Shown: positions 1-64,000 of the stretch, one piece after another
Layout: every line of letters begins with the position of its first letter
Position numbering within the stretch: position 1 is the stretch's first letter
From: Reichenbachiella agarivorans
Lineage (GTDB): Bacteria; Bacteroidota; Bacteroidia; Cytophagales; Cyclobacteriaceae
Direction: 5' to 3'
NCBI RefSeq assembly: GCF_025502585.1
Contig: NZ_CP106679.1
Location: forward strand, 3,813,501-3,877,500
DNA length: 64,000 bases
Made by a program: the position numbers and the translations under genes
Notes under the pieces: generated by a model
Seen by the model: only the letters and a program-made list of their open reading frames with translations
Told to the model about the DNA's origin: nothing
Database searches by the model: none

Positions 1-1016
1 GGATGTCCAAACCATGGCTTGAAACCTGTGGCGCTATATATCATCAGAAAAACAAATAAGAAAGCAGAAAGCCATAGCCCCCTATTATTCCATTGATTAT
101 AAATTTCATTTTTGTACTTATCTAATACAATACTCTTAGAAACCACATAAGAAATCCATCTCCAAAATATAGCAGGAATCAAAGGAATCCAGATGATCAT
201 CCCCAAGAACGGAAAGGTTCCTAACTCCATAAAACAGAAAAGCCCCAAATGAAAACTCATGAAAGACAAAACCAAAACCGAACGAATCCATCCGTTCTTT
301 CTTGGAATCAACAAGCCTAGCCAAAGGACACGCTCCAGAAACAAAGTGAGATAATTGAGCAACCACAAAATCCAAGGATAGTACAATAAATAGATTGCAC
401 TGGACTTGGCATAAGTGTGCAAATTCAATGCATAATAAATCCCCAAACCATCAAAGTTCCAGGTACCATTGTTTTTAGAAAATCCAGAAATTGAATAGAG
501 CAAAATCAATTGCAACAAGTACACCGCCACCCATGGCGAACTATAGGACGAAAACTTCTGACCTTCTGACTGTACCTTTCTGCTGTCTAAAGAAAAGTAA
601 GAAGACAAAGGCAGGAATATCGAGATGAACAATACACAGGCCAACAAGAGATCACCAGCATTGTTAACAGCTGGGTTGCGGAGTTGCACTGATGCTGTCA
701 ATACATAAGCTACCACCGTCGCTACTCTGGTATAAAAACCCAGCAACAGCAACAGTGCGGAGACGGCAGATAGACCAAACAAAAAGTACTGCCACTCGAC
801 AGATCCATACCATGCATGGATAGACCAATTGATCCGAGAAATATAGCTTGATGACAACACGCCTAGATCGGAGTAAAACATCTCCACATCCGAAAACCGA
901 ATCCCCAAATCAACACATAGAAATATCCCTAAGAAAATCCTGAACAGCGAGAGTGATCGCAAATCCAAGGTACAAATATCCAACAAAGCAGTTCTAACTA
1001 ACTGAGTCAAACGCAT
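1..1016 (-). CDS. HTTM-domain membrane protein, 3' end outside window
   Basis: Open frame on the minus strand from an ATG at 1016 to the window edge: 338 codons with no stop, so the C-terminus is missing. The translation is very hydrophobic with repeated membrane segments (for example around FRIFLGIFLCVDLGIRF near residue 27, then LFGLSAVSALLLLLGFYTRVA and LLLACVLFISIFLPL). The segment FSKNNGTWNFDGLGIYYAL, followed by a helix ending FLERVLWLGL, resembles the HTTM (vitamin K-dependent gamma-carboxylase-like) family of Bacteroidota. Those proteins have many membrane helices, and most bacterial members have no assigned reaction. It lies downstream of trpA with 115 bp between and has its own candidate promoter, so it is probably not part of the trp operon. 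Family call is from recognition of sequence pattern only. Confidence 0.75.
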   Translation of the reverse strand, partial: MRLTQLVRTALLDICTLDLRSLSLFRIFLGIFLCVDLGIRFSDVEMFYSDLGVLSSSYISRINWSIHAWYGSVEWQYFLFGLSAVSALLLLLGFYTRVATVVAYVLTASVQLRNPAVNNAGDLLLACVLFISIFLPLSSYFSLDSRKVQSEGQKFSSYSSPWVAVYLLQLILLYSISGFSKNNGTWNFDGLGIYYALNLHTYAKSSAIYLLYYPWILWLLNYLTLFLERVLWLGLLIPRKNGWIRSVLVLSFMSFHLGLFCFMELGTFPFLGMIIWIPLIPAIFWRWISYVVSKSIVLDKYKNEIYNQWNNRGLWLSAFLFVFLMIYSATGFKPWFGH

Positions 1017-1067
1017 GGTTCAGGGTAATTCTAAGAGTTTCAAATCAATCTAAACTTATTATAAAAA

Positions 1068-1095
1068 CAAACATATCTAACTAACTGAATTACAA
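1068..1095 (-). promoter_or_regulatory. Candidate Bacteroidota promoter for the HTTM gene
   Basis: On the minus strand a TATGTTTG box (1068-1075) matches the TAnnTTTG -7 consensus of the Bacteroidota primary sigma factor. A TTG (1093-1095) lies 17 nt upstream. The gene start is about 50 nt downstream. Confidence 0.45.
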
Positions 1096-1131
1096 TTATT
1101 ATAACCACAATTTTTAGACCAAACTAAAAAG

Positions 1132-1908
1132 CTATTTTTGGAATTGAAGCATGAAATCCGCTGTAGCTTGTACTGCGTCTTCTTGCTCCACAACGGCCTT
1201 AACAAATGCACTCCCTATGATACCTCCTTTTGAGAATTGAGTCACCTGATCAAAGGATTCCTTATCCTTAATACCAAAACCCGTAATCAAAGGGTTTTTC
1301 AAATCCATTGCCTTCAGGCGACTGGCAAATGCCTCAAAATCCTGACTAAAATTTTGGTTCACTCCTGTTGTGGCGGCAGACGAAACCATGTAAATAAAGC
1401 TATCGGTATGTTCGTCAATTAAGCGAATTCTAGCGTCCGTAGAGGATGGTGTAATCAAGATAATATTCCTCAAACCATAGCTCTCCACGACACCTTTGTA
1501 TTCACGGATATACTCCTCCACAGGGAGATCAGGTATGATCAATCCATCCACATCAATCCCTTTGCATTTTTGACAGAACCGCTCAAAACCATATTGGATA
1601 ATAGGGTTCAGTGAACTCATCATAATCAGTGGGATTGACACCGTCTTGCGAACATCCTTCAACTGATCAAAAAGCAACTGAACGGACATGCCATTTTCTA
1701 ATGCCACCGTGTTGCTATATTGGATCGTAGGACCGTCAGCGATTGGGTCAGAAAAGGGCACCCCTATCTCTATCATATCCGCTCCCGATTGCTCTAGCTG
1801 TTTCAGTACTTTCATGGTATCATCCAATTTTGGATAACCTGCAGTAAAGTAGATTGAGAGTATATTATCTTTAGAATCTAAAGTCGTGTTAATTCTATTC
1901 TTCATCAC
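1132..1908 (-). CDS. trpA: Tryptophan synthase alpha subunit
   Basis: 258 residues, the usual TrpA length. It cleaves indole-3-glycerol phosphate to indole and glyceraldehyde 3-phosphate in the alpha2beta2 tryptophan synthase complex, in the cytoplasm. The catalytic segment MIEIGVPFSDPIADGP (residues 45-60) carries the conserved Glu and Asp, and the phosphate-binding region GFGIKDKESF lies near residue 210. It is the last gene of the trp operon and starts 19 bp after trpB. Two adjacent Met codons (MMKN) are possible starts; the first is kept. No rho-independent terminator is obvious directly after it. Confidence 0.97.
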   Translation of the reverse strand: MMKNRINTTLDSKDNILSIYFTAGYPKLDDTMKVLKQLEQSGADMIEIGVPFSDPIADGPTIQYSNTVALENGMSVQLLFDQLKDVRKTVSIPLIMMSSLNPIIQYGFERFCQKCKGIDVDGLIIPDLPVEEYIREYKGVVESYGLRNIILITPSSTDARIRLIDEHTDSFIYMVSSAATTGVNQNFSQDFEAFASRLKAMDLKNPLITGFGIKDKESFDQVTQFSKGGIIGSAFVKAVVEQEDAVQATADFMLQFQK

Positions 1909-1927
1909 TTGTTTGGTTAATATGGTT

Positions 1928-3109
1928 TTACAAATAGGTCAGGTAAGTCTCCAAGTCCTTATCTCCTCTACCAGAGAGATTGACTACCACATGTTTATCC
2001 TTGCCAAACTTCACCTTATCTAATACAGCCAAGGCATGTGCTGATTCCACTGCTGGAATGATACCTTCCAATTTGCACAATTCTAAGCCAGCTTTCATCG
2101 CATCTTCATCCGTAATGGCTTGGTACTCTACCCTACCCGTCTCGAACCAATGCGCCAAAGCTGGTCCAATCCCAGGGTAATCTAGACCTGCAGAAATCGA
2201 ATGTGGCTCCACTACCTGTCCGTCAGCCGTCTGCATAAACAGCGTCTTGCTGCCATGCAAAATCCCGCTCACACCTTTGAAAGTAGCAGCTGCCGTGTAG
2301 CCAGATTCCAAACCCTTTCCTGCCGCCTCAGCTGCGATCAATTGCACACTGTCTTCCTCCAAGAAATGATAGAAAGCACCCGCTGCATTGCTCCCCCCAC
2401 CGACACAAGCGATGACCGTATCTGGCAACTCTGAACCAGTCTTTTCTTTGAGCTGTTTGCGCACCTCTTCACTGATCACAGATTGGAATCTCGCTACCAT
2501 GTCTGGATAAGGATGTGGGCCCACCACAGACCCAATAATGTAGTGCGTATCAAAGGGGTTGGCGATCCAATACCGCATCGCTTCGTTGGTCGCATCTTTG
2601 AGCGTTTTAGACCCAGATGATACGGGTACAACCTGCGCCCCAAGCATCTTCATACGACCCACATTTGGCGCCTGTCTCTTGACATCCAGCTCCCCCATAA
2701 AGACGACACACTCCAAGCCCATCAAGGCACAAGCAGTGGCTGTCGCCACGCCGTGTTGACCCGCTCCTGTCTCAGCGATAATCCTATGTTTGCCTAGCTT
2801 CTTAGCCAGAATAATTTGCCCCAAAGAATTGTTGATTTTGTGTGCTCCTGTATGGTTGAGATCTTCTCTCTTGAGGTACACATTCGTGTCGTATTTCTCA
2901 GACAAACGAGTCGCCAAATACAAGGGACTTGGTCGTCCGACATAGTCTTTGAGCAGCTTATCAAATTCATTTTTGAACTCTTCCGTTCCTACGATTTCTT
3001 CATACCTCTCCTGTAGTTCTGCCACGTTGGCCTGCATCATTTCAGGGATAAACGCACCTCCGAAACTCCCAAAGTAGCCTCTTTCATCTGGCCTTAGACT
3101 CGTTTTCAT
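1928..3109 (-). CDS. trpB: Tryptophan synthase beta subunit
   Basis: 393 residues, full length. It condenses indole with L-serine to make tryptophan using pyridoxal phosphate. The PLP lysine lies in HTGAHKINN (about residue 91), the phosphate-binding glycine loop is GGGSNAAG, and [10 protein letters not shown] is at the C-terminus. It belongs to the TrpB1 type that partners TrpA: no long N-terminal extension and an adjacent trpA. Its ATG overlaps the trpF stop by 4 bp (ATGA), which suggests translational coupling. Confidence 0.98.
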
Positions 3110-3735
3110 ATTTCTTCTTGGTTCTTGATTTCCATTATAAATTCATTCAACAGTTCCGCGTTTTTCAATCCGGGTTCTATCTCAAATCGACTATTCACAT
3201 CCACAGCCAACAGCTGAGGGTGCTTGATATTTTTGATTGCAGCAGCGTCCTCTCGACCGATCCCACCACTCAACACAAATGGCTTTTCGAGAGTATATTG
3301 ATTCAGCACAGACCAGTCAAACTTCACTCCATTGCCACCATGGTCTGCACCTTTGGTATCGAATAAAAATGCATCCACACTATCCATGTAAGATTCCAGA
3401 TTCGCTGGTAAAGTATCATATACAGGAAATGCCTTCCAAACAACATAACCTGCCTGCTGCACTGCCAAACAATCTGCTTGTGATTCTGCACCATGTAGTT
3501 GAATCACATCCAAACCATACTCCTTGGCTGTCGCTAATATTTGCTCTACAGTCTCATCTACAAACACCCCTACTTTCTTCTGACTGACCTGACCCATTGC
3601 TTCTCTGGTCACATCGCCTGCTACAAAATTTCTTTTCGATTTGTGATAGAAAATAAAACCTATATAATCTACAGCGGTAGACTCAAGTTCTTCCAGGTTG
3701 TGCAATGTCCGAATGCCACAAATTTTTACTTGCAT
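3106..3735 (-). CDS. trpF: Phosphoribosylanthranilate isomerase
   Basis: 209 residues. It performs the Amadori rearrangement of phosphoribosylanthranilate to CdRP, the step before TrpC. The N-terminal VKICGIRT carries the catalytic Cys, and QLHGAES, FDTKG (catalytic Asp near residue 126) and LSGGIG (phosphate binding) follow in the expected order of a TIM barrel. It is a separate gene rather than a trpC-trpF fusion. Its ATG overlaps the last base of the trpC stop (TGATG) and its stop overlaps the trpB start, so the middle of the operon is tightly coupled. Confidence 0.97.
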
Positions 3736-4523
3736 CAGACGAGTTCTTCGGTCATGAATTTCTTCAACTCTGCGGCTGGATCATCGTGTTTCATGAACTG
3801 CTCCCCGATCAAAAACCCTTTGTATCCAGCAGCTGTCAATGTCACCATATCCTGTGTAGTAGAGATTCCACTTTCGGAGATTTTCAATTGCTCTTTGGGC
3901 AAGATTTCTGACAAATCAAGGGAATTCTGGATCGTCGTTTTGAAGCGCTTTAAATCACGGTTATTCACTCCTAAAATATCCACTTCAGGAATATAAGTCT
4001 GATTGAACTCGTCCTCATTGTGAATCTCCAACAGGACTTCCAGTCCCAGATCATGTGCTACTTTGGTAAAATGCGTGATTTGATCTTTGGTCAATATCGC
4101 CGCAATCAGCAACATCAAGTCTGCTCCGACTGCTTTCGTTTTGTATATCTGATACTCATCAATGATAAAATCCTTGCGTAGAATAGGGCAAGTCACATGA
4201 GGTCTGGCTCGTTGCAAGTCCTCTATCGTTCCTCCAAAAAACGGTTCGTCAGTCAAGATAGAAACTGCCGAAGCACCTGCCTCACAGTAGCCCTTCGTTA
4301 CTTTGACCACATCTACACGATCATTGATCACTCCTTTTGACGGGGACTGACGTTTGAACTCCGAGATGATACCTGGCAGCACGGAGCTTTTCAATCGCTG
4401 CGCCGTAGACAAGGTCTGTCTCGAAAACGCAGGCATTTTGGTCAATTGGTCGATCGAAAACATCGTCTTTTGTGCTGACACCTCCTTGAGCTTTTCAGCC
4501 ACGATCTTATCTAAAACATTCAT
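3735..4523 (-). CDS. trpC: Indole-3-glycerol phosphate synthase
   Basis: 262 residues. It decarboxylates and closes the ring of CdRP to give indole-3-glycerol phosphate. It shows ISEFKRQSPSKG (Lys of the substrate-binding beta1 strand, about residue 53), AVSILTDEPFFGG, ILRKDFIIDEYQIY (catalytic Lys), LLEIHNEDE, GVNNRDLKRF and SESGIST, all in family order. It overlaps the trpD stop by 4 bp (ATGA) and the trpF start by 1 bp. Confidence 0.97.
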   Translation of the reverse strand: MNVLDKIVAEKLKEVSAQKTMFSIDQLTKMPAFSRQTLSTAQRLKSSVLPGIISEFKRQSPSKGVINDRVDVVKVTKGYCEAGASAVSILTDEPFFGGTIEDLQRARPHVTCPILRKDFIIDEYQIYKTKAVGADLMLLIAAILTKDQITHFTKVAHDLGLEVLLEIHNEDEFNQTYIPEVDILGVNNRDLKRFKTTIQNSLDLSEILPKEQLKISESGISTTQDMVTLTAAGYKGFLIGEQFMKHDDPAAELKKFMTEELV

Positions 4524-5515
4524 TTCTTTACTTCTAAAAATTTCTTAAAACTCCTCAGTGCTGCTCCAGACGCTATCGATTCTTGGGCTTTGGCTATCCC
4601 CTCTTCAAATGAGGCCAATCCCTGCGCCATATAGAGCGCCAACCCAGCATTCGCGAGTACTACGCTGGTTTGGGCTGTAGTTGCCTCTCCCTTCAAGACT
4701 GACATGAATATCTTCGCAGAATCCTCTACCGTCTCTCCTCCATAAATCTCCTCTGCATGGATGAGCTGCAGACCAATGGATTTTGGTGAATAGGTCTTAA
4801 TATCATCCTTGGTATAGACGCTAAAATCACCTGTGAGTGAAATCTCATCATACCCATCCAGTGCATGTACGATTGCACAATCCTTTCCTTCGGCAGCATG
4901 TACTTCCTGATACAATCGGGCTACTTCCAAATTATATACTCCCATCAATTGCTTGGCAGGTCTACTGGGGTTGACCAAAGGCCCAAGCATGTTGAAAAAA
5001 GTCTTTAGACCGAGCTCCTTGCGTACTGGAGCCATATTTTTCATCGCGGGATGAAACAGGGGCGCATGCAAAAAACAGATCCCTGCCTGCTCCATACTGC
5101 GCTGCAGTACAGACTCCTCTGACGGGAATTCATATCCGAAATATTGAAGCAAATTGGACGAACCGCAGTTGGACGACACCCCATTGTTGCCATGTTTAGA
5201 TACAGCTTGTCCTGCACCTGCCACCACAAAGGATGAGGTTGTAGAAATATTGAAGGTATCCTTGCCGTCACCACCCGTGCCACACATATCCATGGCATCA
5301 AAATCACTTAAATCAATACCGTGACAGAGTGAGAGCATGGCGTCTTTGAACCCAGCCAATTCATGCGCTTGTATCCCTCGCATCATGAATACAGTCAAGA
5401 AGGCCGCCATCTGACTAGAATTGTATTCACCTTGAGCCAGTTTGACCAAGGTAGACTGTGCTTCATTTTGGGTCAAAATATAACCCTCCGTTAGCTTTTG
5501 TAAAATTTCTTTCAT
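4520..5515 (-). CDS. trpD: Anthranilate phosphoribosyltransferase
   Basis: 331 residues. It transfers phosphoribose from PRPP to anthranilate. The PRPP-binding loop MCGTGGDGKDTFNIST (about residues 77-92), the KHGNNGVSS motif near 107-115 and NMLGPLVNPSRP are diagnostic. It stands alone and is not fused to trpG as in enterobacteria. It is separated from trpG by about 105 bp that holds a hairpin-forming repeat; the rest of the operon is overlapping, so this is the only gap in the trpE-B run. Confidence 0.97.
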   Translation of the reverse strand: MKEILQKLTEGYILTQNEAQSTLVKLAQGEYNSSQMAAFLTVFMMRGIQAHELAGFKDAMLSLCHGIDLSDFDAMDMCGTGGDGKDTFNISTTSSFVVAGAGQAVSKHGNNGVSSNCGSSNLLQYFGYEFPSEESVLQRSMEQAGICFLHAPLFHPAMKNMAPVRKELGLKTFFNMLGPLVNPSRPAKQLMGVYNLEVARLYQEVHAAEGKDCAIVHALDGYDEISLTGDFSVYTKDDIKTYSPKSIGLQLIHAEEIYGGETVEDSAKIFMSVLKGEATTAQTSVVLANAGLALYMAQGLASFEEGIAKAQESIASGAALRSFKKFLEVKK

Positions 5516-5530
5516 CTCTTTTTTATTAAC

Positions 5531-5619
5531 TAGACGCTAGATATTAGACACTAGGCTTGTCTTGGTTTTTAGTTTTTGAAACTCCCTGTCTAAAATCCAA
5601 ATACTAGAATCTAGCGTCT
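5531..5619. repeat. Intergenic hairpin repeat between trpG and trpD
   Basis: Perfect 10-bp inverted arms AGACGCTAGA (5532-5541) and TCTAGCGTCT (5610-5619) bracket a stretch built of CTAG/TAGAC words. The 18-bp block CTAGATATTAGACACTAG (5537-5554) recurs at 32469-32486 with one mismatch, which points to a dispersed repeat family rather than a simple terminator. It sits inside an operon. Confidence 0.7.
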
Positions 5620-5620
5620 C

Positions 5621-6187
5621 TTAAAGCTTCATCCAATTGTCCATCATCTTGATGCCATGCTCTGTAAGAATCGACTCAGGATGGAATTGCACTCCTCTCA
5701 CTTGATAATCCTTGTGCACCAACGCCATGATCTCCTGATCATCATCCACGGCAGTCACTACAATATCCCCCTGCTGCTTGGGATCCACCGCCCAGCTATG
5801 GTATCTGCATATTTTAAACTGTTTCGGAATATCCTTGAACAACACATCATCAGATTGGACATTCACATTGGTAGCAATCCCGTGTAGAACATTGGGCAGA
5901 TTGTACAATACCCCTCCAAAACACTCGGCTATGGCCTGATGACCGAGACATACACCCAAAATATTCTTGTCTGGTGCGTAAGTTCTGATCGTATCCATGA
6001 GTATCCCACTGTCCTTGGGCAACCCTGGACCTGGCGAGAGCAAAATCCTGTCATACTTCGCTACCTCTGCCAAACTGATCTGATCATTTCTATAAACATC
6101 CAGGTTCTCATCTCCCTCCAGTTCTCTAATGATGTGTACCAGATTGTATGTAAATGAATCGTAATTATCTAATACCAGTGTCTTCAT
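5621..6187 (-). CDS. trpG: Anthranilate synthase glutamine amidotransferase subunit
   Basis: 188 residues, a class I glutamine amidotransferase that supplies ammonia to TrpE. It shows DNYDSFTYNLVH at the N-terminus, LSPGPGLPKD (oxyanion region), the nucleophile Cys in GVCLGHQAIAE (about residue 79) and the His-Glu pair in FHPESILTEHG near the C-terminus. Its start overlaps the trpE stop by 4 bp. In some bacteria the same protein also serves p-aminobenzoate synthesis (PabA); the operon position favours the tryptophan role here. Confidence 0.95.
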   Translation of the reverse strand: MKTLVLDNYDSFTYNLVHIIRELEGDENLDVYRNDQISLAEVAKYDRILLSPGPGLPKDSGILMDTIRTYAPDKNILGVCLGHQAIAECFGGVLYNLPNVLHGIATNVNVQSDDVLFKDIPKQFKICRYHSWAVDPKQQGDIVVTAVDDDQEIMALVHKDYQVRGVQFHPESILTEHGIKMMDNWMKL

Positions 6188-7620
6188 TTTGCTATTATTT
6201 GGGCTTCATTCATACTATTTGCTTTTTCTATGGCTGTTTTGAGTGCGCCTATTTTGTTGTACACTTCTTGCACTTCGCTGTCTGGATTGGACTTAGCTAC
6301 CACTCCCGCTCCCGCTCTAAAATGCAATTGATTGTCTTGACTCAAAAATGATCGGATTAAAATGGCGTGATTGAAATTCCCGTAAAAATCCATGAATCCG
6401 ATCATTCCACCATAATACCCTCTGACGGTACTTTCATAACTATCGATCAAGCCCATCGCACGGTGTTTAGGCGCGCCTGACAAAGTCCCCGCAGGAAAAG
6501 TATCAGCAGCCAAATCTATGGCAGATTTCCCACCCCTCAATACAGTAGTGACTTTTGACACCAAATGAATCACATGGGAGAAAAACTGTATTTCTTTGAA
6601 TTTCACCACTTTGACTTTGTCACCCGAGATGCTCAAGTCATTTCTGGCCAAATCGACCAACATGACATGTTCTGAATTCTCCTTTTCGTCTTCCGAAAGC
6701 GCTTTGGCTGCCAATGTATCCTCTTCGTCATTTCCAGTTCGACGGTAGGTCCCTGCAATAGGGAAAATAGCTGCTTCACCATTGTTCACCTCCAACTGTG
6801 CCTCTGGCGATGAACCAAAGATTCTGAACTTGCCATAATCAAAGTAAAACAAGTATGGTGATGGGTTCACACTGCGTAGCGTTCTGTAAAGAAAGAAATC
6901 ATCCCCTTGATAAGAAGTCTTGAAACTGCGAGACAATACCATCTGAAAGGTATCTCCCAATTGACAGTGTTTGATGGCCTTGAGAACGATATCTCTGTAG
7001 GACTCATCCGTCATATCAGACTCAATCACACCATCTGTGGAGAAGTTAAATTGTGGTGTCTTGAGCGAAAAGATCATCTTTTCCACTTCCTCTATTCCAT
7101 GATCACTCAATACAGGGTCTCCGCTGTTTTCTGTGATAAAAATTTTGTTCCTAAAATGATCAAATGCAATCACGTACTTGAAACAAAAGTACTGCATCAA
7201 TGGGATGCTAAAATTCTTGGTTTTGCCCGCGTCAAACTTGATGTCTTCAAAGCGCTGCACAGCCTCATAACTGGTGTACCCAAATAAACCCGATTTGGTA
7301 AAATATTGTTTCTCATCTTGAGGCTTAAAGCACTCAGAAAATGCAATAAACCGCTCTCTCAGGTTGACACCATCAAGAGTCATTACCGTTTCATCTTCCT
7401 CAGGAAACGATTGATACAGTTTGGAATCTTCTACTCTGAATTCCGCAACAGGCTTAAAGCCTATGTACGAAATACTGCCTTCCTTGGCATGGTAGTCAGA
7501 GCTCTCTAACAAGAAGGAATTGGGGTGCTGCTCTCTCACCCTGAGGTAGATACTGACGGGCGTGAGTAGATCCCCGAGTATCTCTTTGGTTTTGGAATAA
7601 ATCTTTACTTCTTTCATCAA
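6184..7620 (-). CDS. trpE: Anthranilate synthase component I
   Basis: 478 residues. It converts chorismate to anthranilate with TrpG. The N-terminal FLLESSDYHAKEGSISYIGF (about residues 36-55) holds the LLES element of the tryptophan feedback-inhibition site in this family. The C-terminal chorismate-binding core includes FPAGTLSGAPKHRAMGLID and GAGVVAKSNPDSE. First gene of the operon, preceded by a leader peptide and attenuator at 7629-7753. PabB is the main alternative, but LLES and operon context favour TrpE. Confidence 0.96.
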   Translation of the reverse strand: MMKEVKIYSKTKEILGDLLTPVSIYLRVREQHPNSFLLESSDYHAKEGSISYIGFKPVAEFRVEDSKLYQSFPEEDETVMTLDGVNLRERFIAFSECFKPQDEKQYFTKSGLFGYTSYEAVQRFEDIKFDAGKTKNFSIPLMQYFCFKYVIAFDHFRNKIFITENSGDPVLSDHGIEEVEKMIFSLKTPQFNFSTDGVIESDMTDESYRDIVLKAIKHCQLGDTFQMVLSRSFKTSYQGDDFFLYRTLRSVNPSPYLFYFDYGKFRIFGSSPEAQLEVNNGEAAIFPIAGTYRRTGNDEEDTLAAKALSEDEKENSEHVMLVDLARNDLSISGDKVKVVKFKEIQFFSHVIHLVSKVTTVLRGGKSAIDLAADTFPAGTLSGAPKHRAMGLIDSYESTVRGYYGGMIGFMDFYGNFNHAILIRSFLSQDNQLHFRAGAGVVAKSNPDSEVQEVYNKIGALKTAIEKANSMNEAQIIAK

Positions 7621-7628
7621 TTTTTAGC

Positions 7629-7661
7629 AAAAAAAAAGCCCTGACTGTGAACGTCAAGGCT
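7629..7661 (-). terminator. trp attenuator (intrinsic terminator)
   Basis: On the minus strand a 9-bp stem AGCCTTGAC / GTCAGGGCT (one G-U pair, 7-nt loop, plus-strand arms 7653-7661 and 7637-7645) is followed directly by a run of T, ending 9 nt before the trpE start. The loop contains GTTCAC, the exact complement of GTGAAC at 7695-7700 beside the leader-peptide stop, which offers a competing antiterminator pairing. Confidence 0.88.
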
Positions 7662-7696
7662 AATGTGTTATATTTTTAAATACAAACTTCGCGAGT

Positions 7697-7753
7697 TCAC
7701 TTCTGATTAGAAATGATCCACCACCAAGCCATATTTTTGTTTGTCATTTTCAT
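7697..7753 (-). CDS. trpL: trp operon leader peptide (WWW)
   Basis: An 18-codon frame, MKMTNKNMAWWWIISNQK then TGA, with three consecutive TGG codons at 7718-7726. It lies about 75 nt upstream of trpE and 36 nt upstream of the terminator stem. The arrangement is that of ribosome-mediated attenuation: a ribosome stalled at the Trp codons would leave GTGAAC (7695-7700) free to pair with the terminator loop, while a ribosome reaching the stop would cover it and let the terminator form. A second in-frame ATG at 7747 is an alternative start. The candidate promoter ends only 5 nt upstream of the first ATG, so the mRNA may be nearly leaderless. The frame is read directly from the sequence; the regulation is inferred. 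Confidence 0.85.
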   Translation of the reverse strand: MKMTNKNMAWWWIISNQK

Positions 7754-7758
7754 TGGCG

Positions 7759-7788
7759 CAATTATATCACAGCAAATTGAATTTGCAA
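7759..7788 (-). promoter_or_regulatory. Candidate trp operon promoter
   Basis: The minus strand has TTG (7786-7788), a 19-nt spacer and TATAATTG (7759-7766), one mismatch from the Bacteroidota -7 consensus TAnnTTTG at the usual spacing. Transcription would begin at or just before the leader-peptide ATG. Confidence 0.5.
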
Positions 7789-7934
7789 AACAATCCCAGT
7801 TATTTTTATCCACAGACAGAACAAACGATTTGAAACCTCCCTAAATCAAGCAGAAACATTTTATTTGATTTTTAAAACATTTTCGAGAACTTGTAGAAGG
7901 AATTTCTTTAACCCACAAACTAACCTAATCTCAC

Positions 7935-8351
7935 ATGTCTCACATGCCTGACGTCAAAGAGCACCTTAGCCTATTGGTTCGCCTTTCTAAGGTAGACAAC
8001 TTCATCGCAGAGCCTGAAGCTAAGTTGATTCATTATATTGGCTCTCTACATGGCTTGACTGAAGATGATATCGAGATGATCATTGACAATCCGCTCCCAA
8101 TAGCAGAAATGAACACCCTACAAGCCGACACCAAGTTCGAATACCTCTTTAATCTTGTGCAACTGATGAAAGTGGATGGGAAAGTTTTTCAATCCGAAAT
8201 TGACTTTTGTGAAAGAATCGCCATCAAGCTGGGATACAAACCTGCTGTCATCGCGGATTTGTCTGCCTACATATACAGTGATCCCAACATCTCGACGAAC
8301 AGAAACTTCCTCAGAAGTATAGCAGATGAGCACCTTATACCGACAAAATAA
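7935..8351 (+). CDS. TerB-like protein
   Basis: 138 residues, all-helical, soluble, no signal peptide. The pattern of two related halves, LLVRLSKVDNFIAEPEAKLIHYIGSLHGL (residues 13-41) and LVQLMKVDGKVFQSEIDFCERIAIKLGY (about 73-100), with acidic residues in each, is that of the TerB/tellurite-resistance-like fold, probably a metal-binding bundle of unknown task. No other ter genes are nearby, so tellurite resistance should not be assumed. The ATG at 7935 (MSHMPDV) is chosen; the second Met three codons later is possible. It is divergent from the trp operon and convergent with the barrel gene at 8450. Confidence 0.7.
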   Translation: MSHMPDVKEHLSLLVRLSKVDNFIAEPEAKLIHYIGSLHGLTEDDIEMIIDNPLPIAEMNTLQADTKFEYLFNLVQLMKVDGKVFQSEIDFCERIAIKLGYKPAVIADLSAYIYSDPNISTNRNFLRSIADEHLIPTK

Positions 8352-8360
8352 AACCAGAAG

Positions 8361-8447
8361 TCAAGAACCAATACAATCAATCTTGAATCTTGGTTCTTGA
8401 ATCTTGGTTCTTGAATCTTGGTTCTTGAATCTTGGTTCTTGAATCTA
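8361..8447. repeat. 14-bp tandem repeat forming a hairpin with its left edge
   Basis: The unit TCTTGAATCTTGGT starts at 8381, 8395, 8409, 8423 and (partial) 8437. TCAAGAACCA at 8361-8370 is the reverse complement of TGGTTCTTGA found in each repeat junction, so a hairpin can form. It lies between two convergent genes and may act as a bidirectional terminator, or belong to the word-repeat class seen elsewhere in this window. Confidence 0.85.
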
Positions 8448-8449
8448 AT

Positions 8450-9295
8450 TTACTTTCTCTTGTACTTAACCTTCATGGTACTCTTACCCTTTCTGCGTAG
8501 CATCACATCATACCCATACATGTAAGCAACAGACACGACCAACATATTGGTGCGATATTCCAAATCTTCTTTATACAGTCCCCCACCATCAAGTTTATTT
8601 CCTTCATTAAAGGCCATGTTGGAGTGTCCAAAACTATACTTGGCATCCAGAATCAGACGACTTGTAGGAGAAAATTCAAATATGGTTCCAAATCCAAAAT
8701 CCAAGGCATATTGCAATCTATTGGGCTTGGAAACAATGAATTTATTAGGTTCATTGGCTTCTACCAACTCCTCCTGAGTTAAATCCATAAACTTAACATC
8801 ATATTTGATCTCGTCACGGTCATTTTCTTGTAACTCATCTGTACGCAAATTTCCAGTCCCTCCTAACCAATAACTCAATCTAGGTCCGACCTGCGCCATC
8901 AGCATGATTTTACTGTCCTTGAAAAAAACCAATCGAGCCATCAATGGAGCCGAAATAAAATGATTGGTTGTCTTACTATCCACATACTGACCGCCAAGTC
9001 CGCCAGCTGACAAAGAGGTTTCATATGCCGATGTACTCCTGCTCCTATTATTGACTCGAACATAGGTCAGTTCCGTGTGCACTTCAAAATTATTCTTGGT
9101 AGAATAATCCAAGGCAATACCTGCGTGCCAATTCACTTTAGATGTAGTATTGAAACTATCTTTTCTCGCTTCTTCTTGATACCTAGGGGTCAACAACTGC
9201 CCTCCTACCTTGGGTCCAAACCAAAACTGTGCATAGCCAGATGTAGACCACATCATCACGCACATTACCAACACCAGTTTATTTTTTATCCTCAT
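8450..9295 (-). CDS. PorT-like outer membrane beta-barrel protein
   Basis: 281 residues with an N-terminal signal peptide (MRIKNKLVLVMCVMMWSTSGYAQ, cleavage after YAQ). The rest alternates short polar turns with amphipathic strands: FGPKVGGQL, WHAGIALDYSTKNNFEVHTELTYVR, ISAPLMARLVFF, LMAQVGPRLSYWLGG, LDFGFGTIFEF, LVVSVAYMYGYD. This is the pattern of outer-membrane beta-barrel domain (PorT/OMP_b-brl) proteins in Bacteroidota. The C-terminus is basic (KGKSTMKVKYKRK). The specific role is unknown; neighbouring gliding genes do not prove a link. It is divergent from the PorP gene at 9517. Confidence 0.7.
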   Translation of the reverse strand: MRIKNKLVLVMCVMMWSTSGYAQFWFGPKVGGQLLTPRYQEEARKDSFNTTSKVNWHAGIALDYSTKNNFEVHTELTYVRVNNRSRSTSAYETSLSAGGLGGQYVDSKTTNHFISAPLMARLVFFKDSKIMLMAQVGPRLSYWLGGTGNLRTDELQENDRDEIKYDVKFMDLTQEELVEANEPNKFIVSKPNRLQYALDFGFGTIFEFSPTSRLILDAKYSFGHSNMAFNEGNKLDGGGLYKEDLEYRTNMLVVSVAYMYGYDVMLRRKGKSTMKVKYKRK

Positions 9296-9427
9296 AGCTT
9301 TGATCTAATTCATAGCAAAATACAAAAAAATATATATTAACCTCAATTTCATAGCTTGATGAGTTTTTTATCTTTACATTAATAAACTTCAAATATATCA
9401 TTTATTGTATGATAGGGCGTTTTCCTT

Positions 9428-9454
9428 TTGTTAATGATTTTTCCCCTATTTTTG
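9428..9454 (+). promoter_or_regulatory. Candidate promoter for the gliding/adhesin locus
   Basis: TATTTTTG (9447-9454) matches TAnnTTTG; a TTG at 9428-9430 lies 16 nt upstream, slightly short of the usual spacing. The first gene begins 62 nt downstream. The 9296-9516 intergenic region is otherwise AT-rich with no further feature seen. Confidence 0.35.
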
Positions 9455-9516
9455 ACGAATGTGTTATTTGATATTATCTGCTTGCAGGTAATTTGTGTTG
9501 TAGTTAGGTGTATTGT

Positions 9517-11103
9517 ATGAAGAAAAAGATAATTCCATTGCTACTATTGGCATTGACCGTAGTAGCTCAACTGAATGCTCAGGATCAGCGGGTTTATAGT
9601 CAGTTTTTCATGAACCCTTATGTTTTAAACTCCGCATACGTAGGTTCCACAGGTTATACGACTGCTTTTGGTGTTTACCGTCAGCAGTGGATGGGACTAG
9701 AAGGGGCTCCTTCTAGTGCACATATTAGTTTCAATACCCCGTTGGAGAACAATCTATCTATTGGTGCCATGGCATCTAATGATAAAATGGGTGCAATCAA
9801 TACCTCAGCTGCCAAAGCAACCGCTGGTTATTTATTGCAATTGGACAAAAAACAATATCTACGCATCGGCTTTTCGTTCGGAGGAGGCTATACTTCCTAT
9901 GACCTAGAACCTGGCAATGACCCTACGCTAGCAGCCTTGGCTGGATCAGGCACCTCATTTATCATGGCCGACCTAGGTGCCTCCTACTACTACAAAGACC
10001 TCAATGTAGGGATTTCTATTCCTAACCTATTAGGCAGAAATGTGGTGAGCACGGATGGGTTTAGCCAAGTAGAACTCAAATCCTATGAAAACATCATGCT
10101 GCAGGCTAACTACCGATATTTGGTCAACAGAGATTTGGTTCTCGAACCACACGTGATCTATAGATTTTCTACAGTCAACATGCCTCAGTTTGAGGTGGCT
10201 GCCATTGCACACATTGGCCATGTCGTTTGGGCAGGTCTGAATTACCGTCAACAATATGGAATGGCAGCCTTGTTGGGATTCAAAATCCAAGAAACATGGG
10301 CTTTGGGCTTCTCCTATGAGTATGGCAACACAGAGTTAGAAGGATTCTCTTCAGGTTCGTTGGAAGTAAGTTTAGGCTACAACATTGGCAAGAAGAAGAA
10401 AAACCAAAAACAAGCCATTTCATTCATTCAGAACTTTGACAAAACCAAGAAACAGTTAGACAGAGCTGAGCAACGAAGACAGCAATTGGCCGCACAACGT
10501 CAAAAAGCAGCAGAAGAAGCTGCCAAGCCTGCTGTAGCTGTGGTTGAAAAACCACAACCAACAGAAAACAACACGCCAGCAACAGCAGTAGTCCCAGCGA
10601 CAACAGAAACAACTCCTGAGGTTGTTGCCACTACTACTTCAAAAGAAGAGTTTGTAAGTGAAACCTTGGATCCAAACATTCCTCTGCTAGAAAGAACGAC
10701 GGAAGCGGGTGTATGGGAACTCGGAGCTACTTATATACAAACCAGAGCCGATAGCAGCAAAACGAGTACGGTCAAATGGCACGACGCACTGACAGCTACT
10801 CCTGTATCCGATGCAGAATTGCCACCAAGTACAGTGAGAAAAGGAACACATTTCCTTGAATTACCAGCAGGTCACCATGTGGTAGCGGGTGAATTTGAGG
10901 ATTTCCAATCAGCAGAAGACTACAGTGACGAGATATTCCAAATGGGCTATCATGGTGCTATAGTAGGTTATGTTTCAGCATTGAAACAATATGTAGTAGT
11001 CGTACACAAGGGCGCCACCATGCAGATTGCCATGGAAGAGCAAGAGGTGTGGAGTCAACGCCACAACCTGGATCACGTGTATATTTTAAATGTATTGAAC
11101 TAA
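9517..11103 (+). CDS. PorP/SprF-family T9SS membrane protein with C-terminal SPOR-like domain
   Basis: 528 residues from the ATG at 9517; an ATG nine bases earlier would add MYC before the signal peptide and is less likely. The signal peptide MKKKIIPLLLLALTVVAQLNAQ is followed by the PorP/SprF barrel (QRVYSQFFMNPYVLNSAYVGS, then YRQQWMGLEGAPSSAHISF, to about residue 290). PorP/SprF proteins are outer-membrane partners of T9SS-secreted giant proteins. A charged linker rich in Lys/Gln/Ala and Pro/Thr (about 295-385) leads to a C-terminal segment HHVVAGEFEDFQSAEDYSDE...GYVSALKQYVVVV (about 445-505) that looks like a SPOR peptidoglycan-binding fold. That would tie the barrel to the cell wall. First gene of a four-gene run on the plus strand. 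Confidence 0.85.
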   Translation: MKKKIIPLLLLALTVVAQLNAQDQRVYSQFFMNPYVLNSAYVGSTGYTTAFGVYRQQWMGLEGAPSSAHISFNTPLENNLSIGAMASNDKMGAINTSAAKATAGYLLQLDKKQYLRIGFSFGGGYTSYDLEPGNDPTLAALAGSGTSFIMADLGASYYYKDLNVGISIPNLLGRNVVSTDGFSQVELKSYENIMLQANYRYLVNRDLVLEPHVIYRFSTVNMPQFEVAAIAHIGHVVWAGLNYRQQYGMAALLGFKIQETWALGFSYEYGNTELEGFSSGSLEVSLGYNIGKKKKNQKQAISFIQNFDKTKKQLDRAEQRRQQLAAQRQKAAEEAAKPAVAVVEKPQPTENNTPATAVVPATTETTPEVVATTTSKEEFVSETLDPNIPLLERTTEAGVWELGATYIQTRADSSKTSTVKWHDALTATPVSDAELPPSTVRKGTHFLELPAGHHVVAGEFEDFQSAEDYSDEIFQMGYHGAIVGYVSALKQYVVVVHKGATMQIAMEEQEVWSQRHNLDHVYILNVLN

Positions 11104-11127
11104 TCAGATATGTTGAATCATTCAGTT

Positions 11128-14100
11128 ATGAAAATCAGTCAATTCGCTTTGATAGTTGCCCTTTGTCTCACTGTCTCTACAGTTTTTGCACAGGTACCTT
11201 ATATAAACAACATCAACCCTTCTTCTGCAGCTGCAGGTGAAGTCGTCAACATTGTTGGGAGCAATTTCCCTACAACCAATGTGGTTGTGTTTTTTGGAGG
11301 AGCAATGGCTACCTCTGTGGATGCTACAGAAACACTGATCAAAGCCACTGTTCCTTTTGGTGCTACCTTTGAACAAATAACTGTCATCAATACTACTTCT
11401 GGTGAAATTGCCACATCCAACAAGAAGTTCAATTACTCATTTGAAGGACAAAACTTAACAGCCGCTCAAATGTCTGCTGCGATGGGTGACAAGAAAACCT
11501 TTGCGACCGACAAGGTGCAAACACAAGATATCTGCACCTGTGATTTTGACCAAGATGGTGATTTGGATATTGCAATCTCCAATGTCGGTGCAAATGACAT
11601 TTCAATATTCACCAACACCAAGTCAGGAATTGGCAGTACCAACCTGACATTCACCAGAACTGAAATCAGCAATGGATCTCCTGTAACCAATGTCATCTGT
11701 GGAGACATGGACGGTGACGGCTACCCAGATCTCGCTGCAAATAAACTAGGTGGTGCTGCCAGCTTATTTGTTTACAGAAACAACACGGCAACAGCTGGAT
11801 CTGTTGACAATCCTAGCTTTGCCACCAAACAAGACCTAATTATGCCAGACGATGGAGACGGCAACTTTAGAAAACCAGGAAGATTTGCATTAGGTGATTT
11901 AGATCTAGATGGGAGACCTGAACTGGTTGTTGCCATGGAAGACGAAAATCTGGTGTACTATTTCAAGAACAATAGCAACAGAGCTGTCACACCCAATGTA
12001 ATTTCATTTGTCGCTACCCCTCAGGTACTGACTGCATCAGAAAACAGCGGTAGTTCTGGACTAGGAGGTATAGACATTGCTGACCTTAACCGAGATGGGT
12101 TCCCTGAGATCATTGTATCCAATTTGACAGAAAGTGGTTTCTATGTATTCAACAACATAGGGCAGCCAGGTACGATCTCTTTCTCTAGTGCAGTACGTCA
12201 CACTACAGGTAGCAATATTCGTACGATCAAAACGGGGGATTTGAACAACGATGGCTTGGTAGATCTGGTATTGACCAATTCGGATATCAGCATTGACCTC
12301 ATAGAAATCGCACAAAACACTACCAGTGGCACAGGAGTAAACGCTTCCTTTGCTTCACCTATTCAAATCACGGGTATCAGTACGAGTTGGGGACTGGACT
12401 TGGGAGACTTTGATGGAGATGGTGATTTAGACATTGCTGTAGCATCCTTTGGGTCTAACAACTATTACGTGATCATGAATCAAAACCCAGCTAGTATTCT
12501 ACCTGCGAGTTATCAAGTTTCGAATATCGCCATTACCCAAAACAGCAGAAACATAAAAGTAGCTGACATAGACAGTGACGGTAGACCTGATTTTCTATTT
12601 ACCCACAACTCTACCTCTAGCGGCAATGGTTTCTTGGGCGTCAAATTCAACAATGCATGCTATACACCGACCATCACCCCTAGTGGTAGTCTCAAACTCT
12701 GTGCAGGAGAATCCGTTGACCTAGTCGCACCATTGACGGGGCTAAGTTATGTATGGAAAAAAGGAAGTACCGTCCTACCTACGACTACCAATACACACAC
12801 CGTAGCAGCAGCGGATGCTGGCAGCTATACAGTATCAGTTGATGACAACTGCGACAATGTCTCTGCTGCAGTTGTTGTTCAGAATCTAGGCGGTACTTAT
12901 ACCCAGCCTTCCTTCGTTTTTAGCAACGCTACTCCTTGTTTAGGAGAAGAGGTTACACTCACAATCACAGCTGACGCCAGCAACAATTATCTATTGACAG
13001 GTCCAGGAGACTTTTCTGTAGAAAGTACCATTCCAGCTGACATCAAAATCGCATCTATGGATGTCAACCTATCTGGAGAGTATATTCTTACGACTACATC
13101 TACTGCTACTGGCTGTGCCAGATCATCCGTTCCAGTATTGTTAAATATGGTAGCTATACCGGTAGTAGCAGTCAATAACCCAGTACCTGATGTTTTTTGC
13201 ACTGGTACAACGATCAATCTTTCTACCAGTGTATTCAATGGATACACCTATGATTGGAAGCTCAATGGCGTGAGTTATGCCCCAGTAGAAACAGACCCTA
13301 CCAATCTAGTAGCCTCTACGGCGGGGGCTTATTCTGTTACTATATCTAAATCAGGCTGTGATTACACGAGTGAAGTAAGAAACTTAACCACTGTCGCTCC
13401 CCCAGTATCCACTTTCACCACCTCGGACGACACCAAATGTGAAGATGCTGAAATCACCTACACCGCAGGTTCGACAGGAGCATTTACGATTGTCAATACT
13501 TGGGATTTTGGTGATGGCAGTACTACACAGACAGGCAACACCGTCAATTATGCTCATCCCATGGCAGGTAACTACACCGTTTCCTTGACCGCTAGTTATG
13601 AAAACATCAGCAACTGTCCTTATACACCTATGACCAAGGACATGACTATAGTGGCTACACCAGCTGGGACAGCACTAGACCTCATCGAATCTGACAACTC
13701 AGATGTCACCAACTATGAAAAATGCCCAGAAAATGAATTGCTACTCAGAGTGGCAGATCAATATTTGAATTATGATTGGAAAACAATTGTAGACACAGAC
13801 AGTACCTCCATCTCTACCCAAACGACCGCTAGAGTGGGAGACGAAACAAGAGTAACGGTACAACTAACCGATGATTTGGGTTGTGTTTTTCATGCCAATG
13901 AAATCAGTGTAAGCAATTACGCAGATGGAGGTATCCATATCACGACAGTTAGTCCCAATCAAATCACAACAGATCCTGAGTTAGGACAAATCATTAATCT
14001 CATAGATGATCAATACGAAGTGGTTTTGCGAGTAGATGATGCGACCAACCCTATGTGGTCACCAGAATCCTACATCGACAACCCTACAGCCAATGAAGTC

Positions 14101-14478
14101 ACCGCTACACCAAAAAATGCACGAGAAATGATCTCTGTGGAAGGTATTGATATACTAGGTTGTTTAGTGACTGACAGTGTATTGCTCATTACCCCTGGTG
14201 TAAAGGCAGACAAAAGCTTCACTCCCAATGGAGATGGCATTGGGGATTGCTGGCAGATCTCCAACGTCAGTGGAACTGACTGTACAGTTAGCATATTCGA
14301 TGCAAAAGGGCGCAAAATCAGAGACATCCGTTTCTCTCCAGACGACAGTTTTGATGACTGTGTATGGGATGGCAATCAATCCAATGGAGGAGCACTTCCA
14401 GACGGTACTTACTACTACATCATGTCCTGCTCTGATAGTCAAAATGAGAGCGGAGGAGCCATCTTTATGGCCAGATAA
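11128..14478 (+). CDS. Secreted FG-GAP/Ig/PKD protein with T9SS type B C-terminal domain
   Basis: About 1,116 residues. The start at 11128 places the signal peptide MKISQFALIVALCLTVSTVFAQ at the N-terminus; an upstream ATG at 11110 is less likely. Domain order: IPT/TIG-like domain (YINNINPSSAAAGEVVNIVGSN onward, to about residue 105); FG-GAP/VCBS beta-propeller repeats with Asp-rich calcium loops such as DFDQDGDLDIAIS, DMDGDGYPDLA and DFDGDGDLDIAVAS (about 125-510); Ig-like domains with paired Cys (about 520-750); a PKD domain (TWDFGDGSTTQTGNTV, about 775); and a gliding-motility-associated C-terminal domain (FTPNGDGIGDCW...GGALPDGTYYYIM, last 90 residues), the type B T9SS export signal. Expected at the cell surface or released. 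It follows PorP by 24 bp and precedes the giant adhesin. Confidence 0.88.
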   Translation: MKISQFALIVALCLTVSTVFAQVPYINNINPSSAAAGEVVNIVGSNFPTTNVVVFFGGAMATSVDATETLIKATVPFGATFEQITVINTTSGEIATSNKKFNYSFEGQNLTAAQMSAAMGDKKTFATDKVQTQDICTCDFDQDGDLDIAISNVGANDISIFTNTKSGIGSTNLTFTRTEISNGSPVTNVICGDMDGDGYPDLAANKLGGAASLFVYRNNTATAGSVDNPSFATKQDLIMPDDGDGNFRKPGRFALGDLDLDGRPELVVAMEDENLVYYFKNNSNRAVTPNVISFVATPQVLTASENSGSSGLGGIDIADLNRDGFPEIIVSNLTESGFYVFNNIGQPGTISFSSAVRHTTGSNIRTIKTGDLNNDGLVDLVLTNSDISIDLIEIAQNTTSGTGVNASFASPIQITGISTSWGLDLGDFDGDGDLDIAVASFGSNNYYVIMNQNPASILPASYQVSNIAITQNSRNIKVADIDSDGRPDFLFTHNSTSSGNGFLGVKFNNACYTPTITPSGSLKLCAGESVDLVAPLTGLSYVWKKGSTVLPTTTNTHTVAAADAGSYTVSVDDNCDNVSAAVVVQNLGGTYTQPSFVFSNATPCLGEEVTLTITADASNNYLLTGPGDFSVESTIPADIKIASMDVNLSGEYILTTTSTATGCARSSVPVLLNMVAIPVVAVNNPVPDVFCTGTTINLSTSVFNGYTYDWKLNGVSYAPVETDPTNLVASTAGAYSVTISKSGCDYTSEVRNLTTVAPPVSTFTTSDDTKCEDAEITYTAGSTGAFTIVNTWDFGDGSTTQTGNTVNYAHPMAGNYTVSLTASYENISNCPYTPMTKDMTIVATPAGTALDLIESDNSDVTNYEKCPENELLLRVADQYLNYDWKTIVDTDSTSISTQTTARVGDETRVTVQLTDDLGCVFHANEISVSNYADGGIHITTVSPNQITTDPELGQIINLIDDQYEVVLRVDDATNPMWSPESYIDNPTANEVTATPKNAREMISVEGIDILGCLVTDSVLLITPGVKADKSFTPNGDGIGDCWQISNVSGTDCTVSIFDAKGRKIRDIRFSPDDSFDDCVWDGNQSNGGALPDGTYYYIMSCSDSQNESGGAIFMAR

Positions 14479-14491
14479 GACCTAGGTAGTT

Positions 14492-14622
14492 TACCTAATT
14501 TACTAGGAGAATACCGTAAATAACCACATTTTACCTAGAGAGAGGACTCCAGAAGTACCTCTTTCTAGATGCTGAAAAATTGATAGGGGTTCTACCTAGT
14601 TTGGTAGGGTAAAACCGTAAAT
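14492..14622 (+). promoter_or_regulatory. Pair of 30-bp imperfect direct repeats upstream of the giant adhesin gene
   Basis: Copies at 14492-14521 and 14593-14622 agree at 24 of 30 positions and are exactly 101 bp apart, each ending CCGTAAAT. Each carries or abuts a TACC/GGTA dyad (GGTAGTTTACC at 14485-14495 beside copy 1; TACC(T)AGTTT-GGTA in copy 2). ACCGTAAAT differs at one position from the LytTR-type half-site pattern as I recall it. They lie in the 329-bp gap before the giant gene; nothing else is recognised in that gap, and no clear TAnnTTTG box was found. Regulatory role is inferred. Confidence 0.45.
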
Positions 14623-14807
14623 TCATCGAAAAACGAACTTCTATACGTCATATTATATATTAAAATAATACACAATGATTACTTTAGCTCTGTGATATAC
14701 TTACATTATACATATAATGGGTGTTTTCCATGCGAATTGGATGAAATATGCGGTGGTTACTTTTACCTCGCAGCAAGCATAAAAAGTAGAATTTTTCTCA
14801 AAAACCT

Positions 14808-17800
14808 ATGAACAGCTATAGAAAGTTAATCCTTACCCTTCCCCTACTATTGATCTCTTTGATCCTGTCTGCGCAAGAAATATGCGACGATGGTATCGAC
14901 AATGATGGCGATGGATTCATTGATTGTTACGATGGTCAGTGTTCTGGGGATGCACAATGTTTAGATTTCTATTTTGGAAACTCGGTAAAATGTCAGGATG
15001 CCGCTACTCAGAACCCTGCCTTCTCTGTGAAACTCCAATGGGCATCTGCCGACCAGACTGCTTTCAACTCTGTGACACCAGCCATAGGAGACATAGATGC
15101 GGACGGTACACCAGAGGTTGTATCTACCAACAGAGAAAACAATACACTGACCATACTAAATGGCGCCAACGGATCAACCAAACACGGTCCTCTCAATGTA
15201 GGATTTGATATCGCCAAAACAGTAGCCATTGCCAACCTAGACAATGATGACTGTGCTGAAATATTCGTCAGAGGTTTTAGAAACAACAACATCAAAATGT
15301 ATGATTGTGAACTAAACCAAATCTGGTCTAAGACAACCAATACAGGTGGGAAAGTAGGAATCATTTCATTGGCTGACTTCAATGGAGATGGTGTCGTAGA
15401 ACTTTTGCATGGCAATGAAATAAGAAACGCTCATACAGGAAATGTCATTATTGCAGGTGCAGGTGACTTTGAAACAGAAGTAACGCATGGTACAGTAGCC
15501 ATAGATATCTTGCCTGACGGTGCATGTGCGGATTGTGCAGGACTAGAAATCGTAGATGGAGGCAAAATATACAGTGTATCGATTGCTACACAAACTAGAA
15601 CCTTGGTACGTGACATCAATGACATTCTACCCTCAAATGGCCAGTATGCCATCAAATACAGTGATTGGAACTTCAACGCAGCAGCTGTAGCTGATTATAA
15701 CCTTGACGGAAAAATCGATGTAATATTCAGTGGCGGACAGTATGTGAGTGGTTCACTTAAAACTACTGCTTTCTTCTGGGATGTTACCAACAACAGTGTG
15801 ATGACATTCACAGTCCCACAAAACCACAGCAATGCAACTGGCCGTATCAACGTGGCTGACATTGATGGTGATGGACATCCTAACTGTACTTTTGTATCTA
15901 AACAAAGACTCTATGCATTGGATGAAAACATGCAGCAGATGTGGTACAAAGATGTCAATGAAGGCTCATCAGGATTCACTGGATGTACTGTATTTGACTT
16001 CAATGCGGATAAAGCTTCTGAAATTGTGTACCGTGGGGAACAGTATGTCCATATCATAGATGGAAAGACAGGTAACTCTCTCAAGCAAATCAAATGTACT
16101 TCTAGAACATTTGAAGAATACCCAGTCGTCGCTGATGTAGATGGTGACGGTGCGACAGAAATATGTGTGGCTTGCTCTACTGATGACAATACGCCATTCT
16201 CTCCCTACTCCAATGGTAAATATGGTCAGATCAGAGTATTTGAAGCAGATGGAGGAGAAAACTGGCAACCATCCAGAGCAATCTGGAATCAGCACGGATA
16301 CTTCAATGTCAACGTCAATGATGACTTGACCATCCCTACCACTCAACAAGATCCAACCAAAGTATTTTCTACCAATGTATGTACTACAGGGGACAATCGT
16401 CCTCTAAACGGCTTTCTAAACCAAGCACCTTATCTCAACGAAGATGGCTGTCCTTCTTTCGTGACGCCTGATATTCAAATCGTAAGTATTGTCAGTGTAG
16501 GTCAAGCACAATGTCCTGATGTTTCGTTTGATGTGACGATCAAAATCCAAAACTCTGGTGACGTAGTATTGTCAGGCCTCTTGCCAATTACCTTCTACAA
16601 CGGGTCTCCTACAGAAGACACTTCTATCAAACTCAATACTGTTGCTACTTCTATTTCTGGTTTTGATGTCAATGAAACCATGGATATCACTGCGCAAGTA
16701 GTAGGCAATGGAGGAGACTTCGACCTTTATATTTCAGTCAACGACGATGGTTCACAAGACCCAGCCATTACCAACTTCATCAGGCCCATCCCTGAATGTG
16801 AAGACACCAACAATCTTACTTTCACTCCTGTCACCTCGCAAAACTTTGACTTGCAGCATGCAGTAATCAGCCACAACGAAAAATGTGACCCTACCAAACC
16901 CAATAATGGTGATGCCAAAGTATTCTATTTCGGAACCATCTCTGAGACAGTTACCAAACTATGGTTGGAAGACTTTGAAGGCCTTGCTACTGGTACCAAA
17001 ACTGACGGAGGGTCCACTGCATGGGACTTCACCACCAGGCCTTCAACTGCAGACAACTTGGAGGTATCTTTCACTGGTGCGACCAATGAACTCTTCTTTA
17101 AAGATACCGATGGAGAAGCCGTATGGGAAACACAAATCATTGACATCTCTGCGCAAGAGTCTGTGAATATTTCTGTTGATTTGAAATCTAGCACCAAAAC
17201 TGATGCTAGCAATGACTACATGAGAGTGTATTACTCACTCGATGGCGGGTCAGAAGTAGGCTTGACAGGAGGACTCAACAATGGAAACTTCGGTAGCCGT
17301 ACTGCCACTGCTACCAAACTGACAGGTTCCACCTTGAAAATCATCGCTAGAGTCAACAATACCGAAGACGATGAATTTTACTACCTAGACAACCTGTTGG
17401 TAGAAGGAGTAACTGATCCACAAACGGGTGAAATTACAGCTGGGTTCAAATTCCACTGGTTCAAAAACAACAATTTTAATGATACCCTCTACACGGGTAG
17501 CAGAATAGCTACATTGGCAGATGGAGTGTACCAAGTGGTTGCTTCTTCACTCAGCAACTCGTGTATTTCAGCTCCAGAAGAAATCACCATCAACAAAGTT
17601 CAAAACCTACCCAATGTAGTAATCGAAAAAACACAGGACTTGACAGATTGTTCTTCTCCTAATGGTATTTTGAGTGCCTACGTATTGGAGGGTTCCAATC
17701 AGGTAACTACTGGCTACACATTCAAATGGTACATTGGCTCTGATTTGACTACTGTCCAGAGTGTCGGACCAGTTGCCACTAACCTACAGGCAAGAACCTA

Positions 17801-20800
17801 CTCAGTCGTAGTAAAAAACAACCTGTCTGGTTGTGAAACCATCCTTTCTGAGGATGTTAGTACTGCTTTGGTTGCACCTGGCATTTCATTGGTTACTTAT
17901 TCGGACGTGACTGATTGTACCAATACTGCTTCAGGGAGTATTACTGTAGCTTCAGATGGGCCTAACGCTGATTATACATTCAACTGGTACCATGGCAACA
18001 AAATCAAGGCAGTGCCTGATCATACAGAGTTAGGTAGCAACGGAGGGCAAACTTATGCAGGACTAGAACCGGGTGATTACTCAGTAGAAGCAATTCTTAA
18101 CTCTACAGGTTGTATCTCTGCACTGTTGCCTGTTACCATTGTGGACAATTCTGCAGCACCGACCATAGCAGTTACCCCCTCACCTAACAGGTCGTGTACA
18201 GCCGATGGAAATGGTACCGCGACCGCCAATGTAAATGGCGGACTAGCGACCAACTATACTTTCAGGTATTACAAAGGATCCAATACCTTGCCTGCCAACG
18301 AAATTCTAACAACAGCAGGTACAGGTAAGCAAACGGCTCAACTGTTGTCTGCTGGTCAATACATCGTCACCGCAACAGAAAATGCCACAGGCTGTACTGG
18401 ACGTCAACAGTTCACCATCGTAGATGACATTGTCAACCCTACTACGCCAACCAACCCTATGGATGACATAGATATCATACATGTAACCAGCTGCAACGGC
18501 ACCCCTCTAGGACTAGGGTCTATTGATGCCTCTGCACTAGATGGACTTGACGGAGTGGATGTGAGTGAGTTTGAAGCCATAGTCAATGGTAGCTTTGAAC
18601 AACCAGACATCCAAGCTGTATTTGGTAGTTCAACATTCAAAATATTTGATCAATCTCTAGCGGATGGATGGTCATCTGATGGAGATGGAAACTTGGAATA
18701 TTGGAGAAGTGGATTCAATGGCGTACCGTCAGTAGAAGGTAACCAATTTGCAGAAATCAATGCCAATATCCCAGGCGCCTTCTATTTTGACATTGTTACC
18801 AAGCCAGGTATCCGCATGGTTTGGTCTTTCTACCATAGAGGTCGTGCAGGTGATGACACGATGGCGTTAGAAATCGACGACCCTTCTGCCGCTACCCCTA
18901 TTGAGATCGTACGTAAAACGACTGGTAAAAATGCTTGGCAAAAATACACAGGAGAATACATCGTACCAGCTGGTCAGACTTTGACAAGGTTTGCCTTCAG
19001 AGCTATATCTACCAGTGGTGGTAATAAAAGTGTCGGTAACTTCCTAGATGACGTAGTATTTGAGGTAGCACCTTACTATTTCGAATTGTATTCTGGATCC
19101 AATTCATCAGGTACTCCTATTGCATCCAATGCTACAGGGATATTCGATAATCTTAATAATGGTAGCTATACCTTGAAGATTGTCAACAACATCACAGGTT
19201 GTCCTACTGATGATATTCCTGTCACGATCAAAGTGGTAGATCAAAAACCAATATTGACCCGACAACTTAAAACTTCTGATGATTACTGTGTGGATGGAAA
19301 CGGGACGCAAAGAATCACTGCTAAAACTGCTTCTGATTTGGGTGAGCCTGTCAAGGGCTATGATTTCAGAGTGTATACTGGTACAGACACTACCGTTGCT
19401 CCCTACAAGGGACCGTTTACGGTTATGAACGGAGACCATACTTTCCAAGACTTGGAAAATGGAGCTTACCGAGTTGTGGTATTCAACAAAGACAATGGTT
19501 GTAGAAGCTTTACAGACATTACCATTACGGACAATTCTAAACTGCCGTCTTTTGCAGCACCTATTGTCTCTCCAAACACAACCTGTGATCCAGGAGTCAC
19601 GCCCAATGGCTTTGCCTCTGCCAATATTTTTGGTCTACCCAAAGCAAACTTTACTTGGACTTGGTACAATGGACATGGTGCTGTTGCTGGTACAGAAATA
19701 CCAGGTAAAATTAATGAAGATGGTAATGTGAATTCTACTGCCAACAACTTGATTAATTTCCCTGCAGGTGACTACTCTGTCACTGCATACAATACCGTGA
19801 CGGGCTGTTCTGCGGGCACACAAGATATAACCATACCTAATGATCCTGGTGCTCCGCAAATCAATTTATCGGAACTAGCTCCTAACACAGGCTGTTTCAA
19901 AGGCAATGGATCAATCACTGCGAGTGTGTACGTACCATCTACAGGTACCAATGCGACAGATGATTATACTTTCGAGTGGTTCTTGGGTGCTGATGATACT
20001 GGTACACAACTCACCCTAGGTGCAGACCTTGGCAACAACTCCAACGTGACCTTTGTAGGAGTCGGAGGCTACCAAGTCGATAGTTTGGGTGCCGGCACCT
20101 ATACAGTGCGTGTGACTGATCCAGGCAATTGCGTCAACACCAGAACGATTACGATCAACAGCAATCCTTCTGAGCCAGTGATTGATGCAACTACTGTAGG
20201 AGCAGTAAACATAACACCCGTCTCTGTGTGTACAGGTAGCCCTGATTTCGCCAATGGTGCAATCGAATTGACAGCAGTCGCTGATGCGATCAGCAGCGAT
20301 ACCGCAGATTTTGTCTATACATGGTATATCGGTGCTTCTGACACAGGTACACCGATCCAAGATGGGGACAAAATCACTCCTACAGCCAGCAAAACAATCA
20401 CTGGAGCTACGAGGGCACACATCAAGGGTTTGGAAGAAGGTTCTTATACCGTTGTAGCAACCAGAGTATCTACAGGTTGTAGTTCGGATCCAGTGACGAT
20501 AGATGTAGACACTACCCCTATCACACTCAATGCAACCCTAGATCCAGCCAACACCAATAACAACAGCGTCTGTGACATCTTGGTCAATACAGACAACGCG
20601 CATGATGGTAAAATCACTATTGACCCAGCATCCTTGACTGGAGGAGTAGTGGCTTATACATGGGAATGGTATGCAGGCACAGATGCCATCACAGGACAAG
20701 AGATCGCAACCATCGTCCCCACTGCTGATGCGAGTGCTGGCAATATTTTGGACAAAATACCTGGTGGTGACTATACAGTCAAAGTGACTAACATCACTAC

Positions 20801-23800
20801 AGGTTGTGAAGCCGTAGAAACTTTTAGCATAGGGACGGATGTTCAAAACATCAACCTCGACAAAACTGTGGCAGGCAATGTAACCTCTACCCCACTATCG
20901 GTTTGTGAAGGTGCTGCTACTTACCCTAATGGTGGTGTAACTTTGGCCAATGCAACAATCAACGGAGCTGCTCCAACAGGAGCACTAGGTTACTACTGGT
21001 ACTATGGCAACTCGGTAGACGCTGCCAAGTTGCTTACGGATGGAGTTGACATCTTCAACCAAAAAGGAATTGCAGGTACTGCAAACATCGCAGTTGCAGG
21101 TGCAAACACTGCTGCCATTACAGGTCTTAACAACGGTAATTATACCGTTGTAATCTTGGACTCTCTGTCTGGTTGTACTTCTAATGCGATCAACATAGCG
21201 GTAGGTTTGACAACCAATACTTACACTGCTTCGGCTGATTTAGTCACGCCTGGTGCTACTGTTAACAATACGGTTTGTGATATCGTAACTAATCAGTCCA
21301 AAAAATATGACGGTCAGATCACGATTAATCCTAATGGTGGATTTGCTGCTACTGACTTCACCTATGCGTGGTTTGCTGGACTAAACGACAACACGGGAAC
21401 AGAAATTGCAACCGTTGTACCTTCTGCTACCGTCTCTGGCAATGTATTGAGCAACATCCCAGGTGGAGACTACACAGTCAGAATGACCAATAAAATCACG
21501 AATTGTTCTAGTCTACAGTCTTTCAACATCAATACTGTTGAGCAAGATGTAGTCATCACTAATGCAGTGGGTGGAGACGTGACAAAAACCCCACTCTCTG
21601 TTTGTGAAGGTGCTGCTACTTATCCAAATGGTTCTATTAATTTGAACAACATCACTGTAGGTGGAGCTGCAGCTGACCCAACCAAAGTTGAGTTTGCTTG
21701 GTACTTCGGCTCTTCTGTCGATCCTACTAAACTCATCAGTAATGGTGACAATATCGTTGATCTCAAAGCTGGTTCTGTAACTGGTGTTGCTGCAGTACCA
21801 GTGGCAGGAGCTACTACAAAAAACATCACTGGACTCAACAATGGTAACTATACTGTAGTAATGACCGATCTAGTATCTGGTTGTCAATCAGATCCTATTT
21901 CAATCGCTGTAGGTTATGCACCTCCAGCAGCTTATACCGCAACCGTAGATGCAACTCCTGGTGCTACTGTCAACAATACGGTCTGTGACATCACTGTAGC
22001 CTCTAGCCACAATGGTCAAATCACTGTCCAACCAGATGCGGGTGCTGTAGGTGACTATACTTGGACTTGGTTTGTAGGGCTAAATGACAACACTCCGATT
22101 GCGGGATATGCTGCTTTCACTGCAACAGAAAATAACAATGTATTGAGCAACATCCCAGGTGGAGACTACACAGTCAGAATGACCCATAAAACCACGAATT
22201 GTTCTAGTCTACAGTCTTTCAACATCAATACTGTTGAGCAAGATGTAGTCATCACCAATGCAGTGGGTGGAGATGTCACAAAAACCCCACTCTCTGTTTG
22301 TGAAGGTGCTGCTACTTATCCCAATGGTTCTATTAATTTGAACAACATCACTGTAGGTGGAGCTGCGGCTGACCCAACCAAAGTTGAGTTTGCTTGGTAC
22401 TTTGGCTCTTCTGTCGATCCTACTAAACTCATCAGCAATGGTGACAATATCATTGATCTCAAAGCTGGTTCTGTAACTGGTGTTGCTGCGGTACCAGTGG
22501 CAGGAGCTACTACAAAAAACATCTCTGGACTCAACAATGGTAACTATACTGTAGTAATGACCGATCTAGTATCTGGTTGTCAATCAGATCCTATTTCTAT
22601 CGCGGTGGGTTATGCGCCTCCGGCAGCTTATACCGCAACCGTAGATGCAACTCCTGGTGCTACTGTCAACAATACGGTCTGTGACATCACTGTCACTACT
22701 ACTTATAATGGTAAAATCACCATCTTACCTACTACTGGGGCAGTTGCAGATTATGATTACGAGTGGTTTGTAGGATTGAATGATACCACTCCTATTGCTG
22801 GGTATGCTCCTTTCACTGCGACTGAAGCAGACAATGTGTTGAGTGATATCCCTAAAGGTGATTATACTGTCAGATTGACTCACAAAACAACCAATTGTTC
22901 TAACCTGCAATCATTCAGTATCAATGAAGATTTGACGAAGCCTGTCATCAACAACACGCTTGCTGCAGATGTATTAGAGAATCCAAATACAGTATGTGAA
23001 GACGCTACTACTTATCCAAATGGATCAATTGATTTGGCCAATATCACAGGCAGTGGAAGTTATTCTTACGTTTGGTACTATGGTACTGGCATAGATGCAT
23101 CCAAAATCATTACCAATGGTACAAACATTTTGGATCAAAAAGGAACTGGTACTGGAGGCAGTGTGGTAGTAATTGATGCAGCCAATGACAACATCAGTAA
23201 CCTTGATGCAGGATTCTACACAGTGGTTGCTACTGACAATGCTACGGGTTGTGTCTCTGATCCTATTACCATAGAGATTGAAGATGACCTTGCGACACTC
23301 GTGATTGCAGCATCTGTCACACAAGATAACTTCAGCTGTGATGTGACTACCCCAACGGGCGAGGTTACAGCTAGTGTCACCAGTGGTACAGCCAACTACA
23401 CTTTGGATTGGTATGCAGGAACTAATACCACTGGTACATCGCTTGGTCAAACAACCAACATTGACAATACCTTAGGTTCTTTGTCTAATGGCACCTATAC
23501 AGTGTTGCTGACAGATATAGATACCAAGTGTACTCAAACCGCTCAGGTAGTAATCAAGAGATCGATTCCGATCATTACTTTGACCATGGGACAAACAGAC
23601 CAAACCAATTGTACTCCGAATGGTACGGCAACTGCTACTCCAAATGCCATCACTTATACCAATGGTGCGCCTATCAACCATGCGCCTATTGCTTATACTT
23701 ATGAGTGGTATGAAGGACAAATAGTGACGGGCACTACTCTAGCAGAGACTGGAGCTGTTTTGAGTGGACAGGTTGCTGGATACTACACCGTAGTAGCTAC

Positions 23801-26800
23801 AGAGACTTTATCAGGTTGTAGCAGCAATGCCTACACCATAAAAATTGAAGATGGTGTGACCGCCAACCTCCCTACAGCCACAATCTCGACAGGAACAAAT
23901 GCAGGTGGTACTACAGGTATCATACCAACCAGTTGCAATGGCTTGGGTTCGATCGTAGCTGATGTAGCGACCAATCCAAACGGAGGTAACATTACTTTCG
24001 AGTGGTACGAGGGGTCTTTGGACTATGCTGGTGATCCTAGTGCAGGTACTGCACTGTCAAGTGGAACTGGTCAACTTGCAAGTGATCCAAGTGCTAACAT
24101 CATTGTAAGTACTACACCAGGTTCTGGTACCTCAGGATATGCCTCCTTGGAAAATATCCCTTCTGGTTTATATACCTTGGTCATGATTGATGGTACTACT
24201 ACTTGTAGATCACAGGAAACTTTTGACTTGCCTTTCTTGGGTCAACAAGCGACTACTACCATTGCAATCAAGCATGTAGAGGGATGTCCTGATGACGGGG
24301 AAGCGACAGTAGGTTTATCTGACAACATCGAAATCACTTACATCAATCTAAGTGGTACATTTGTAGATGGAGAAACTGTCATTGCAAGCCCAAGTGGTGC
24401 GACTGGTGTAATCTACAATGACAATGGAAGCTCAATGAGTATCTCTACAACCTCTGAAGACGCATTTACCGCCAGTGATGATATTACAGGACAAACATCT
24501 TTAGCTACTGCTGACATTGATGGACTGATTGATGGATATAATGAAGATGCCGTAGATGACATCTCTGAATATGATATCTATTTGTATTCAGGTTCTGGCG
24601 TACCAGCTGATAGAGAGACTCCTTATGTATTTGAGGGTGAAACTTTCCCAAAAATCAAAAGTGGGGCTGGAAAAGCACCAGGTGATACCATCAAATTCGT
24701 TGGTCTCCCAGCAGGCACCTATACTGCTGTAGCTAGGGAAAAATCAAATCCTAATTTTAATCCTTCCAGTACAGAACGTTGCTTCTCTGCTTCTGCGACA
24801 GATGCGATCGAAAAGAGGTCCTTTGCTCCTATCGTAGATTCTTACTCAATCATTGACAACACGGTTTGTGATACCAGCTACCCTGCTGGTGCCAATGGAT
24901 CTATCACAGTGACTGCTAGAAAGGACGCTGAGGACACCTACCAACCAGGATTATTTGAGTTTAACTTCTATGAAGTAGGCGCTGAATCTCCTGGACAAGA
25001 AGTACACACTGAGAGCGATGTTACTACCACTACTGCAACTGCTTTGGCGCCTGGTGACTACATCGTCTACATAGACAGATTGGGTAAAGCTGGAAATACT
25101 GCCAATGGATGTCAGGTGACTCAGACATTTACAATCCAGGATGATCCTGAAGAGCATGTACTTGCGAGTATTGATGCAGGTGTCACTCACATCGTAGACT
25201 GTAGCGGTACAGGTAGTATCACGATCACAGATGCTATGATTACAGAAACTGCTGCGGACTACACCTATGCATGGTACAAGGATACTTACCCAAGTACTGC
25301 ACTCACTGAGACAAGTGCTACTCTATCTGGACAAACTGCAGGAATGTACTTTGTAGAAGCAACACATAAAACCAAAGGTTGTGTGACCTCTGCAGTTCAG
25401 ACAGAAATTTTGGACAACTCAGAAGCACCTGTAGTGGTCATTAGCCTAGGTCAAGCTGACTCCTACTGTAAGCCTGGTGACCAAGGTAGTGGTATCCTCA
25501 ATTGGACCATCACTGGTGCTACGGGTAGATATACATACAATTGGTACAAAGGATCTACAACTGGCACCTTGGTCGCTGGAACTGGTATCACAGGTATCAC
25601 AGGTGTCAACCAAATCATCACAGGTGGTTCATTGGCCAACATAGCTAGTGGAGAATATACCATTGAGGTTATTGACATGCTTTCTCCAGATGAGACATGT
25701 TCTACGACTGCTACATTCACCGTGCCTGAAGAAAGTCCAACTGTGACCATAGGTGTATCTGACTACATCATAGTAGACAATGAAAACTGCAATGGAACTG
25801 GATCTTTTGAAATCACGGATGTGCTAGAAGACGGTGAAAGTGCGATCACAGATTTGGGTTATGATCTGGCAGTCGATTACTCTTATGTCTTTAGGTTAAA
25901 AGGGAATTTACCATTGACCAGCGGAACCATTGATCCAGCCACTCCTTACCTACTCGAAGGTTTGGAAAAAGGCGACTATCAAGTAACTATCACCAACGAA
26001 ACAAGCAAATGTACGAGCTCGGTATTCTTCTTCTCTATCGATGATGAATTTGAGTTGCCAAACATTGTGTTGACAGCCAAAACTGATGATACAAGTTGTA
26101 ATCCAGCTGCCAACGTAGGTTCTGGTTCTCTATCAGCTGCTGTAGATGAAGGTGGCTCGAATGAAACGGCCGGTTATACATTCACTTGGTTCAGAGGTAC
26201 TGATACTTCTGCTACAGGTGTTGAGATTGACGGTTCAGGTCCAGAATCAGTATCAGGTACTGAAGGTCAAACCATCTCTGATCTCGCTGCAGGTACCTAC
26301 ACCGTCGTGGTGGTGGATACTACTGATCCTAACAATACTTGTAGGTCAGAAGCTACTTACACCATCGTGGAGGACAATGCAATCATTACTTTGACAAGTA
26401 CTGAATACACTATCACAAACAATGAAAACTGTAACGGTACTGGTTCTATCGAAATCACAGATGTACTAGAGGATGGTGTCGCCACTGGTAATCTTGCTAA
26501 CTACACCTATGCTTTTGCAATGAAAGGTGGGGCAGCACTTCCTGCTTCTGCTATAGTATCAGGGGCTGACCTCAACATACTTGAAGGACTAGAGGAAGGT
26601 GAATACCAAGTAACCATCCAAAACAAGACGACTCTTTGTACGAGTTCAACATTTACTTTCTCTATCGATGATGAATTTGAGTTGCCAAACATTGTGTTGA
26701 CAGCCAAAACTGATGATGCAAGTTGTGATCCAGCTGCCAACGTAGGTTCTGGTTCTCTATCAGCTGCTGTAGATGAAGGTGGCTCGAATGAAACGGCCGG

Positions 26801-29800
26801 TTATACATTCACTTGGTTCAGAGGTACTGATACTTCTGCTACAGGTGTTGAGATTGACGGTTCAGGTCCAGAATCAGTATCAGGTACTGAAGGTCAAACC
26901 ATCTCTGATCTCGCTGCAGGTACCTACACCGTCGTGGTGGTGGATACTACTGATCCTAACAATACTTGTAGGTCAGAAGCTACTTACACCATCGTGGAGG
27001 ACAATGCAATCATTACTTTGACAAGTACTGAATACACTATCACAAACAATGAAAACTGTAACGGTACTGGTTCTATCGAAATCACAGATGTACTAGAGGA
27101 TGGTGTCGCCACTGGTAATCTTGCTAACTACACCTATGCTTTTGCAATGAAAGGTGGGGCAGCACTTCCTGCTTCTGCTATAGTATCAGGGGCTGACCTC
27201 AACATACTTGAAGGACTAGAGGAAGGTGAATACCAAGTAACCATCCAAAACAAGACGACTCTTTGTACGAGTTCAACATTTACTTTCTCTATCGATGATG
27301 AATTTGAGTTGCCAAACATTGTGTTGACAGCCAAAACTGATGATGCAAGTTGTGATCCAGCTGCCAACGTAGGTTCTGGTTCTCTATCAGCTGCTGTAGA
27401 TGAAGGTGGCTCGAATGAAACGGCCGGTTATACATTCACTTGGTTCAGAGGTACTGATACTTCTGCTACAGGTGTTGAGATTGACGGTTCAGGTCCAGAA
27501 TCAGTATCAGGTACTGAAGGTCAAACCATCTCTGATCTCGCTGCAGGTACCTACACCGTCGTGGTAGTGGATACTACTGATCCTAACAATACTTGTAGGT
27601 CAGAGGCTACTTACACCATCGTGGAGGACAATGCCGTCATCACTCTTACCGCTGCACAATACACGGTCACCAATGACCTCAACTGTGCAAATGACAATGG
27701 TACTATTACCATCACAGATGTCATGGTCGATGGCGTTTCCAATGGAGGTACAGCAGGCTTTACATTCGCTTTCGCGAAGAAAGACGGAACTGCGGCTGGT
27801 GCACCACATGGAGGTACGCAAGTAGGCTCAGGTCCAGTCATTAGTGATCTTTCTAAAGGAGACTATCAAGTAATCATCACCAATACAACGACAACCTGTA
27901 CCAGTGGTACTTACTTCTTCAACATCAAAGAGATCAAGACTGATCCAGTAGCAGTATTGGTTAGCAAAACTGCTGACACCAACTGTACACGTACAGGTAA
28001 CAACGGTGATGGGTCATTGACCATAGCCCTACAAAGTGGTGCAGCAGTGACTGATTATAGTTTTGACTGGTACAGAGGAGCGACAGTAGATGCGACTATG
28101 CACTTGGTGACTGGAACAGCAGCCAACATAGGAAGTGCTGTCGTAGGAGGTACTAATGGAGAAACAGTTACACTTTTGGCACCTGGTATCTACACGGTAG
28201 TGACTACAGATACCAATGGCAATGGCGTCAACGACGGTTGTGCTTCCACCAAGTCATTCGAGATATTGAATGCACCTGTGATGAACACCCTGGACAGTGT
28301 CGCTGTAGCTGGCAACATCACCCACATCGTAGACTGTGGAGCAACCAATGGCACAATCACCATCAATGATGGGGATCTGAGTGCTGGTGCTGTGACTGAC
28401 TATACTTTCACATGGTACACTGCCAACCCTAAAGTTCTGATTGCAGCTCCGTCTGTTACGACAACTGCTACTTCTATTACATTGAATGACCTTGCGGTAG
28501 GCAGCTACTATGTAGAGGCAATCCATAACACAACAGGGTGTAGCACAGGGCAACAATTGTTTGCGGTAGAGGACAACACAGTAGCACCTGAGGTAACGAT
28601 TTCGGTCAATACCGCAGACACGAGCTGTGACATGGATGCCAACGAAGGCAATGGTGCCCTCGACTGGACTATCACCAACAATGACGGAGGTAACTATTCC
28701 TACCAGTGGTATGCTGGATCTACAGTAGCCAGCGGCACTACTCTGGTTGATGGAGTTGGGCCAGACCATAGCATTGCAGGTACATCAGGAACAGGCACAT
28801 TCCCTACAGCTGCGGGAGTCATCAGTGGTACACTTTCAGGTATAGACGCTGGCAACTATATCTTGGTCGTGACTGACAATGACAACCCTGGAGCTACCTG
28901 TTTTGTTGCAGCTGAGATTATCTTGGAAGAGCAAATCCCAGTCTATGAAGTAACAGCAGCTATCAATACTGACAACCTGAATTGTGTCAATGATAACGGA
29001 TCAATTGAGATCACAGGGATCACCGAAAACGGTGGCGCTGCATCAGTGGCAAACTTTACCTTCACAGTACAAAATCTGGATGGTTCAATTCCTGTAGGCT
29101 CTACCCCTACAGCTACTGGTGCAACTGGTTTAGCCGCGGGAGATTATCAGATTATCATCAGCAGTACAGTTTCATTCTGTGCGGGCGAAGTATATGACTT
29201 TGTGATCGAGGATGATATTACCTACCCATCAGTTGACTTCACACTGGGTCAAGCAGATATGTACTGCGATGGTGGCAATGGTGAATTGACTGTAGCTACT
29301 GATGCTGCTGCTCCAGTGACTATTGAGTGGACACATGACCCAGCTGCAGGAGCCACAATAACTGGCTTGGATAGTGGCCCATATGAAGTAACCATCACAG
29401 ATGGTGTGACTGGTTGTAAAATCACCGAAACATATACTGTACCATTCATTCCTGAGGAAATCCAACTAGACCTAGTTACAGATGTGATCATGATCCCTAG
29501 TACAGATTGTACACCAGGCAATGGTAGCATTGAGTTGACATCCATCAACCCAGATTTGCTATCTGATTATACCTACTTCCTCCACACTGGAAACTATACA
29601 GTAAATGCAGGGGTTGACATGGGTAACAACCCAGTATTCACAGGATTGATGGCCAACACCTACTACATCGAGGCGAAAAGCAATGTCTCAGGATGTTTAT
29701 CTGAAGTGTTTGAAATCGAAGTAGAAGACGCCAGCACGCCTCCAGTGGTAGAGTTGGAATCCTTCTTGTTGCAAACCAATTGTGACCCATCCAATCCTAA

Positions 29801-31391
29801 CGGATCGTTGACCGTCACAGCAGATGGCTCTAGCAGCACGACAGACTATACTTTCACATGGACAGGTGGTCCAGCCAATGATCCTACCTATGCAGGATTA
29901 GGTGACGGTTCATACACGGTGACCGTAGAAAATATGTCTACAGGTTGTGTCACTACTGAAACATTTGGTATGAGATCAGAAGCAGCAGAACCTCTGCTCC
30001 TCAACATCACTACCTTGAGTAATGAAAACTGTATAGGATTCAATGGAGAACTGGCTATTCAGGTACTGAACTCTACGAATCTCACCGCAGTATTCGAATA
30101 CTACCTAGTAGAAGGTGAAAACTATGACGAAAGTGCAATCACAGCAGCAGCCAACAACTTGAATGGCAATACTGCAAGTGGCATGTTGCATGGCACCTAC
30201 TCTATCGTCGTACTAGACGTAGATGGCGGATGTTCATCTGACCCTAATATCATAGAGATACTAGACGCTACCAACATGGATGACATGGAAATGCAGATCG
30301 TACAGGATCATGCCTTGACCAAATGTGATTTGACCAAAGCAGACGGACAGGCAACTGTCAGCTCGATCCCTGATCAACCATCTAAGTTCACGTTCTACTG
30401 GCACGATGGACCCACATTGGCTGATCCGTTGCTGGACTCTACTTTTACTGTATATCAGTTGATCGACCAGACCTATGCGATAGAGATGGTGGATAGATAC
30501 ACAGGATGTAGAACTGATGACAGCATCACGATCACCAACGAGACACAACCTGTGCCACTGCCATTGGTTACTTTGGTCAATGACAGAACCAACTGTGTGA
30601 CTCCAAATGGTGTATTGAGTGCTGCAATCAACGAAGAAACAGCAGGATATAGCTTTGCTTGGTCAGACATCAATGGCGATCCAGTGGGTACCAAGAGTAC
30701 AGCCTCTGGCTTGGACATAGGTGTCTATACAGTCAAAGCGAAGGATCTCAACACAGGTTGTATCTCAGACCCAGTAGAAACTCCTATCTCTGACCAGAGA
30801 GTAGAGCCATTCTTCAAAGTGGCTACTACAGACTCTCAATGCAAGGAGCTGGTATTTGGCACTGATGAGTACCTGGGCGATGGTACAGCAGACTTGATCT
30901 TCAACACCAATGTGATCATTGAAGAGATATACTGGACGTTCAATTCGGGAAGTAAAATTGATACTACCAATGTATCAGACATCATCAGTCAGGACGAAAG
31001 ATTGAGTGGCATTGGACCAGACGACTACAGAGTCATGGTAGTGGATGACAACCAATGTACATACGAGGCTACTTTCTCGATTGCTACGGATATTAAAATA
31101 TTCAATGCAGTGACAGACAATGGTGACACGAAAAATGATTACTTCAGAATCACCTGTGCTGACAAGTTCCCTAACAACAACGTCAAAATATTCAACAGAG
31201 CAGGTACCTTGGTGTACAAAGCAGATGGATACGAAGACCGAGTTGATGGAAAAGTATTTACAGGAAAGAGTAACGTAGGACTAGGCGGTGGAGGCTTAGG
31301 TTTGCCAGCTGGAACTTATTTCTATATTTTTGACAAAGGAACAGGTGGAGACGATGATGTACAGCAAGGCTACCTTGAACTATTAAGATAA
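14808..31391 (+). CDS. Giant (5,527-residue) SprB-like adhesin, T9SS type B
   Basis: One uninterrupted frame. The signal peptide MNSYRKLILTLPLLLISLILSAQ is followed by a Cys/Asp-rich module (EICDDGIDNDGDGFIDCYDG) and FG-GAP/VCBS propeller repeats (DIDADGTPEVVS, DFNGDGVVEL, DIDGDGHPNC, DVDGDGATEICVA) to about residue 520. Two jelly-roll-like inserts follow, at about 715-870 and 1260-1425 (NGSFEQPD...FLDDVVFE). From about 900 to 5,400 come tens of ~100-120-residue Ig/SprB-repeat-like modules. Each opens with an NxxCxxxxG element, has a central YTFxWYxG strand and closes with GxYTVxVT...GC; the paired Cys suggest disulfides. The last ~95 residues (FNAVTDNGDTKNDYF...LPAGTYFYIF) are a gliding-associated T9SS type B domain. 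Likely a cell-surface filament for adhesion or gliding, like SprB of Flavobacterium. A PorP/SprF gene starts 6 bp downstream, as for sprB-sprF. Confidence 0.9.
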   Translation: MNSYRKLILTLPLLLISLILSAQEICDDGIDNDGDGFIDCYDGQCSGDAQCLDFYFGNSVKCQDAATQNPAFSVKLQWASADQTAFNSVTPAIGDIDADGTPEVVSTNRENNTLTILNGANGSTKHGPLNVGFDIAKTVAIANLDNDDCAEIFVRGFRNNNIKMYDCELNQIWSKTTNTGGKVGIISLADFNGDGVVELLHGNEIRNAHTGNVIIAGAGDFETEVTHGTVAIDILPDGACADCAGLEIVDGGKIYSVSIATQTRTLVRDINDILPSNGQYAIKYSDWNFNAAAVADYNLDGKIDVIFSGGQYVSGSLKTTAFFWDVTNNSVMTFTVPQNHSNATGRINVADIDGDGHPNCTFVSKQRLYALDENMQQMWYKDVNEGSSGFTGCTVFDFNADKASEIVYRGEQYVHIIDGKTGNSLKQIKCTSRTFEEYPVVADVDGDGATEICVACSTDDNTPFSPYSNGKYGQIRVFEADGGENWQPSRAIWNQHGYFNVNVNDDLTIPTTQQDPTKVFSTNVCTTGDNRPLNGFLNQAPYLNEDGCPSFVTPDIQIVSIVSVGQAQCPDVSFDVTIKIQNSGDVVLSGLLPITFYNGSPTEDTSIKLNTVATSISGFDVNETMDITAQVVGNGGDFDLYISVNDDGSQDPAITNFIRPIPECEDTNNLTFTPVTSQNFDLQHAVISHNEKCDPTKPNNGDAKVFYFGTISETVTKLWLEDFEGLATGTKTDGGSTAWDFTTRPSTADNLEVSFTGATNELFFKDTDGEAVWETQIIDISAQESVNISVDLKSSTKTDASNDYMRVYYSLDGGSEVGLTGGLNNGNFGSRTATATKLTGSTLKIIARVNNTEDDEFYYLDNLLVEGVTDPQTGEITAGFKFHWFKNNNFNDTLYTGSRIATLADGVYQVVASSLSNSCISAPEEITINKVQNLPNVVIEKTQDLTDCSSPNGILSAYVLEGSNQVTTGYTFKWYIGSDLTTVQSVGPVATNLQARTYSVVVKNNLSGCETILSEDVSTALVAPGISLVTYSDVTDCTNTASGSITVASDGPNADYTFNWYHGNKIKAVPDHTELGSNGGQTYAGLEPGDYSVEAILNSTGCISALLPVTIVDNSAAPTIAVTPSPNRSCTADGNGTATANVNGGLATNYTFRYYKGSNTLPANEILTTAGTGKQTAQLLSAGQYIVTATENATGCTGRQQFTIVDDIVNPTTPTNPMDDIDIIHVTSCNGTPLGLGSIDASALDGLDGVDVSEFEAIVNGSFEQPDIQAVFGSSTFKIFDQSLADGWSSDGDGNLEYWRSGFNGVPSVEGNQFAEINANIPGAFYFDIVTKPGIRMVWSFYHRGRAGDDTMALEIDDPSAATPIEIVRKTTGKNAWQKYTGEYIVPAGQTLTRFAFRAISTSGGNKSVGNFLDDVVFEVAPYYFELYSGSNSSGTPIASNATGIFDNLNNGSYTLKIVNNITGCPTDDIPVTIKVVDQKPILTRQLKTSDDYCVDGNGTQRITAKTASDLGEPVKGYDFRVYTGTDTTVAPYKGPFTVMNGDHTFQDLENGAYRVVVFNKDNGCRSFTDITITDNSKLPSFAAPIVSPNTTCDPGVTPNGFASANIFGLPKANFTWTWYNGHGAVAGTEIPGKINEDGNVNSTANNLINFPAGDYSVTAYNTVTGCSAGTQDITIPNDPGAPQINLSELAPNTGCFKGNGSITASVYVPSTGTNATDDYTFEWFLGADDTGTQLTLGADLGNNSNVTFVGVGGYQVDSLGAGTYTVRVTDPGNCVNTRTITINSNPSEPVIDATTVGAVNITPVSVCTGSPDFANGAIELTAVADAISSDTADFVYTWYIGASDTGTPIQDGDKITPTASKTITGATRAHIKGLEEGSYTVVATRVSTGCSSDPVTIDVDTTPITLNATLDPANTNNNSVCDILVNTDNAHDGKITIDPASLTGGVVAYTWEWYAGTDAITGQEIATIVPTADASAGNILDKIPGGDYTVKVTNITTGCEAVETFSIGTDVQNINLDKTVAGNVTSTPLSVCEGAATYPNGGVTLANATINGAAPTGALGYYWYYGNSVDAAKLLTDGVDIFNQKGIAGTANIAVAGANTAAITGLNNGNYTVVILDSLSGCTSNAINIAVGLTTNTYTASADLVTPGATVNNTVCDIVTNQSKKYDGQITINPNGGFAATDFTYAWFAGLNDNTGTEIATVVPSATVSGNVLSNIPGGDYTVRMTNKITNCSSLQSFNINTVEQDVVITNAVGGDVTKTPLSVCEGAATYPNGSINLNNITVGGAAADPTKVEFAWYFGSSVDPTKLISNGDNIVDLKAGSVTGVAAVPVAGATTKNITGLNNGNYTVVMTDLVSGCQSDPISIAVGYAPPAAYTATVDATPGATVNNTVCDITVASSHNGQITVQPDAGAVGDYTWTWFVGLNDNTPIAGYAAFTATENNNVLSNIPGGDYTVRMTHKTTNCSSLQSFNINTVEQDVVITNAVGGDVTKTPLSVCEGAATYPNGSINLNNITVGGAAADPTKVEFAWYFGSSVDPTKLISNGDNIIDLKAGSVTGVAAVPVAGATTKNISGLNNGNYTVVMTDLVSGCQSDPISIAVGYAPPAAYTATVDATPGATVNNTVCDITVTTTYNGKITILPTTGAVADYDYEWFVGLNDTTPIAGYAPFTATEADNVLSDIPKGDYTVRLTHKTTNCSNLQSFSINEDLTKPVINNTLAADVLENPNTVCEDATTYPNGSIDLANITGSGSYSYVWYYGTGIDASKIITNGTNILDQKGTGTGGSVVVIDAANDNISNLDAGFYTVVATDNATGCVSDPITIEIEDDLATLVIAASVTQDNFSCDVTTPTGEVTASVTSGTANYTLDWYAGTNTTGTSLGQTTNIDNTLGSLSNGTYTVLLTDIDTKCTQTAQVVIKRSIPIITLTMGQTDQTNCTPNGTATATPNAITYTNGAPINHAPIAYTYEWYEGQIVTGTTLAETGAVLSGQVAGYYTVVATETLSGCSSNAYTIKIEDGVTANLPTATISTGTNAGGTTGIIPTSCNGLGSIVADVATNPNGGNITFEWYEGSLDYAGDPSAGTALSSGTGQLASDPSANIIVSTTPGSGTSGYASLENIPSGLYTLVMIDGTTTCRSQETFDLPFLGQQATTTIAIKHVEGCPDDGEATVGLSDNIEITYINLSGTFVDGETVIASPSGATGVIYNDNGSSMSISTTSEDAFTASDDITGQTSLATADIDGLIDGYNEDAVDDISEYDIYLYSGSGVPADRETPYVFEGETFPKIKSGAGKAPGDTIKFVGLPAGTYTAVAREKSNPNFNPSSTERCFSASATDAIEKRSFAPIVDSYSIIDNTVCDTSYPAGANGSITVTARKDAEDTYQPGLFEFNFYEVGAESPGQEVHTESDVTTTTATALAPGDYIVYIDRLGKAGNTANGCQVTQTFTIQDDPEEHVLASIDAGVTHIVDCSGTGSITITDAMITETAADYTYAWYKDTYPSTALTETSATLSGQTAGMYFVEATHKTKGCVTSAVQTEILDNSEAPVVVISLGQADSYCKPGDQGSGILNWTITGATGRYTYNWYKGSTTGTLVAGTGITGITGVNQIITGGSLANIASGEYTIEVIDMLSPDETCSTTATFTVPEESPTVTIGVSDYIIVDNENCNGTGSFEITDVLEDGESAITDLGYDLAVDYSYVFRLKGNLPLTSGTIDPATPYLLEGLEKGDYQVTITNETSKCTSSVFFFSIDDEFELPNIVLTAKTDDTSCNPAANVGSGSLSAAVDEGGSNETAGYTFTWFRGTDTSATGVEIDGSGPESVSGTEGQTISDLAAGTYTVVVVDTTDPNNTCRSEATYTIVEDNAIITLTSTEYTITNNENCNGTGSIEITDVLEDGVATGNLANYTYAFAMKGGAALPASAIVSGADLNILEGLEEGEYQVTIQNKTTLCTSSTFTFSIDDEFELPNIVLTAKTDDASCDPAANVGSGSLSAAVDEGGSNETAGYTFTWFRGTDTSATGVEIDGSGPESVSGTEGQTISDLAAGTYTVVVVDTTDPNNTCRSEATYTIVEDNAIITLTSTEYTITNNENCNGTGSIEITDVLEDGVATGNLANYTYAFAMKGGAALPASAIVSGADLNILEGLEEGEYQVTIQNKTTLCTSSTFTFSIDDEFELPNIVLTAKTDDASCDPAANVGSGSLSAAVDEGGSNETAGYTFTWFRGTDTSATGVEIDGSGPESVSGTEGQTISDLAAGTYTVVVVDTTDPNNTCRSEATYTIVEDNAVITLTAAQYTVTNDLNCANDNGTITITDVMVDGVSNGGTAGFTFAFAKKDGTAAGAPHGGTQVGSGPVISDLSKGDYQVIITNTTTTCTSGTYFFNIKEIKTDPVAVLVSKTADTNCTRTGNNGDGSLTIALQSGAAVTDYSFDWYRGATVDATMHLVTGTAANIGSAVVGGTNGETVTLLAPGIYTVVTTDTNGNGVNDGCASTKSFEILNAPVMNTLDSVAVAGNITHIVDCGATNGTITINDGDLSAGAVTDYTFTWYTANPKVLIAAPSVTTTATSITLNDLAVGSYYVEAIHNTTGCSTGQQLFAVEDNTVAPEVTISVNTADTSCDMDANEGNGALDWTITNNDGGNYSYQWYAGSTVASGTTLVDGVGPDHSIAGTSGTGTFPTAAGVISGTLSGIDAGNYILVVTDNDNPGATCFVAAEIILEEQIPVYEVTAAINTDNLNCVNDNGSIEITGITENGGAASVANFTFTVQNLDGSIPVGSTPTATGATGLAAGDYQIIISSTVSFCAGEVYDFVIEDDITYPSVDFTLGQADMYCDGGNGELTVATDAAAPVTIEWTHDPAAGATITGLDSGPYEVTITDGVTGCKITETYTVPFIPEEIQLDLVTDVIMIPSTDCTPGNGSIELTSINPDLLSDYTYFLHTGNYTVNAGVDMGNNPVFTGLMANTYYIEAKSNVSGCLSEVFEIEVEDASTPPVVELESFLLQTNCDPSNPNGSLTVTADGSSSTTDYTFTWTGGPANDPTYAGLGDGSYTVTVENMSTGCVTTETFGMRSEAAEPLLLNITTLSNENCIGFNGELAIQVLNSTNLTAVFEYYLVEGENYDESAITAAANNLNGNTASGMLHGTYSIVVLDVDGGCSSDPNIIEILDATNMDDMEMQIVQDHALTKCDLTKADGQATVSSIPDQPSKFTFYWHDGPTLADPLLDSTFTVYQLIDQTYAIEMVDRYTGCRTDDSITITNETQPVPLPLVTLVNDRTNCVTPNGVLSAAINEETAGYSFAWSDINGDPVGTKSTASGLDIGVYTVKAKDLNTGCISDPVETPISDQRVEPFFKVATTDSQCKELVFGTDEYLGDGTADLIFNTNVIIEEIYWTFNSGSKIDTTNVSDIISQDERLSGIGPDDYRVMVVDDNQCTYEATFSIATDIKIFNAVTDNGDTKNDYFRITCADKFPNNNVKIFNRAGTLVYKADGYEDRVDGKVFTGKSNVGLGGGGLGLPAGTYFYIFDKGTGGDDDVQQGYLELLR
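21441..22694 (+). repeat. 696-bp-period tandem repeat inside the giant adhesin gene
   Basis: The block starting at 21441 recurs at 22137 (AATGTATTGAGCAACATCCC in both) and stays nearly identical for about 555 bp (to about 21998 and 22694). It encodes two copies of a 232-residue double module containing GGDVTKTPLSVCEGAATYP. Differences are mostly silent (for example GTAGATGTC against GTAGACGTG). The remainder of the period is more diverged. Recent in-frame duplication or gene conversion is implied. Confidence 0.9.
26034..27633 (+). repeat. 627-bp near-perfect tandem repeat inside the giant adhesin gene
   Basis: Copies start at 26034, 26661 and 27288; the third is truncated at about 27633. Copies 1 and 2 differ by only about two bases seen (GATACAAGTTGTAAT against GATGCAAGTTGTGAT), changing Thr-Ser-Cys-Asn to Ala-Ser-Cys-Asp. 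Copy 3 shows two further synonymous-type changes near its end. Each copy is 209 codons and encodes two modules (SLSAAVDEGGSNETAGYTF... and ENCNGTGSIEITDVLEDG...). 627 is a multiple of three, so unit loss or gain keeps the frame. Confidence 0.95.
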
Positions 31392-31397
31392 AATGGA

Positions 31398-32318
31398 ATG
31401 AAAAGATATAGAGTACTTCTTTTAATAGTCGTTACATGTATGAGCTTGACAGTCGCTGCACAGCAGCGACCTGTCTTTTCTACATATCCATACAATGGGC
31501 TCTCCATCAACCCTGCCTATGCAGGTAGTTTGAACCTCTTTTCAGCCACATTTACAAATAGAAATCAATGGGTCAACATTGACGGAGCACCGATCTACCA
31601 ATCATTGACCGCACATACTACCTTCAAAGAAAATCAAATAGGTACAGGAATCAATTTGGTTCGTGACCAAGTAGGTGTACATGAGCAGTACAGTGTGTAT
31701 GGTAGTTTTGCATACAAAATCCGGATGAGCAAAGGGATTCTATCTATGGGATTACAAGGAGGCTTTGACCAGAGGACTTCCAACTTCCAAGAACTAGATT
31801 GGTTTGATCCTAGCGATCCCTTGTCCGTCTACTCAAAAGAATTCAACCCCAATTTTGGCGTAGGGTTGTACTATGCCAACCGTGATTTTTTTATTGGAGG
31901 ATCTATTCCCTATATCCTGACTCCTCAGATCAAGTACAATGCAGAAGTTCCTACTACTGGAAAATCATCTAGGTACTATTATGTCAATGGGGGATTTGTA
32001 AAGGATTTGAATAGGAATTTGAAGATCAACCCTTCTGTACTATTGAGGTTCCAAGACAACGTACCCTTTGCCTTTGATGTCAATGTCAATTTGATCATCA
32101 ACGAAATCGTGTATGCGGGCGTCTCTTATAGACATCAAGACTCCTTCTCACTCATGACACAGTTGGTGCTAAACGAAAACTTCAGGATTGGCTATGCCTA
32201 TGACATTCCTACTAGTGACCTCAATGGCTATACGGCTGGATCACATGAGATTCTGCTCAACTACCGCATCCGACTCAAAACCAGTAAGAAAGATGGTCTG
32301 TGCCCGGTTTATTTTTAG
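31398..32318 (+). CDS. PorP/SprF-family T9SS membrane protein
   Basis: 306 residues, the normal PorP/SprF length. Signal peptide MKRYRVLLLIVVTCMSLTVAAQ, then QRPVFSTYPYNGLSINPAYAGSLN and FTNRNQWVNIDGAPIYQSLTAHT, the family's signature N-terminal region. Alternating strands follow, ending FRIGYAYDIPTSDLNGYTAGSHEILLNYRI. SprF-type proteins are needed for surface display of their cognate SprB-like adhesin. This gene starts 6 bp after the giant adhesin, so it is its probable partner. The C-terminus (LKTSKKDGLCPVYF) is slightly unusual. Confidence 0.92.
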   Translation: MKRYRVLLLIVVTCMSLTVAAQQRPVFSTYPYNGLSINPAYAGSLNLFSATFTNRNQWVNIDGAPIYQSLTAHTTFKENQIGTGINLVRDQVGVHEQYSVYGSFAYKIRMSKGILSMGLQGGFDQRTSNFQELDWFDPSDPLSVYSKEFNPNFGVGLYYANRDFFIGGSIPYILTPQIKYNAEVPTTGKSSRYYYVNGGFVKDLNRNLKINPSVLLRFQDNVPFAFDVNVNLIINEIVYAGVSYRHQDSFSLMTQLVLNENFRIGYAYDIPTSDLNGYTAGSHEILLNYRIRLKTSKKDGLCPVYF

Positions 32319-32400
32319 ACACTAACCTGAGCTCGATTCTTAAAGAAGGCACATGAGCCACAATAGGGCAAAATAAAATGACCTTCGATAAAAGTGCAGA

Positions 32401-32424
32401 AAAACCCTTCAAGGGTTCTCTTTC
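32401..32424 (+). terminator. Possible terminator after the adhesin operon
   Basis: AACCC-TTCAA-GGGTT hairpin (arms 32403-32407 and 32413-32417) followed by CTCTTT. The stem is short and the T-tract weak. The rest of 32319-32557 has no gene I can support. Confidence 0.3.
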
Positions 32425-32468
32425 CAGATCATAGATCAAATGAATCATGTACTAAACCCTTCATATTT

Positions 32469-32486
32469 CTAGATATTAGACTCTAG
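32469..32486. repeat. CTAG-word repeat, second copy
   Basis: CTAGATATTAGACTCTAG, 17 of 18 identical to 5537-5554 in the trp operon, and itself followed by another TAGACTATAG word. It lies in the intergenic region after the adhesin operon. Confidence 0.65.
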
Positions 32487-32557
32487 ACTATAGATCTTGA
32501 ATCTCCTCCAAATTTAAAAAAGGGAGCCTTTTTAGGTCTCTTTGCTTGTGATTGAAA

Positions 32558-32637
32558 ACCCGCGCGGCTTTACACTAAAACCCGCGCGGCTTTGTTATTA
32601 AACCCGCGCGGCTTTGTTGTCGAACCCGCGCGGGTTT
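32558..32637. repeat. Four-copy 22-bp tandem repeat with GC-rich palindromic core
   Basis: The core ACCCGCGCGGCTTT begins at 32558, 32580 and 32602, with a variant ACCCGCGCGGGTTT at 32624: an exact 22-bp period. The last unit is a perfect palindrome (AACCCGCGCGGGTT). The CGCGCG core stands out in an AT-rich intergenic region. The 8-bp spacers differ. Function unknown. Confidence 0.95.
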
Positions 32638-32810
32638 TGGATCGTTCATTTCTGGATAGATCTGCAGCAAGAAACTACTTGAAGAGACATTCAAAATCGA
32701 ACGCAGGTTAGTACAACAAATAGGAGCAGCATGAAGCCAATTGCAACACTCATCAATAGACAGGCATAAGATGACTTGTGTCAAGACAGCTACAGGTCAT
32801 CGTGAATACA

Positions 32811-32845
32811 AAAAAAGCCTCATACATACCGTATGAGGCTTTTTG
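32811..32845 (-). terminator. Intrinsic terminator after tmRNA
   Basis: Perfect 10-bp stem AGCCTCATAC (32816-32825) / GTATGAGGCT (32831-32840) with a 5-nt loop, with an A-run on the left (a T-run on the minus strand) and TTTTT on the right, so it can act in both directions. It lies 22 bp past the tmRNA 3' end. Confidence 0.88.
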
Positions 32846-32866
32846 AATTCTTTGATGGGTTAATTG

Positions 32867-33259
32867 TGGAGCCGGAGGGAATCGAACCCTCGTCCAGATA
32901 AGGTCATATTGGACCCTCTACATGCTTAGTTGTCACTTGGTGTCTCGTAGGAGGGCTGGTGGACAACAACCTACCTTTCCTACCAGTTACTTTAGCTTCG
33001 CTATCGGTTAGCAACTTTGCCTCAAGCTAGTCTTGCGATATGACACCTCTTGATCCTGCTTGCAAGACGAAAGCCTGGAGAGATGTGTCTGTCCCGATTC
33101 TTAACCGGGATTAATAATCTTAGCTATCAGCTAAAATTAAGCAGCCATGGCGTAATTAGATTCGCCAAATATAGTTTGAGTAAATTGATCACGTGTGTTT
33201 ACTCACCACCCGACATGCAAGCACAATATTCACACTTACTGTCAATACCGGTCGGCCCC
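32867..33259 (-). ncRNA. ssrA: Transfer-messenger RNA (tmRNA)
   Basis: 393 nt. The 5' end GGGGCCG pairs with CGGCTCC near the 3' end (7 bp, one G-U), followed by discriminator A; CCA is not encoded (CAA follows). The T-arm GGGTTCGATTCCC is present. The tag reading frame (33137-33166) encodes GESNYAMAA then TAA, close to tags of other Bacteroidota. tmRNA with SmpB rescues stalled ribosomes and tags the nascent peptide for proteolysis. After the tag the sequence contains several stems, including AATCCCGGTTAAGAATCGGGA, as expected for the pseudoknot region. Confidence 0.95.
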
Positions 33260-33297
33260 ATTTCAAAGATCATTGTCCTCTCTCACCGAGAGGGCTG

Positions 33298-33305
33298 CAA
33301 AACTA
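33298..33305 (-). promoter_or_regulatory. Candidate -7 box for tmRNA
   Basis: Minus-strand TAGTTTTG matches TAnnTTTG, 38 nt before the mature 5' end, leaving a short 5' leader with a CCTCTC/GAGAGG hairpin that could be removed by processing. No convincing -33 element is seen. Confidence 0.35.
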
Positions 33306-33466
33306 CATATTTACAGTTTAGCATCAGGTATGATGACGGTAGATATTGCATGAATGTTTTGTAGCAACCTGATTATTGGATCGAAATGACTGTCTACTGA
33401 CATCTATCACCCCACACATACCATGCTGAAGCAAACGAGCATGTGCTGGTCTAGGGCGTGCAAAGG

Positions 33467-34525
33467 TTAGTCCAATACTTTGATTACTACATTGTTGGAA
33501 ATGGGCGCGCTGATGCACGAGAGAATCATGTTTTGATCAATCTCTTCATCAGTCAACACATTGCCCTCCCGCATATAGACTTTGCCAGAGAGACAGGTCG
33601 CTTTGCAACTACCACAGATACCATCCTTGCACACAAAGGGAATCCTGACACCATGATCCAAGGCCGCATCCAAAATACTCTTGCTAGCCTTGACGGTGAC
33701 TCTACTCTCTTTGCCTTCGTACAGTAGTTTGATTTCGCGATTTTGAACCAGCACCCCTCCTGTTTGCGTATCGCCTATGTTGGATTGTGCAGCATATCGC
33801 TCCACATAAATATTTGACACAGGGACACCTGCCAATTTCAACCCTTCCATGGCCTCAATCATCATCCCGGTAGGGCCACAGACATAGCAGTAGGTATAAC
33901 CAAAGGGAAATTTAGGTACCAGTTTCAAGAGCTGTGGAATCTGATTGCGCTCCACCCTACCCTTGTAGCATTCTTTGTTGCTACCGGGGTCTTCTAGGAT
34001 GTATATCAAATTGAGTCGATCTTGATAATCAAACTTGATATCCTTCAGTTCCTCGTTGTAGATAATGGATTCCTCGTCTCTATTTCCATAAAAGAGCGAC
34101 ACCATACTCTTGGGCTCCAGGTTCAAAATGGTTTTCAATATAGACATCAGAGGCGCGATACCACTCCCCCCTCCAAACAGCATGATATGTCTTTTGATTT
34201 CTGGGTCTGGTGTGATCTTAAATTCACCCTGAGGATGTAGCACCTTGATTTTGTCCCCCTCCTTGACAGAGTGAAACAGGTGACTCGACACTTTGCCATC
34301 CTGTACATTTTTGACCGTAATACTGATGTCTCTTTCTATTTCAGGTGCGCTATTCAGCGAAAAACAACGTCTCTCGATCGTGCCATCGATACTGACCAGC
34401 ACCGTCAAATACTGACCTGCAGAGTATTTGAGTTTCCAAAAAATAGGCTGCTTGAAATAAATACTAATGGCATCAGGTGTTTCCTTGACTACTTTGATGA
34501 CCTTTAGATTTGATATCCTCTCCAT
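33467..34525 (-). CDS. Ferredoxin-NAD(P)H reductase-type electron carrier (PaaE-like)
   Basis: 352 residues. An FAD-binding ferredoxin-reductase domain comes first (RRCFSLNSAP near residue 53 for flavin; GGGSGIAPLMSIL near 118). An NAD(P)-binding domain follows (SLFYGNRDEESIIY; YCYVCGPTGMM near 213). A C-terminal plant-type 2Fe-2S domain is last, with Cys in FVCKDGICGSCKATC and the fourth in MILSCISAP. It moves electrons from NAD(P)H through FAD and the cluster to a partner. This architecture is typical of PaaE and related oxygenase reductases, but no oxygenase is nearby. The gene lies downstream of a globin on the same strand, so it may reduce that haem protein. Confidence 0.88.
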   Translation of the reverse strand: MERISNLKVIKVVKETPDAISIYFKQPIFWKLKYSAGQYLTVLVSIDGTIERRCFSLNSAPEIERDISITVKNVQDGKVSSHLFHSVKEGDKIKVLHPQGEFKITPDPEIKRHIMLFGGGSGIAPLMSILKTILNLEPKSMVSLFYGNRDEESIIYNEELKDIKFDYQDRLNLIYILEDPGSNKECYKGRVERNQIPQLLKLVPKFPFGYTYCYVCGPTGMMIEAMEGLKLAGVPVSNIYVERYAAQSNIGDTQTGGVLVQNREIKLLYEGKESRVTVKASKSILDAALDHGVRIPFVCKDGICGSCKATCLSGKVYMREGNVLTDEEIDQNMILSCISAPISNNVVIKVLD

Positions 34526-34592
34526 TCCTTCTTCATTTTATCATTCCAGCTCTATAAAAGTAAAATATTTTTTACAATACAAACTGCATAAA

Positions 34593-34632
34593 GCATTACT
34601 TGTACATGAAATAATTCACTTACAAGTAATGC
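34593..34632. repeat. Perfect 12-bp inverted repeat upstream of the reductase gene
   Basis: GCATTACTTGTA (34593-34604) and TACAAGTAATGC (34621-34632) with a 16-nt loop, 68 bp upstream of the reductase start. No T-run follows on the minus strand, so an operator or mRNA hairpin is as likely as a terminator. Confidence 0.7.
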
Positions 34633-34667
34633 ACATACGTTGGGTTAATGTCTGGGCAATCATTTCG

Positions 34668-34745
34668 TCACGCTTGCATGAAAGCAAGCATAACGAGGGC
34701 ATAGGCAACTAGCATAATAACAACTTTTGTTTTTGATTTATCCAT
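34668..34745 (-). CDS. Possible 25-residue single-pass membrane peptide
   Basis: Small frame between the globin and reductase genes on the same strand, starting 47 bp after the globin stop. It begins MDKSKTK (positively charged), then a hydrophobic stretch VVIMLVAYALVMLAF, then MQA and TGA. That is a textbook single transmembrane peptide with a cytoplasmic basic N-terminus. There is no similarity I recognise and no strong ribosome site, though Bacteroidota often lack one. Could be chance. Confidence 0.45.
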   Translation of the reverse strand: MDKSKTKVVIMLVAYALVMLAFMQA

Positions 34746-34792
34746 GACAGTAAAGGTTTATTCATATAGTATAGTTTAATTTTTTTCGTGTT

Positions 34793-35254
34793 TTATGCTG
34801 CTTTAGCAGCTGCTTTCATGGTAGAGGACAGTACAGTGTAGACTGTAACCCAAGCATCTTTCAATTCATTGTTCCACCTCTCTCCTAGCCCCGTTTCCAA
34901 TGTGTACAACAATGCTGCAGCTACTGTGTCGTAATGTTCATCCTTGACTCCATACCCCACATGTCTCCTTCCAAGATCTTGGACTACTGGCACCAGTGTA
35001 TCAAGCCTATCCAATCCCTTGACCGCTGCGGCCAGCATAGCCATGAGTTTCTTGCCTTGTTCGGTGATATCTCCCTTGAACAAGGGTCTGAGTTCTGGAT
35101 CCAGCTCAAAAAGCTTGGTATAAAATATCTCTGCCGCCTTGTCAGCTATGGGTGCTACCAAGGCAAATGATTCTTGAACAAGCTGTTTTTCAGAAAGGGT
35201 AATCGGAGTGGGAATAGCTTCCTTCTTCCCAAAGATTGATTTTAAAAAGTTCAT
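34793..35254 (-). CDS. Single-domain globin
   Basis: 153 residues. After a short basic/hydrophobic start (MNFLKSIFGKK) comes a globin fold: LVQESFALVAPIADKAAEIFYTKLFELDP (A/B helices), LRPLFKGD, the E helix with GKKLMAMLAAAVKGLDRLD, and the proximal-His region QDLGRRHVGYGVKDEHY, then LGERWNNELKDAWVTVYTVLSSTM. The length and the LGRRHVGYGV segment fit the flavohaemoglobin-type globin domain without its reductase. Likely roles are NO dioxygenation or oxygen binding. The reductase at 33467 on the same strand could supply electrons, making a split flavohaemoglobin (inference). The 35255-35505 gap upstream shows nothing further I can support. Confidence 0.88.
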   Translation of the reverse strand: MNFLKSIFGKKEAIPTPITLSEKQLVQESFALVAPIADKAAEIFYTKLFELDPELRPLFKGDITEQGKKLMAMLAAAVKGLDRLDTLVPVVQDLGRRHVGYGVKDEHYDTVAAALLYTLETGLGERWNNELKDAWVTVYTVLSSTMKAAAKAA

Positions 35255-35505
35255 AGGTTAGGATGTTAAAAGTTAAAACTCGCTACAGATTCAAGCAACA
35301 TTTCAGACAGTTTCAGTCATTCCATGCTCTTCTAACTATCACTTGAGGTTGAAGTTTTAGATCAAAACAAAGGTATAGGTAGTCCTCAATTGTTCATAGA
35401 ACATATACCATACAGCCAATTGCTTTTTGTCAGTTATCAATAAGAATGAATAAGTAAAAGTGCCTTTAGGGTGAAACTAAAAGACTTTCACCACAGATAT
35501 ACTCC

Positions 35506-35535
35506 TTGCTACTCCCACAAAAAAAGTTATATTTG
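35506..35535 (+). promoter_or_regulatory. Promoter of the metH-metF operon
   Basis: TTG (35506-35508), 19-nt spacer, TATATTTG (35528-35535): a full match to the Bacteroidota TTG-N19-TAnnTTTG promoter. Transcription would start about 6 nt later, exactly at the beginning of the SAM riboswitch. Confidence 0.75.
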
Positions 35536-35540
35536 CGACC

Positions 35541-35660
35541 ACTTATCGAGAAAGACCGAGGGACAGGGCCCGAAGACGTCTTGGCAACCTATCCATAGCC
35601 GCAATATTGGATGTTGTGCCAACTCCCTTTCTGTACTTTTCAGGTACACAGATAAAGATA
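35541..35660 (+). promoter_or_regulatory. SAM-I (S-box) riboswitch
   Basis: Recognisable S-box elements in order: P1 5' side ACTTATC with GAGAAAGACCGAGGGACAGG, GGGCCCGAAGACG, the conserved TTGGCAACC, TGTGCCAACTCCC, and the closing 3' side CAGATAAAG. It binds S-adenosylmethionine and represses methionine genes. It sits between the promoter and metH, with about 50 nt left before the ATG. No terminator stem with a T-run is evident in that 50 nt, so translational control is possible. Confidence 0.92.
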
Positions 35661-35707
35661 GGTAATCGACGAAATTCTTTCTGGGTAAGTAGTTTAATAC
35701 TATAGAT

Positions 35708-36718
35708 ATGAACATTAGAGATATTCTAAAAGATAGAATATTGGTATTGGATGGAGCCATGGGGACCATGATCCAACGCTATCAATTGCAAGAAGAGGAC
35801 TTTAGAAATGAAGAATTGAAAAACCATGATGTACCGCTAAAGGGCAACAACGACTTACTCTCAGTCACCAAACCAGAAGTCATCAAAGCAATCCATGCCG
35901 CCTACTTCGAAGCAGGTGCAGACATCGTAGAGACAAACACCTTTGGCAGTACCTGGGTAGCACAAGCGGATTACAAACTGGAGGATTGGGTCTATCGAAT
36001 CAATTTTGAATCTGCTAAAATCGCCAGAGAAGTAGCAGACGAATTCACCGCCAAAGAACCCAACAAACCAAGGTTTGTAGCAGGCTCCATGGGGCCAACT
36101 AACCGACTGGCATCCATGTCTCCGGATGTAAACAATCCTGGATACAGAGCCATCACCTATGACCAGCTTTTGGAGGCGTTCAAGGAGCAAGCCAAGGCCC
36201 TATTAGATGGCGGAGCAGATTTGCTGTTGGTAGAGACCATCACCGATACACTGAACTCCAAAGCCGCACTCATGGCTATCGATCAGATCGCTGAAGAACG
36301 AGGCATCCAGATTCCGATCATGGTATCAGGCACCATTACAGATGCCAGTGGCAGAATCCTATCAGGACAAAACACGGAGGCATTTTTGATCTCGGTTTCC
36401 CACTTGGATCTGTTGAGCATCGGTTTGAACTGTGCCTTAGGTGCAAGGGAATTAAAACCCTACTTGGCTACACTGTCCAATAAATCTAATTTCAACATCT
36501 CTGCACACCCAAATGCTGGTCTACCCAACGAGTTTGGACAATACGATGAGACTCCAGAAGACATGGTCAGTCAAATCAAAGAATTCCTAGACGATGGCTT
36601 GATCAACATCATCGGCGGATGCTGTGGCACAACCCCCGATCACATCAAAGCAATTGCCGAGCTAGCAGCGAAGTATGAGCCGAGGGAAGTAAACAGTCGA
36701 CAGTCGACAGTCAACTGA
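35708..36718 (+). CDS. metH: Methionine synthase, homocysteine-binding half
   Basis: 336 residues, matching only the N-terminal homocysteine S-methyltransferase domain of cobalamin-dependent methionine synthase (MetH, about 1,200 residues when in one piece). Starts LVLDGAMGTMIQRYQL; zinc-ligand Cys lie in GLNCALG (about 241) and GGCCGTTP (about 301-302). It works with the separate C-terminal half at 37138. A split metH is common in Bacteroidota. Odd point: the final residues EVNSRQSTVN and the TGA stop are encoded by the GTCGACAGT repeat that flanks the next small gene, so the native C-terminus has been replaced or extended by repeat sequence. Confidence 0.93.
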   Translation: MNIRDILKDRILVLDGAMGTMIQRYQLQEEDFRNEELKNHDVPLKGNNDLLSVTKPEVIKAIHAAYFEAGADIVETNTFGSTWVAQADYKLEDWVYRINFESAKIAREVADEFTAKEPNKPRFVAGSMGPTNRLASMSPDVNNPGYRAITYDQLLEAFKEQAKALLDGGADLLLVETITDTLNSKAALMAIDQIAEERGIQIPIMVSGTITDASGRILSGQNTEAFLISVSHLDLLSIGLNCALGARELKPYLATLSNKSNFNISAHPNAGLPNEFGQYDETPEDMVSQIKEFLDDGLINIIGGCCGTTPDHIKAIAELAAKYEPREVNSRQSTVN

Positions 36719-37121
36719 TGATCTATTTCCAAAAATAGTTGAGATGGGATTCAAATTTGAGAATTTAAAAGTTTGGCAAGACGCTATCAATTTGTCCAGC
36801 GAAGTTCATTTAATGACTTTGACATGGACAAAAGAAGAGCGTTACATTCTAACTTCTCAAATCAAAAGAGCATCAGACTCTATCTCATTGAATATTTCAG
36901 AAGGGAGTACTGGACAATCTAATGCTGAGTTTATTCGCTTTTTGAGGTATGCAAACAGATCTGCTCTTGAAGTAATCACTTGCTTATATCTTGCTAAAAA
37001 CAGAGATTTGATCCATGAAGACCAATTCAAATCTTTGTATGATCAAACCGAAACGCTTGTCATAAAAATTCAAGCACTTATTAAATCAATGAATCAAAAC
37101 AGTTGACAGAAAACTGTCGAC
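36696..37121. repeat. Inverted-repeat-bounded cassette containing a four-helix-bundle gene
   Basis: Left arm 36696-36717 (GTCGACAGTCGACAGTCAACTG... read 5' to 3', limited here to its first words) and right arm 37100-37121 (CAGTTGACAG...CTGTCGAC) are inverted relative to each other, 18 of 22 positions pairing. They enclose the whole small gene at 36744-37106. The left arm encodes the end of the metH N-terminal gene; the right arm encodes the end of the small gene (QNS-stop). GTCGAC words continue a few bases beyond on the right (CCGTAGAC). Confidence 0.85.
36744..37106 (+). CDS. Four-helix-bundle protein (S23 / 23S rRNA intervening-sequence family)
   Basis: 120 residues, the usual size. Family hallmarks: [20 protein letters not shown] at the N-terminus, [21 protein letters not shown] (about 37-57), [26 protein letters not shown] (about 61-86) and a last helix [15 protein letters not shown]. 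Members occur inside intervening sequences of 23S rRNA genes and resemble the Avd subunit of diversity-generating retroelements; the molecular role is unknown, possibly RNA binding. It is inserted between the two metH halves, in the same direction, inside inverted repeats. It is probably translated from the met operon mRNA. Confidence 0.92.
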
Positions 37122-37137
37122 CGTAGACTATAAAACT

Positions 37138-39864
37138 ATGGACTATATCATTCATCCAGACTACCCAGGCAAGTACAAATACAAGTGGCATGATTATGAG
37201 CCGATGAAGCTCAGCGGTTTGGAGCCTCTTGTTGTGACGCCAGATTTGAACTTCATCAATGTAGGTGAGCGAACCAACGTGACTGGTTCTAGGATGTTCC
37301 TAAGATTGATCAAAGAAGAGAAGTTTGAAGAAGCCCTCGCTGTAGCCCGCAACCAAGTCGAAGGTGGCGCACAGATCATCGATGTAAACATGGACGAAGG
37401 GATGCTAGATGGTGCTGAGACCATGACCAACTTCCTACACCTGATGGCCTCAGAACCAGACATTGCCCGAATCCCCGTCATGATCGACTCCTCCAAGTGG
37501 GAAATCATCGAGGCAGGTCTCAAGTGTACACAAGGCAAGTCTGTAGTCAACTCCATCAGTCTCAAGGTCGGTGAGGAAGAATTTATCCGTCAGGCCAAAC
37601 TCGTCAAGCAATATGGTGCAGCAGTGATCGTGATGGCCTTTGACGAAGAGGGTCAGGCAGACAACTACGAACGCAGAGTAGAAATTGTCAAGCGTTCGTA
37701 TGAGCTGATGGTCGGACCCAAAATCAATTTCAAGCCACAAGACATTATTTTCGATCTCAATATCTTCCCTGTTGCGACTGGGATGGAAGAGCATCGCAAA
37801 AATGCTTTGGACTTCTTCAAAGCCACTCGTTGGGTAAGAGAAAATCTACCCGCAGCGCATGTAAGTGGCGGTGTGAGCAATGTTTCATTTTCATTCAGAG
37901 GCAATGACCCGGTCAGAGAAGCCATGCACTCTGCCTTTCTCTACCATGCCATCGGTCAAGGCATGGACATGGGTATCGTCAATCCAGCCATGTTGGAAGT
38001 GTACGACGACATCCCAAAAGACCTTTTGGAACATGTAGAAGATGTGCTCTTGGATCGTCGAGATGACGCCACGGAGCGCTTGTTGGACTTTGCCGAATCC
38101 TTCGTAGGAGAAGGCAAGGCTGAAAAGAAAACAGACGAATGGCGCCAATTGCCAGTCGAAAAAAGAATCGAACACGCACTGGTCAAAGGAATCGTAGAAT
38201 TCATAGATGCAGACACTGAAGAAGTCCGTCAAAAGGTAGACAGGCCTCTGCATGTCATCGAGGGACCACTCATGGACGGCATGAATGTCGTCGGAGACTT
38301 GTTTGGAGAAGGAAAAATGTTCTTACCACAAGTCGTAAAGAGTGCACGCGTGATGAAAAAAGCCGTGGCTTACCTCATGCCATTTCTAGAAGCTGACAAG
38401 GTAGAGGGCGATGCACAAAATGCAGGGACTGTTCTGCTCGCTACTGTCAAAGGTGACGTGCATGACATTGGCAAAAACATCGTAGGGGTCGTCATGGCCT
38501 GCAACAACTATGAAATCGTCGATATGGGTGTCATGGTACCCAACGAAAAGATCTTGGCGAAAGCCAAAGAAATCAATGCTGACATCATAGGACTCAGTGG
38601 GTTGATCACGCCATCACTGGACGAGATGGTAGATTTTGCCAAGCTATTGGAGAAAGACGGTGCTAAGTACCCCCTACTCATCGGCGGGGCTACTACTTCG
38701 AGAATCCATACAGCAGTCAAGATAGACCCTTGCTACAGTGGTCCCGTTGTACACGTACTGGATGCATCTCGAAGCGTACCTGTGGCTGGTGATTTGTTGA
38801 ACCAAAACAAAGAAGCCTTTGTCAACAAGACCAAGCAAGAATACCTCGAAGCAAGAGAAAATCATGCGGGGAGAACCAAAGACAAGAACTACATCAAATT
38901 TGAAGAGGCAAAAGCCAATAAGTTTGAATTGAACTGGGCAGAGGAAAACATCATCCAACCCAAATTCATCGGCAACAAAACTTTCAACAATTTCCCTCTG
39001 GAGGAAATCAGAAAGTTCATTGACTGGACACCCTTTTTCCAGACATGGATGCTCAAAGGCAAATTCCCGAAAATATTGCAAGATGAAGTGATCGGCATGG
39101 AAGCCACCAAACTCTACAATGACGCCAACAAAATGCTGGATGACGTCATCGCCAAGAGAAGCCTACAAGCCAATGCTGTCATAGGCATCTACCAAGCCAA
39201 CAATGTCAACGGCGAAGATGTATCGGTATCTGATGCCTCGGGACGAGACTTGGCGACCTTCCATTTTTTGCGTCAGCAGGGCAAAAAGGGCAAAAACATC
39301 CCGAATCTCTCCTTGGCGGATTTCATCGCACCAAAGGAAAGCGGCAGACAAGACTACATGGGTGGGTTTGCAGTCACCGCAGGTATTGGGATCGAAAAAT
39401 TGATCGAAAAGTATGACAAGGATCATGACGACTACAACTCCATCATGATCAAGGCACTGGCAGATCGTCTGGCAGAGGCATTTGCAGAGCTCATGCACCT
39501 CAAAGTCCGCAAGGAACTATGGGGCTATGCAGCAGACGAAACTCTAGAAAATGACGCATTGATTTCGGAGAAATACAAAGGTATCCGACCTGCACCAGGC
39601 TATCCAGCTTGTCCAGACCATACAGAGAAACCGATTCTGTTCAAATTGTTGAATGTCGAAAAGGAAACGGGGATCATCTTGACAGAATCTAATGCGATGT
39701 ATCCTGCGTCATCCGTCAGTGGCTTCTATTTCGCCAACGAGAATTCCAAATATTTTGGCTTGGGTAAAATAGACAAAGATCAAGTAGAGGACTATGCAGA
39801 GAGAAAAGGCATGACCCTCGAACTAGCAGAAAAATGGTTGTCGCCTAATTTGGCTTATAACTAG
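37138..39864 (+). CDS. metH: Methionine synthase, folate/cobalamin/activation half
   Basis: 908 residues, the rest of MetH. Domain order: pterin-binding domain ([20 protein letters not shown] at about 41, [40 protein letters not shown]); cobalamin cap and B12-binding domain ([17 protein letters not shown] at about 438, providing the DxHxxG lower ligand; [21 protein letters not shown]); and the AdoMet-dependent activation domain ([15 protein letters not shown] at about 816). It takes methyl from 5-methyltetrahydrofolate via cobalamin to homocysteine bound by the N-terminal half. Its TAG stop lies in the first CTAGTT word of the following repeat. Confidence 0.95.
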
Positions 39865-39972
39865 TTGACTGGTTTTCTAGTTGGCTAGTTTAGTTAACTA
39901 GTTAAACCAGAAAACCAGCCAAACCAGCCAAACCAGAAAACTAGAAAACTAGAAAACCAGCCAAACCAAAAA
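39861..39972. repeat. Word repeat left of the second four-helix-bundle gene
   Basis: About 110 bp composed almost only of CTAGTT/CTGGTT words on the left and their complements AACTAG/AACCAG on the right around a centre TTAGTTAACTAGTTAAACCAG, so it folds on itself. The same centre occurs in the right-hand repeat (40337-40463), in direct orientation. Confidence 0.92.
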
Positions 39973-39974
39973 CA

Positions 39975-40338
39975 ATGAGTACAGTAAAGAGATTTGAAGA
40001 TTTAGATTCATGGAAAGAAGCAAGGGTATTTGTGAAGAGCATCTATCTATTCTTGGAATCAAATCACAGAATCGACAGAGATACTCAGAGTCAGCTCAGG
40101 CGAGCGGCCTTATCTATCATGAATAATATAGCAGAAGGCTTTGGAAGAAATGGAAACAAAGAGTTTATTAGATTCTTGAATATTGCGAGTGCATCAGCTG
40201 CCGAGGTGAAGAGTATTATGTATGTCATACAGGATTTAAATTACATACAGGAAGATACAGTACAAAAAATACCACGAACAGCTTGATAAAATAAGGAAAC
40301 TGATTCACGGCATGATCCGATACCTTAATACTATTTAG
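39975..40338 (+). pseudogene. Frameshifted four-helix-bundle (S23-type) gene
   Basis: The frame from ATG 39975 encodes a clear family member (VKRFEDLDSWKEARVFVKSI, LRRAALSIMNNIAEGF, KEFIRFLNIASASAAEVKSI) but ends early at 40286 with the unrelated tail VQKIPRTA. Reading from TAC at 40261 in another frame gives YKKYHEQLDKIRKLIHGMI, then RYLNTI and stop at 40338, the usual last helix. A one-base insertion (or two-base loss) near 40255-40262, beside an A6 run, therefore breaks the gene. It could be a pseudogene, or be rescued by programmed slippage at CAAAAAAT. It lies between metH and metF within word repeats. Confidence 0.85.
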
Positions 40339-40463
40339 TTCTCTAGTTTACTGGTTCTCTAGTTAACTAGTTAAACCAGTAAACCAGCAAACCAGAGAAC
40401 CAGCAAACCAGAAAACCAGAAAACTAGAAAACCAGTTAAACCAGCCAAACCAGTAAACCAGAA
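40337..40463. repeat. Word repeat right of the second four-helix-bundle gene
   Basis: About 125 bp of the same CTAGTT/CTGGTT and AACCAG/AACTAG words, with the centre AGTTAACTAGTTAAACCAG shared with 39861-39972. It begins at the restored stop codon of the broken gene and ends 5 bp before metF. Confidence 0.92.
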
Positions 40464-40467
40464 AAAA

Positions 40468-41424
40468 ATGAAGGTTACCGAACATATACAAAACGCCAAA
40501 GGCAAAACACTTTTTTCACTGGAGATCATCCCACCGAAAAAGGGCGAGAAAATCCAAACCATTTTTGATCACTTGGACCCTTTGATGGAGTTTAACCCTC
40601 CCTTTATAGACGTCACCTACCATAGAGAAGAGTACATCTACAAAGAACACCCTAGTGGGCTGTTAGAGAAAAAAACGACTCGCAAGAGACCAGGTACTGT
40701 TGGGATATGTGCTGCGATCAGGCATCGCTATGATGTCGATCCTGTGCCCCACATTATTTGTGGTGGATTCTCCAAAGAAGAAACGGAGAATGCACTCATT
40801 GACTTGAACTTCTTAGGTATAGACAATGTGCTAGTACTGCGAGGTGACGCCATCAAGTCAGAGGGTTCATTCGTACCGCATCCAGAAGGCAACAACTATG
40901 CACTTGACCTCTTGCACCAAGTAGATGGTCTCAACAAAGGAATCTACCTAGACGATAGTATCGACAAGCCAAGCCCAACCAGCTTCTGTATTGGAGTGGC
41001 AGGCTACCCCGAAAAGCACTTCGAAGCGCCCAACATCAAGATGGATCTCAAATACCTGAAACAAAAAGTGGATGCTGGAGCAGAGTACATTGTCACTCAG
41101 ATGTTCTTTGACAACAGCAAATACTTCGAGTTCGTAGAGAGCTGCCGTGCCATGGACATCCATGTGCCGATCATTCCAGGGTTGAAACCCATCGCAACCA
41201 AAGCCCAGTCTACGATCCTTCCGAGCATCTTCCACATCGACCTACCCGAAGAACTCGGTGAGGCACTGGACAAATGCAAAGACAACCAACAAGCCAAAGA
41301 AATCGGTATCGAGTGGGGTATCAAGCAGTCCAAAGAATTGATGGAATGGGGTGTACCTGTCTTGCACTACTACTCTATGGGTAAGTCCACCAGCGTACAA
41401 AAGATCGCTGAGGCGGTGTTTTGA
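40468..41424 (+). CDS. metF: Methylenetetrahydrofolate reductase
   Basis: 318 residues. It reduces 5,10-methylene-THF to 5-methyl-THF, the methyl donor for MetH, using FAD. It shows FSLEIIPPKKGEKIQTIFDHLD near the N-terminus, FIDVTYHREE, NVLVLRGDAIKSEG, IGVAGYPEKHFEAPN and YIVTQMFFDNSKYFEF. Last gene of the SAM-riboswitch operon. Its start lies only 5 bp past the word repeat, so its ribosome-binding region is repeat-derived (AACCAGAAAAAAATG). Confidence 0.96.
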   Translation: MKVTEHIQNAKGKTLFSLEIIPPKKGEKIQTIFDHLDPLMEFNPPFIDVTYHREEYIYKEHPSGLLEKKTTRKRPGTVGICAAIRHRYDVDPVPHIICGGFSKEETENALIDLNFLGIDNVLVLRGDAIKSEGSFVPHPEGNNYALDLLHQVDGLNKGIYLDDSIDKPSPTSFCIGVAGYPEKHFEAPNIKMDLKYLKQKVDAGAEYIVTQMFFDNSKYFEFVESCRAMDIHVPIIPGLKPIATKAQSTILPSIFHIDLPEELGEALDKCKDNQQAKEIGIEWGIKQSKELMEWGVPVLHYYSMGKSTSVQKIAEAVF

Positions 41425-41619
41425 ACGACATAGATTTTATTTTTTACAGTTTACTCGTTGATGTTTGTTCGAGTTGTAGTTTACCTCCCAATTTTAAATG
41501 GCTGATTCCTGAACGATCAATGTCCAATTTTGTAATGAGATAACCCTTCATCACAATATTTTTTGGTAGCGAGATACACTAATAGATAAAGCATCACGCA
41601 CAGATATTCTATCAACCAC

Positions 41620-42972
41620 TCATCTCATCACCTCGCTGGGAAAAGTGACAATCGATTCTACACCATCTTTACTCACTGCCGCCACTCCAAACATATAGTT
41701 ATCTATCACAATGCCCTCAAGCGTAAATTCAGTGACATTTCCAACAAAACGATGCATGTCCCATGTCGGACTGGTTGTAAGTCTCCAGTAAATATTATAA
41801 CCAATCACATTTTCATCCTTGGTTTTATCCCATGCCAATTTGGTGGAAGGTTCAACTATACCCCCGATCTTAACATTCTTTGGGGCATCAGGTGCCATAG
41901 CTAAAGAAGCTAAATTAATCGCGTTTACAGCAGTGATCTTACTACAATATTCAAAATTCACTCCTTCGATCACGTCACCATACTTGACCCCATTTTCTAT
42001 CCTGACATCTTGATGTTGACGATTGTAATTCTCATGCGCTTCCATGATTCGCACTCCTGGGAACCCTGCATCATTGAATGGTTTATGATGTCCACCCCTT
42101 CCAAATCGATCCAACCTATATACCATCATAGGATTCATCTCTGGCATGTATGTTTGTGTTGTCTTGAAAATATATCGGGCAAGTTGTCTTGAAACACCGT
42201 CCACTTCTCCACCATAATATCTTCTTCTGTCCCTCTCCTTTTCTGTTTCTGTCACAGGTGTAGGTTCAGAAAATATCCTAAAGGTACGATTATCAATCAC
42301 TCCATCTACCCCCTCAATATTACCTATCATATCATTGTTCATTATCCCAATGATATCCCAATTTTCAGCTGTTGCCTTGGCGGCCAAAATTTGGCCTCCA
42401 AACAATCCTTGTTCTTCTCCTGCAAGACCTGCATAAACTATAGTTCCAGGATATTGATGTTTGGACAGCACTCTGGCAGCTTCAATGACACCAGCCATTC
42501 CAGAGGCATTGTCATTTGCTCCTGGTGACCTATCCTTAAAATTATTCACATCCGTAACCCTAGAATCAATATCACCAGACATCATCACATAACGATCTGG
42601 ATAAGTTGTCCCTCTTTGAATTGCAATTACACTAACCACATACACATCCCTGGTGATTCTTTGGTTTAGGTCCTTTTTGATAGTATCTGCAACATACATT
42701 ACCTCCAAACACCCACCGCACTCGACAGAAATCTTATCAAATTCTGTTTTAATCCAGCGTCGTGCAGCTCCAATTCCTGTTTTCTTTGATACTGTATCCG
42801 ACAAAGTATGTCTTGTATCAAAACTTACCAACTTCCTTATATCCTTTTCAATTCGTTCTGATGACACCTCCTCTACAATACCGTACATCCTTTGGTAGAC
42901 ATCCAATGATTGAGATAAAGCACAAAAACTAGATAACAACCAAAACCCTACAACCATTACATTTTTAACCAT
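41620..42972 (-). CDS. Secreted M28-family metallopeptidase with fibronectin III-like C-terminus
   Basis: 450 residues. Signal peptide MVKNVMVVGFWLLSSFCALSQ. The peptidase core has RYVMMSGDIDSRVTDV, SPGANDNASGMAGVIEAARVL (bridging Asp), AGLAGEEQGLFGG (catalytic and metal Glu), IMNNDMIGN (Asp) and the late NYNRQHQD (His). The first metal ligand in most M28 enzymes is the His of GHxDS; here that place reads GDID, so Asp may replace it. The last 90 residues (PKNVKIGGIVEPSTKLAWDKTKDENVIGYNIYW...) look like a fibronectin type III domain. Probable aminopeptidase-like enzyme outside the cytoplasm. Monocistronic; the 41425-41619 gap shows no feature. Confidence 0.85.
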   Translation of the reverse strand: MVKNVMVVGFWLLSSFCALSQSLDVYQRMYGIVEEVSSERIEKDIRKLVSFDTRHTLSDTVSKKTGIGAARRWIKTEFDKISVECGGCLEVMYVADTIKKDLNQRITRDVYVVSVIAIQRGTTYPDRYVMMSGDIDSRVTDVNNFKDRSPGANDNASGMAGVIEAARVLSKHQYPGTIVYAGLAGEEQGLFGGQILAAKATAENWDIIGIMNNDMIGNIEGVDGVIDNRTFRIFSEPTPVTETEKERDRRRYYGGEVDGVSRQLARYIFKTTQTYMPEMNPMMVYRLDRFGRGGHHKPFNDAGFPGVRIMEAHENYNRQHQDVRIENGVKYGDVIEGVNFEYCSKITAVNAINLASLAMAPDAPKNVKIGGIVEPSTKLAWDKTKDENVIGYNIYWRLTTSPTWDMHRFVGNVTEFTLEGIVIDNYMFGVAAVSKDGVESIVTFPSEVMR

Positions 42973-43182
42973 TATTCATTTCATTTTGAGTTGATCGAAA
43001 ATACTAAATCATTTGAATCAATCATATAAAAACATTCATTACCACATCAATTGATCTCTTTCTTATCTCTAAATGGTCTCCAGATTTAATTCTTACTCTG
43101 CATTCAGCTCTTAATTCATCACATTTAACTCTACACATTTCTCCGATCTCATTTATATTCGTAGAACCTAAACATCCTGCAA

Positions 43183-44034
43183 ATGAAAATTATCGAATGC
43201 CCAAGGGACGCCATGCAAGGTCTGCACGAATATGTGCCAACCGAAGACAAAATTGAATACATCAACCAACTCATCAAGGTTGGGTTCGATACGATTGATT
43301 TTGGCAGCTTTGTATCACCAAAGGCCATTCCTCAAATGCAAGACACACAGGAAGTATTGAGTCATTTGGATCTAAAAGGCAGCAATACCAAACTCCTCGC
43401 AATCATCGCCAACGAACGAGGCGCACATGATGCGATTGCCTTTCCAAGCATCAGTTACTTAGGATTCCCTCTTTCGCTCTCCGAGACCTTCCAAAGGAAA
43501 AACACTAACAAGAGTATCGTTGAAGCAATGGAGGAACTGGCCATCATCCAAAACATCTGTCTGGAGCACAACAAGACACTTGTTACTTACCTATCAATGG
43601 GGTTTGGTAATCCATATGGTGACCCATACGAGTCCAATTTGGTCCTAGATATGATCGAAAAATTAAAGCAATTAGGCATAGGCATTATCTCTCTTGCAGA
43701 CACGGTAGGTGTATCTACTCCTGATAATATCAAGTCCTTGTTTCAAGTCGTGACAGCTAATTTTGAGGGTATTGAGTTTGGAGTACACCTTCACTCGGAT
43801 CGTGACACTGCGATGAGTAAAATCGCTGCAGCATACAAAGCAGGCTGCAGGAGATTTGACGGTGCAATCAATGGGTTTGGTGGTTGTCCCATGGCAAACG
43901 ACAAACTAGTTGGCAATATCGCTACAGAGCTCATGCTGGAATACTTTGAAGAAAGGAACGTCTCTGTCAATTACGACAAAAAAGCACTATCCAAAGCACT
44001 CAACATGGCACCAAAGGTATTTTTAGGAAGGTAA
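43183..44034 (+). CDS. Hydroxymethylglutaryl-CoA lyase-like protein
   Basis: 283 residues with the HMGL TIM-barrel pattern: IIECPRDAMQGLHEYVPTEDKIEYI at the N-terminus (usual form EVGPRDGLQ), DTIDFGSFVSPKAIPQM, GVHLHSDRDTAMSKIAAAYKAG (metal-binding HxH) and INGFGGCPMANDKLVGNIATE (catalytic Cys of GGCP). HMG-CoA lyase splits HMG-CoA to acetyl-CoA and acetoacetate in leucine breakdown; related lyases use other acyl-CoAs. No leucine-degradation genes are nearby. The stop (44032-44034) is directly followed by the convergent dprA stop with no gap. Confidence 0.85.
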   Translation: MKIIECPRDAMQGLHEYVPTEDKIEYINQLIKVGFDTIDFGSFVSPKAIPQMQDTQEVLSHLDLKGSNTKLLAIIANERGAHDAIAFPSISYLGFPLSLSETFQRKNTNKSIVEAMEELAIIQNICLEHNKTLVTYLSMGFGNPYGDPYESNLVLDMIEKLKQLGIGIISLADTVGVSTPDNIKSLFQVVTANFEGIEFGVHLHSDRDTAMSKIAAAYKAGCRRFDGAINGFGGCPMANDKLVGNIATELMLEYFEERNVSVNYDKKALSKALNMAPKVFLGR

Positions 44035-45144
44035 TCAGATAGTCTTAGTGAGCTTGTATTGCTTGCCTGGCAGTGATTCTATCAGGCCCGAAAACTCTAG
44101 ATTGAGCAATAAACTCACGGTCTGATTGATGGACAACTGGCTTTTCCAACACAGTTCATCGAGATGTAGACCTTTGGTAAAACTAGACAATACCGTAATA
44201 ATCCTCTGCTCCTCTTCTGAGTAGATGGACAAATCAAAGACTGTTTGTTTTGGCTGTTTTTTCCCTGGCGTCCAGTTGAGATTGTATTCAATGTCCTTGA
44301 TATCAGTATAGATCAGTGCACGCTGAGCCCTCAGCAATGCATTGCAGCCTTCAGAATATTTACTTCCCAACTCACCAGGCACTGCAAACACCTCTCTGTT
44401 ATAAGAGTATGCAATATTGGCTGTGATCAAAGCCCCACCTTTGGCCGCTGCCTCCACCACAACCAGCGCATCACACATCCCTGCAATGATCCTATTGCGC
44501 GCCGGGAAATGATGGGCATCTGGTTTCACTCCTGGAGGATGCTCTGACAATATCCCCCCTTGAGCCAACATATCTTGCACGACACCTTTGTGTGCGGCTG
44601 GGTAGATCATATCCAATCCTCCAGCTAAAACCCCAACAGTTGACAGGTCGTTTTTGAGTGCTGCCTTATGCGAAGCGATATCTATTCCATAAGCCAGTCC
44701 GCTGAGAATAAGTGTATCATGCGCTTTGAGCTGCTCTACGATCTCTGCAGTCACTTGCTTGCCATAATTGGTAGCATTTCTAGTACCTACGATCCCAATG
44801 ATTTTGCGATCGTTATAGACCTGTGCTCCTTTATAAAATAAAACCAAAGGTGCATCATTGACCAATTTTAGATTACTTGGATAGGCTTTGTCAAAGTATG
44901 GGATGATTTGAATAGATTGTCTTTCTGCCTGTTGGAGGCTCAATTCAGCTCTCCTGATAGCATCACTGTTGACGATGGCATCTACAACTTTACTACCGAT
45001 CCCTGGGATTTTGAGCAATCTGCCTTTCGAGAGATGAAATACTGCTTTGGCTGACCCACAGTAGCTGATGAGTTGCTTGGCTAGCACATCGCCAATACCA
45101 TTGGTGAATTTGAGTGCGAGTACATAGAGTCTTTCTTCCTCCAT
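44035..45144 (-). CDS. dprA: DNA-processing protein DprA
   Basis: 369 residues. An N-terminal helix-hairpin-helix region (LLKIPGIGSKVVDAIV, about 43-58) is followed by the Rossmann-type DprA core, with IGIVGTRNATNYGKQ (about 115-129), LSGLAYGIDIASHKAAL, VLAGGLDMIYPAAHK and FPARNRIIAGMCDALVVVEA. A C-terminal winged-helix (about 305-369) completes the protein. DprA loads RecA onto incoming single-stranded DNA during natural transformation. It is third in a run with capA and merR on the minus strand, 43 bp after merR. Confidence 0.95.
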   Translation of the reverse strand: MEEERLYVLALKFTNGIGDVLAKQLISYCGSAKAVFHLSKGRLLKIPGIGSKVVDAIVNSDAIRRAELSLQQAERQSIQIIPYFDKAYPSNLKLVNDAPLVLFYKGAQVYNDRKIIGIVGTRNATNYGKQVTAEIVEQLKAHDTLILSGLAYGIDIASHKAALKNDLSTVGVLAGGLDMIYPAAHKGVVQDMLAQGGILSEHPPGVKPDAHHFPARNRIIAGMCDALVVVEAAAKGGALITANIAYSYNREVFAVPGELGSKYSEGCNALLRAQRALIYTDIKDIEYNLNWTPGKKQPKQTVFDLSIYSEEEQRIITVLSSFTKGLHLDELCWKSQLSINQTVSLLLNLEFSGLIESLPGKQYKLTKTI

Positions 45145-45187
45145 ATTAGAAGATATTCAATTGTTAAAACCATCAAAATCACAACAA

Positions 45188-45532
45188 TTAATTTCTCTGC
45201 AAATCGTCTCTTAGCTTCATGAGAAAGCTCTTGATATTCTTTAGTGATTCTATCATATCTATTCTGTCCATGGCTGCATTGACATCATTTTTGATAAAAT
45301 CTCTGGCCCCATGTAGGGTATAACCTTTCACTTTCACCAAATGATAGATCAATTTTATTTTTTTGATATCGTCCTGTGTAAACTGTCGGTTCCCCTTTCT
45401 GTTCTTTTTAGGACTAATGATATCAAACTCCGTCTCCCAGAATCTAATCAAGGAAGTCGCCACACCTAGGTCATCTGCGACCTCTCCGATGGTGTAGTAT
45501 CTTTTCTCTATTTCTTTTTCTTTGTAAGGCAC
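45188..45532 (-). CDS. MerR-family transcriptional regulator
   Basis: 114 residues. N-terminal winged helix-turn-helix of the MerR type: KRYYTIGEVADDLGVATSLIRFWETEFDIISPKKNRKGNRQFTQ shows the HTH followed by the wing; then a helical region KIKLIYHLVKVKGYTLHGARDFI and a C-terminal coiled segment. There is no effector-binding domain or metal Cys, so it belongs to the short Bacteroidota MerR group of unknown target. It starts 3 bp after the capA stop. Confidence 0.9.
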   Translation of the reverse strand: MPYKEKEIEKRYYTIGEVADDLGVATSLIRFWETEFDIISPKKNRKGNRQFTQDDIKKIKLIYHLVKVKGYTLHGARDFIKNDVNAAMDRIDMIESLKNIKSFLMKLRDDLQRN

Positions 45533-45535
45533 GGT

Positions 45536-46726
45536 TCAGCGGTTAAGATAAGTAATTATACCTGAATCGTCAATCCTGAGGTTGCTTTCAGGGAAATCTT
45601 TTTCTGTAAGACTCTTAATTATTTTAATTGCACGATTATTCAAGTCGATCTTCGGGCCTCCTGCTCCTGGCTGGTAGGTTGGGATGATTTGTCCATACAG
45701 GAATTTTCCTTCTCCAGTTGTCTGCACTTTGATAATCGGCGCAACACCCTTAGGCCCACTCAAATTGAACCGACCATAGGTGCAAAAATTACCCAAGCTA
45801 TAGGCAATAAATCGATCTTTGTACACATCTACAGCACGAGTCACGTGTGGTCCATGCCCAAAAACTACATCTGCACCATGATCGATCAACATTCTTGCAA
45901 ACTCATATACATTGCCTCGATCTTCTCCGTAGAAGTATTCTCTTTCACGCGTCACATGTTGATGATCCTGACCCTCAGCACCAGCATGAAAGGACACGAT
46001 AAGAATATCCACCAACGTATCCAGTTTACTCACCAAAGCTTTGGCTTGTGCAGTATCATGAATCAATATCGTCCCTGTATTGGGTGAAAAAGCAACCATC
46101 CCATATTTCATCCCCTCTCGTTCAAATATCGTGTAAGGTGCTGAAATCAAGCCTGCATAATTAATCTTCACTGAATCCAATGCCTTCATGGTATTTCTGC
46201 GACCTTCATTGCCAAAGTCCCCTGCGTGATTATTGGCGAGACTGACCACATCAAAGCCAGCATCCACCAAATTGTCGAGCATGTATTCTGGGGATCGAAA
46301 CAAGTAACAAACTTTAGGATTGTTGCAAGTCTTTTGTGTCCCTCCTTCGTCTAGAATCACTCCTTCTAAATTACCAAAAGTCACATCTGCTTGTTTCAAG
46401 GTGTCAAATACTTCTGTCCAGAGATCTTTGCCTTGATTAGGAGGTAAATAACCCTTGTCAGGGAAATTGGTCCCCATCATAATATCTCCCACGCCGATGA
46501 TCGATACGGTATCTTTGAGTACGCGGTACATTTCGATGGATACTTCTTCCCCCAGTGTCTCCAAGGTATCTCCCAACTGAGTCACATAATAATCGGGTTC
46601 CTGAGCAACGGTATCTGCTGCCACTGGTGGCTCAACAGGAACTGTAGATTGCGAACTACTGGGCTGTTGCACCTTACACCCCACAACAGCTATGACCAAC
46701 ACAAAAACACTAATGATTCTCACCAT
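45536..46726 (-). CDS. CapA-family (PGA_cap) lipoprotein
   Basis: 396 residues. Lipoprotein signal peptide MVRIISVFVLVIAVVGC (lipid-attachment Cys17). The CapA/metallophosphatase-like core follows: ISIIGVGDIMMGTNFP (about 75), FGNLEGVILDEGG, SLANNHAGDFGNEG, LIVSFHAGAEGQDHQHV, DHGADVVFGHGPHVTRAVDVYKDRFIAYSLGNF. His/Asp/Asn residues in these motifs are the expected metal ligands. CapA proteins are linked to poly-gamma-glutamate export in Bacillus, but most Bacteroidota homologues have no proven role and no capBC genes are present here. First of three genes with merR and dprA. Confidence 0.9.
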   Translation of the reverse strand: MVRIISVFVLVIAVVGCKVQQPSSSQSTVPVEPPVAADTVAQEPDYYVTQLGDTLETLGEEVSIEMYRVLKDTVSIIGVGDIMMGTNFPDKGYLPPNQGKDLWTEVFDTLKQADVTFGNLEGVILDEGGTQKTCNNPKVCYLFRSPEYMLDNLVDAGFDVVSLANNHAGDFGNEGRRNTMKALDSVKINYAGLISAPYTIFEREGMKYGMVAFSPNTGTILIHDTAQAKALVSKLDTLVDILIVSFHAGAEGQDHQHVTREREYFYGEDRGNVYEFARMLIDHGADVVFGHGPHVTRAVDVYKDRFIAYSLGNFCTYGRFNLSGPKGVAPIIKVQTTGEGKFLYGQIIPTYQPGAGGPKIDLNNRAIKIIKSLTEKDFPESNLRIDDSGIITYLNR

Positions 46727-46796
46727 GGCTCAAAATTATATTCAGAATAAAGAAGTGGCGACTATCATAGCATGAAGTTTTCCACAATACACCAAC

Positions 46797-46842
46797 AAAA
46801 AACCCTGACCTTTGATAATCCTCAAAAGGTCAGGGTTTTAAA
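46797..46842 (-). terminator. Intrinsic terminator after the M23 gene
   Basis: AACCCTGACCTTT / AAAGGTCAGGGTT long perfect stem (arms near 46801-46813 and 46825-46838) with an A-run on its left side, giving a T-run on the minus strand; TTTTA on the right makes it symmetrical. It separates the M23 gene from capA. Confidence 0.88.
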
Positions 46843-46860
46843 TTTCTTGTATAAAAGTAC

Positions 46861-47844
46861 TTAGTAAGAACCCAAAGCTTGGTTTTCGATAGATGCAAGT
46901 CTGAGTATCTCCTCATACTCCGATGAGTTCAAATCCTTGTAGAAGAAATGCACAGGATTGATTTTCTTTCCGTCCTTGCTCACTTCATAATGACAGTGTG
47001 GTGCAGTTGATTTTCCAGAGTTGCCTACATAGCCTATGCATTCTCCTCTTTTGACTTGTTGTCCTTCTTTGACATTGAAAGCACTCATGTGCGCATACTT
47101 GGTTTCATAACCATAGCCATGATCAATCTCCACATAGCGTCCATAACCACCAAAACTAGTATGAACTTTGGAAACCACGCCATCTCCTGTTGTATATATA
47201 GGCGTTCCTTTGGGTGCAGAGAAATCAACCCCCAAGTGCATTTTCCTAGTTTTCAGAATCGGATCAGTTCTATAGCCAAAACCTGAAGAAAGTCTCTTCA
47301 ACTCCTCATTGGATACAGGCTGAATAGCAGGCAGTGCTGCATAAAACGCCGCTTTGTTACTAGCCATTTCTATGAGTTCGTCATAGGACTTGGTCTGTAT
47401 ATACATCTGCTTTTTCAGCTTGTCAATTTTCGCATAGGCCTCCATGAGAATATCATCTCTTTCGAGTCCCTTTTCTGCAATCTCTTTGTATCGATCTGCC
47501 CCTCCCACACCTGCATTTCTGATAGAAGATGGAATTGGTTCTGCCTCGAAAATCACACGGTACACATTGTCATCTCGCTCTTGAAGAGAGGTAAGCATCT
47601 CAGAGGCACTTTTCATCTCTCCTTTGAGTAGATCGTAATAAAACAAGAGCTCTTCATTCTCCTTTTCAAGTTGTGCCACCACAGGTGATTTGAAATACTT
47701 ATTGTACACAATAAACATCCCTGCCGCCAACATGAGGGAGAGAGACAGAAAGCCAAGGGCATTTAAAATAATATCCCAGGTGGAGACTTTGACACGCTCA
47801 TATTTACATGATTCCGTATCGTAATAATATTTTATTCTAGCCAT
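46861..47844 (-). CDS. M23-family peptidoglycan endopeptidase
   Basis: 327 residues. A cytoplasmic N-terminus and one membrane helix (ILNALGFLSLSLMLAAGMFIVY, about 26-47), then a coiled coil (VAQLEKENEELLFYYDLLKGEM, about 55-77), then the C-terminal LytM domain with MHLGVDFSAPKGTPIYTTGDG (His and Asp zinc ligands, about 203-223) and APHCHYEVSKDG (HxH, about 281-292). It cuts peptide cross-links in peptidoglycan or acts as an activator. The arrangement is standard for the M23 proteins found next to alaS in Bacteroidota; it is divergent from alaS. Confidence 0.93.
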   Translation of the reverse strand: MARIKYYYDTESCKYERVKVSTWDIILNALGFLSLSLMLAAGMFIVYNKYFKSPVVAQLEKENEELLFYYDLLKGEMKSASEMLTSLQERDDNVYRVIFEAEPIPSSIRNAGVGGADRYKEIAEKGLERDDILMEAYAKIDKLKKQMYIQTKSYDELIEMASNKAAFYAALPAIQPVSNEELKRLSSGFGYRTDPILKTRKMHLGVDFSAPKGTPIYTTGDGVVSKVHTSFGGYGRYVEIDHGYGYETKYAHMSAFNVKEGQQVKRGECIGYVGNSGKSTAPHCHYEVSKDGKKINPVHFFYKDLNSSEYEEILRLASIENQALGSY

Positions 47845-47998
47845 ATTAGTTCAGAATATCTAACTTTGTGCTTCGATTTTGAGTGGTAGTCAATATTTTC
47901 GATTTACGGCTTTAAAATTTGATAAACACCTGCAATTTAATACAATTATTAAAATAAAAGAAAATCAGTATTAACAATGCTGAAACAAGACAGAATAG

Positions 47999-50638
47999 AT
48001 GGATTCCAAAGAAATTAGAAAGCGTTTCTTAGATTTTTTCGAAAGAAAACAACACGAGATCGTACCTTCCGCCCCGCTGGTCATTCACAATGATCCCACA
48101 TTGATGTTCACCAATGCTGGCATGAACCAATTCAAAGATTATTTTCTTGGCAACTCTGATCCATCTTCCAAAAGGATCGCTGACACACAGAAGTGCCTCA
48201 GAGTATCTGGTAAACACAATGATTTGGAAGAAGTGGGTCTAGACACCTACCACCACACCATGTTCGAAATGTTGGGCAACTGGTCATTTGGAGACTATTT
48301 CAAAAAAGAAGCCATCCAATGGGCTTGGGAGCTTTTGACTGTAGAGTTTGGCCTACCCAAAGACAGACTCTACGCATCCGTTTTCGGTGGAGATGAAGAA
48401 GACAACATGCCATTGGATCAAGAAGCTCTGGATCTCTGGAAAGACATCATGCCTGAAGAAAGAATTGTTTTTGGCAACAAAAAAGACAACTTCTGGGAAA
48501 TGGGCGATACTGGGCCTTGTGGGCCTTGTTCGGAGATTCACATAGATTTGAGATCTGATGCAGAAGTAGCCAAAATCCCAGGCAAAGACTTGGTCAACAA
48601 TGACCATCCACAAGTGGTCGAAATCTGGAATCTGGTATTCATGCAGTTCAACAGACTAGCCAACGGTTCCCTACAAAAATTACCCGCCCAACACGTAGAT
48701 ACAGGCATGGGTTTTGAGCGTCTGGCTATGGCGATTCAAAAGAAAACCTCCAACTACGATACAGACGTATTCACACCACTGATCAACTTCACGGCTGACA
48801 AGGCCAAAGTTCAGTATGGACAAGACGAAAAAACAGACATTGCCCTTCGAGTGATTTCGGATCACATCAGAGCCATTGCATTTACGATCGCGGATGGTCA
48901 GTTGCCATCCAACAACAAAGCAGGCTATGTCATCAGAAGAATCCTAAGAAGAGCGGTACGCTATGGCTATACTTTCTTGAATTTCAAAGAGCCATTCTTG
49001 TATGAGTTGTTACCCGTACTGGCACAGCAATTTGATGGTGTGTTTCCAGAATTGGTTTCTCAGCAAGACTTTGTCGCCAAAGTGATCAGAGAGGAAGAGT
49101 CGTCTTTCTTGCGAACACTGGACAAGGGATTAACCAAACTTGAAGTGATCAAAAACCAAGTAGAAAACACTACCAAGGTAATAGACGGCAAGGTGGCGTT
49201 CGAACTATACGACACCTACGGCTTTCCGTTTGATTTAACATCTTTGATCGCCAGAGAAAATGGTCTTTCTGTAGATGAAGCGGCCTTCAAAGAGGAAATG
49301 CAAGTCCAAAAGAACAGATCCAAGCAAGATGCTGCGACTTCCAAGGGAGACTGGATAGAAGTCAAAGCCATCGATGAAGTAGTCTTCTTAGGATATGATG
49401 CAGTCAAATCCACGGCGCAAATTTCCAAATACCGTGAGGTAGAAGAAAAAGGAAAAACTTTGTATCACATTGTATTGGATCAGACCCCATTCTATGCTGA
49501 AAGTGGCGGACAAGTGGGTGATACTGGTTTCCTAGCTGATGGAGATGAAAAAATCAGCATCATCGATACCAAAAAGGAAAACAACCTGATCATCCATTTT
49601 GCCAACCAACTACCAAGCAACTTGGAGGCAAATTTTGAAGCAGTCGTCAATACCAACAAAAGACTGTTGACCGAAAACAACCACAGTGCCACTCACCTTC
49701 TTCATGCAGCACTTAGACAAGTGCTCGGTGAACATGTGCAGCAAAAAGGTTCTTTGGTCAATGAAAAAATCTTGCGTTTCGATTTTTCACACTTTGCTAA
49801 GATGACAGATGAAGAAATCTTGAAAGTAGAAAGAATCGTCAATGCCAAAATCAGAGAAAACATTTCGCTAGACGAAAAGAGAAATGTACCTATCGAAGAG
49901 GCAAAAAAACTAGGTGCGATGGCTCTTTTTGGTGAAAAGTATGGCGATTTCGTACGGGTCATCACATTTGACAAAGCATACTCTGTAGAACTATGCGGTG
50001 GTACACACGTACCAGCGACAGGACATATTGGACAGTTCAAAATCGTTTCAGAAGGTTCTGTCGCGGCTGGTGTCCGCAGAATAGAAGCCTTGACAGCCGA
50101 ATCTGCTGAAGTCTACCAATTGAAGCAAAACGAAATACTACAGCAAGTCAATGAATTGCTCAACAATCCCAAAGACACCGTGAAAGCCATTGAGTCTTTG
50201 GTCAAGGAAAAGCAAGAATTGACAAAGATGATAGAAGAGATCAATCTTGAAAAGGGTAAACAACAAAAGGAAATATTGGCTCAGAAGATTGAGAAAATCA
50301 ACGCATTCAATGTGCTGATTACTGAGGCAGAACTACCCAATGCTGACACCCTCAAAAAGATCGCATTTGAATTTAAAAACGAAGTTGAGAACCTGATCCT
50401 AATTATTGCTGCTAATATTGCGGGTAAGCCACAGATTGCGGTGATGTTTTCAGACAACCTAGTCAATGAGCATCAATTGCACGCAGGCAACATGGTCAGA
50501 GATCTGGCCAAGGAGATCCAAGGCGGTGGTGGTGGTCAGCCCTTCTTTGCGACAGCAGGAGGCAATAACCTCAAAGGCTTGTCCAAAGTAGTGACAAAAG
50601 CCAAAGAATTAATCGAAAGTGTGACTAGTCATTCATAA
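47999..50638 (+). CDS. alaS: Alanyl-tRNA synthetase
   Basis: 879 residues, full length. Class II catalytic core with HHTMFEMLGNWSFGDYFK (about 82-99) and NKAGYVIRRILRRAVRYG; editing domain with HSATHLLHAALRQVLGEHVQQKG (HxxxH) and the second zinc motif CGGTH (about 663); C-Ala domain ending GGGGGQPFFATAGG. It charges tRNA-Ala and clears mischarged Ser/Gly. A TAACTTTG box at 47861-47868 on the plus strand could be its promoter -7 element (no clear -33). gatB follows after 3 bp. Confidence 0.98.
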   Translation: MDSKEIRKRFLDFFERKQHEIVPSAPLVIHNDPTLMFTNAGMNQFKDYFLGNSDPSSKRIADTQKCLRVSGKHNDLEEVGLDTYHHTMFEMLGNWSFGDYFKKEAIQWAWELLTVEFGLPKDRLYASVFGGDEEDNMPLDQEALDLWKDIMPEERIVFGNKKDNFWEMGDTGPCGPCSEIHIDLRSDAEVAKIPGKDLVNNDHPQVVEIWNLVFMQFNRLANGSLQKLPAQHVDTGMGFERLAMAIQKKTSNYDTDVFTPLINFTADKAKVQYGQDEKTDIALRVISDHIRAIAFTIADGQLPSNNKAGYVIRRILRRAVRYGYTFLNFKEPFLYELLPVLAQQFDGVFPELVSQQDFVAKVIREEESSFLRTLDKGLTKLEVIKNQVENTTKVIDGKVAFELYDTYGFPFDLTSLIARENGLSVDEAAFKEEMQVQKNRSKQDAATSKGDWIEVKAIDEVVFLGYDAVKSTAQISKYREVEEKGKTLYHIVLDQTPFYAESGGQVGDTGFLADGDEKISIIDTKKENNLIIHFANQLPSNLEANFEAVVNTNKRLLTENNHSATHLLHAALRQVLGEHVQQKGSLVNEKILRFDFSHFAKMTDEEILKVERIVNAKIRENISLDEKRNVPIEEAKKLGAMALFGEKYGDFVRVITFDKAYSVELCGGTHVPATGHIGQFKIVSEGSVAAGVRRIEALTAESAEVYQLKQNEILQQVNELLNNPKDTVKAIESLVKEKQELTKMIEEINLEKGKQQKEILAQKIEKINAFNVLITEAELPNADTLKKIAFEFKNEVENLILIIAANIAGKPQIAVMFSDNLVNEHQLHAGNMVRDLAKEIQGGGGGQPFFATAGGNNLKGLSKVVTKAKELIESVTSHS

Positions 50639-50641
50639 GGT

Positions 50642-52093
50642 TTGAAAGAAAAATCAAGTAAATACGAACTGGTAGTCGGTCTGGAAGTTCACGTTCAGCT
50701 CGCTACCAACAGCAAATTATTTGCATCTGACAAAAATAGTTTTGGCGATGCTCCCAACACCAATGTAAGTCCAATTACACTGGCGCATCCTGGGACGTTG
50801 CCCAAACCCAACGAAAAGGCCATAGAATACGCCATCAAAATGGGGTTGGCCTGTAATTGTGAAATCGCCAGAGTGACTTCTTTCGATCGAAAAAACTATT
50901 TCTATCCCGATCTACCCAAGGGCTACCAAACCACACAAGACAATCAGCCTATATGTGTAGGTGGATACTTAGATGTAAAGAGTGGTGAAGACGTCAAGCG
51001 CATTAAATTTAACCGTATTCACATCGAAGAAGACGCCGGCAAGTCTATGCATGACTCTGCACATGAAGGGTCTCTTTTGGATTTCAACAGAGCAGGTACT
51101 CCTCTCATCGAGATGGTTACAGAGCCAGAGATCAGTACTTCCGAAGAAGCAGGGAATTTGTTGACTGAAATCAGAAGGATAGTAAGATACCTCGGTGTAG
51201 GTGATGGCAACATGGAAGAAGGATCTCTCCGCTGTGACGCCAATATTTCACTCCGAAAGAAGGGAACCGAAACTTTGGGACAAAAAGTAGAAATCAAAAA
51301 CATGAATTCTATAAGAAACGTCCAAAGAGCCATTCAACACGAAGTGCAAAGACAAAGCCACTTGCTAGATCAAGGCAAAAAAATAAAACAAGAAACCAGA
51401 GGGTTTGATGATGCTACAGGCAAAACCACCTCTCAAAGAACCAAAGAAGAAGCGAATGATTACCGCTACTTCCCTTGTCCAGACCTGCTGCCGATTACCG
51501 TACCTGAAAGCTATTTGGCTGAAATCAAGGCACTCATGCCCAAGCTCCCTGCGCAGCTAGCCAAAGAGCTGCAGACCAACTATGATCTCACAGAATACGA
51601 CGCAGAGATAATCTCAGAGAATCAAGAAAGAGCCAATTACTTTTTCCACACGGCCAAGATTTGCAAGCACTACAAGCGCATTGCCAACTGGATGATTGGC
51701 CCAATCAAAAACTATCAATCGGAGCACAATTTGAGCAGTTCGGACTTTCCCATCACTGCAGAAAAGCTGCATCAATTGATAGAATTGGTCGAATCGGGAA
51801 AATTGAACTATTCCACTGCCTCGACCAGAGTATTTCTATCGATGATAGAAAATCCCAGCAAATCTGCGCATGAAGTTGCCAAAGAACTGTCTCTGTTTCA
51901 AGACAATGATGAATCTGGACTGCAAAAAATAGTGGATGAAGTATTAGCTGAAATGCCAGACAAAGTGAAGGCATTCAAAAATGGGAAAAAGGGACTTTTG
52001 GGACTATTCATGGGTGAAGTGATGAAAAGATCAAAAGGAAAAGCCAACCCTCAGATCACAACCAAATTGATCAACGAATCATTAAACAAGTAA
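50642..52093 (+). CDS. gatB: Asp/Glu-tRNA amidotransferase subunit B
   Basis: 483 residues, full length. It works in the GatCAB complex to convert Glu-tRNA-Gln (and Asp-tRNA-Asn) to the amide form. It shows YELVVGLEVHVQLATNSKLF, DRKNYFYPDLPKGYQTTQ, RIHIEEDAGKSMHD, DFNRAGTPLIEMVTEP and RCDANISLRK, then the C-terminal YqeY-like tail. The start is TTG at 50642, three bases after the alaS stop, because no ATG or GTG precedes the conserved YELVVGLEVH. AAGG sits just upstream. gatA and gatC are not in the window. Confidence 0.95.
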   Translation: MKEKSSKYELVVGLEVHVQLATNSKLFASDKNSFGDAPNTNVSPITLAHPGTLPKPNEKAIEYAIKMGLACNCEIARVTSFDRKNYFYPDLPKGYQTTQDNQPICVGGYLDVKSGEDVKRIKFNRIHIEEDAGKSMHDSAHEGSLLDFNRAGTPLIEMVTEPEISTSEEAGNLLTEIRRIVRYLGVGDGNMEEGSLRCDANISLRKKGTETLGQKVEIKNMNSIRNVQRAIQHEVQRQSHLLDQGKKIKQETRGFDDATGKTTSQRTKEEANDYRYFPCPDLLPITVPESYLAEIKALMPKLPAQLAKELQTNYDLTEYDAEIISENQERANYFFHTAKICKHYKRIANWMIGPIKNYQSEHNLSSSDFPITAEKLHQLIELVESGKLNYSTASTRVFLSMIENPSKSAHEVAKELSLFQDNDESGLQKIVDEVLAEMPDKVKAFKNGKKGLLGLFMGEVMKRSKGKANPQITTKLINESLNK

Positions 52094-52137
52094 AAAACTA
52101 TTGAGACGCACATGCGTTGAGAAGAAAAAAACATAAC

Positions 52138-53247
52138 ATGAAAAATACATTCCTATTGATAGTATGCCTAGCTGCCATGATCTCATGCTCCAAAACTAAA
52201 GAAGGAGCTGTCGTTACTGGAAACTATGAAAACCCCATCAAAGATGAATTGGTCAAAGTAGAATTGATCAAGCACAACGAATTGACCGTTATTGATTCTT
52301 TTTATCTCGATACTCCTGGGGATTTCTCTCTCAATATCAAATTGGACGAACCCTCTTTCGTAAGACTCAATTTTTACAACAAGCACATTGTCAATATGGT
52401 ATTGACCAATGACGATGAAGTAGTCTTGGTAAAAACAGACGAGGATTTCAACCAACCTTATCGCATCACAGGTTCGCAAAACACCGATTATATCTACCAA
52501 CTCACCAATATCAAAAACAACTTTGAAGCACAAACACAAGACCTCAACGCCAAGTTTATAGAAGCAAGAAATGAAGGCAATATGCAAGCGCTGGAAGACA
52601 TCAAAGAAGAATTTTTGGATATGCAAAATGCTACCAATTACGAAATCAAAAAGGCCATTTGGAAAATGGATAATTCTATTTCTGGTCTTTTAGCTACTTC
52701 ATTTTTGGATGAAGAAAATGAATTTAGCTTTCTAGATAGTCTGGCGACCAAATACAACGAACAAATACCTAACTCTTCTTACACCCAAGATTTGGTAGAA
52801 AGAGTGAATAGCATGAGAAACCTGGCGATTGGCTCTGTAGCCCCAGAGATTAATCTACCCACACCAGATGGAGAACCCGTGAAATTAAGTTCTTTCAGAG
52901 GAAAGTATGTTTTAATTGATTTTTGGGCAGCTTGGTGCAGACCATGTCGCATGGAAAACCCTAACGTCGTGAGAATGTACAATGAGTACCATGACAAAGG
53001 GTTTGACATCCTGAGTGTATCTCTGGACAGAGACAGAGCAGCTTGGGTGGACGCCATCCAAAAAGACAACTTGACTTGGACGCATGTATCAGATTTGAAA
53101 TATTTCCAGTCTGAGGCAGCTGCCATGTACAAAATCAATTCGATTCCTGCTACCTACCTAATCGGACCTGACGGCACCATCATTGGCAAGAATCTAAGAG
53201 GACCTTCATTAGAGGCTAAGTTAAAAGAGATTTTCGGGGCGATTTAA
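52138..53247 (+). CDS. TlpA/ResA-like thioredoxin-fold lipoprotein
   Basis: 369 residues from ATG 52138; a TTG at 52117 would extend the frame but puts basic residues before the signal peptide. Lipoprotein signal MKNTFLLIVCLAAMISC (Cys17). A DUF4369-like beta domain (about 25-120) and a helical linker precede the AhpC/TSA-thioredoxin domain starting at APEINLPTPDGEPVKLSSF. The active site WAAWCRPC (CxxC) is near residue 264, and the cis-Pro region is NSIPATYLIGPDG. Probably an envelope thiol-disulfide reductase; substrate unknown. Follows gatB by 44 bp. Confidence 0.9.
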   Translation: MKNTFLLIVCLAAMISCSKTKEGAVVTGNYENPIKDELVKVELIKHNELTVIDSFYLDTPGDFSLNIKLDEPSFVRLNFYNKHIVNMVLTNDDEVVLVKTDEDFNQPYRITGSQNTDYIYQLTNIKNNFEAQTQDLNAKFIEARNEGNMQALEDIKEEFLDMQNATNYEIKKAIWKMDNSISGLLATSFLDEENEFSFLDSLATKYNEQIPNSSYTQDLVERVNSMRNLAIGSVAPEINLPTPDGEPVKLSSFRGKYVLIDFWAAWCRPCRMENPNVVRMYNEYHDKGFDILSVSLDRDRAAWVDAIQKDNLTWTHVSDLKYFQSEAAAMYKINSIPATYLIGPDGTIIGKNLRGPSLEAKLKEIFGAI

Positions 53248-53298
53248 GACTGGAAAATCCTGCTTAGCAAAAAGTGGGGCGGTAAGCGCATGCAGTGA

Positions 53299-53802
53299 TT
53301 ACGCAAACATCTGCTGCAAAGCTGCCCATAGCTGTTTCTTGTGATCTACAGAAGCAGCTATGGTTGTCAAATCATGCCCTACGATGATTTTTTGTACATG
53401 ATTGGTAGTGAGCTGATACATAGTCTGTACAGGCAAGCCATGAGCTGAGGTAAAGGCGATTATCTTGGAATGCTTAAAATCCATCAATTGCTGCTTGGAC
53501 ACATTGTAGGGCTGCACATCCTTCCATTGCAGTTTGACTGCACCAAGAATTTTCTCTAAGAATGCACGTTCTGCTGATTTCATTTCCATATCCGATGGAT
53601 TCTCAAACAGCACGAGTACTTCTTTCAACTGCTCTACATAGGTAGGCTTGGAATCTAATACTAGATTGGTAGACTGCTCTATAGCAAGCACAGAAGCATC
53701 ATCCTTTTCTACCACAAAGTCAGATACAGCATCAGACTCATCATCAATCAGATAGAGACTGTCGTTGAGCAAATATTTGAGAAATGCAGGATTGTCACTC
53801 AT
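53299..53802 (-). CDS. Hypothetical protein
   Basis: 167 residues from the ATG at 53802, which overlaps the upstream thioesterase stop as ATGAGTGA. An ATG at 53835 gives an 11-residue longer form with a larger overlap. Begins MSDNPAFLKYLLNDSLYLID; it has an acidic first third, then KPTYVEQLKEVLVLFENP, KLQWKDVQPYNVSKQQLMDF, KIIAFTS and ends VDHKKQLWAALQQMFA. No signal peptide or membrane segment. I do not recognise the family. The overlap suggests co-expression with the thioesterase and pcm genes upstream. Confidence 0.75.
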   Translation of the reverse strand: MSDNPAFLKYLLNDSLYLIDDESDAVSDFVVEKDDASVLAIEQSTNLVLDSKPTYVEQLKEVLVLFENPSDMEMKSAERAFLEKILGAVKLQWKDVQPYNVSKQQLMDFKHSKIIAFTSAHGLPVQTMYQLTTNHVQKIIVGHDLTTIAASVDHKKQLWAALQQMFA

Positions 53803-54316
53803 CGAAGAATATAGATTTAAGTTCATGCGCTTCATTTGGTTTCATTCTTCCTGCCAAAACCAATCTCAACTGTCTACGCCTCAACGCGCCCTTGTACAAC
53901 TCTATCTCCTCAACTGTCTCTGGCACAACTTCTGGAATTGGACGAGGTTTTCCATGCTCATCAATTGCCACAAAGGTGTAAAAAGCAGAGTTGCTTTGTT
54001 TGATTTTTCCTTCTGGGATATTTTCTGCAGTCACACTGATAAACACCTCCATCGAAGAATTAAATGCCCGAGTCACCTTTGCTTTCAAGGTAACTACCTC
54101 GCCCAAAGCAATGGGTTCTGAGAAGGAGACATTGTCCACAGATGCAGTCACTACGACACTATTAGAATGTCTCTGACTACATATAGCCGATGCGATATCC
54201 ATGAGGTACAGCAACCTGCCTCCCATCAAATTATTGAACGTATTCGTATCGTTGGGCAATACCAATTCGGTCATCGTAACCTGTGATTCTTTAGGTGTCT
54301 TTTGGTTGTTATTCAT
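53795..54316 (-). CDS. Acyl-CoA thioesterase (hotdog fold, ACOT type)
   Basis: 173 residues from ATG 54316 (MNNNQKTPKES); an upstream TTG would overlap the pcm gene and is not used. The single hotdog domain has MTELVLPNDTNTFNNLMGGRLLYLMDIASAI (Asn/Gly/Asp of the active site), VVTASVDNVSFSEPIALGEVVTLKAKVTRAFNSSMEVFI and AFYTFVAID, matching the YciA/ACOT12 group of acyl-CoA hydrolases. The C-terminal 40 residues (RRRQLRLVLAGRMKP) are a basic extension common in Bacteroidota members. Middle gene of a pcm-thioesterase-hypothetical run, 4 bp after pcm. Confidence 0.9.
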   Translation of the reverse strand: MNNNQKTPKESQVTMTELVLPNDTNTFNNLMGGRLLYLMDIASAICSQRHSNSVVVTASVDNVSFSEPIALGEVVTLKAKVTRAFNSSMEVFISVTAENIPEGKIKQSNSAFYTFVAIDEHGKPRPIPEVVPETVEEIELYKGALRRRQLRLVLAGRMKPNEAHELKSIFFDE

Positions 54317-54320
54317 TTTA

Positions 54321-54980
54321 TCAATTGGTCCAGCCATTGTCACCGAGCAGCGGGACAAAACTAAAATTATTATACTCCTCTCGTACTATTTCTGTCTTGC
54401 TTACCTTGGAAATTCTCAGCATTTTTTGCGTTTGCAAATCTCCTACTGGAATGATCAGCTTCCCTCCCACCTTCAATTGTTTCACCAACGGATCTATCGC
54501 CTGTATAGGAGCTCCAGCAGTCACTATAATGCCATCATAAGGTCCCAATTGAGGATAGCCTTGCGAACCATCTCCTACGAGGAAATGAGCATGGTAGCCC
54601 ATTTGTCCTAATGTTTGCCTAGCCAGCAGCGATAGTTTTTCCTTGTATTCAATCGTAATGACCTCTGCTCCTAATTCCAAGAGTACACAACACTGGTAGC
54701 CTGAACCCGTACCCACCTCTAAAATTTTAGATCCTGGCGTGATCTCCAACAAGTCACTTTGAAATGCCACCGTGTAAGGTTGTGAAATGGTCTGTCCCTC
54801 CGCGATAGGAAATGCCTTGTCTTGGTATGCGTGGCTATCAAATATTTCATCGAAGAATACATGCCGCGGAACCGTCCCAATAGCCGCTAGAACCTTCTCA
54901 TTGGTGATTCCTTTGTCTTTGAGTACCCTCACCAAAGACCGACGCATTCCCTTATGTTTATAGCTATCTTTTACTCCCAT
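54321..54980 (-). CDS. pcm: Protein-L-isoaspartate O-methyltransferase
   Basis: 219 residues from ATG 54980, the normal Pcm size; the frame is open for 56 more codons upstream, but that extension overlaps the divergent ribE region and lacks similarity. Motifs: RHVFFDEIFDSHAYQDKAFPI, GQTISQPYTVAFQSDLL (Ser/Thr active-site segment), ILEVGTGSGYQCCVLLELGAEVITIEY (SAM binding), GDGSQGYPQLGPYDGIIVTAGAP, and LIIPVGDLQTQ. It repairs isoaspartyl residues in aged proteins. Confidence 0.95.
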   Translation of the reverse strand: MGVKDSYKHKGMRRSLVRVLKDKGITNEKVLAAIGTVPRHVFFDEIFDSHAYQDKAFPIAEGQTISQPYTVAFQSDLLEITPGSKILEVGTGSGYQCCVLLELGAEVITIEYKEKLSLLARQTLGQMGYHAHFLVGDGSQGYPQLGPYDGIIVTAGAPIQAIDPLVKQLKVGGKLIIPVGDLQTQKMLRISKVSKTEIVREEYNNFSFVPLLGDNGWTN

Positions 54981-55079
54981 TTCGGATTTCAAAAATAGAG
55001 CAATATTTGGCAATAGATCACATTGAGCATACATATTTTGACTAACATTACAATCTCGTTTAATCAAGCAATACAAGGT

Positions 55080-55667
55080 ATGTTTACTGGTATCATAGAG
55101 ACATTGGGTGAGGTGGTTTCCATCCAACAAGAAGGAAGCAATATTCACTTCACCATCAAAAGCCCCATCAGTTCTGAACTAAAAATAGATCAAAGCGTCG
55201 CGCACAATGGCGTCTGTCTGACCGTAGTAGCACTAAATAATGACACACACACAGTCACGGCGGTAGATGAAACACTGAAAAAGACCAATCTCAAACAGTT
55301 GAAAGAAGGGAGTCGCGTCAATCTAGAGCGCTGTATGCAAGCCAATGGTAGGTTTGACGGACATATCGTCCAAGGTCATGTAGATCAAACTGCCATCTGT
55401 ACCAAAAGAGAAGTCTTGGACGGCAGTTGGCTGTTTGATTTCGAATATGATGAAAGAATGGGAAATATCACTGTAGAAAAAGGTTCTATCTGCATCAACG
55501 GTGTAAGTCTTACCTGCTTCAAATCAGGAAAAAACAACTTTTCTGTCACGATCATTCCATATACAATGGAGCATACAGACTTTGAATACCTACATATCGG
55601 CGATGAAGTGAACCTAGAGTTCGATATAATTGGAAAATATGTTTCTAAACTTTTAAATAAAAACTAA
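55080..55667 (+). CDS. ribE: Riboflavin synthase alpha chain
   Basis: 195 residues from ATG 55080 (MFTGIIETLGEV), the invariant family start; an upstream start at 55023 is out of character. Two tandem lumazine-binding domains: MFTGIIE...SVAHNGVCLTVVAL... and GRFDGHIVQGHVDQTA...KGSICINGVSLTCF. It dismutates two 6,7-dimethyl-8-ribityllumazine to riboflavin. No other rib genes adjoin it and no FMN riboswitch was seen. Divergent from pcm. Confidence 0.96.
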   Translation: MFTGIIETLGEVVSIQQEGSNIHFTIKSPISSELKIDQSVAHNGVCLTVVALNNDTHTVTAVDETLKKTNLKQLKEGSRVNLERCMQANGRFDGHIVQGHVDQTAICTKREVLDGSWLFDFEYDERMGNITVEKGSICINGVSLTCFKSGKNNFSVTIIPYTMEHTDFEYLHIGDEVNLEFDIIGKYVSKLLNKN

Positions 55668-55698
55668 ATTAACAGATTAGAAATCTAACCCTCCCGAA

Positions 55699-56400
55699 AT
55701 GGCATTGAAATGCATGGTAGTCGATGACGATGAGTTGGCAAGACTCATGATTCGAAAATATGTTGAAAAAACTGATTTTCTAGAGCTGACACATGAGCTG
55801 TCCAGCGGTATAGAAGCTTCCAATATTCTCTTACAAAAAGACAACCCAGATGTCGATATTATCTTCTTAGATGTAGAGATGCCCGAAATGTCTGGTATAG
55901 AACTGATGGAGTCCTTGACATCAGACTATCAAGTAATCATGATTACCTCTGCGGAGAAATACGCTGTGAGGGCTTTTGAAAAGAACGCTACAGACTACTT
56001 GGTCAAGCCGTTTAGCTACGGTCGCTTCCTCAAGGCGGCTGTCAAGGCCAACGAAACACTTGAGAACCTTAGGAAAAAGGCGGAGACCTTCCACGAGTTG
56101 TATGTCAAATCCGATTCTAGAATCTATAAAATTGTTTTAGATGAAATTCTGTTTATAGAAGCAATGGCGGATTATGTGATATTCAATACAGTCAAAGGAA
56201 AACACATCGTACATCACACGATGAAAGGGATCGAAAAGAAATTGCCTGGTAGTTTGTTTGGTAGAGTACACCGATCATACATCATCAACTTTGACAAAGT
56301 AGAATACTTTGAAGACATGAATGTCGTAATCAAAGACAAATACATCCCTGTTGGTGTTTCTTACAGAGAAAAAGTCTTTGATAGACTGAATATGCTCTAG
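55699..56400 (+). CDS. LytTR-family response regulator
   Basis: 233 residues. Receiver domain (about 3-120) with VVDDDELARL, phospho-acceptor Asp58 in IIFLDVEMPEMSG, MITSAEKYAVRAF (Thr/Ser switch) and LVKPFSYGRF (Lys). LytTR DNA-binding domain (about 135-233) with FIEAMADYVIFNT, GKHIVHHTMKGIEKKL and FGRVHRSYIINFDKVE. No histidine kinase lies beside it; in Bacteroidota such regulators often pair with a distant kinase. It starts 31 bp after ribE. Confidence 0.94.
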   Translation: MALKCMVVDDDELARLMIRKYVEKTDFLELTHELSSGIEASNILLQKDNPDVDIIFLDVEMPEMSGIELMESLTSDYQVIMITSAEKYAVRAFEKNATDYLVKPFSYGRFLKAAVKANETLENLRKKAETFHELYVKSDSRIYKIVLDEILFIEAMADYVIFNTVKGKHIVHHTMKGIEKKLPGSLFGRVHRSYIINFDKVEYFEDMNVVIKDKYIPVGVSYREKVFDRLNML

Positions 56401-56754
56401 AGATTCCAATCGATATTTGACAAAAACCAAATATGAGCAAATTTTTCTGCCGCATATTTGAGAGAGGATTCCAGCATATACTCGCCATATATTTCCTCTA
56501 ACGAGGCGTCAGCAAAAGCTCAGTAGGTTTTGAACCTAGCCTTTATAGCTGGATGAGCACTCCCTCCCTCTCAAAGGCAAGAGCATGCCTTTCTTTTCAT
56601 ATTCTAGCACAATATCTGAACTTCCGTTCTCATCGAAATCGTTGGCATAAACTAAAAACGGGTGTATTGGACTAGCCTTGTACTTATTGTTGAGGCCTAA
56701 GTTGCCCAATATCAGATCGAGATCACCATCCGAATCCATATCGACAGTTGCCAT
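56397..56754 (-). pseudogene. Remnant of a VCBS/CRTAC1-like (ASPIC/UnbV) gene
   Basis: The minus-strand frame from 56754 reads DMDSDGDLDLILGNLGLNNKYKAS, then HPFLVYANDFDENGSSDIVLEYEKK...RGRECSS, the typical conserved stretch of large FG-GAP/CRTAC1-like proteins of Bacteroidota, and then ends. Shifted sequence continues the homology: AIKARFKTY, stop, AFADASLEEIYGEYMLESSL, then KYAAEKFAHIW, to a stop at 56397. At least one deletion and one nonsense change are needed. Both ends of the parent (hundreds of residues) are gone. No SusC/SusD partners remain. Confidence 0.8.
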
Positions 56755-56913
56755 CGCATGTCAATATCTCGTTTCTTGAAAATCATATCATGATATAACT
56801 ATACAGCAACTATCGGCTGCTATCCAATGAATAAAAATACCCAATATTGCAATCAAGCCGTAGCACATATGATTTGATTAATGGACAATAGGAAGGAAGT
56901 ACTACAACAGCAC

Positions 56914-56952
56914 ATAAAAAACAACCCCAAACATCTATGTCTAGGGTTGTTC
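56914..56952 (-). terminator. Intrinsic terminator of the galactan-degradation operon
   Basis: On the minus strand AACAACCC...GGGTTGTT (plus-strand arms 56920-56927 and 56944-56951) with an inner ACAT/ATGT pairing, followed by TTTTTATG. It lies 20 bp after the last gene of the operon. The remaining 56755-56913 sequence shows nothing recognisable. Confidence 0.8.
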
Positions 56953-56971
56953 CAAAACGTATATTTATTAT

Positions 56972-58753
56972 CTACTCTACCCGCACGACCCAATCTTGTC
57001 CAGCAGGATAGCCTATGGGTGGCGAACCCAAGGACACTTTAGCACCGCCTTTTATTCTGCGCACACTACCTTTCAGTTCATCTTTCCCTGTGACAGGGTC
57101 AAACCAATGGACGCTATACTTGCCTTCCGTCTGGGTCAAATCCAAAGTCAGCTCTTCACCAAACTCTGGTATGTACACCACATACCGTTCGCCTGCCTGC
57201 GCCAGACAGTAGCCAGTAGAAGTCTGCGACACTGGCAACATCTGTTCTAGTGGTAGCTTGTCAAAGTACTGGATGGCATGAGCTGTCATAGTCCATAGAC
57301 GGTCACGCACAGTCCAGTCTTCGCTAGTCAGATCACTGTGCTTTTGTTTATAACCAAAGTAGTGCTCGATGCCTGCACCACCTCCTATCAGGTTGGGGTA
57401 GATTACTTCCTTGCGCACACTATCCTGCTGAGCAGGTCGATCATCTGACCAGGCGCCTACTTTGGCTGGCCCGATCTCGTCGATCCATATGATCCAAGGG
57501 TACCCTGCCTCAGCAGATTTTTCCCTCCACTGTGTGGTCACATGGTAGCTATCGTGCTGATGATGTATCTGAAAAGAAACACCATCCAAGGCTTCATTGC
57601 CGAGCAGTGGTGTCATCGTACGCTCGTGATCTTTGAGGTCGGGCAAGGTATGAATCACCAGCAGATTGCCATATGGCTCCACCGATCTAAAGTAGTTGAT
57701 CATCTCCTCGCGCATCTTCTCAGTCTGTCCCACAGGACTCCAATGGGTGATGCCATTTTCTTCACCCATATTCCAAATCAGTCCCAAATGGTGACCAAAT
57801 CGCGCAATCATCTCTCGGTAGTACAACTTGCGTTGGATTCCCACATAACCTATATCTAGCAAATTTTCGTTTTCGGTCTCCTGCGTGATCAAGTGCTGAG
57901 CCAGCCCGACCTCATCCATATGGCTAAATACCAGCTCCCACTGTGCCAGCTTGCTCACATCGAAACGATAGCGCTCATGCTCCTCTGTCCATGGCCATAC
58001 ATTCTTGCCGTCACCCATCACATTCATAGTCAGAAAGTAGACAGCATTGATCCCCTTGTCTGAGAGGTAGTTCATCGCTCCTATCAGGTTTTTCCCCTTG
58101 CCCTGCTGCCATGTTACATCTCCATGCCTGTAGCTATTCACATGATTGGCATAGTGGTGCTTAGGTGGCGTACCGTCAAACTCATAGTAGGCCAGCAAAT
58201 CCTCTGGACTATTGGTTCCTCCCTTGACAAAGACCTCCTTACTCCCTGAGAAAATGGGATAGTGTCCAGCACCTTTAGTGAGTCTTCCTTTGGAGCGAAA
58301 ATCGCGACCCGACTTATCAGATGCGATTACCTCAAACTTGCCAGACTCACCATCGAAAGCGATACCCTTTCCTGTCTCTAATTTGTCACTGATGGCAATG
58401 TTTTTTCCTTGGCGGAAAGAAACTTCATACAGCCACTCACCTGGCAAGTTTGGTACAAACTTCACCTGCCATTTGTTGCCGGCACGGGCACTGGTCTCAG
58501 AGGCCTTGCCATCGGCAGCAAAGTATCCTGGTACAGTGATTTGCTGCTCGCCCTGAGTAAAGGTGGTCTGCAGCCGATAGTTCAAAAATGGATTGAGTGT
58601 ATCGTACTCGCTGGTCGTCGGCCCCTCGAAGGTGAGCGTGATGGTATGCCACTGTTTGAGTTCTCCGTCTATTTCCGTAGCATATCCTGGCAACATGATC
58701 AGAGTCAATAGCCAGATAAGTAAGGTGTCTTTCATTCGGCTTTTCATCTTCAT
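56972..58753 (-). CDS. DUF5060-type putative glycoside hydrolase
   Basis: 593 residues with a signal peptide (MKDTLLIWLLTLIMLPGYA; three Met within the first seven codons, first kept because it overlaps the upstream stop as ATGA). An N-terminal DUF5060 beta-sandwich (WHTITLTFEGPTTSEYDTLNPFLNYRL...VPGYFAADG, about 35-140) precedes a TIM-barrel (about 165-500) with GINAVYFLTMNVMGDG, LGLIWNMGEENG (candidate acid/base Glu) and GYPWIIWIDEIGPA (candidate nucleophile Glu). A C-terminal beta domain follows (SVHWFDPVTGKDELKG). Related proteins act on plant or algal glycans, but the substrate cannot be told from sequence. Last gene of the agarase/GH117 operon, so a galactan oligosaccharide is a fair guess. 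Confidence 0.78.
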   Translation of the reverse strand: MKMKSRMKDTLLIWLLTLIMLPGYATEIDGELKQWHTITLTFEGPTTSEYDTLNPFLNYRLQTTFTQGEQQITVPGYFAADGKASETSARAGNKWQVKFVPNLPGEWLYEVSFRQGKNIAISDKLETGKGIAFDGESGKFEVIASDKSGRDFRSKGRLTKGAGHYPIFSGSKEVFVKGGTNSPEDLLAYYEFDGTPPKHHYANHVNSYRHGDVTWQQGKGKNLIGAMNYLSDKGINAVYFLTMNVMGDGKNVWPWTEEHERYRFDVSKLAQWELVFSHMDEVGLAQHLITQETENENLLDIGYVGIQRKLYYREMIARFGHHLGLIWNMGEENGITHWSPVGQTEKMREEMINYFRSVEPYGNLLVIHTLPDLKDHERTMTPLLGNEALDGVSFQIHHQHDSYHVTTQWREKSAEAGYPWIIWIDEIGPAKVGAWSDDRPAQQDSVRKEVIYPNLIGGGAGIEHYFGYKQKHSDLTSEDWTVRDRLWTMTAHAIQYFDKLPLEQMLPVSQTSTGYCLAQAGERYVVYIPEFGEELTLDLTQTEGKYSVHWFDPVTGKDELKGSVRRIKGGAKVSLGSPPIGYPAGQDWVVRVE

Positions 58754-60333
58754 TTTAGCTTAGCTTGTTTCTTATATTTGTTAGGAAAATCCTCGATCGG
58801 TTGGACCTGCATGCGGCGATAGTAGGCCTCCGCTGCCTCGGACTGGATTTGTATTTTACCTGAGCTAATGGGAATCGTCTTGCCACCCAAATCGTAGCGG
58901 GCGTTTTTCACTACATTGACCACATGACCATTGACGACATGGAGACTGGTCGTGCCGACACAGATGATCTCCAGGGTATTCCATTCACCATTGGTTTTTT
59001 CGTAAAGCTTGTTCTTGGAAGCCTGACCACTTTCATAGTCTTTGCCCCACTTGAGTGGAATCAGTTCTCCATTGGGATTATACACAAAGTAAACTTTCCC
59101 CTTTTCATTTGTCATGCGATCAACTGGTACATCTCCGTACACATCGGCCAACGCGATAAAGTCCCCCATATCTCCCTCTTGCACCTGGTACTCTAAGCTG
59201 CTCATCCATACATGCCAAAAAACGCCGTTTGGTCCTTGACAGTGATATAGAATGCCATTGTCCCGTTTTTGATTGAGTCGTGGTTCCCACTTTTTTTCTC
59301 CCCAGCGAAACTCCGTCTTGAAGTGATAATTGCCATACTCTTGCTTGCTAGTGAGCCCACCGTAGATTTCTCCGGTGATTGCGAGCACGGGCTCTCCACT
59401 CTCCTCTTCTATTCTAAATACATTTTTGGGGTCATTGTGCAGACCGAGTGGCGTGCCCTCATGTACATTGTCGCTGGTTGGCGCATCGCCCAGACCCTCC
59501 ACAGAACTATGTGGCACACCTAGGTACTTGTCCCACTGCGACAGATTCGCATCGAGCAGATTCGTCCATCCCTCATTCATTTGCAAATCGTATCTTCCTC
59601 CTGCCCAGTTGATAGCCTCTGTTAGGTGCGTTTTGAATCCAGGGTCATTATAGGTCTCTTTTTTATGTCCCAAGCCTGTATAAAACACCCGACCACCTTC
59701 GAAATAATGATACCACGCCAGCGGGTGGTTTTCTCCCATATTTCCTCCCTGATAGCTTTTTTCATCCAAAGTGAGGACCACATTGGCGTGGGCGACTACA
59801 GGCTCTTGGTAGTTGTACCACTCGTCGGTGAAGGTGAGACTATCACCCCACTGAGCTACAGCTGGATGTCCATGACTGACTGCACTTCGAGCCTCTTGAA
59901 CTTTGGGGTGATTCTTAAACCTCGCCCCGGCCATCTGTCTAAACCATGGCCAATTCATCTCGGTATCTACTGCAGAGTGTACACCGACAAATCCGCCTCC
60001 CTGATGCATATACTCAATCAAGGCCTGTTGCTCTTGCTCACCCAATATATCTCCCGTAGTATTGAGGAAGAGCACTACATCCACATCCCTTAGTCTATCG
60101 GTAGAAAAAACCAAGGAGTCTTCGGAAAGTACAACATTCCAGTTTTGTGACTTGCTCCATTCCTTTAGAGTACTTTGGCCTTTTTCGATGGAGGGATGAC
60201 GCCAACCATTGGTTTTGCTAAAAACCAGAACATTTAGTTCTTCCGTGTTTTGTGCACGGAGGTCAACATTTGAAAAACTAACAAGTGCTAATATACCTAT
60301 GGCCAATATGAGCCCGCTTTTTATCCTCATCAT
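58750..60333 (-). CDS. ThuA-DUF1080 fusion protein
   Basis: 527 residues. Signal peptide to about residue 27 (LALVSFSNVDLRAQ). First domain: ThuA-like glutamine-amidotransferase fold (LNVLVFSKTNGWRHPSIEKG, VDVVLFLNTTGDIL, GGGFVGVHSAVDTE, GGRVFYTGLGHKKETY; about 33-245). Second: DUF1080/3-keto-disaccharide hydrolase-type concanavalin fold (GWTNLLDANLSQWDKYLG, YGNYHFKTEFRWGEKKW, NGILYHCQGPNGVFWHVWMSSLEYQVQEGDMGDF, SGKIQIQSEAAEAYYRRMQV; about 250-520). ThuA proteins are tied to trehalose/disaccharide oxidation; DUF1080 proteins include hydrolases of 3-keto-glycosides. Overlaps both neighbours by 4 bp (ATGA). Confidence 0.85.
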   Translation of the reverse strand: MMRIKSGLILAIGILALVSFSNVDLRAQNTEELNVLVFSKTNGWRHPSIEKGQSTLKEWSKSQNWNVVLSEDSLVFSTDRLRDVDVVLFLNTTGDILGEQEQQALIEYMHQGGGFVGVHSAVDTEMNWPWFRQMAGARFKNHPKVQEARSAVSHGHPAVAQWGDSLTFTDEWYNYQEPVVAHANVVLTLDEKSYQGGNMGENHPLAWYHYFEGGRVFYTGLGHKKETYNDPGFKTHLTEAINWAGGRYDLQMNEGWTNLLDANLSQWDKYLGVPHSSVEGLGDAPTSDNVHEGTPLGLHNDPKNVFRIEEESGEPVLAITGEIYGGLTSKQEYGNYHFKTEFRWGEKKWEPRLNQKRDNGILYHCQGPNGVFWHVWMSSLEYQVQEGDMGDFIALADVYGDVPVDRMTNEKGKVYFVYNPNGELIPLKWGKDYESGQASKNKLYEKTNGEWNTLEIICVGTTSLHVVNGHVVNVVKNARYDLGGKTIPISSGKIQIQSEAAEAYYRRMQVQPIEDFPNKYKKQAKLK

Positions 60334-61628
60334 TTAGTCTTTTTCAATTCTTGATTGGCTGCTAATATCCTGTTCCTCTGCTCTCCATTCAAACCATGAC
60401 GGTAATAAAACTCTGGTTTGTAATAATTGTTATGCTGTTTCATATCAGGGTCATCCACATCCAAGCTCAAGTCACAGTCGAAACGCAAGAGTACAGCGTG
60501 GTTTTGCTCCCAGGTTGTTGCATTGGTGATATGTGATATACCCCAGGTAATCCCTCGTCCATCATTCGTATTGGTAAAGGCATCTGGTACATAAGGACCC
60601 GCGGCGGTAGGCATCAGCGATGTGATCGATGCGATTTCGAAATTGACACCATCACGTGCATACTGGATCGTAAAATGTTCATTGCCATCTTTGATCACCA
60701 AAGCTGCTACGCCCTCTTTGAAAGGAAAGAGTGTCGTTTCATGCCCTGAATTGATCACAGGATTGAGTGGGTGTTTTTCGAAAGGCCCCAGTGGATCATC
60801 AGCTATTGCCAAGCCCTGCATACGCACTAGCCTTGGGTCGCCATCCGCATCGGACTTGTAGTAAATCCAGATTTTATCCTCTCGTACAATCGGATAGGGA
60901 TCATGGATTGAATACTGATCCCACTCACCCTCGGCACCATTGGCGATCACGATTTCGTTGTGTGGAGTCCAGGGACCATCTGGCGAGTCGGCGTACGATA
61001 CGGCCACAGGACAGTCATCTCCACGCTTGCCACTGGCTTCCATAAAGCCCTGATAGTACAGATAGTATTTACCTTTCCATTTGAGGATGTCAGTAGTGGT
61101 CACCGATCTCCAGCCCACAGCGGGCTTGGGTGGGCGGGGTACTGCCACACCTTGCTCTTCCCAAGTGAACCCATCACCGCTAGTAGCATACCAGATATCA
61201 GCCAAATCCCAATCTGTAGAAGGGATCGTATCGTTGCTTTTATCAGCTCCTTGGGGAGGAGTGGGTGTCTCTCGCTTGGTGTACCATACATAGTATTTTC
61301 CGTTTTCGAATATCACCTTGGAGGGATCACGTCTAGAGACCGTGCCATCACCACCGTGATAGTCAAAGCTCTTCAGTTCAGTGTACTTGAACTGCGAATA
61401 GAGTTCATTGTCCTCAGGGCGAGGTGCCATATAATTGTCGTAGTTGCGTGCCATCGCCGCACTCATAGGACGATTGGGTTTTTCCTTAGGAAGCCAAAAT
61501 GGAAAACCATCTTTTGTATCGGAGACTTGCTCCTGTGCCATCTTACTATCAGTCACTTCTTGTTGACATGATAGCATGATGACACCAGCACATACACTCA
61601 GTATGACAGTGAAAAAATTCTTACTCAT
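60330..61628 (-). CDS. GH117-like alpha-1,3-(3,6-anhydro)-L-galactosidase
   Basis: 432 residues. Lipoprotein signal (MSKNFFTVILSVCAGVIMLSC, Cys21). The N-terminal segment with SAAMARNYDNYMAPRPED and the five-bladed propeller pieces TVSRRDPSKVIFENGKYYVWYTKRE (first catalytic-type Asp), VGWRSVTTTDILKWKGKYYLYYQGF, WDQYSIHDPYPIVREDKIWIYYKSD (second Asp), SGHETTLFPF and ITWGISHI match GH117, the neoagarobiose hydrolases of marine Bacteroidota. These release 3,6-anhydro-L-galactose from the non-reducing end of agar oligosaccharides. A GH43-like propeller is the alternative. It lies 107 bp after the GH86 gene and overlaps the ThuA-DUF1080 start. Confidence 0.85.
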   Translation of the reverse strand: MSKNFFTVILSVCAGVIMLSCQQEVTDSKMAQEQVSDTKDGFPFWLPKEKPNRPMSAAMARNYDNYMAPRPEDNELYSQFKYTELKSFDYHGGDGTVSRRDPSKVIFENGKYYVWYTKRETPTPPQGADKSNDTIPSTDWDLADIWYATSGDGFTWEEQGVAVPRPPKPAVGWRSVTTTDILKWKGKYYLYYQGFMEASGKRGDDCPVAVSYADSPDGPWTPHNEIVIANGAEGEWDQYSIHDPYPIVREDKIWIYYKSDADGDPRLVRMQGLAIADDPLGPFEKHPLNPVINSGHETTLFPFKEGVAALVIKDGNEHFTIQYARDGVNFEIASITSLMPTAAGPYVPDAFTNTNDGRGITWGISHITNATTWEQNHAVLLRFDCDLSLDVDDPDMKQHNNYYKPEFYYRHGLNGEQRNRILAANQELKKTK

Positions 61629-61735
61629 GCTATTTTCTATTTGTTCGTTCTAATTATCGTCAGCCTTTCGGGAGAGAAAACATAGGGTCGTACTGACTCC
61701 TATGTCATCTGATTACCTCCCTAAAACCAAACTCA

Positions 61736-63910
61736 CTACTCCTTGATTACTTTTATCCTTTTCACTTGATCTCCTTGTCCTGTTTGGAGCAAATAGATAC
61801 CCGATTGCAAACCAGAGATATCCAGTTTGTTCCCAGCCAATTTACCTTTGGATAACATTTTTCCAGACAAATCCATGACAAAAACAGGGCTATTATCAGC
61901 TAGGCCATTGATGGTAAGCTGACCCGAAGTAGGATTAGGATAGATTTGCATTCCCAAGCCTTGGCCATCTACAGACAAGGGTATATCTGGCACCAAAGGC
62001 TCAGATCGATCCAATGCAACGGAGCTATTAAATACCTGCAAGACCATAGAACTCACGTGACCCCCTTCGTCTGGAAAAATCAGCTCGACGGTATTCTTCT
62101 CACGCAACAGGCCATGTGGCACAGGTATCTCCAGCACGCCAAAGAAGATATCGCGGGTCTTCTGATCATATCCTCGCCAATCATTCAAAACGGGCACCAT
62201 TTCTCCGTTGACTTTGAGTGCAGGTCTGAGACTTTTGCCATGGTCTCTACCCATGCCTACCCTGAGTACGGCTTCACCTTGATCTCCTACATTTACCCCT
62301 GGGATAGAAAAGACTAAACTCTGCTGAGGTCTGATCGGTACAAGGTAATTGGTCGCATAGTACTTCTGCTCCTCCAAGCTTTCGGTGAGCGAGATTTCGT
62401 TTTCAAATTCATATTTCATGATTACGGTAGCCTGCTGTCCCAGCTCGAATGCATCGATGGCCACATCGTAAACCAGTGTATCTAACTGTGGGATGTCATC
62501 GATCTCATACAAATGCTGTGCAGTGATTTTTACCAGTGGGTTATTCGTTGTACCTTTTATTTTCAGGTTTACGGTTTTGGATTCTTCATTGAGATTGCTC
62601 AGGATTACATAAGCTACACGTCCATCCACATAAGCATCAGCCATCATGTCTATCTCGTTGGACCAAGTATCCACACGTGTACCGTTCAGCTCTGCCCACA
62701 TCTGATAGTACTGCAGCAAATAAGTGTAGATATATCCATCATGCGCTTCTTCACCAGGCAACTCCCCGACCTCTCTCATAAGCCGTGGACCATAGGTATT
62801 GTACTCCGCATCTGCTGGTTTGGCCCAGCTGGCCTTCAGCAACATGAAAGGGATCGAGTTGAGAATCTGATCTGGGCGCTCCATGAGCTGCACCATCATG
62901 GTATTGAACGAACGTAGGTTGTACCAATCCTCCTTGGGATCATAACCTCCTTCGCAGTTTTTGCAGAGCCAACCATACTCTGATACTGAAAATGGCTTCA
63001 CCTCTCCCAGTCTGAGATAACTATAGTGACCTATCATATCCATGATCGCTTCGATATTGCTACCTGATCGATGGAGCTCCTGGGTTATATCACCAGTATT
63101 GTCGATAAAATCATAGAGATGAAAAGAAAAGAAGTCCATATCCGCTCCCGCCTCATCGATAAAGGTTTTCCATGTATTGTTCCAGTGAGAAAAATTGTTG
63201 GATTCGAAAGCGGGGTGAGCCGCAGAGTAGCCGCCCACCCAGAGATTTGGATTCAGTTCTTTGATGCGCTTTGCCACTACGCTATGGTACTTACTCATCT
63301 CCAGGTTTGTCGTGCCGAGCTGGTCGGTCTTTACGAAGGGTTCATTGATCACCTCGATCAAACCAGGCCTAAGTCGGCCTGTCACTCCCCCTTCTCCAAA
63401 ATATTCTTTGAAGTACTGACCGTAAAATTCAGCGGTAGCTTCAAAACCATCGTAGGTCAGTCCCCCTACTGATGTAGCCTGACCATGTGGGAACATGTGT
63501 TCTTGCCCCCCTACTACCATGTTGCTATAGCGGTCTTCCAATTGATGTGCAGCAGTCTCAGCAGCATATGCATTGATTGCCAGTTGACCTCTGGTCTTCA
63601 TGTGATCCACATCGGGCCAACCCACTTTGCCTGGATCTTCTTTGGTATTGTTCCACTCCCAAACGATCGTACCATTGTTACGACCAAAATATATATCATA
63701 GCCCTCGATGAGCGAGAGTTTTTGTTCATCACTCTCCCATTCACTGCCAGTCACATCATCATGAATCGTGATGTATTTGGCTCGGTCAAACTCTGATACT
63801 CCGTCTACCACATGTTTAATATTTAGGTTGACATCTACCGTATCCTGACCATACAACAGGCTACTACTTAATAGAACAAAAAATTGAAGTAAGTAAAATT
63901 TTGTTTTCAT
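61736..63910 (-). CDS. GH86 beta-agarase/beta-porphyranase with T9SS type A tail
   Basis: 724 residues from ATG 63910; upstream codons to 63970 would precede the signal peptide MKTKFYLLQFFVLLSSSLLYGQ and are excluded. TIM-barrel catalytic domain: KYITIHDDVTGSEWESDE, YFGRNNGTIVWEWNNTKEDP, LIEVINEPFVKTDQLG (acid/base Glu), FFSFHLYDFIDNTG, PFSVSEYGWLCKNC (nucleophile Glu). Beta-sandwich domains follow (VAYVILSNLNEESKTVNLKI...). The C-terminus MQIYPNPTSGQLTI...GIYLLQTGQGDQVKRIKVIKE is a type A T9SS sorting domain, so it is exported to the surface or medium. GH86 enzymes cut agarose or porphyran; which one cannot be told here. First gene of the locus; its promoter is probably near or beyond the window edge. 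Confidence 0.9.
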   Translation of the reverse strand: MKTKFYLLQFFVLLSSSLLYGQDTVDVNLNIKHVVDGVSEFDRAKYITIHDDVTGSEWESDEQKLSLIEGYDIYFGRNNGTIVWEWNNTKEDPGKVGWPDVDHMKTRGQLAINAYAAETAAHQLEDRYSNMVVGGQEHMFPHGQATSVGGLTYDGFEATAEFYGQYFKEYFGEGGVTGRLRPGLIEVINEPFVKTDQLGTTNLEMSKYHSVVAKRIKELNPNLWVGGYSAAHPAFESNNFSHWNNTWKTFIDEAGADMDFFSFHLYDFIDNTGDITQELHRSGSNIEAIMDMIGHYSYLRLGEVKPFSVSEYGWLCKNCEGGYDPKEDWYNLRSFNTMMVQLMERPDQILNSIPFMLLKASWAKPADAEYNTYGPRLMREVGELPGEEAHDGYIYTYLLQYYQMWAELNGTRVDTWSNEIDMMADAYVDGRVAYVILSNLNEESKTVNLKIKGTTNNPLVKITAQHLYEIDDIPQLDTLVYDVAIDAFELGQQATVIMKYEFENEISLTESLEEQKYYATNYLVPIRPQQSLVFSIPGVNVGDQGEAVLRVGMGRDHGKSLRPALKVNGEMVPVLNDWRGYDQKTRDIFFGVLEIPVPHGLLREKNTVELIFPDEGGHVSSMVLQVFNSSVALDRSEPLVPDIPLSVDGQGLGMQIYPNPTSGQLTINGLADNSPVFVMDLSGKMLSKGKLAGNKLDISGLQSGIYLLQTGQGDQVKRIKVIKE

Positions 63911-64000
63911 ATCATTTAATCTTTCATTTTGCTTTTTTGGCATACGCCAAATGTTATTACAAGATAGCATCCTGCAGAAAACAGAATATGCTTCCCAACT

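Follow-up and report, generated by a model that had tools for sequence, protein, structure and literature searches.

The closest described systems to the element reported here are the intervening sequences (IVSs) of 23S rRNA genes that carry an S23 gene. According to the accessible text of PMC4990558, the 428-nt IVS of Coxiella is closed by a 28-bp end stem and excised by RNase III, and its S23p open reading frame (ORF) is preceded by tandem heptamers (GACAGAT) whose number depends on the strain. The same text, citing Lin 2006, describes the S23 protein of Xanthomonas as a homopentamer, and the available part of PMC10053308 treats the S23 family PF05635 as homologous to Avd. Heptanucleotide repeats are also on record: excerpts of the relevant papers describe them in P6b of the Nostoc trnL intron, where they pair into a hairpin (PMC3488679), as TAACTGA repeats (PMC4679880) and as the GGGAATC repeats of Xanthomonas (PMC4692102); by one account, most genomes have more heptamers than any other kind of long simple repeat (PMC4679880). 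In their accessible portions, PMC4679880 and PMC4692102 link such repeats neither to S23 nor to four-helix proteins, and the Coxiella IVS, as presented in the available text of PMC4990558, is the sole case of heptamers together with S23 that we found in the open-licence literature. That literature yielded no description of inverted heptads around operon S23 genes, an absence that is weak given this scope.

We consider it likely that positions ~36688-37150 of the window (the whole 64,000-nt stretch of the Reichenbachiella agarivorans genome analysed here) form an IVS-type S23 element that is resident in the mRNA of a protein-coding operon, with an S23 ORF between two inverted degenerate heptad arrays, lying sense-wise in the junction of two co-directional metabolic genes. 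We use the term 'IVS-type', rather than rRNA IVS, because the element is located between metH-N and metH-C. The operon is read from the forward strand, as are all features of it given here. Its leader holds a SAM riboswitch (35540..35664; Rfam RF00162, 60 bits, E 2.1e-11) upstream of metH-N, and since this riboswitch precedes the metH operon, the S23 elements of the operon should be under SAM control. The gene metH-N (35708..36718; PF02574, E 2.9e-98; positions 11-342 of PRK09490) encodes the homocysteine S-methyltransferase part of methionine synthase, and metH-C (37138..39864; PF00809, PF02607, PF02310 and PF02965) encodes the other domains. Between them, the 120-residue S23-type gene recognized in the earlier note is confirmed as an intact four-helix-bundle gene at 36744..37106 (PF05635, E 1.2e-32; TIGR02436, E 2.6e-31). 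Its 5' arm (36688..36717), a degenerate heptad array of the CAGTCGA type, overlaps the 3' end of metH-N, and the inverted partner of this array forms the 3' arm (37100..37129), whose related words continue to ~37150, past the metH-C start codon.

The inverted 22-nt arms that had been noticed previously are reproduced by our analysis: the best ungapped pair begins at 36696 and 37100 with 18 of 22 positions pairing, and arms extended to 30 nt (36688-36717 and 37100-37129) pair at 23 of 30. An inverted alignment of the two spacers scores 13, compared with 6.55 (sd 1.27) for 5000 dinucleotide shuffles (p 4e-4). The arms overlap the 3' ends of both genes, as had been stated, such that the 5' arm takes in the final metH-N codons and the first two bases of the metH-N stop (36716-36718), and the 3' arm holds the whole S23 stop (37104-37106). 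A feature beyond the earlier note is that both arms are degenerate heptad arrays, with a lag-7 match of 0.49 and 0.44 versus 0.13-0.25 at lags 5, 6, 8 and 9. The predicted fold of the RNA from 36688 to 37140 is closed by the arms at -119.2 kcal/mol, compared with -88.7 (sd 5.0) in 100 shuffles (z -6.1), a difference to which the ORF itself contributes part. The locus thus has an S23p-family ORF, complementary ends that close a predicted fold and tandem heptamers beside the ORF, as do S23-bearing rRNA IVSs (the heptamers being reported for that of Coxiella). Its position between metH-N and metH-C, rather than within an rRNA gene, departs from them and counts against our reading.

The second copy reported 3 kb downstream is real, although the reading frame is disrupted towards its 3' end and the repeat unit of its arms is 8 nt long, not 7. 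Its 5' array (39862..39973), made of AACCAG and CTAGTT words with period 8, is followed by the S23 gene (39975..40286; PF05635, E 1.8e-28), of which a leftover family-like tail sits in a different frame, and then by a 3' array (40338..40467) that extends to the start of metF (40468..41424; methylenetetrahydrofolate reductase; TIGR00676, 302.8 bits, above the cut-off). Elsewhere in the window, a solo heptad array or hairpin without S23 lies between convergent ORFs (8372..8447, no strand assigned); it is composed of TTGAATC/TTGGTTC heptads and has a short inverted partner upstream. A tmRNA gene (RF00023) lies at 32864-33259 on the reverse strand. We also considered whether the S23 insertion had split metH and rejected this idea; the split and the insertion are separate events. 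Many of the 30 metH junctions that we fetched are split by a short spacer and have no S23 (e.g. G045, G013, G015, G018 and G027), and metH is unsplit in four of them (G020, G010, G050 and G034).

Seven PF05635 matches in this genome correspond to six S23 genes because one gene is split by a frameshift. These genes occupy the junctions metH-N/metH-C, metH-C/metF, fadB-like/thiolase, sucB/lpd, leuC/leuD and sufB/sufC, and at all six the S23 gene is co-directional with its neighbours and inverted word arrays are present. As read by eye, the words differ by locus: CAGTCGA, AACCAG/CTAGTT, TTAGACT, AGTATTG, ACGCTAA and AATTTGAGA. Inverted arms are significant at every one of the six copies (p 0.0033 to 0.0085, with hand-set ends for the suf copy) in a test that took in the last 30 nt of the S23 gene, since the 3' arm often begins within the gene. 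The copies at the metF and suf junctions are broken.

An enrichment of flanking inverted repeats around S23 genes, which had been proposed as a check, proves to be strong: inverted arms reach a shuffle p<0.05 at 190 of 249 S23 genes compared with 40 of 900 control genes. On recount, the figures were 188 of 249 genes and 80 of 110 clusters of 60% identity. The 249 genes, drawn from relatives, the phylum, named genomes and plasmids, are best HMM matches rather than a random sample, and orthologues count repeatedly; each has at least 85 codons and 200 nt of flank, truncated copies are excluded, and one locus (L397) was removed as a duplicate of another plasmid copy. Controls came from 60 background stretches of seven genomes, and 300 shuffles were used for S23 genes and 100 for controls. 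The 59 of 249 genes whose arms are not significant count against our explanation, as do a few non-S23 genes that have inverted heptads too. With a plain inverted score of at least 16, 45 of 96 and 79 of 114 S23 genes are positive versus 8 of 312 and 18 of 626 control genes, and one of the 8 positive controls is the window's own second S23 gene. Direct repeats at score 16 are also raised, albeit less so (15 of 96 and 19 of 114), which again counts against our reading, yet is expected because the arms are word arrays.

The periodicity of the flanks is itself distinctive, with matches at lags 7, 14 and 21 of 0.390, 0.364 and 0.347, compared with 0.29 in shuffles and 0.26-0.27 in the flanking genes at the same lags; for 114 further S23 genes the values are 0.416, 0.382 and 0.362. 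Of the 249 genes, 197 have a heptad run that exceeds the 95% shuffle level on one side or more, and 137 have such runs on both sides. Thirteen plasmid S23 genes, 12 of them cyanobacterial, have a lag-7 match of 0.47, with words such as GGGAGTA, GGGAACA and GGGTGTA, and inverted arms are significant at nine. PF05635 itself is present in 48 of 59 near-set genomes and 232 of 296 phylum-set genomes (own genome included). These data suggest that S23 genes in inverted heptads make up a class of very small resident genetic elements that is widespread but has received little recognition. Two divergent S23 relatives with very long branches, weak PF05635 scores and no arms (L150 in G004 and L128 in G001) possibly form a separate, Avd-like group.

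The operon-junction setting seen at metH recurs, and S23 genes mostly lie sense-wise within it: where both neighbours could be called, S23 shares its direction with the two of them in 79 of 90 and 98 of 111 cases and opposes the two of them in 6 and 5. The sum of 177 sense versus 11 antisense arrangements has p about 1e-39, a statistic that ignores shared ancestry, and the strand counts leave out 6 of 96 and 3 of 114 genes whose neighbour was too short. Three cyanobacterial plasmid S23 genes are antisense to both neighbours. In a tree of 96 S23 genes (120 columns; 28 of 93 inner branches open), copies at the same junction tend to form groups that span genera; the pattern is clear for metH-C/metF, sufB/sufC, leuC/leuD and a sulfate-adenylyltransferase-like junction, and weaker for fadB/thiolase and sucB/lpd. 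Four of the 30 fetched metH junctions carry S23 (that of our genome, G003, G052 and G021), each with its own word pair. The earlier note had named met-operon S23 genes at the same place without flanking repeats as evidence that would speak against it, and the three other S23-bearing metH junctions all have inverted words.

At the metH junctions of two further genomes (G001 and G002), the S23 3' end and its arm alone remain (78% over 73 nt and 80% over 65 nt, both 2e-13), and a third (G004) has weaker arm remnants. Other junctions are empty, namely metH in G006, which has a short clean spacer, and thiolase in G001 and G005, although divergence hides the seam. In G004, the lpd junction lacks S23 and contains inverted words that form a hairpin, which, together with the metH scars, implies that internal deletion yields solo arrays. 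Given the tendency of S23 genes to group by junction in the tree and the deletion scars left in relatives, we regard the metH copy as an old resident rather than a recent arrival, and these comparisons show long residence of S23 elements at fixed junctions and their loss by internal deletion. They also show a paired turnover of the arms: among 58 elements, arm likeness is 0.374 within an element, 0.316 for the same arm at the same junction in another species and 0.190 between different junctions, and since likeness within an element exceeds that between species at the same junction, the two arms turn over together. At the G052 metH junction (L044), the 3' arm and its flank are tandemly duplicated after S23, and the metH-C of this genome is 84% identical to our own even though the genome is labelled as another family.

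Two loci on Nostocales plasmids (L395 and L396) share an ungapped 418-bp block, 81% identical, that starts 38 nt upstream of the S23 gene and ends 14 nt downstream of it; outside the block there are short word-array matches only, and the sites are unrelated. A second pair (L280 and L298) is 78% identical over 442 bp, starting 19 nt upstream of the gene and ending 57-66 nt downstream, with one arm word type. These two copies are at different junctions beside the same fadB-like gene, and the S23 gene and 3' side are common to both. Judged by sequence comparison, the class thus shows a property of mobile elements, one unit with defined ends at unrelated sites, in one clear and one partial pair. 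The evidence for movement concerns the class and not the metH copy itself, which is an old resident. Purifying selection on the S23 protein is evident from the 36 of 82 pairs that were not saturated (median dN/dS 0.097, maximum 0.183). S23 proteins from two phyla, G123 (L328) and the Nostoc plasmid (L395), are 73% identical, which suggests transfer between phyla.

A direct connection with rRNA is provided by an Azospirillum plasmid (L399), where an S23 gene lies within an LSU rRNA gene (RF02541), the sole rRNA case among nine loci scanned. Its arms, tested by hand, score 26 (p 5e-4) and have lag-7 matches of 0.54 and 0.66; the automatic arm test, in which the start codon was placed inside the array, gave p 0.27. 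The suggestion that the metH insert is the same kind of element as the S23-bearing rRNA IVSs is therefore upheld by a shared anatomy that includes heptad arms within rRNA.

Heptanucleotide repeats of cyanobacteria are reportedly known as STRR from the work of Mazel and Costa. Word arrays without S23 are present in the genome studied here. Across 464 kb of it we found five lag-7 arrays outside S23 loci, of which two look like plain hairpins by eye, alongside seven arrays at lag 8, seven at lag 12 and nine at lag 14. Period 7 is therefore no outlier across these 464 kb, whereas it is an outlier at S23 flanks. Words of S23 arms also recur: GTATTGAG, with one mismatch allowed, occurs at 13 places and AACCAG at seven, one of each being at S23, with 24 and 19 matches versus 0 and 3 for the reversed patterns. 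Arrays with the same words and no S23 thus outnumber S23 elements in this genome, which counts against our explanation and implies that arrays could predate the element or be a more general feature of genomes. The arrays thus extend more widely than the element, either as its debris or as a separate process that the element uses. There were no lag-7 arrays in 400 kb of three S23-free genomes, compared with seven in 800 kb of four S23-bearing genomes. Pairing across other genes is seen for some of the arrays that have no S23. A gene of 333 aa that bears no likeness to S23 (L405 and L407; G000:C1, about 2557489-2558612), which we take to be a putative DHH-type phosphoesterase, lies between two inverted mixed word arrays. 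A 452-aa ORF (L197, 582-2075) is flanked by inverted heptads (score 21), and a solo hairpin follows it.

What keeps the arms alike can be addressed through their mismatches, because RNA pairing as the keeper should make G·U exceed A·C on the sense strand. No G·U excess appears in 134 alignments (161 G·U vs 209 A·C, binomial p 0.014 towards A·C), and other alignment sets gave 181 vs 246 in 160 and 83 vs 100 in 59; the observed ratio of 0.77 is near the 0.82 predicted by base composition. Selection on the sense RNA, either for an RNase III stem or for cistron insulation, would suit the predicted fold closed by the arms, the arm duplex energy of -36.9 with own versus -26.1 with swapped flanks, the sense bias and the RNase III excision of rRNA cases described in the accessible text of PMC4990558. 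However, the pair counts differ from the 16 G·U vs 8 A·C of 52 terminator-like hairpins (a weak control), and the antisense arm duplex is no less stable, indeed slightly more so (121 vs 87 elements, p 0.049), which makes such selection rather unlikely. Because the arms have no G·U excess, RNA pairing is not visibly what selection keeps. The earlier proposal that the element may fold out of the met mRNA agrees with the predicted fold, whereas RNA-level selection on the arms is unsupported. The mismatches and the duplex stabilities together favour DNA-level processes, and what maintains the likeness of the arms is probably copying from arm to arm and slippage in 7-nt steps. RNA folding may be a consequence that is still able to render the insert harmless. 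It is also conceivable that S23 is an ordinary, vertically inherited host gene, that the arrays are neutral slippage repeats gathering in junction spacers and that the inverted pairing is a by-product of template switching. Clustering by junction, a dN/dS of about 0.1, solo arrays elsewhere and the stated commonness of heptamers in the available part of PMC4679880 all agree with such a history, which we nevertheless judge to be unlikely given the excess of inverted arms over controls, the S23 gene in rRNA, the unit with both arms at unrelated plasmid sites, and the patchy presence and internal deletion of the elements.

The protein suggests two other explanations. Its structure model (pLDDT 94.8) matches XCC0516 (2gsc, TM 0.93) and BT_0352 (2rld), and then Avd (4dwl, TM 0.79, E 0.08); in a sequence search against structures the first two are convincing, and two other rows are designed proteins with E above 0.005. 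A ring of S23 subunits might bind the heptads of its own arms, about one subunit per heptad, and so control the operon or its own RNA. The homopentamer of Xanthomonas, a median aligned arm of 31-35 nt (about five heptads) and the strand asymmetry of the flanks (AG-rich on the 5' side, 1317 vs 593 CT; CT-rich on the 3' side, 1075 vs 699 AG) fit this idea, although run lengths are widely spread (quartiles 24-50 and 22-53 nt) and there is no common binding site because words differ between loci, such that we find it very improbable. Alternatively, S23 could be a retroelement-like Avd-type part that assists a reverse transcriptase in trans, as the fold match, the reported homology of PF05635 to Avd and the sense bias might suggest. 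Reverse transcriptase (PF00078) is matched in 27 of 59 genomes, yet neither in our genome nor in eight relatives with six to nine S23 matches each (G002, G003, G007, G009, G013, G024, G030 and G045), and we consider this role very doubtful; as an obligate partner of S23, reverse transcriptase is unsupported in these S23-bearing genomes. S23 also lies between cas6 and cas4 on a Pseudanabaena plasmid (L348) and an Anabaena plasmid (L350), and this arrangement may explain why a figure legend of PMC10910872 carries a CRISPR-linked '23S rRNA IVP' label, as far as the available portion of that paper indicates.

Returning to the IVS-type element, we envisage by analogy with rRNA that the arms would pair in the transcript and loop out the S23 ORF, so that the flanking cistrons would stay usable, and that RNase III perhaps cuts the arms as it does in rRNA. 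The S23 protein, a pentamer in a solved relative, might bind the nucleic acid of the element and serve its spread or upkeep, and solo heptad arrays would in part be remains of S23 elements. The ends of these elements are free in sequence, keep their complementarity and change in steps of seven. As a tentative extension, which we hold to be possible rather than probable, S23 elements would constitute a class of bacterial mobile elements that reside in transcripts and whose ends, instead of having a fixed sequence, are set by two self-renewing arrays of 7-nt words that complement each other and are copied between arms. The rRNA IVSs would then be the branch of this class that is carried in rRNA, and its debris would account for much of the heptanucleotide repeat content that is so far unexplained in Bacteroidota and cyanobacteria and perhaps in Xanthomonas and Beggiatoaceae as well. 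If true, this would give a setting to a family of no known function that is present in 232 of 296 sampled genomes of the phylum. The intervening sequences of rRNA, heptanucleotide repeats and the S23 genes that stray into metabolic operons would no longer be three separate puzzles. This view makes testable whether the ends are kept alike by DNA copying or RNA selection, with or without S23 as the driver. It also serves as a warning that S23 in other operons, such as cas6-S23-cas4 on the two cyanobacterial plasmids, may be a passenger rather than a functional partner.

Compared with known systems, the elements resemble REPINs and MITEs in being short and dispersed, with inverted ends and existing solo hairpins, whereas they have a conserved protein gene inside and no end sequence common to copies; the single terminal repeat sequence of a classical transposon or MITE is lacking, as words differ at our six loci. 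They share degenerate, intergenic 7-nt tandem words with the STRR repeats of cyanobacteria and with the heptanucleotide repeats described in the accessible text on Nostoc P6b, TAACTGA and GGGAATC, although here the arrays are inverted pairs flanking a gene. With diversity-generating retroelements they share the protein fold of Avd, whereas our genome is without the reverse transcriptase that such elements have. The kind of element is thus already known, as the S23 intervening sequences, but its common home in this phylum appears to be operon junctions. Like the S23-bearing 23S rRNA IVSs of Coxiella (in the available description) and of the Azospirillum plasmid, the operon elements have an S23 ORF, a length of about 430 nt, complementary ends, heptamers adjacent to the ORF, a sense orientation in the transcript and a patchy presence. 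They differ from these IVSs in lying between protein-coding cistrons, as known here from DNA sequence, and in the fate of the S23 frame, which is under purifying selection in the operon elements and, according to the accessible text of PMC4990558, in decay in the Coxiella IVS.
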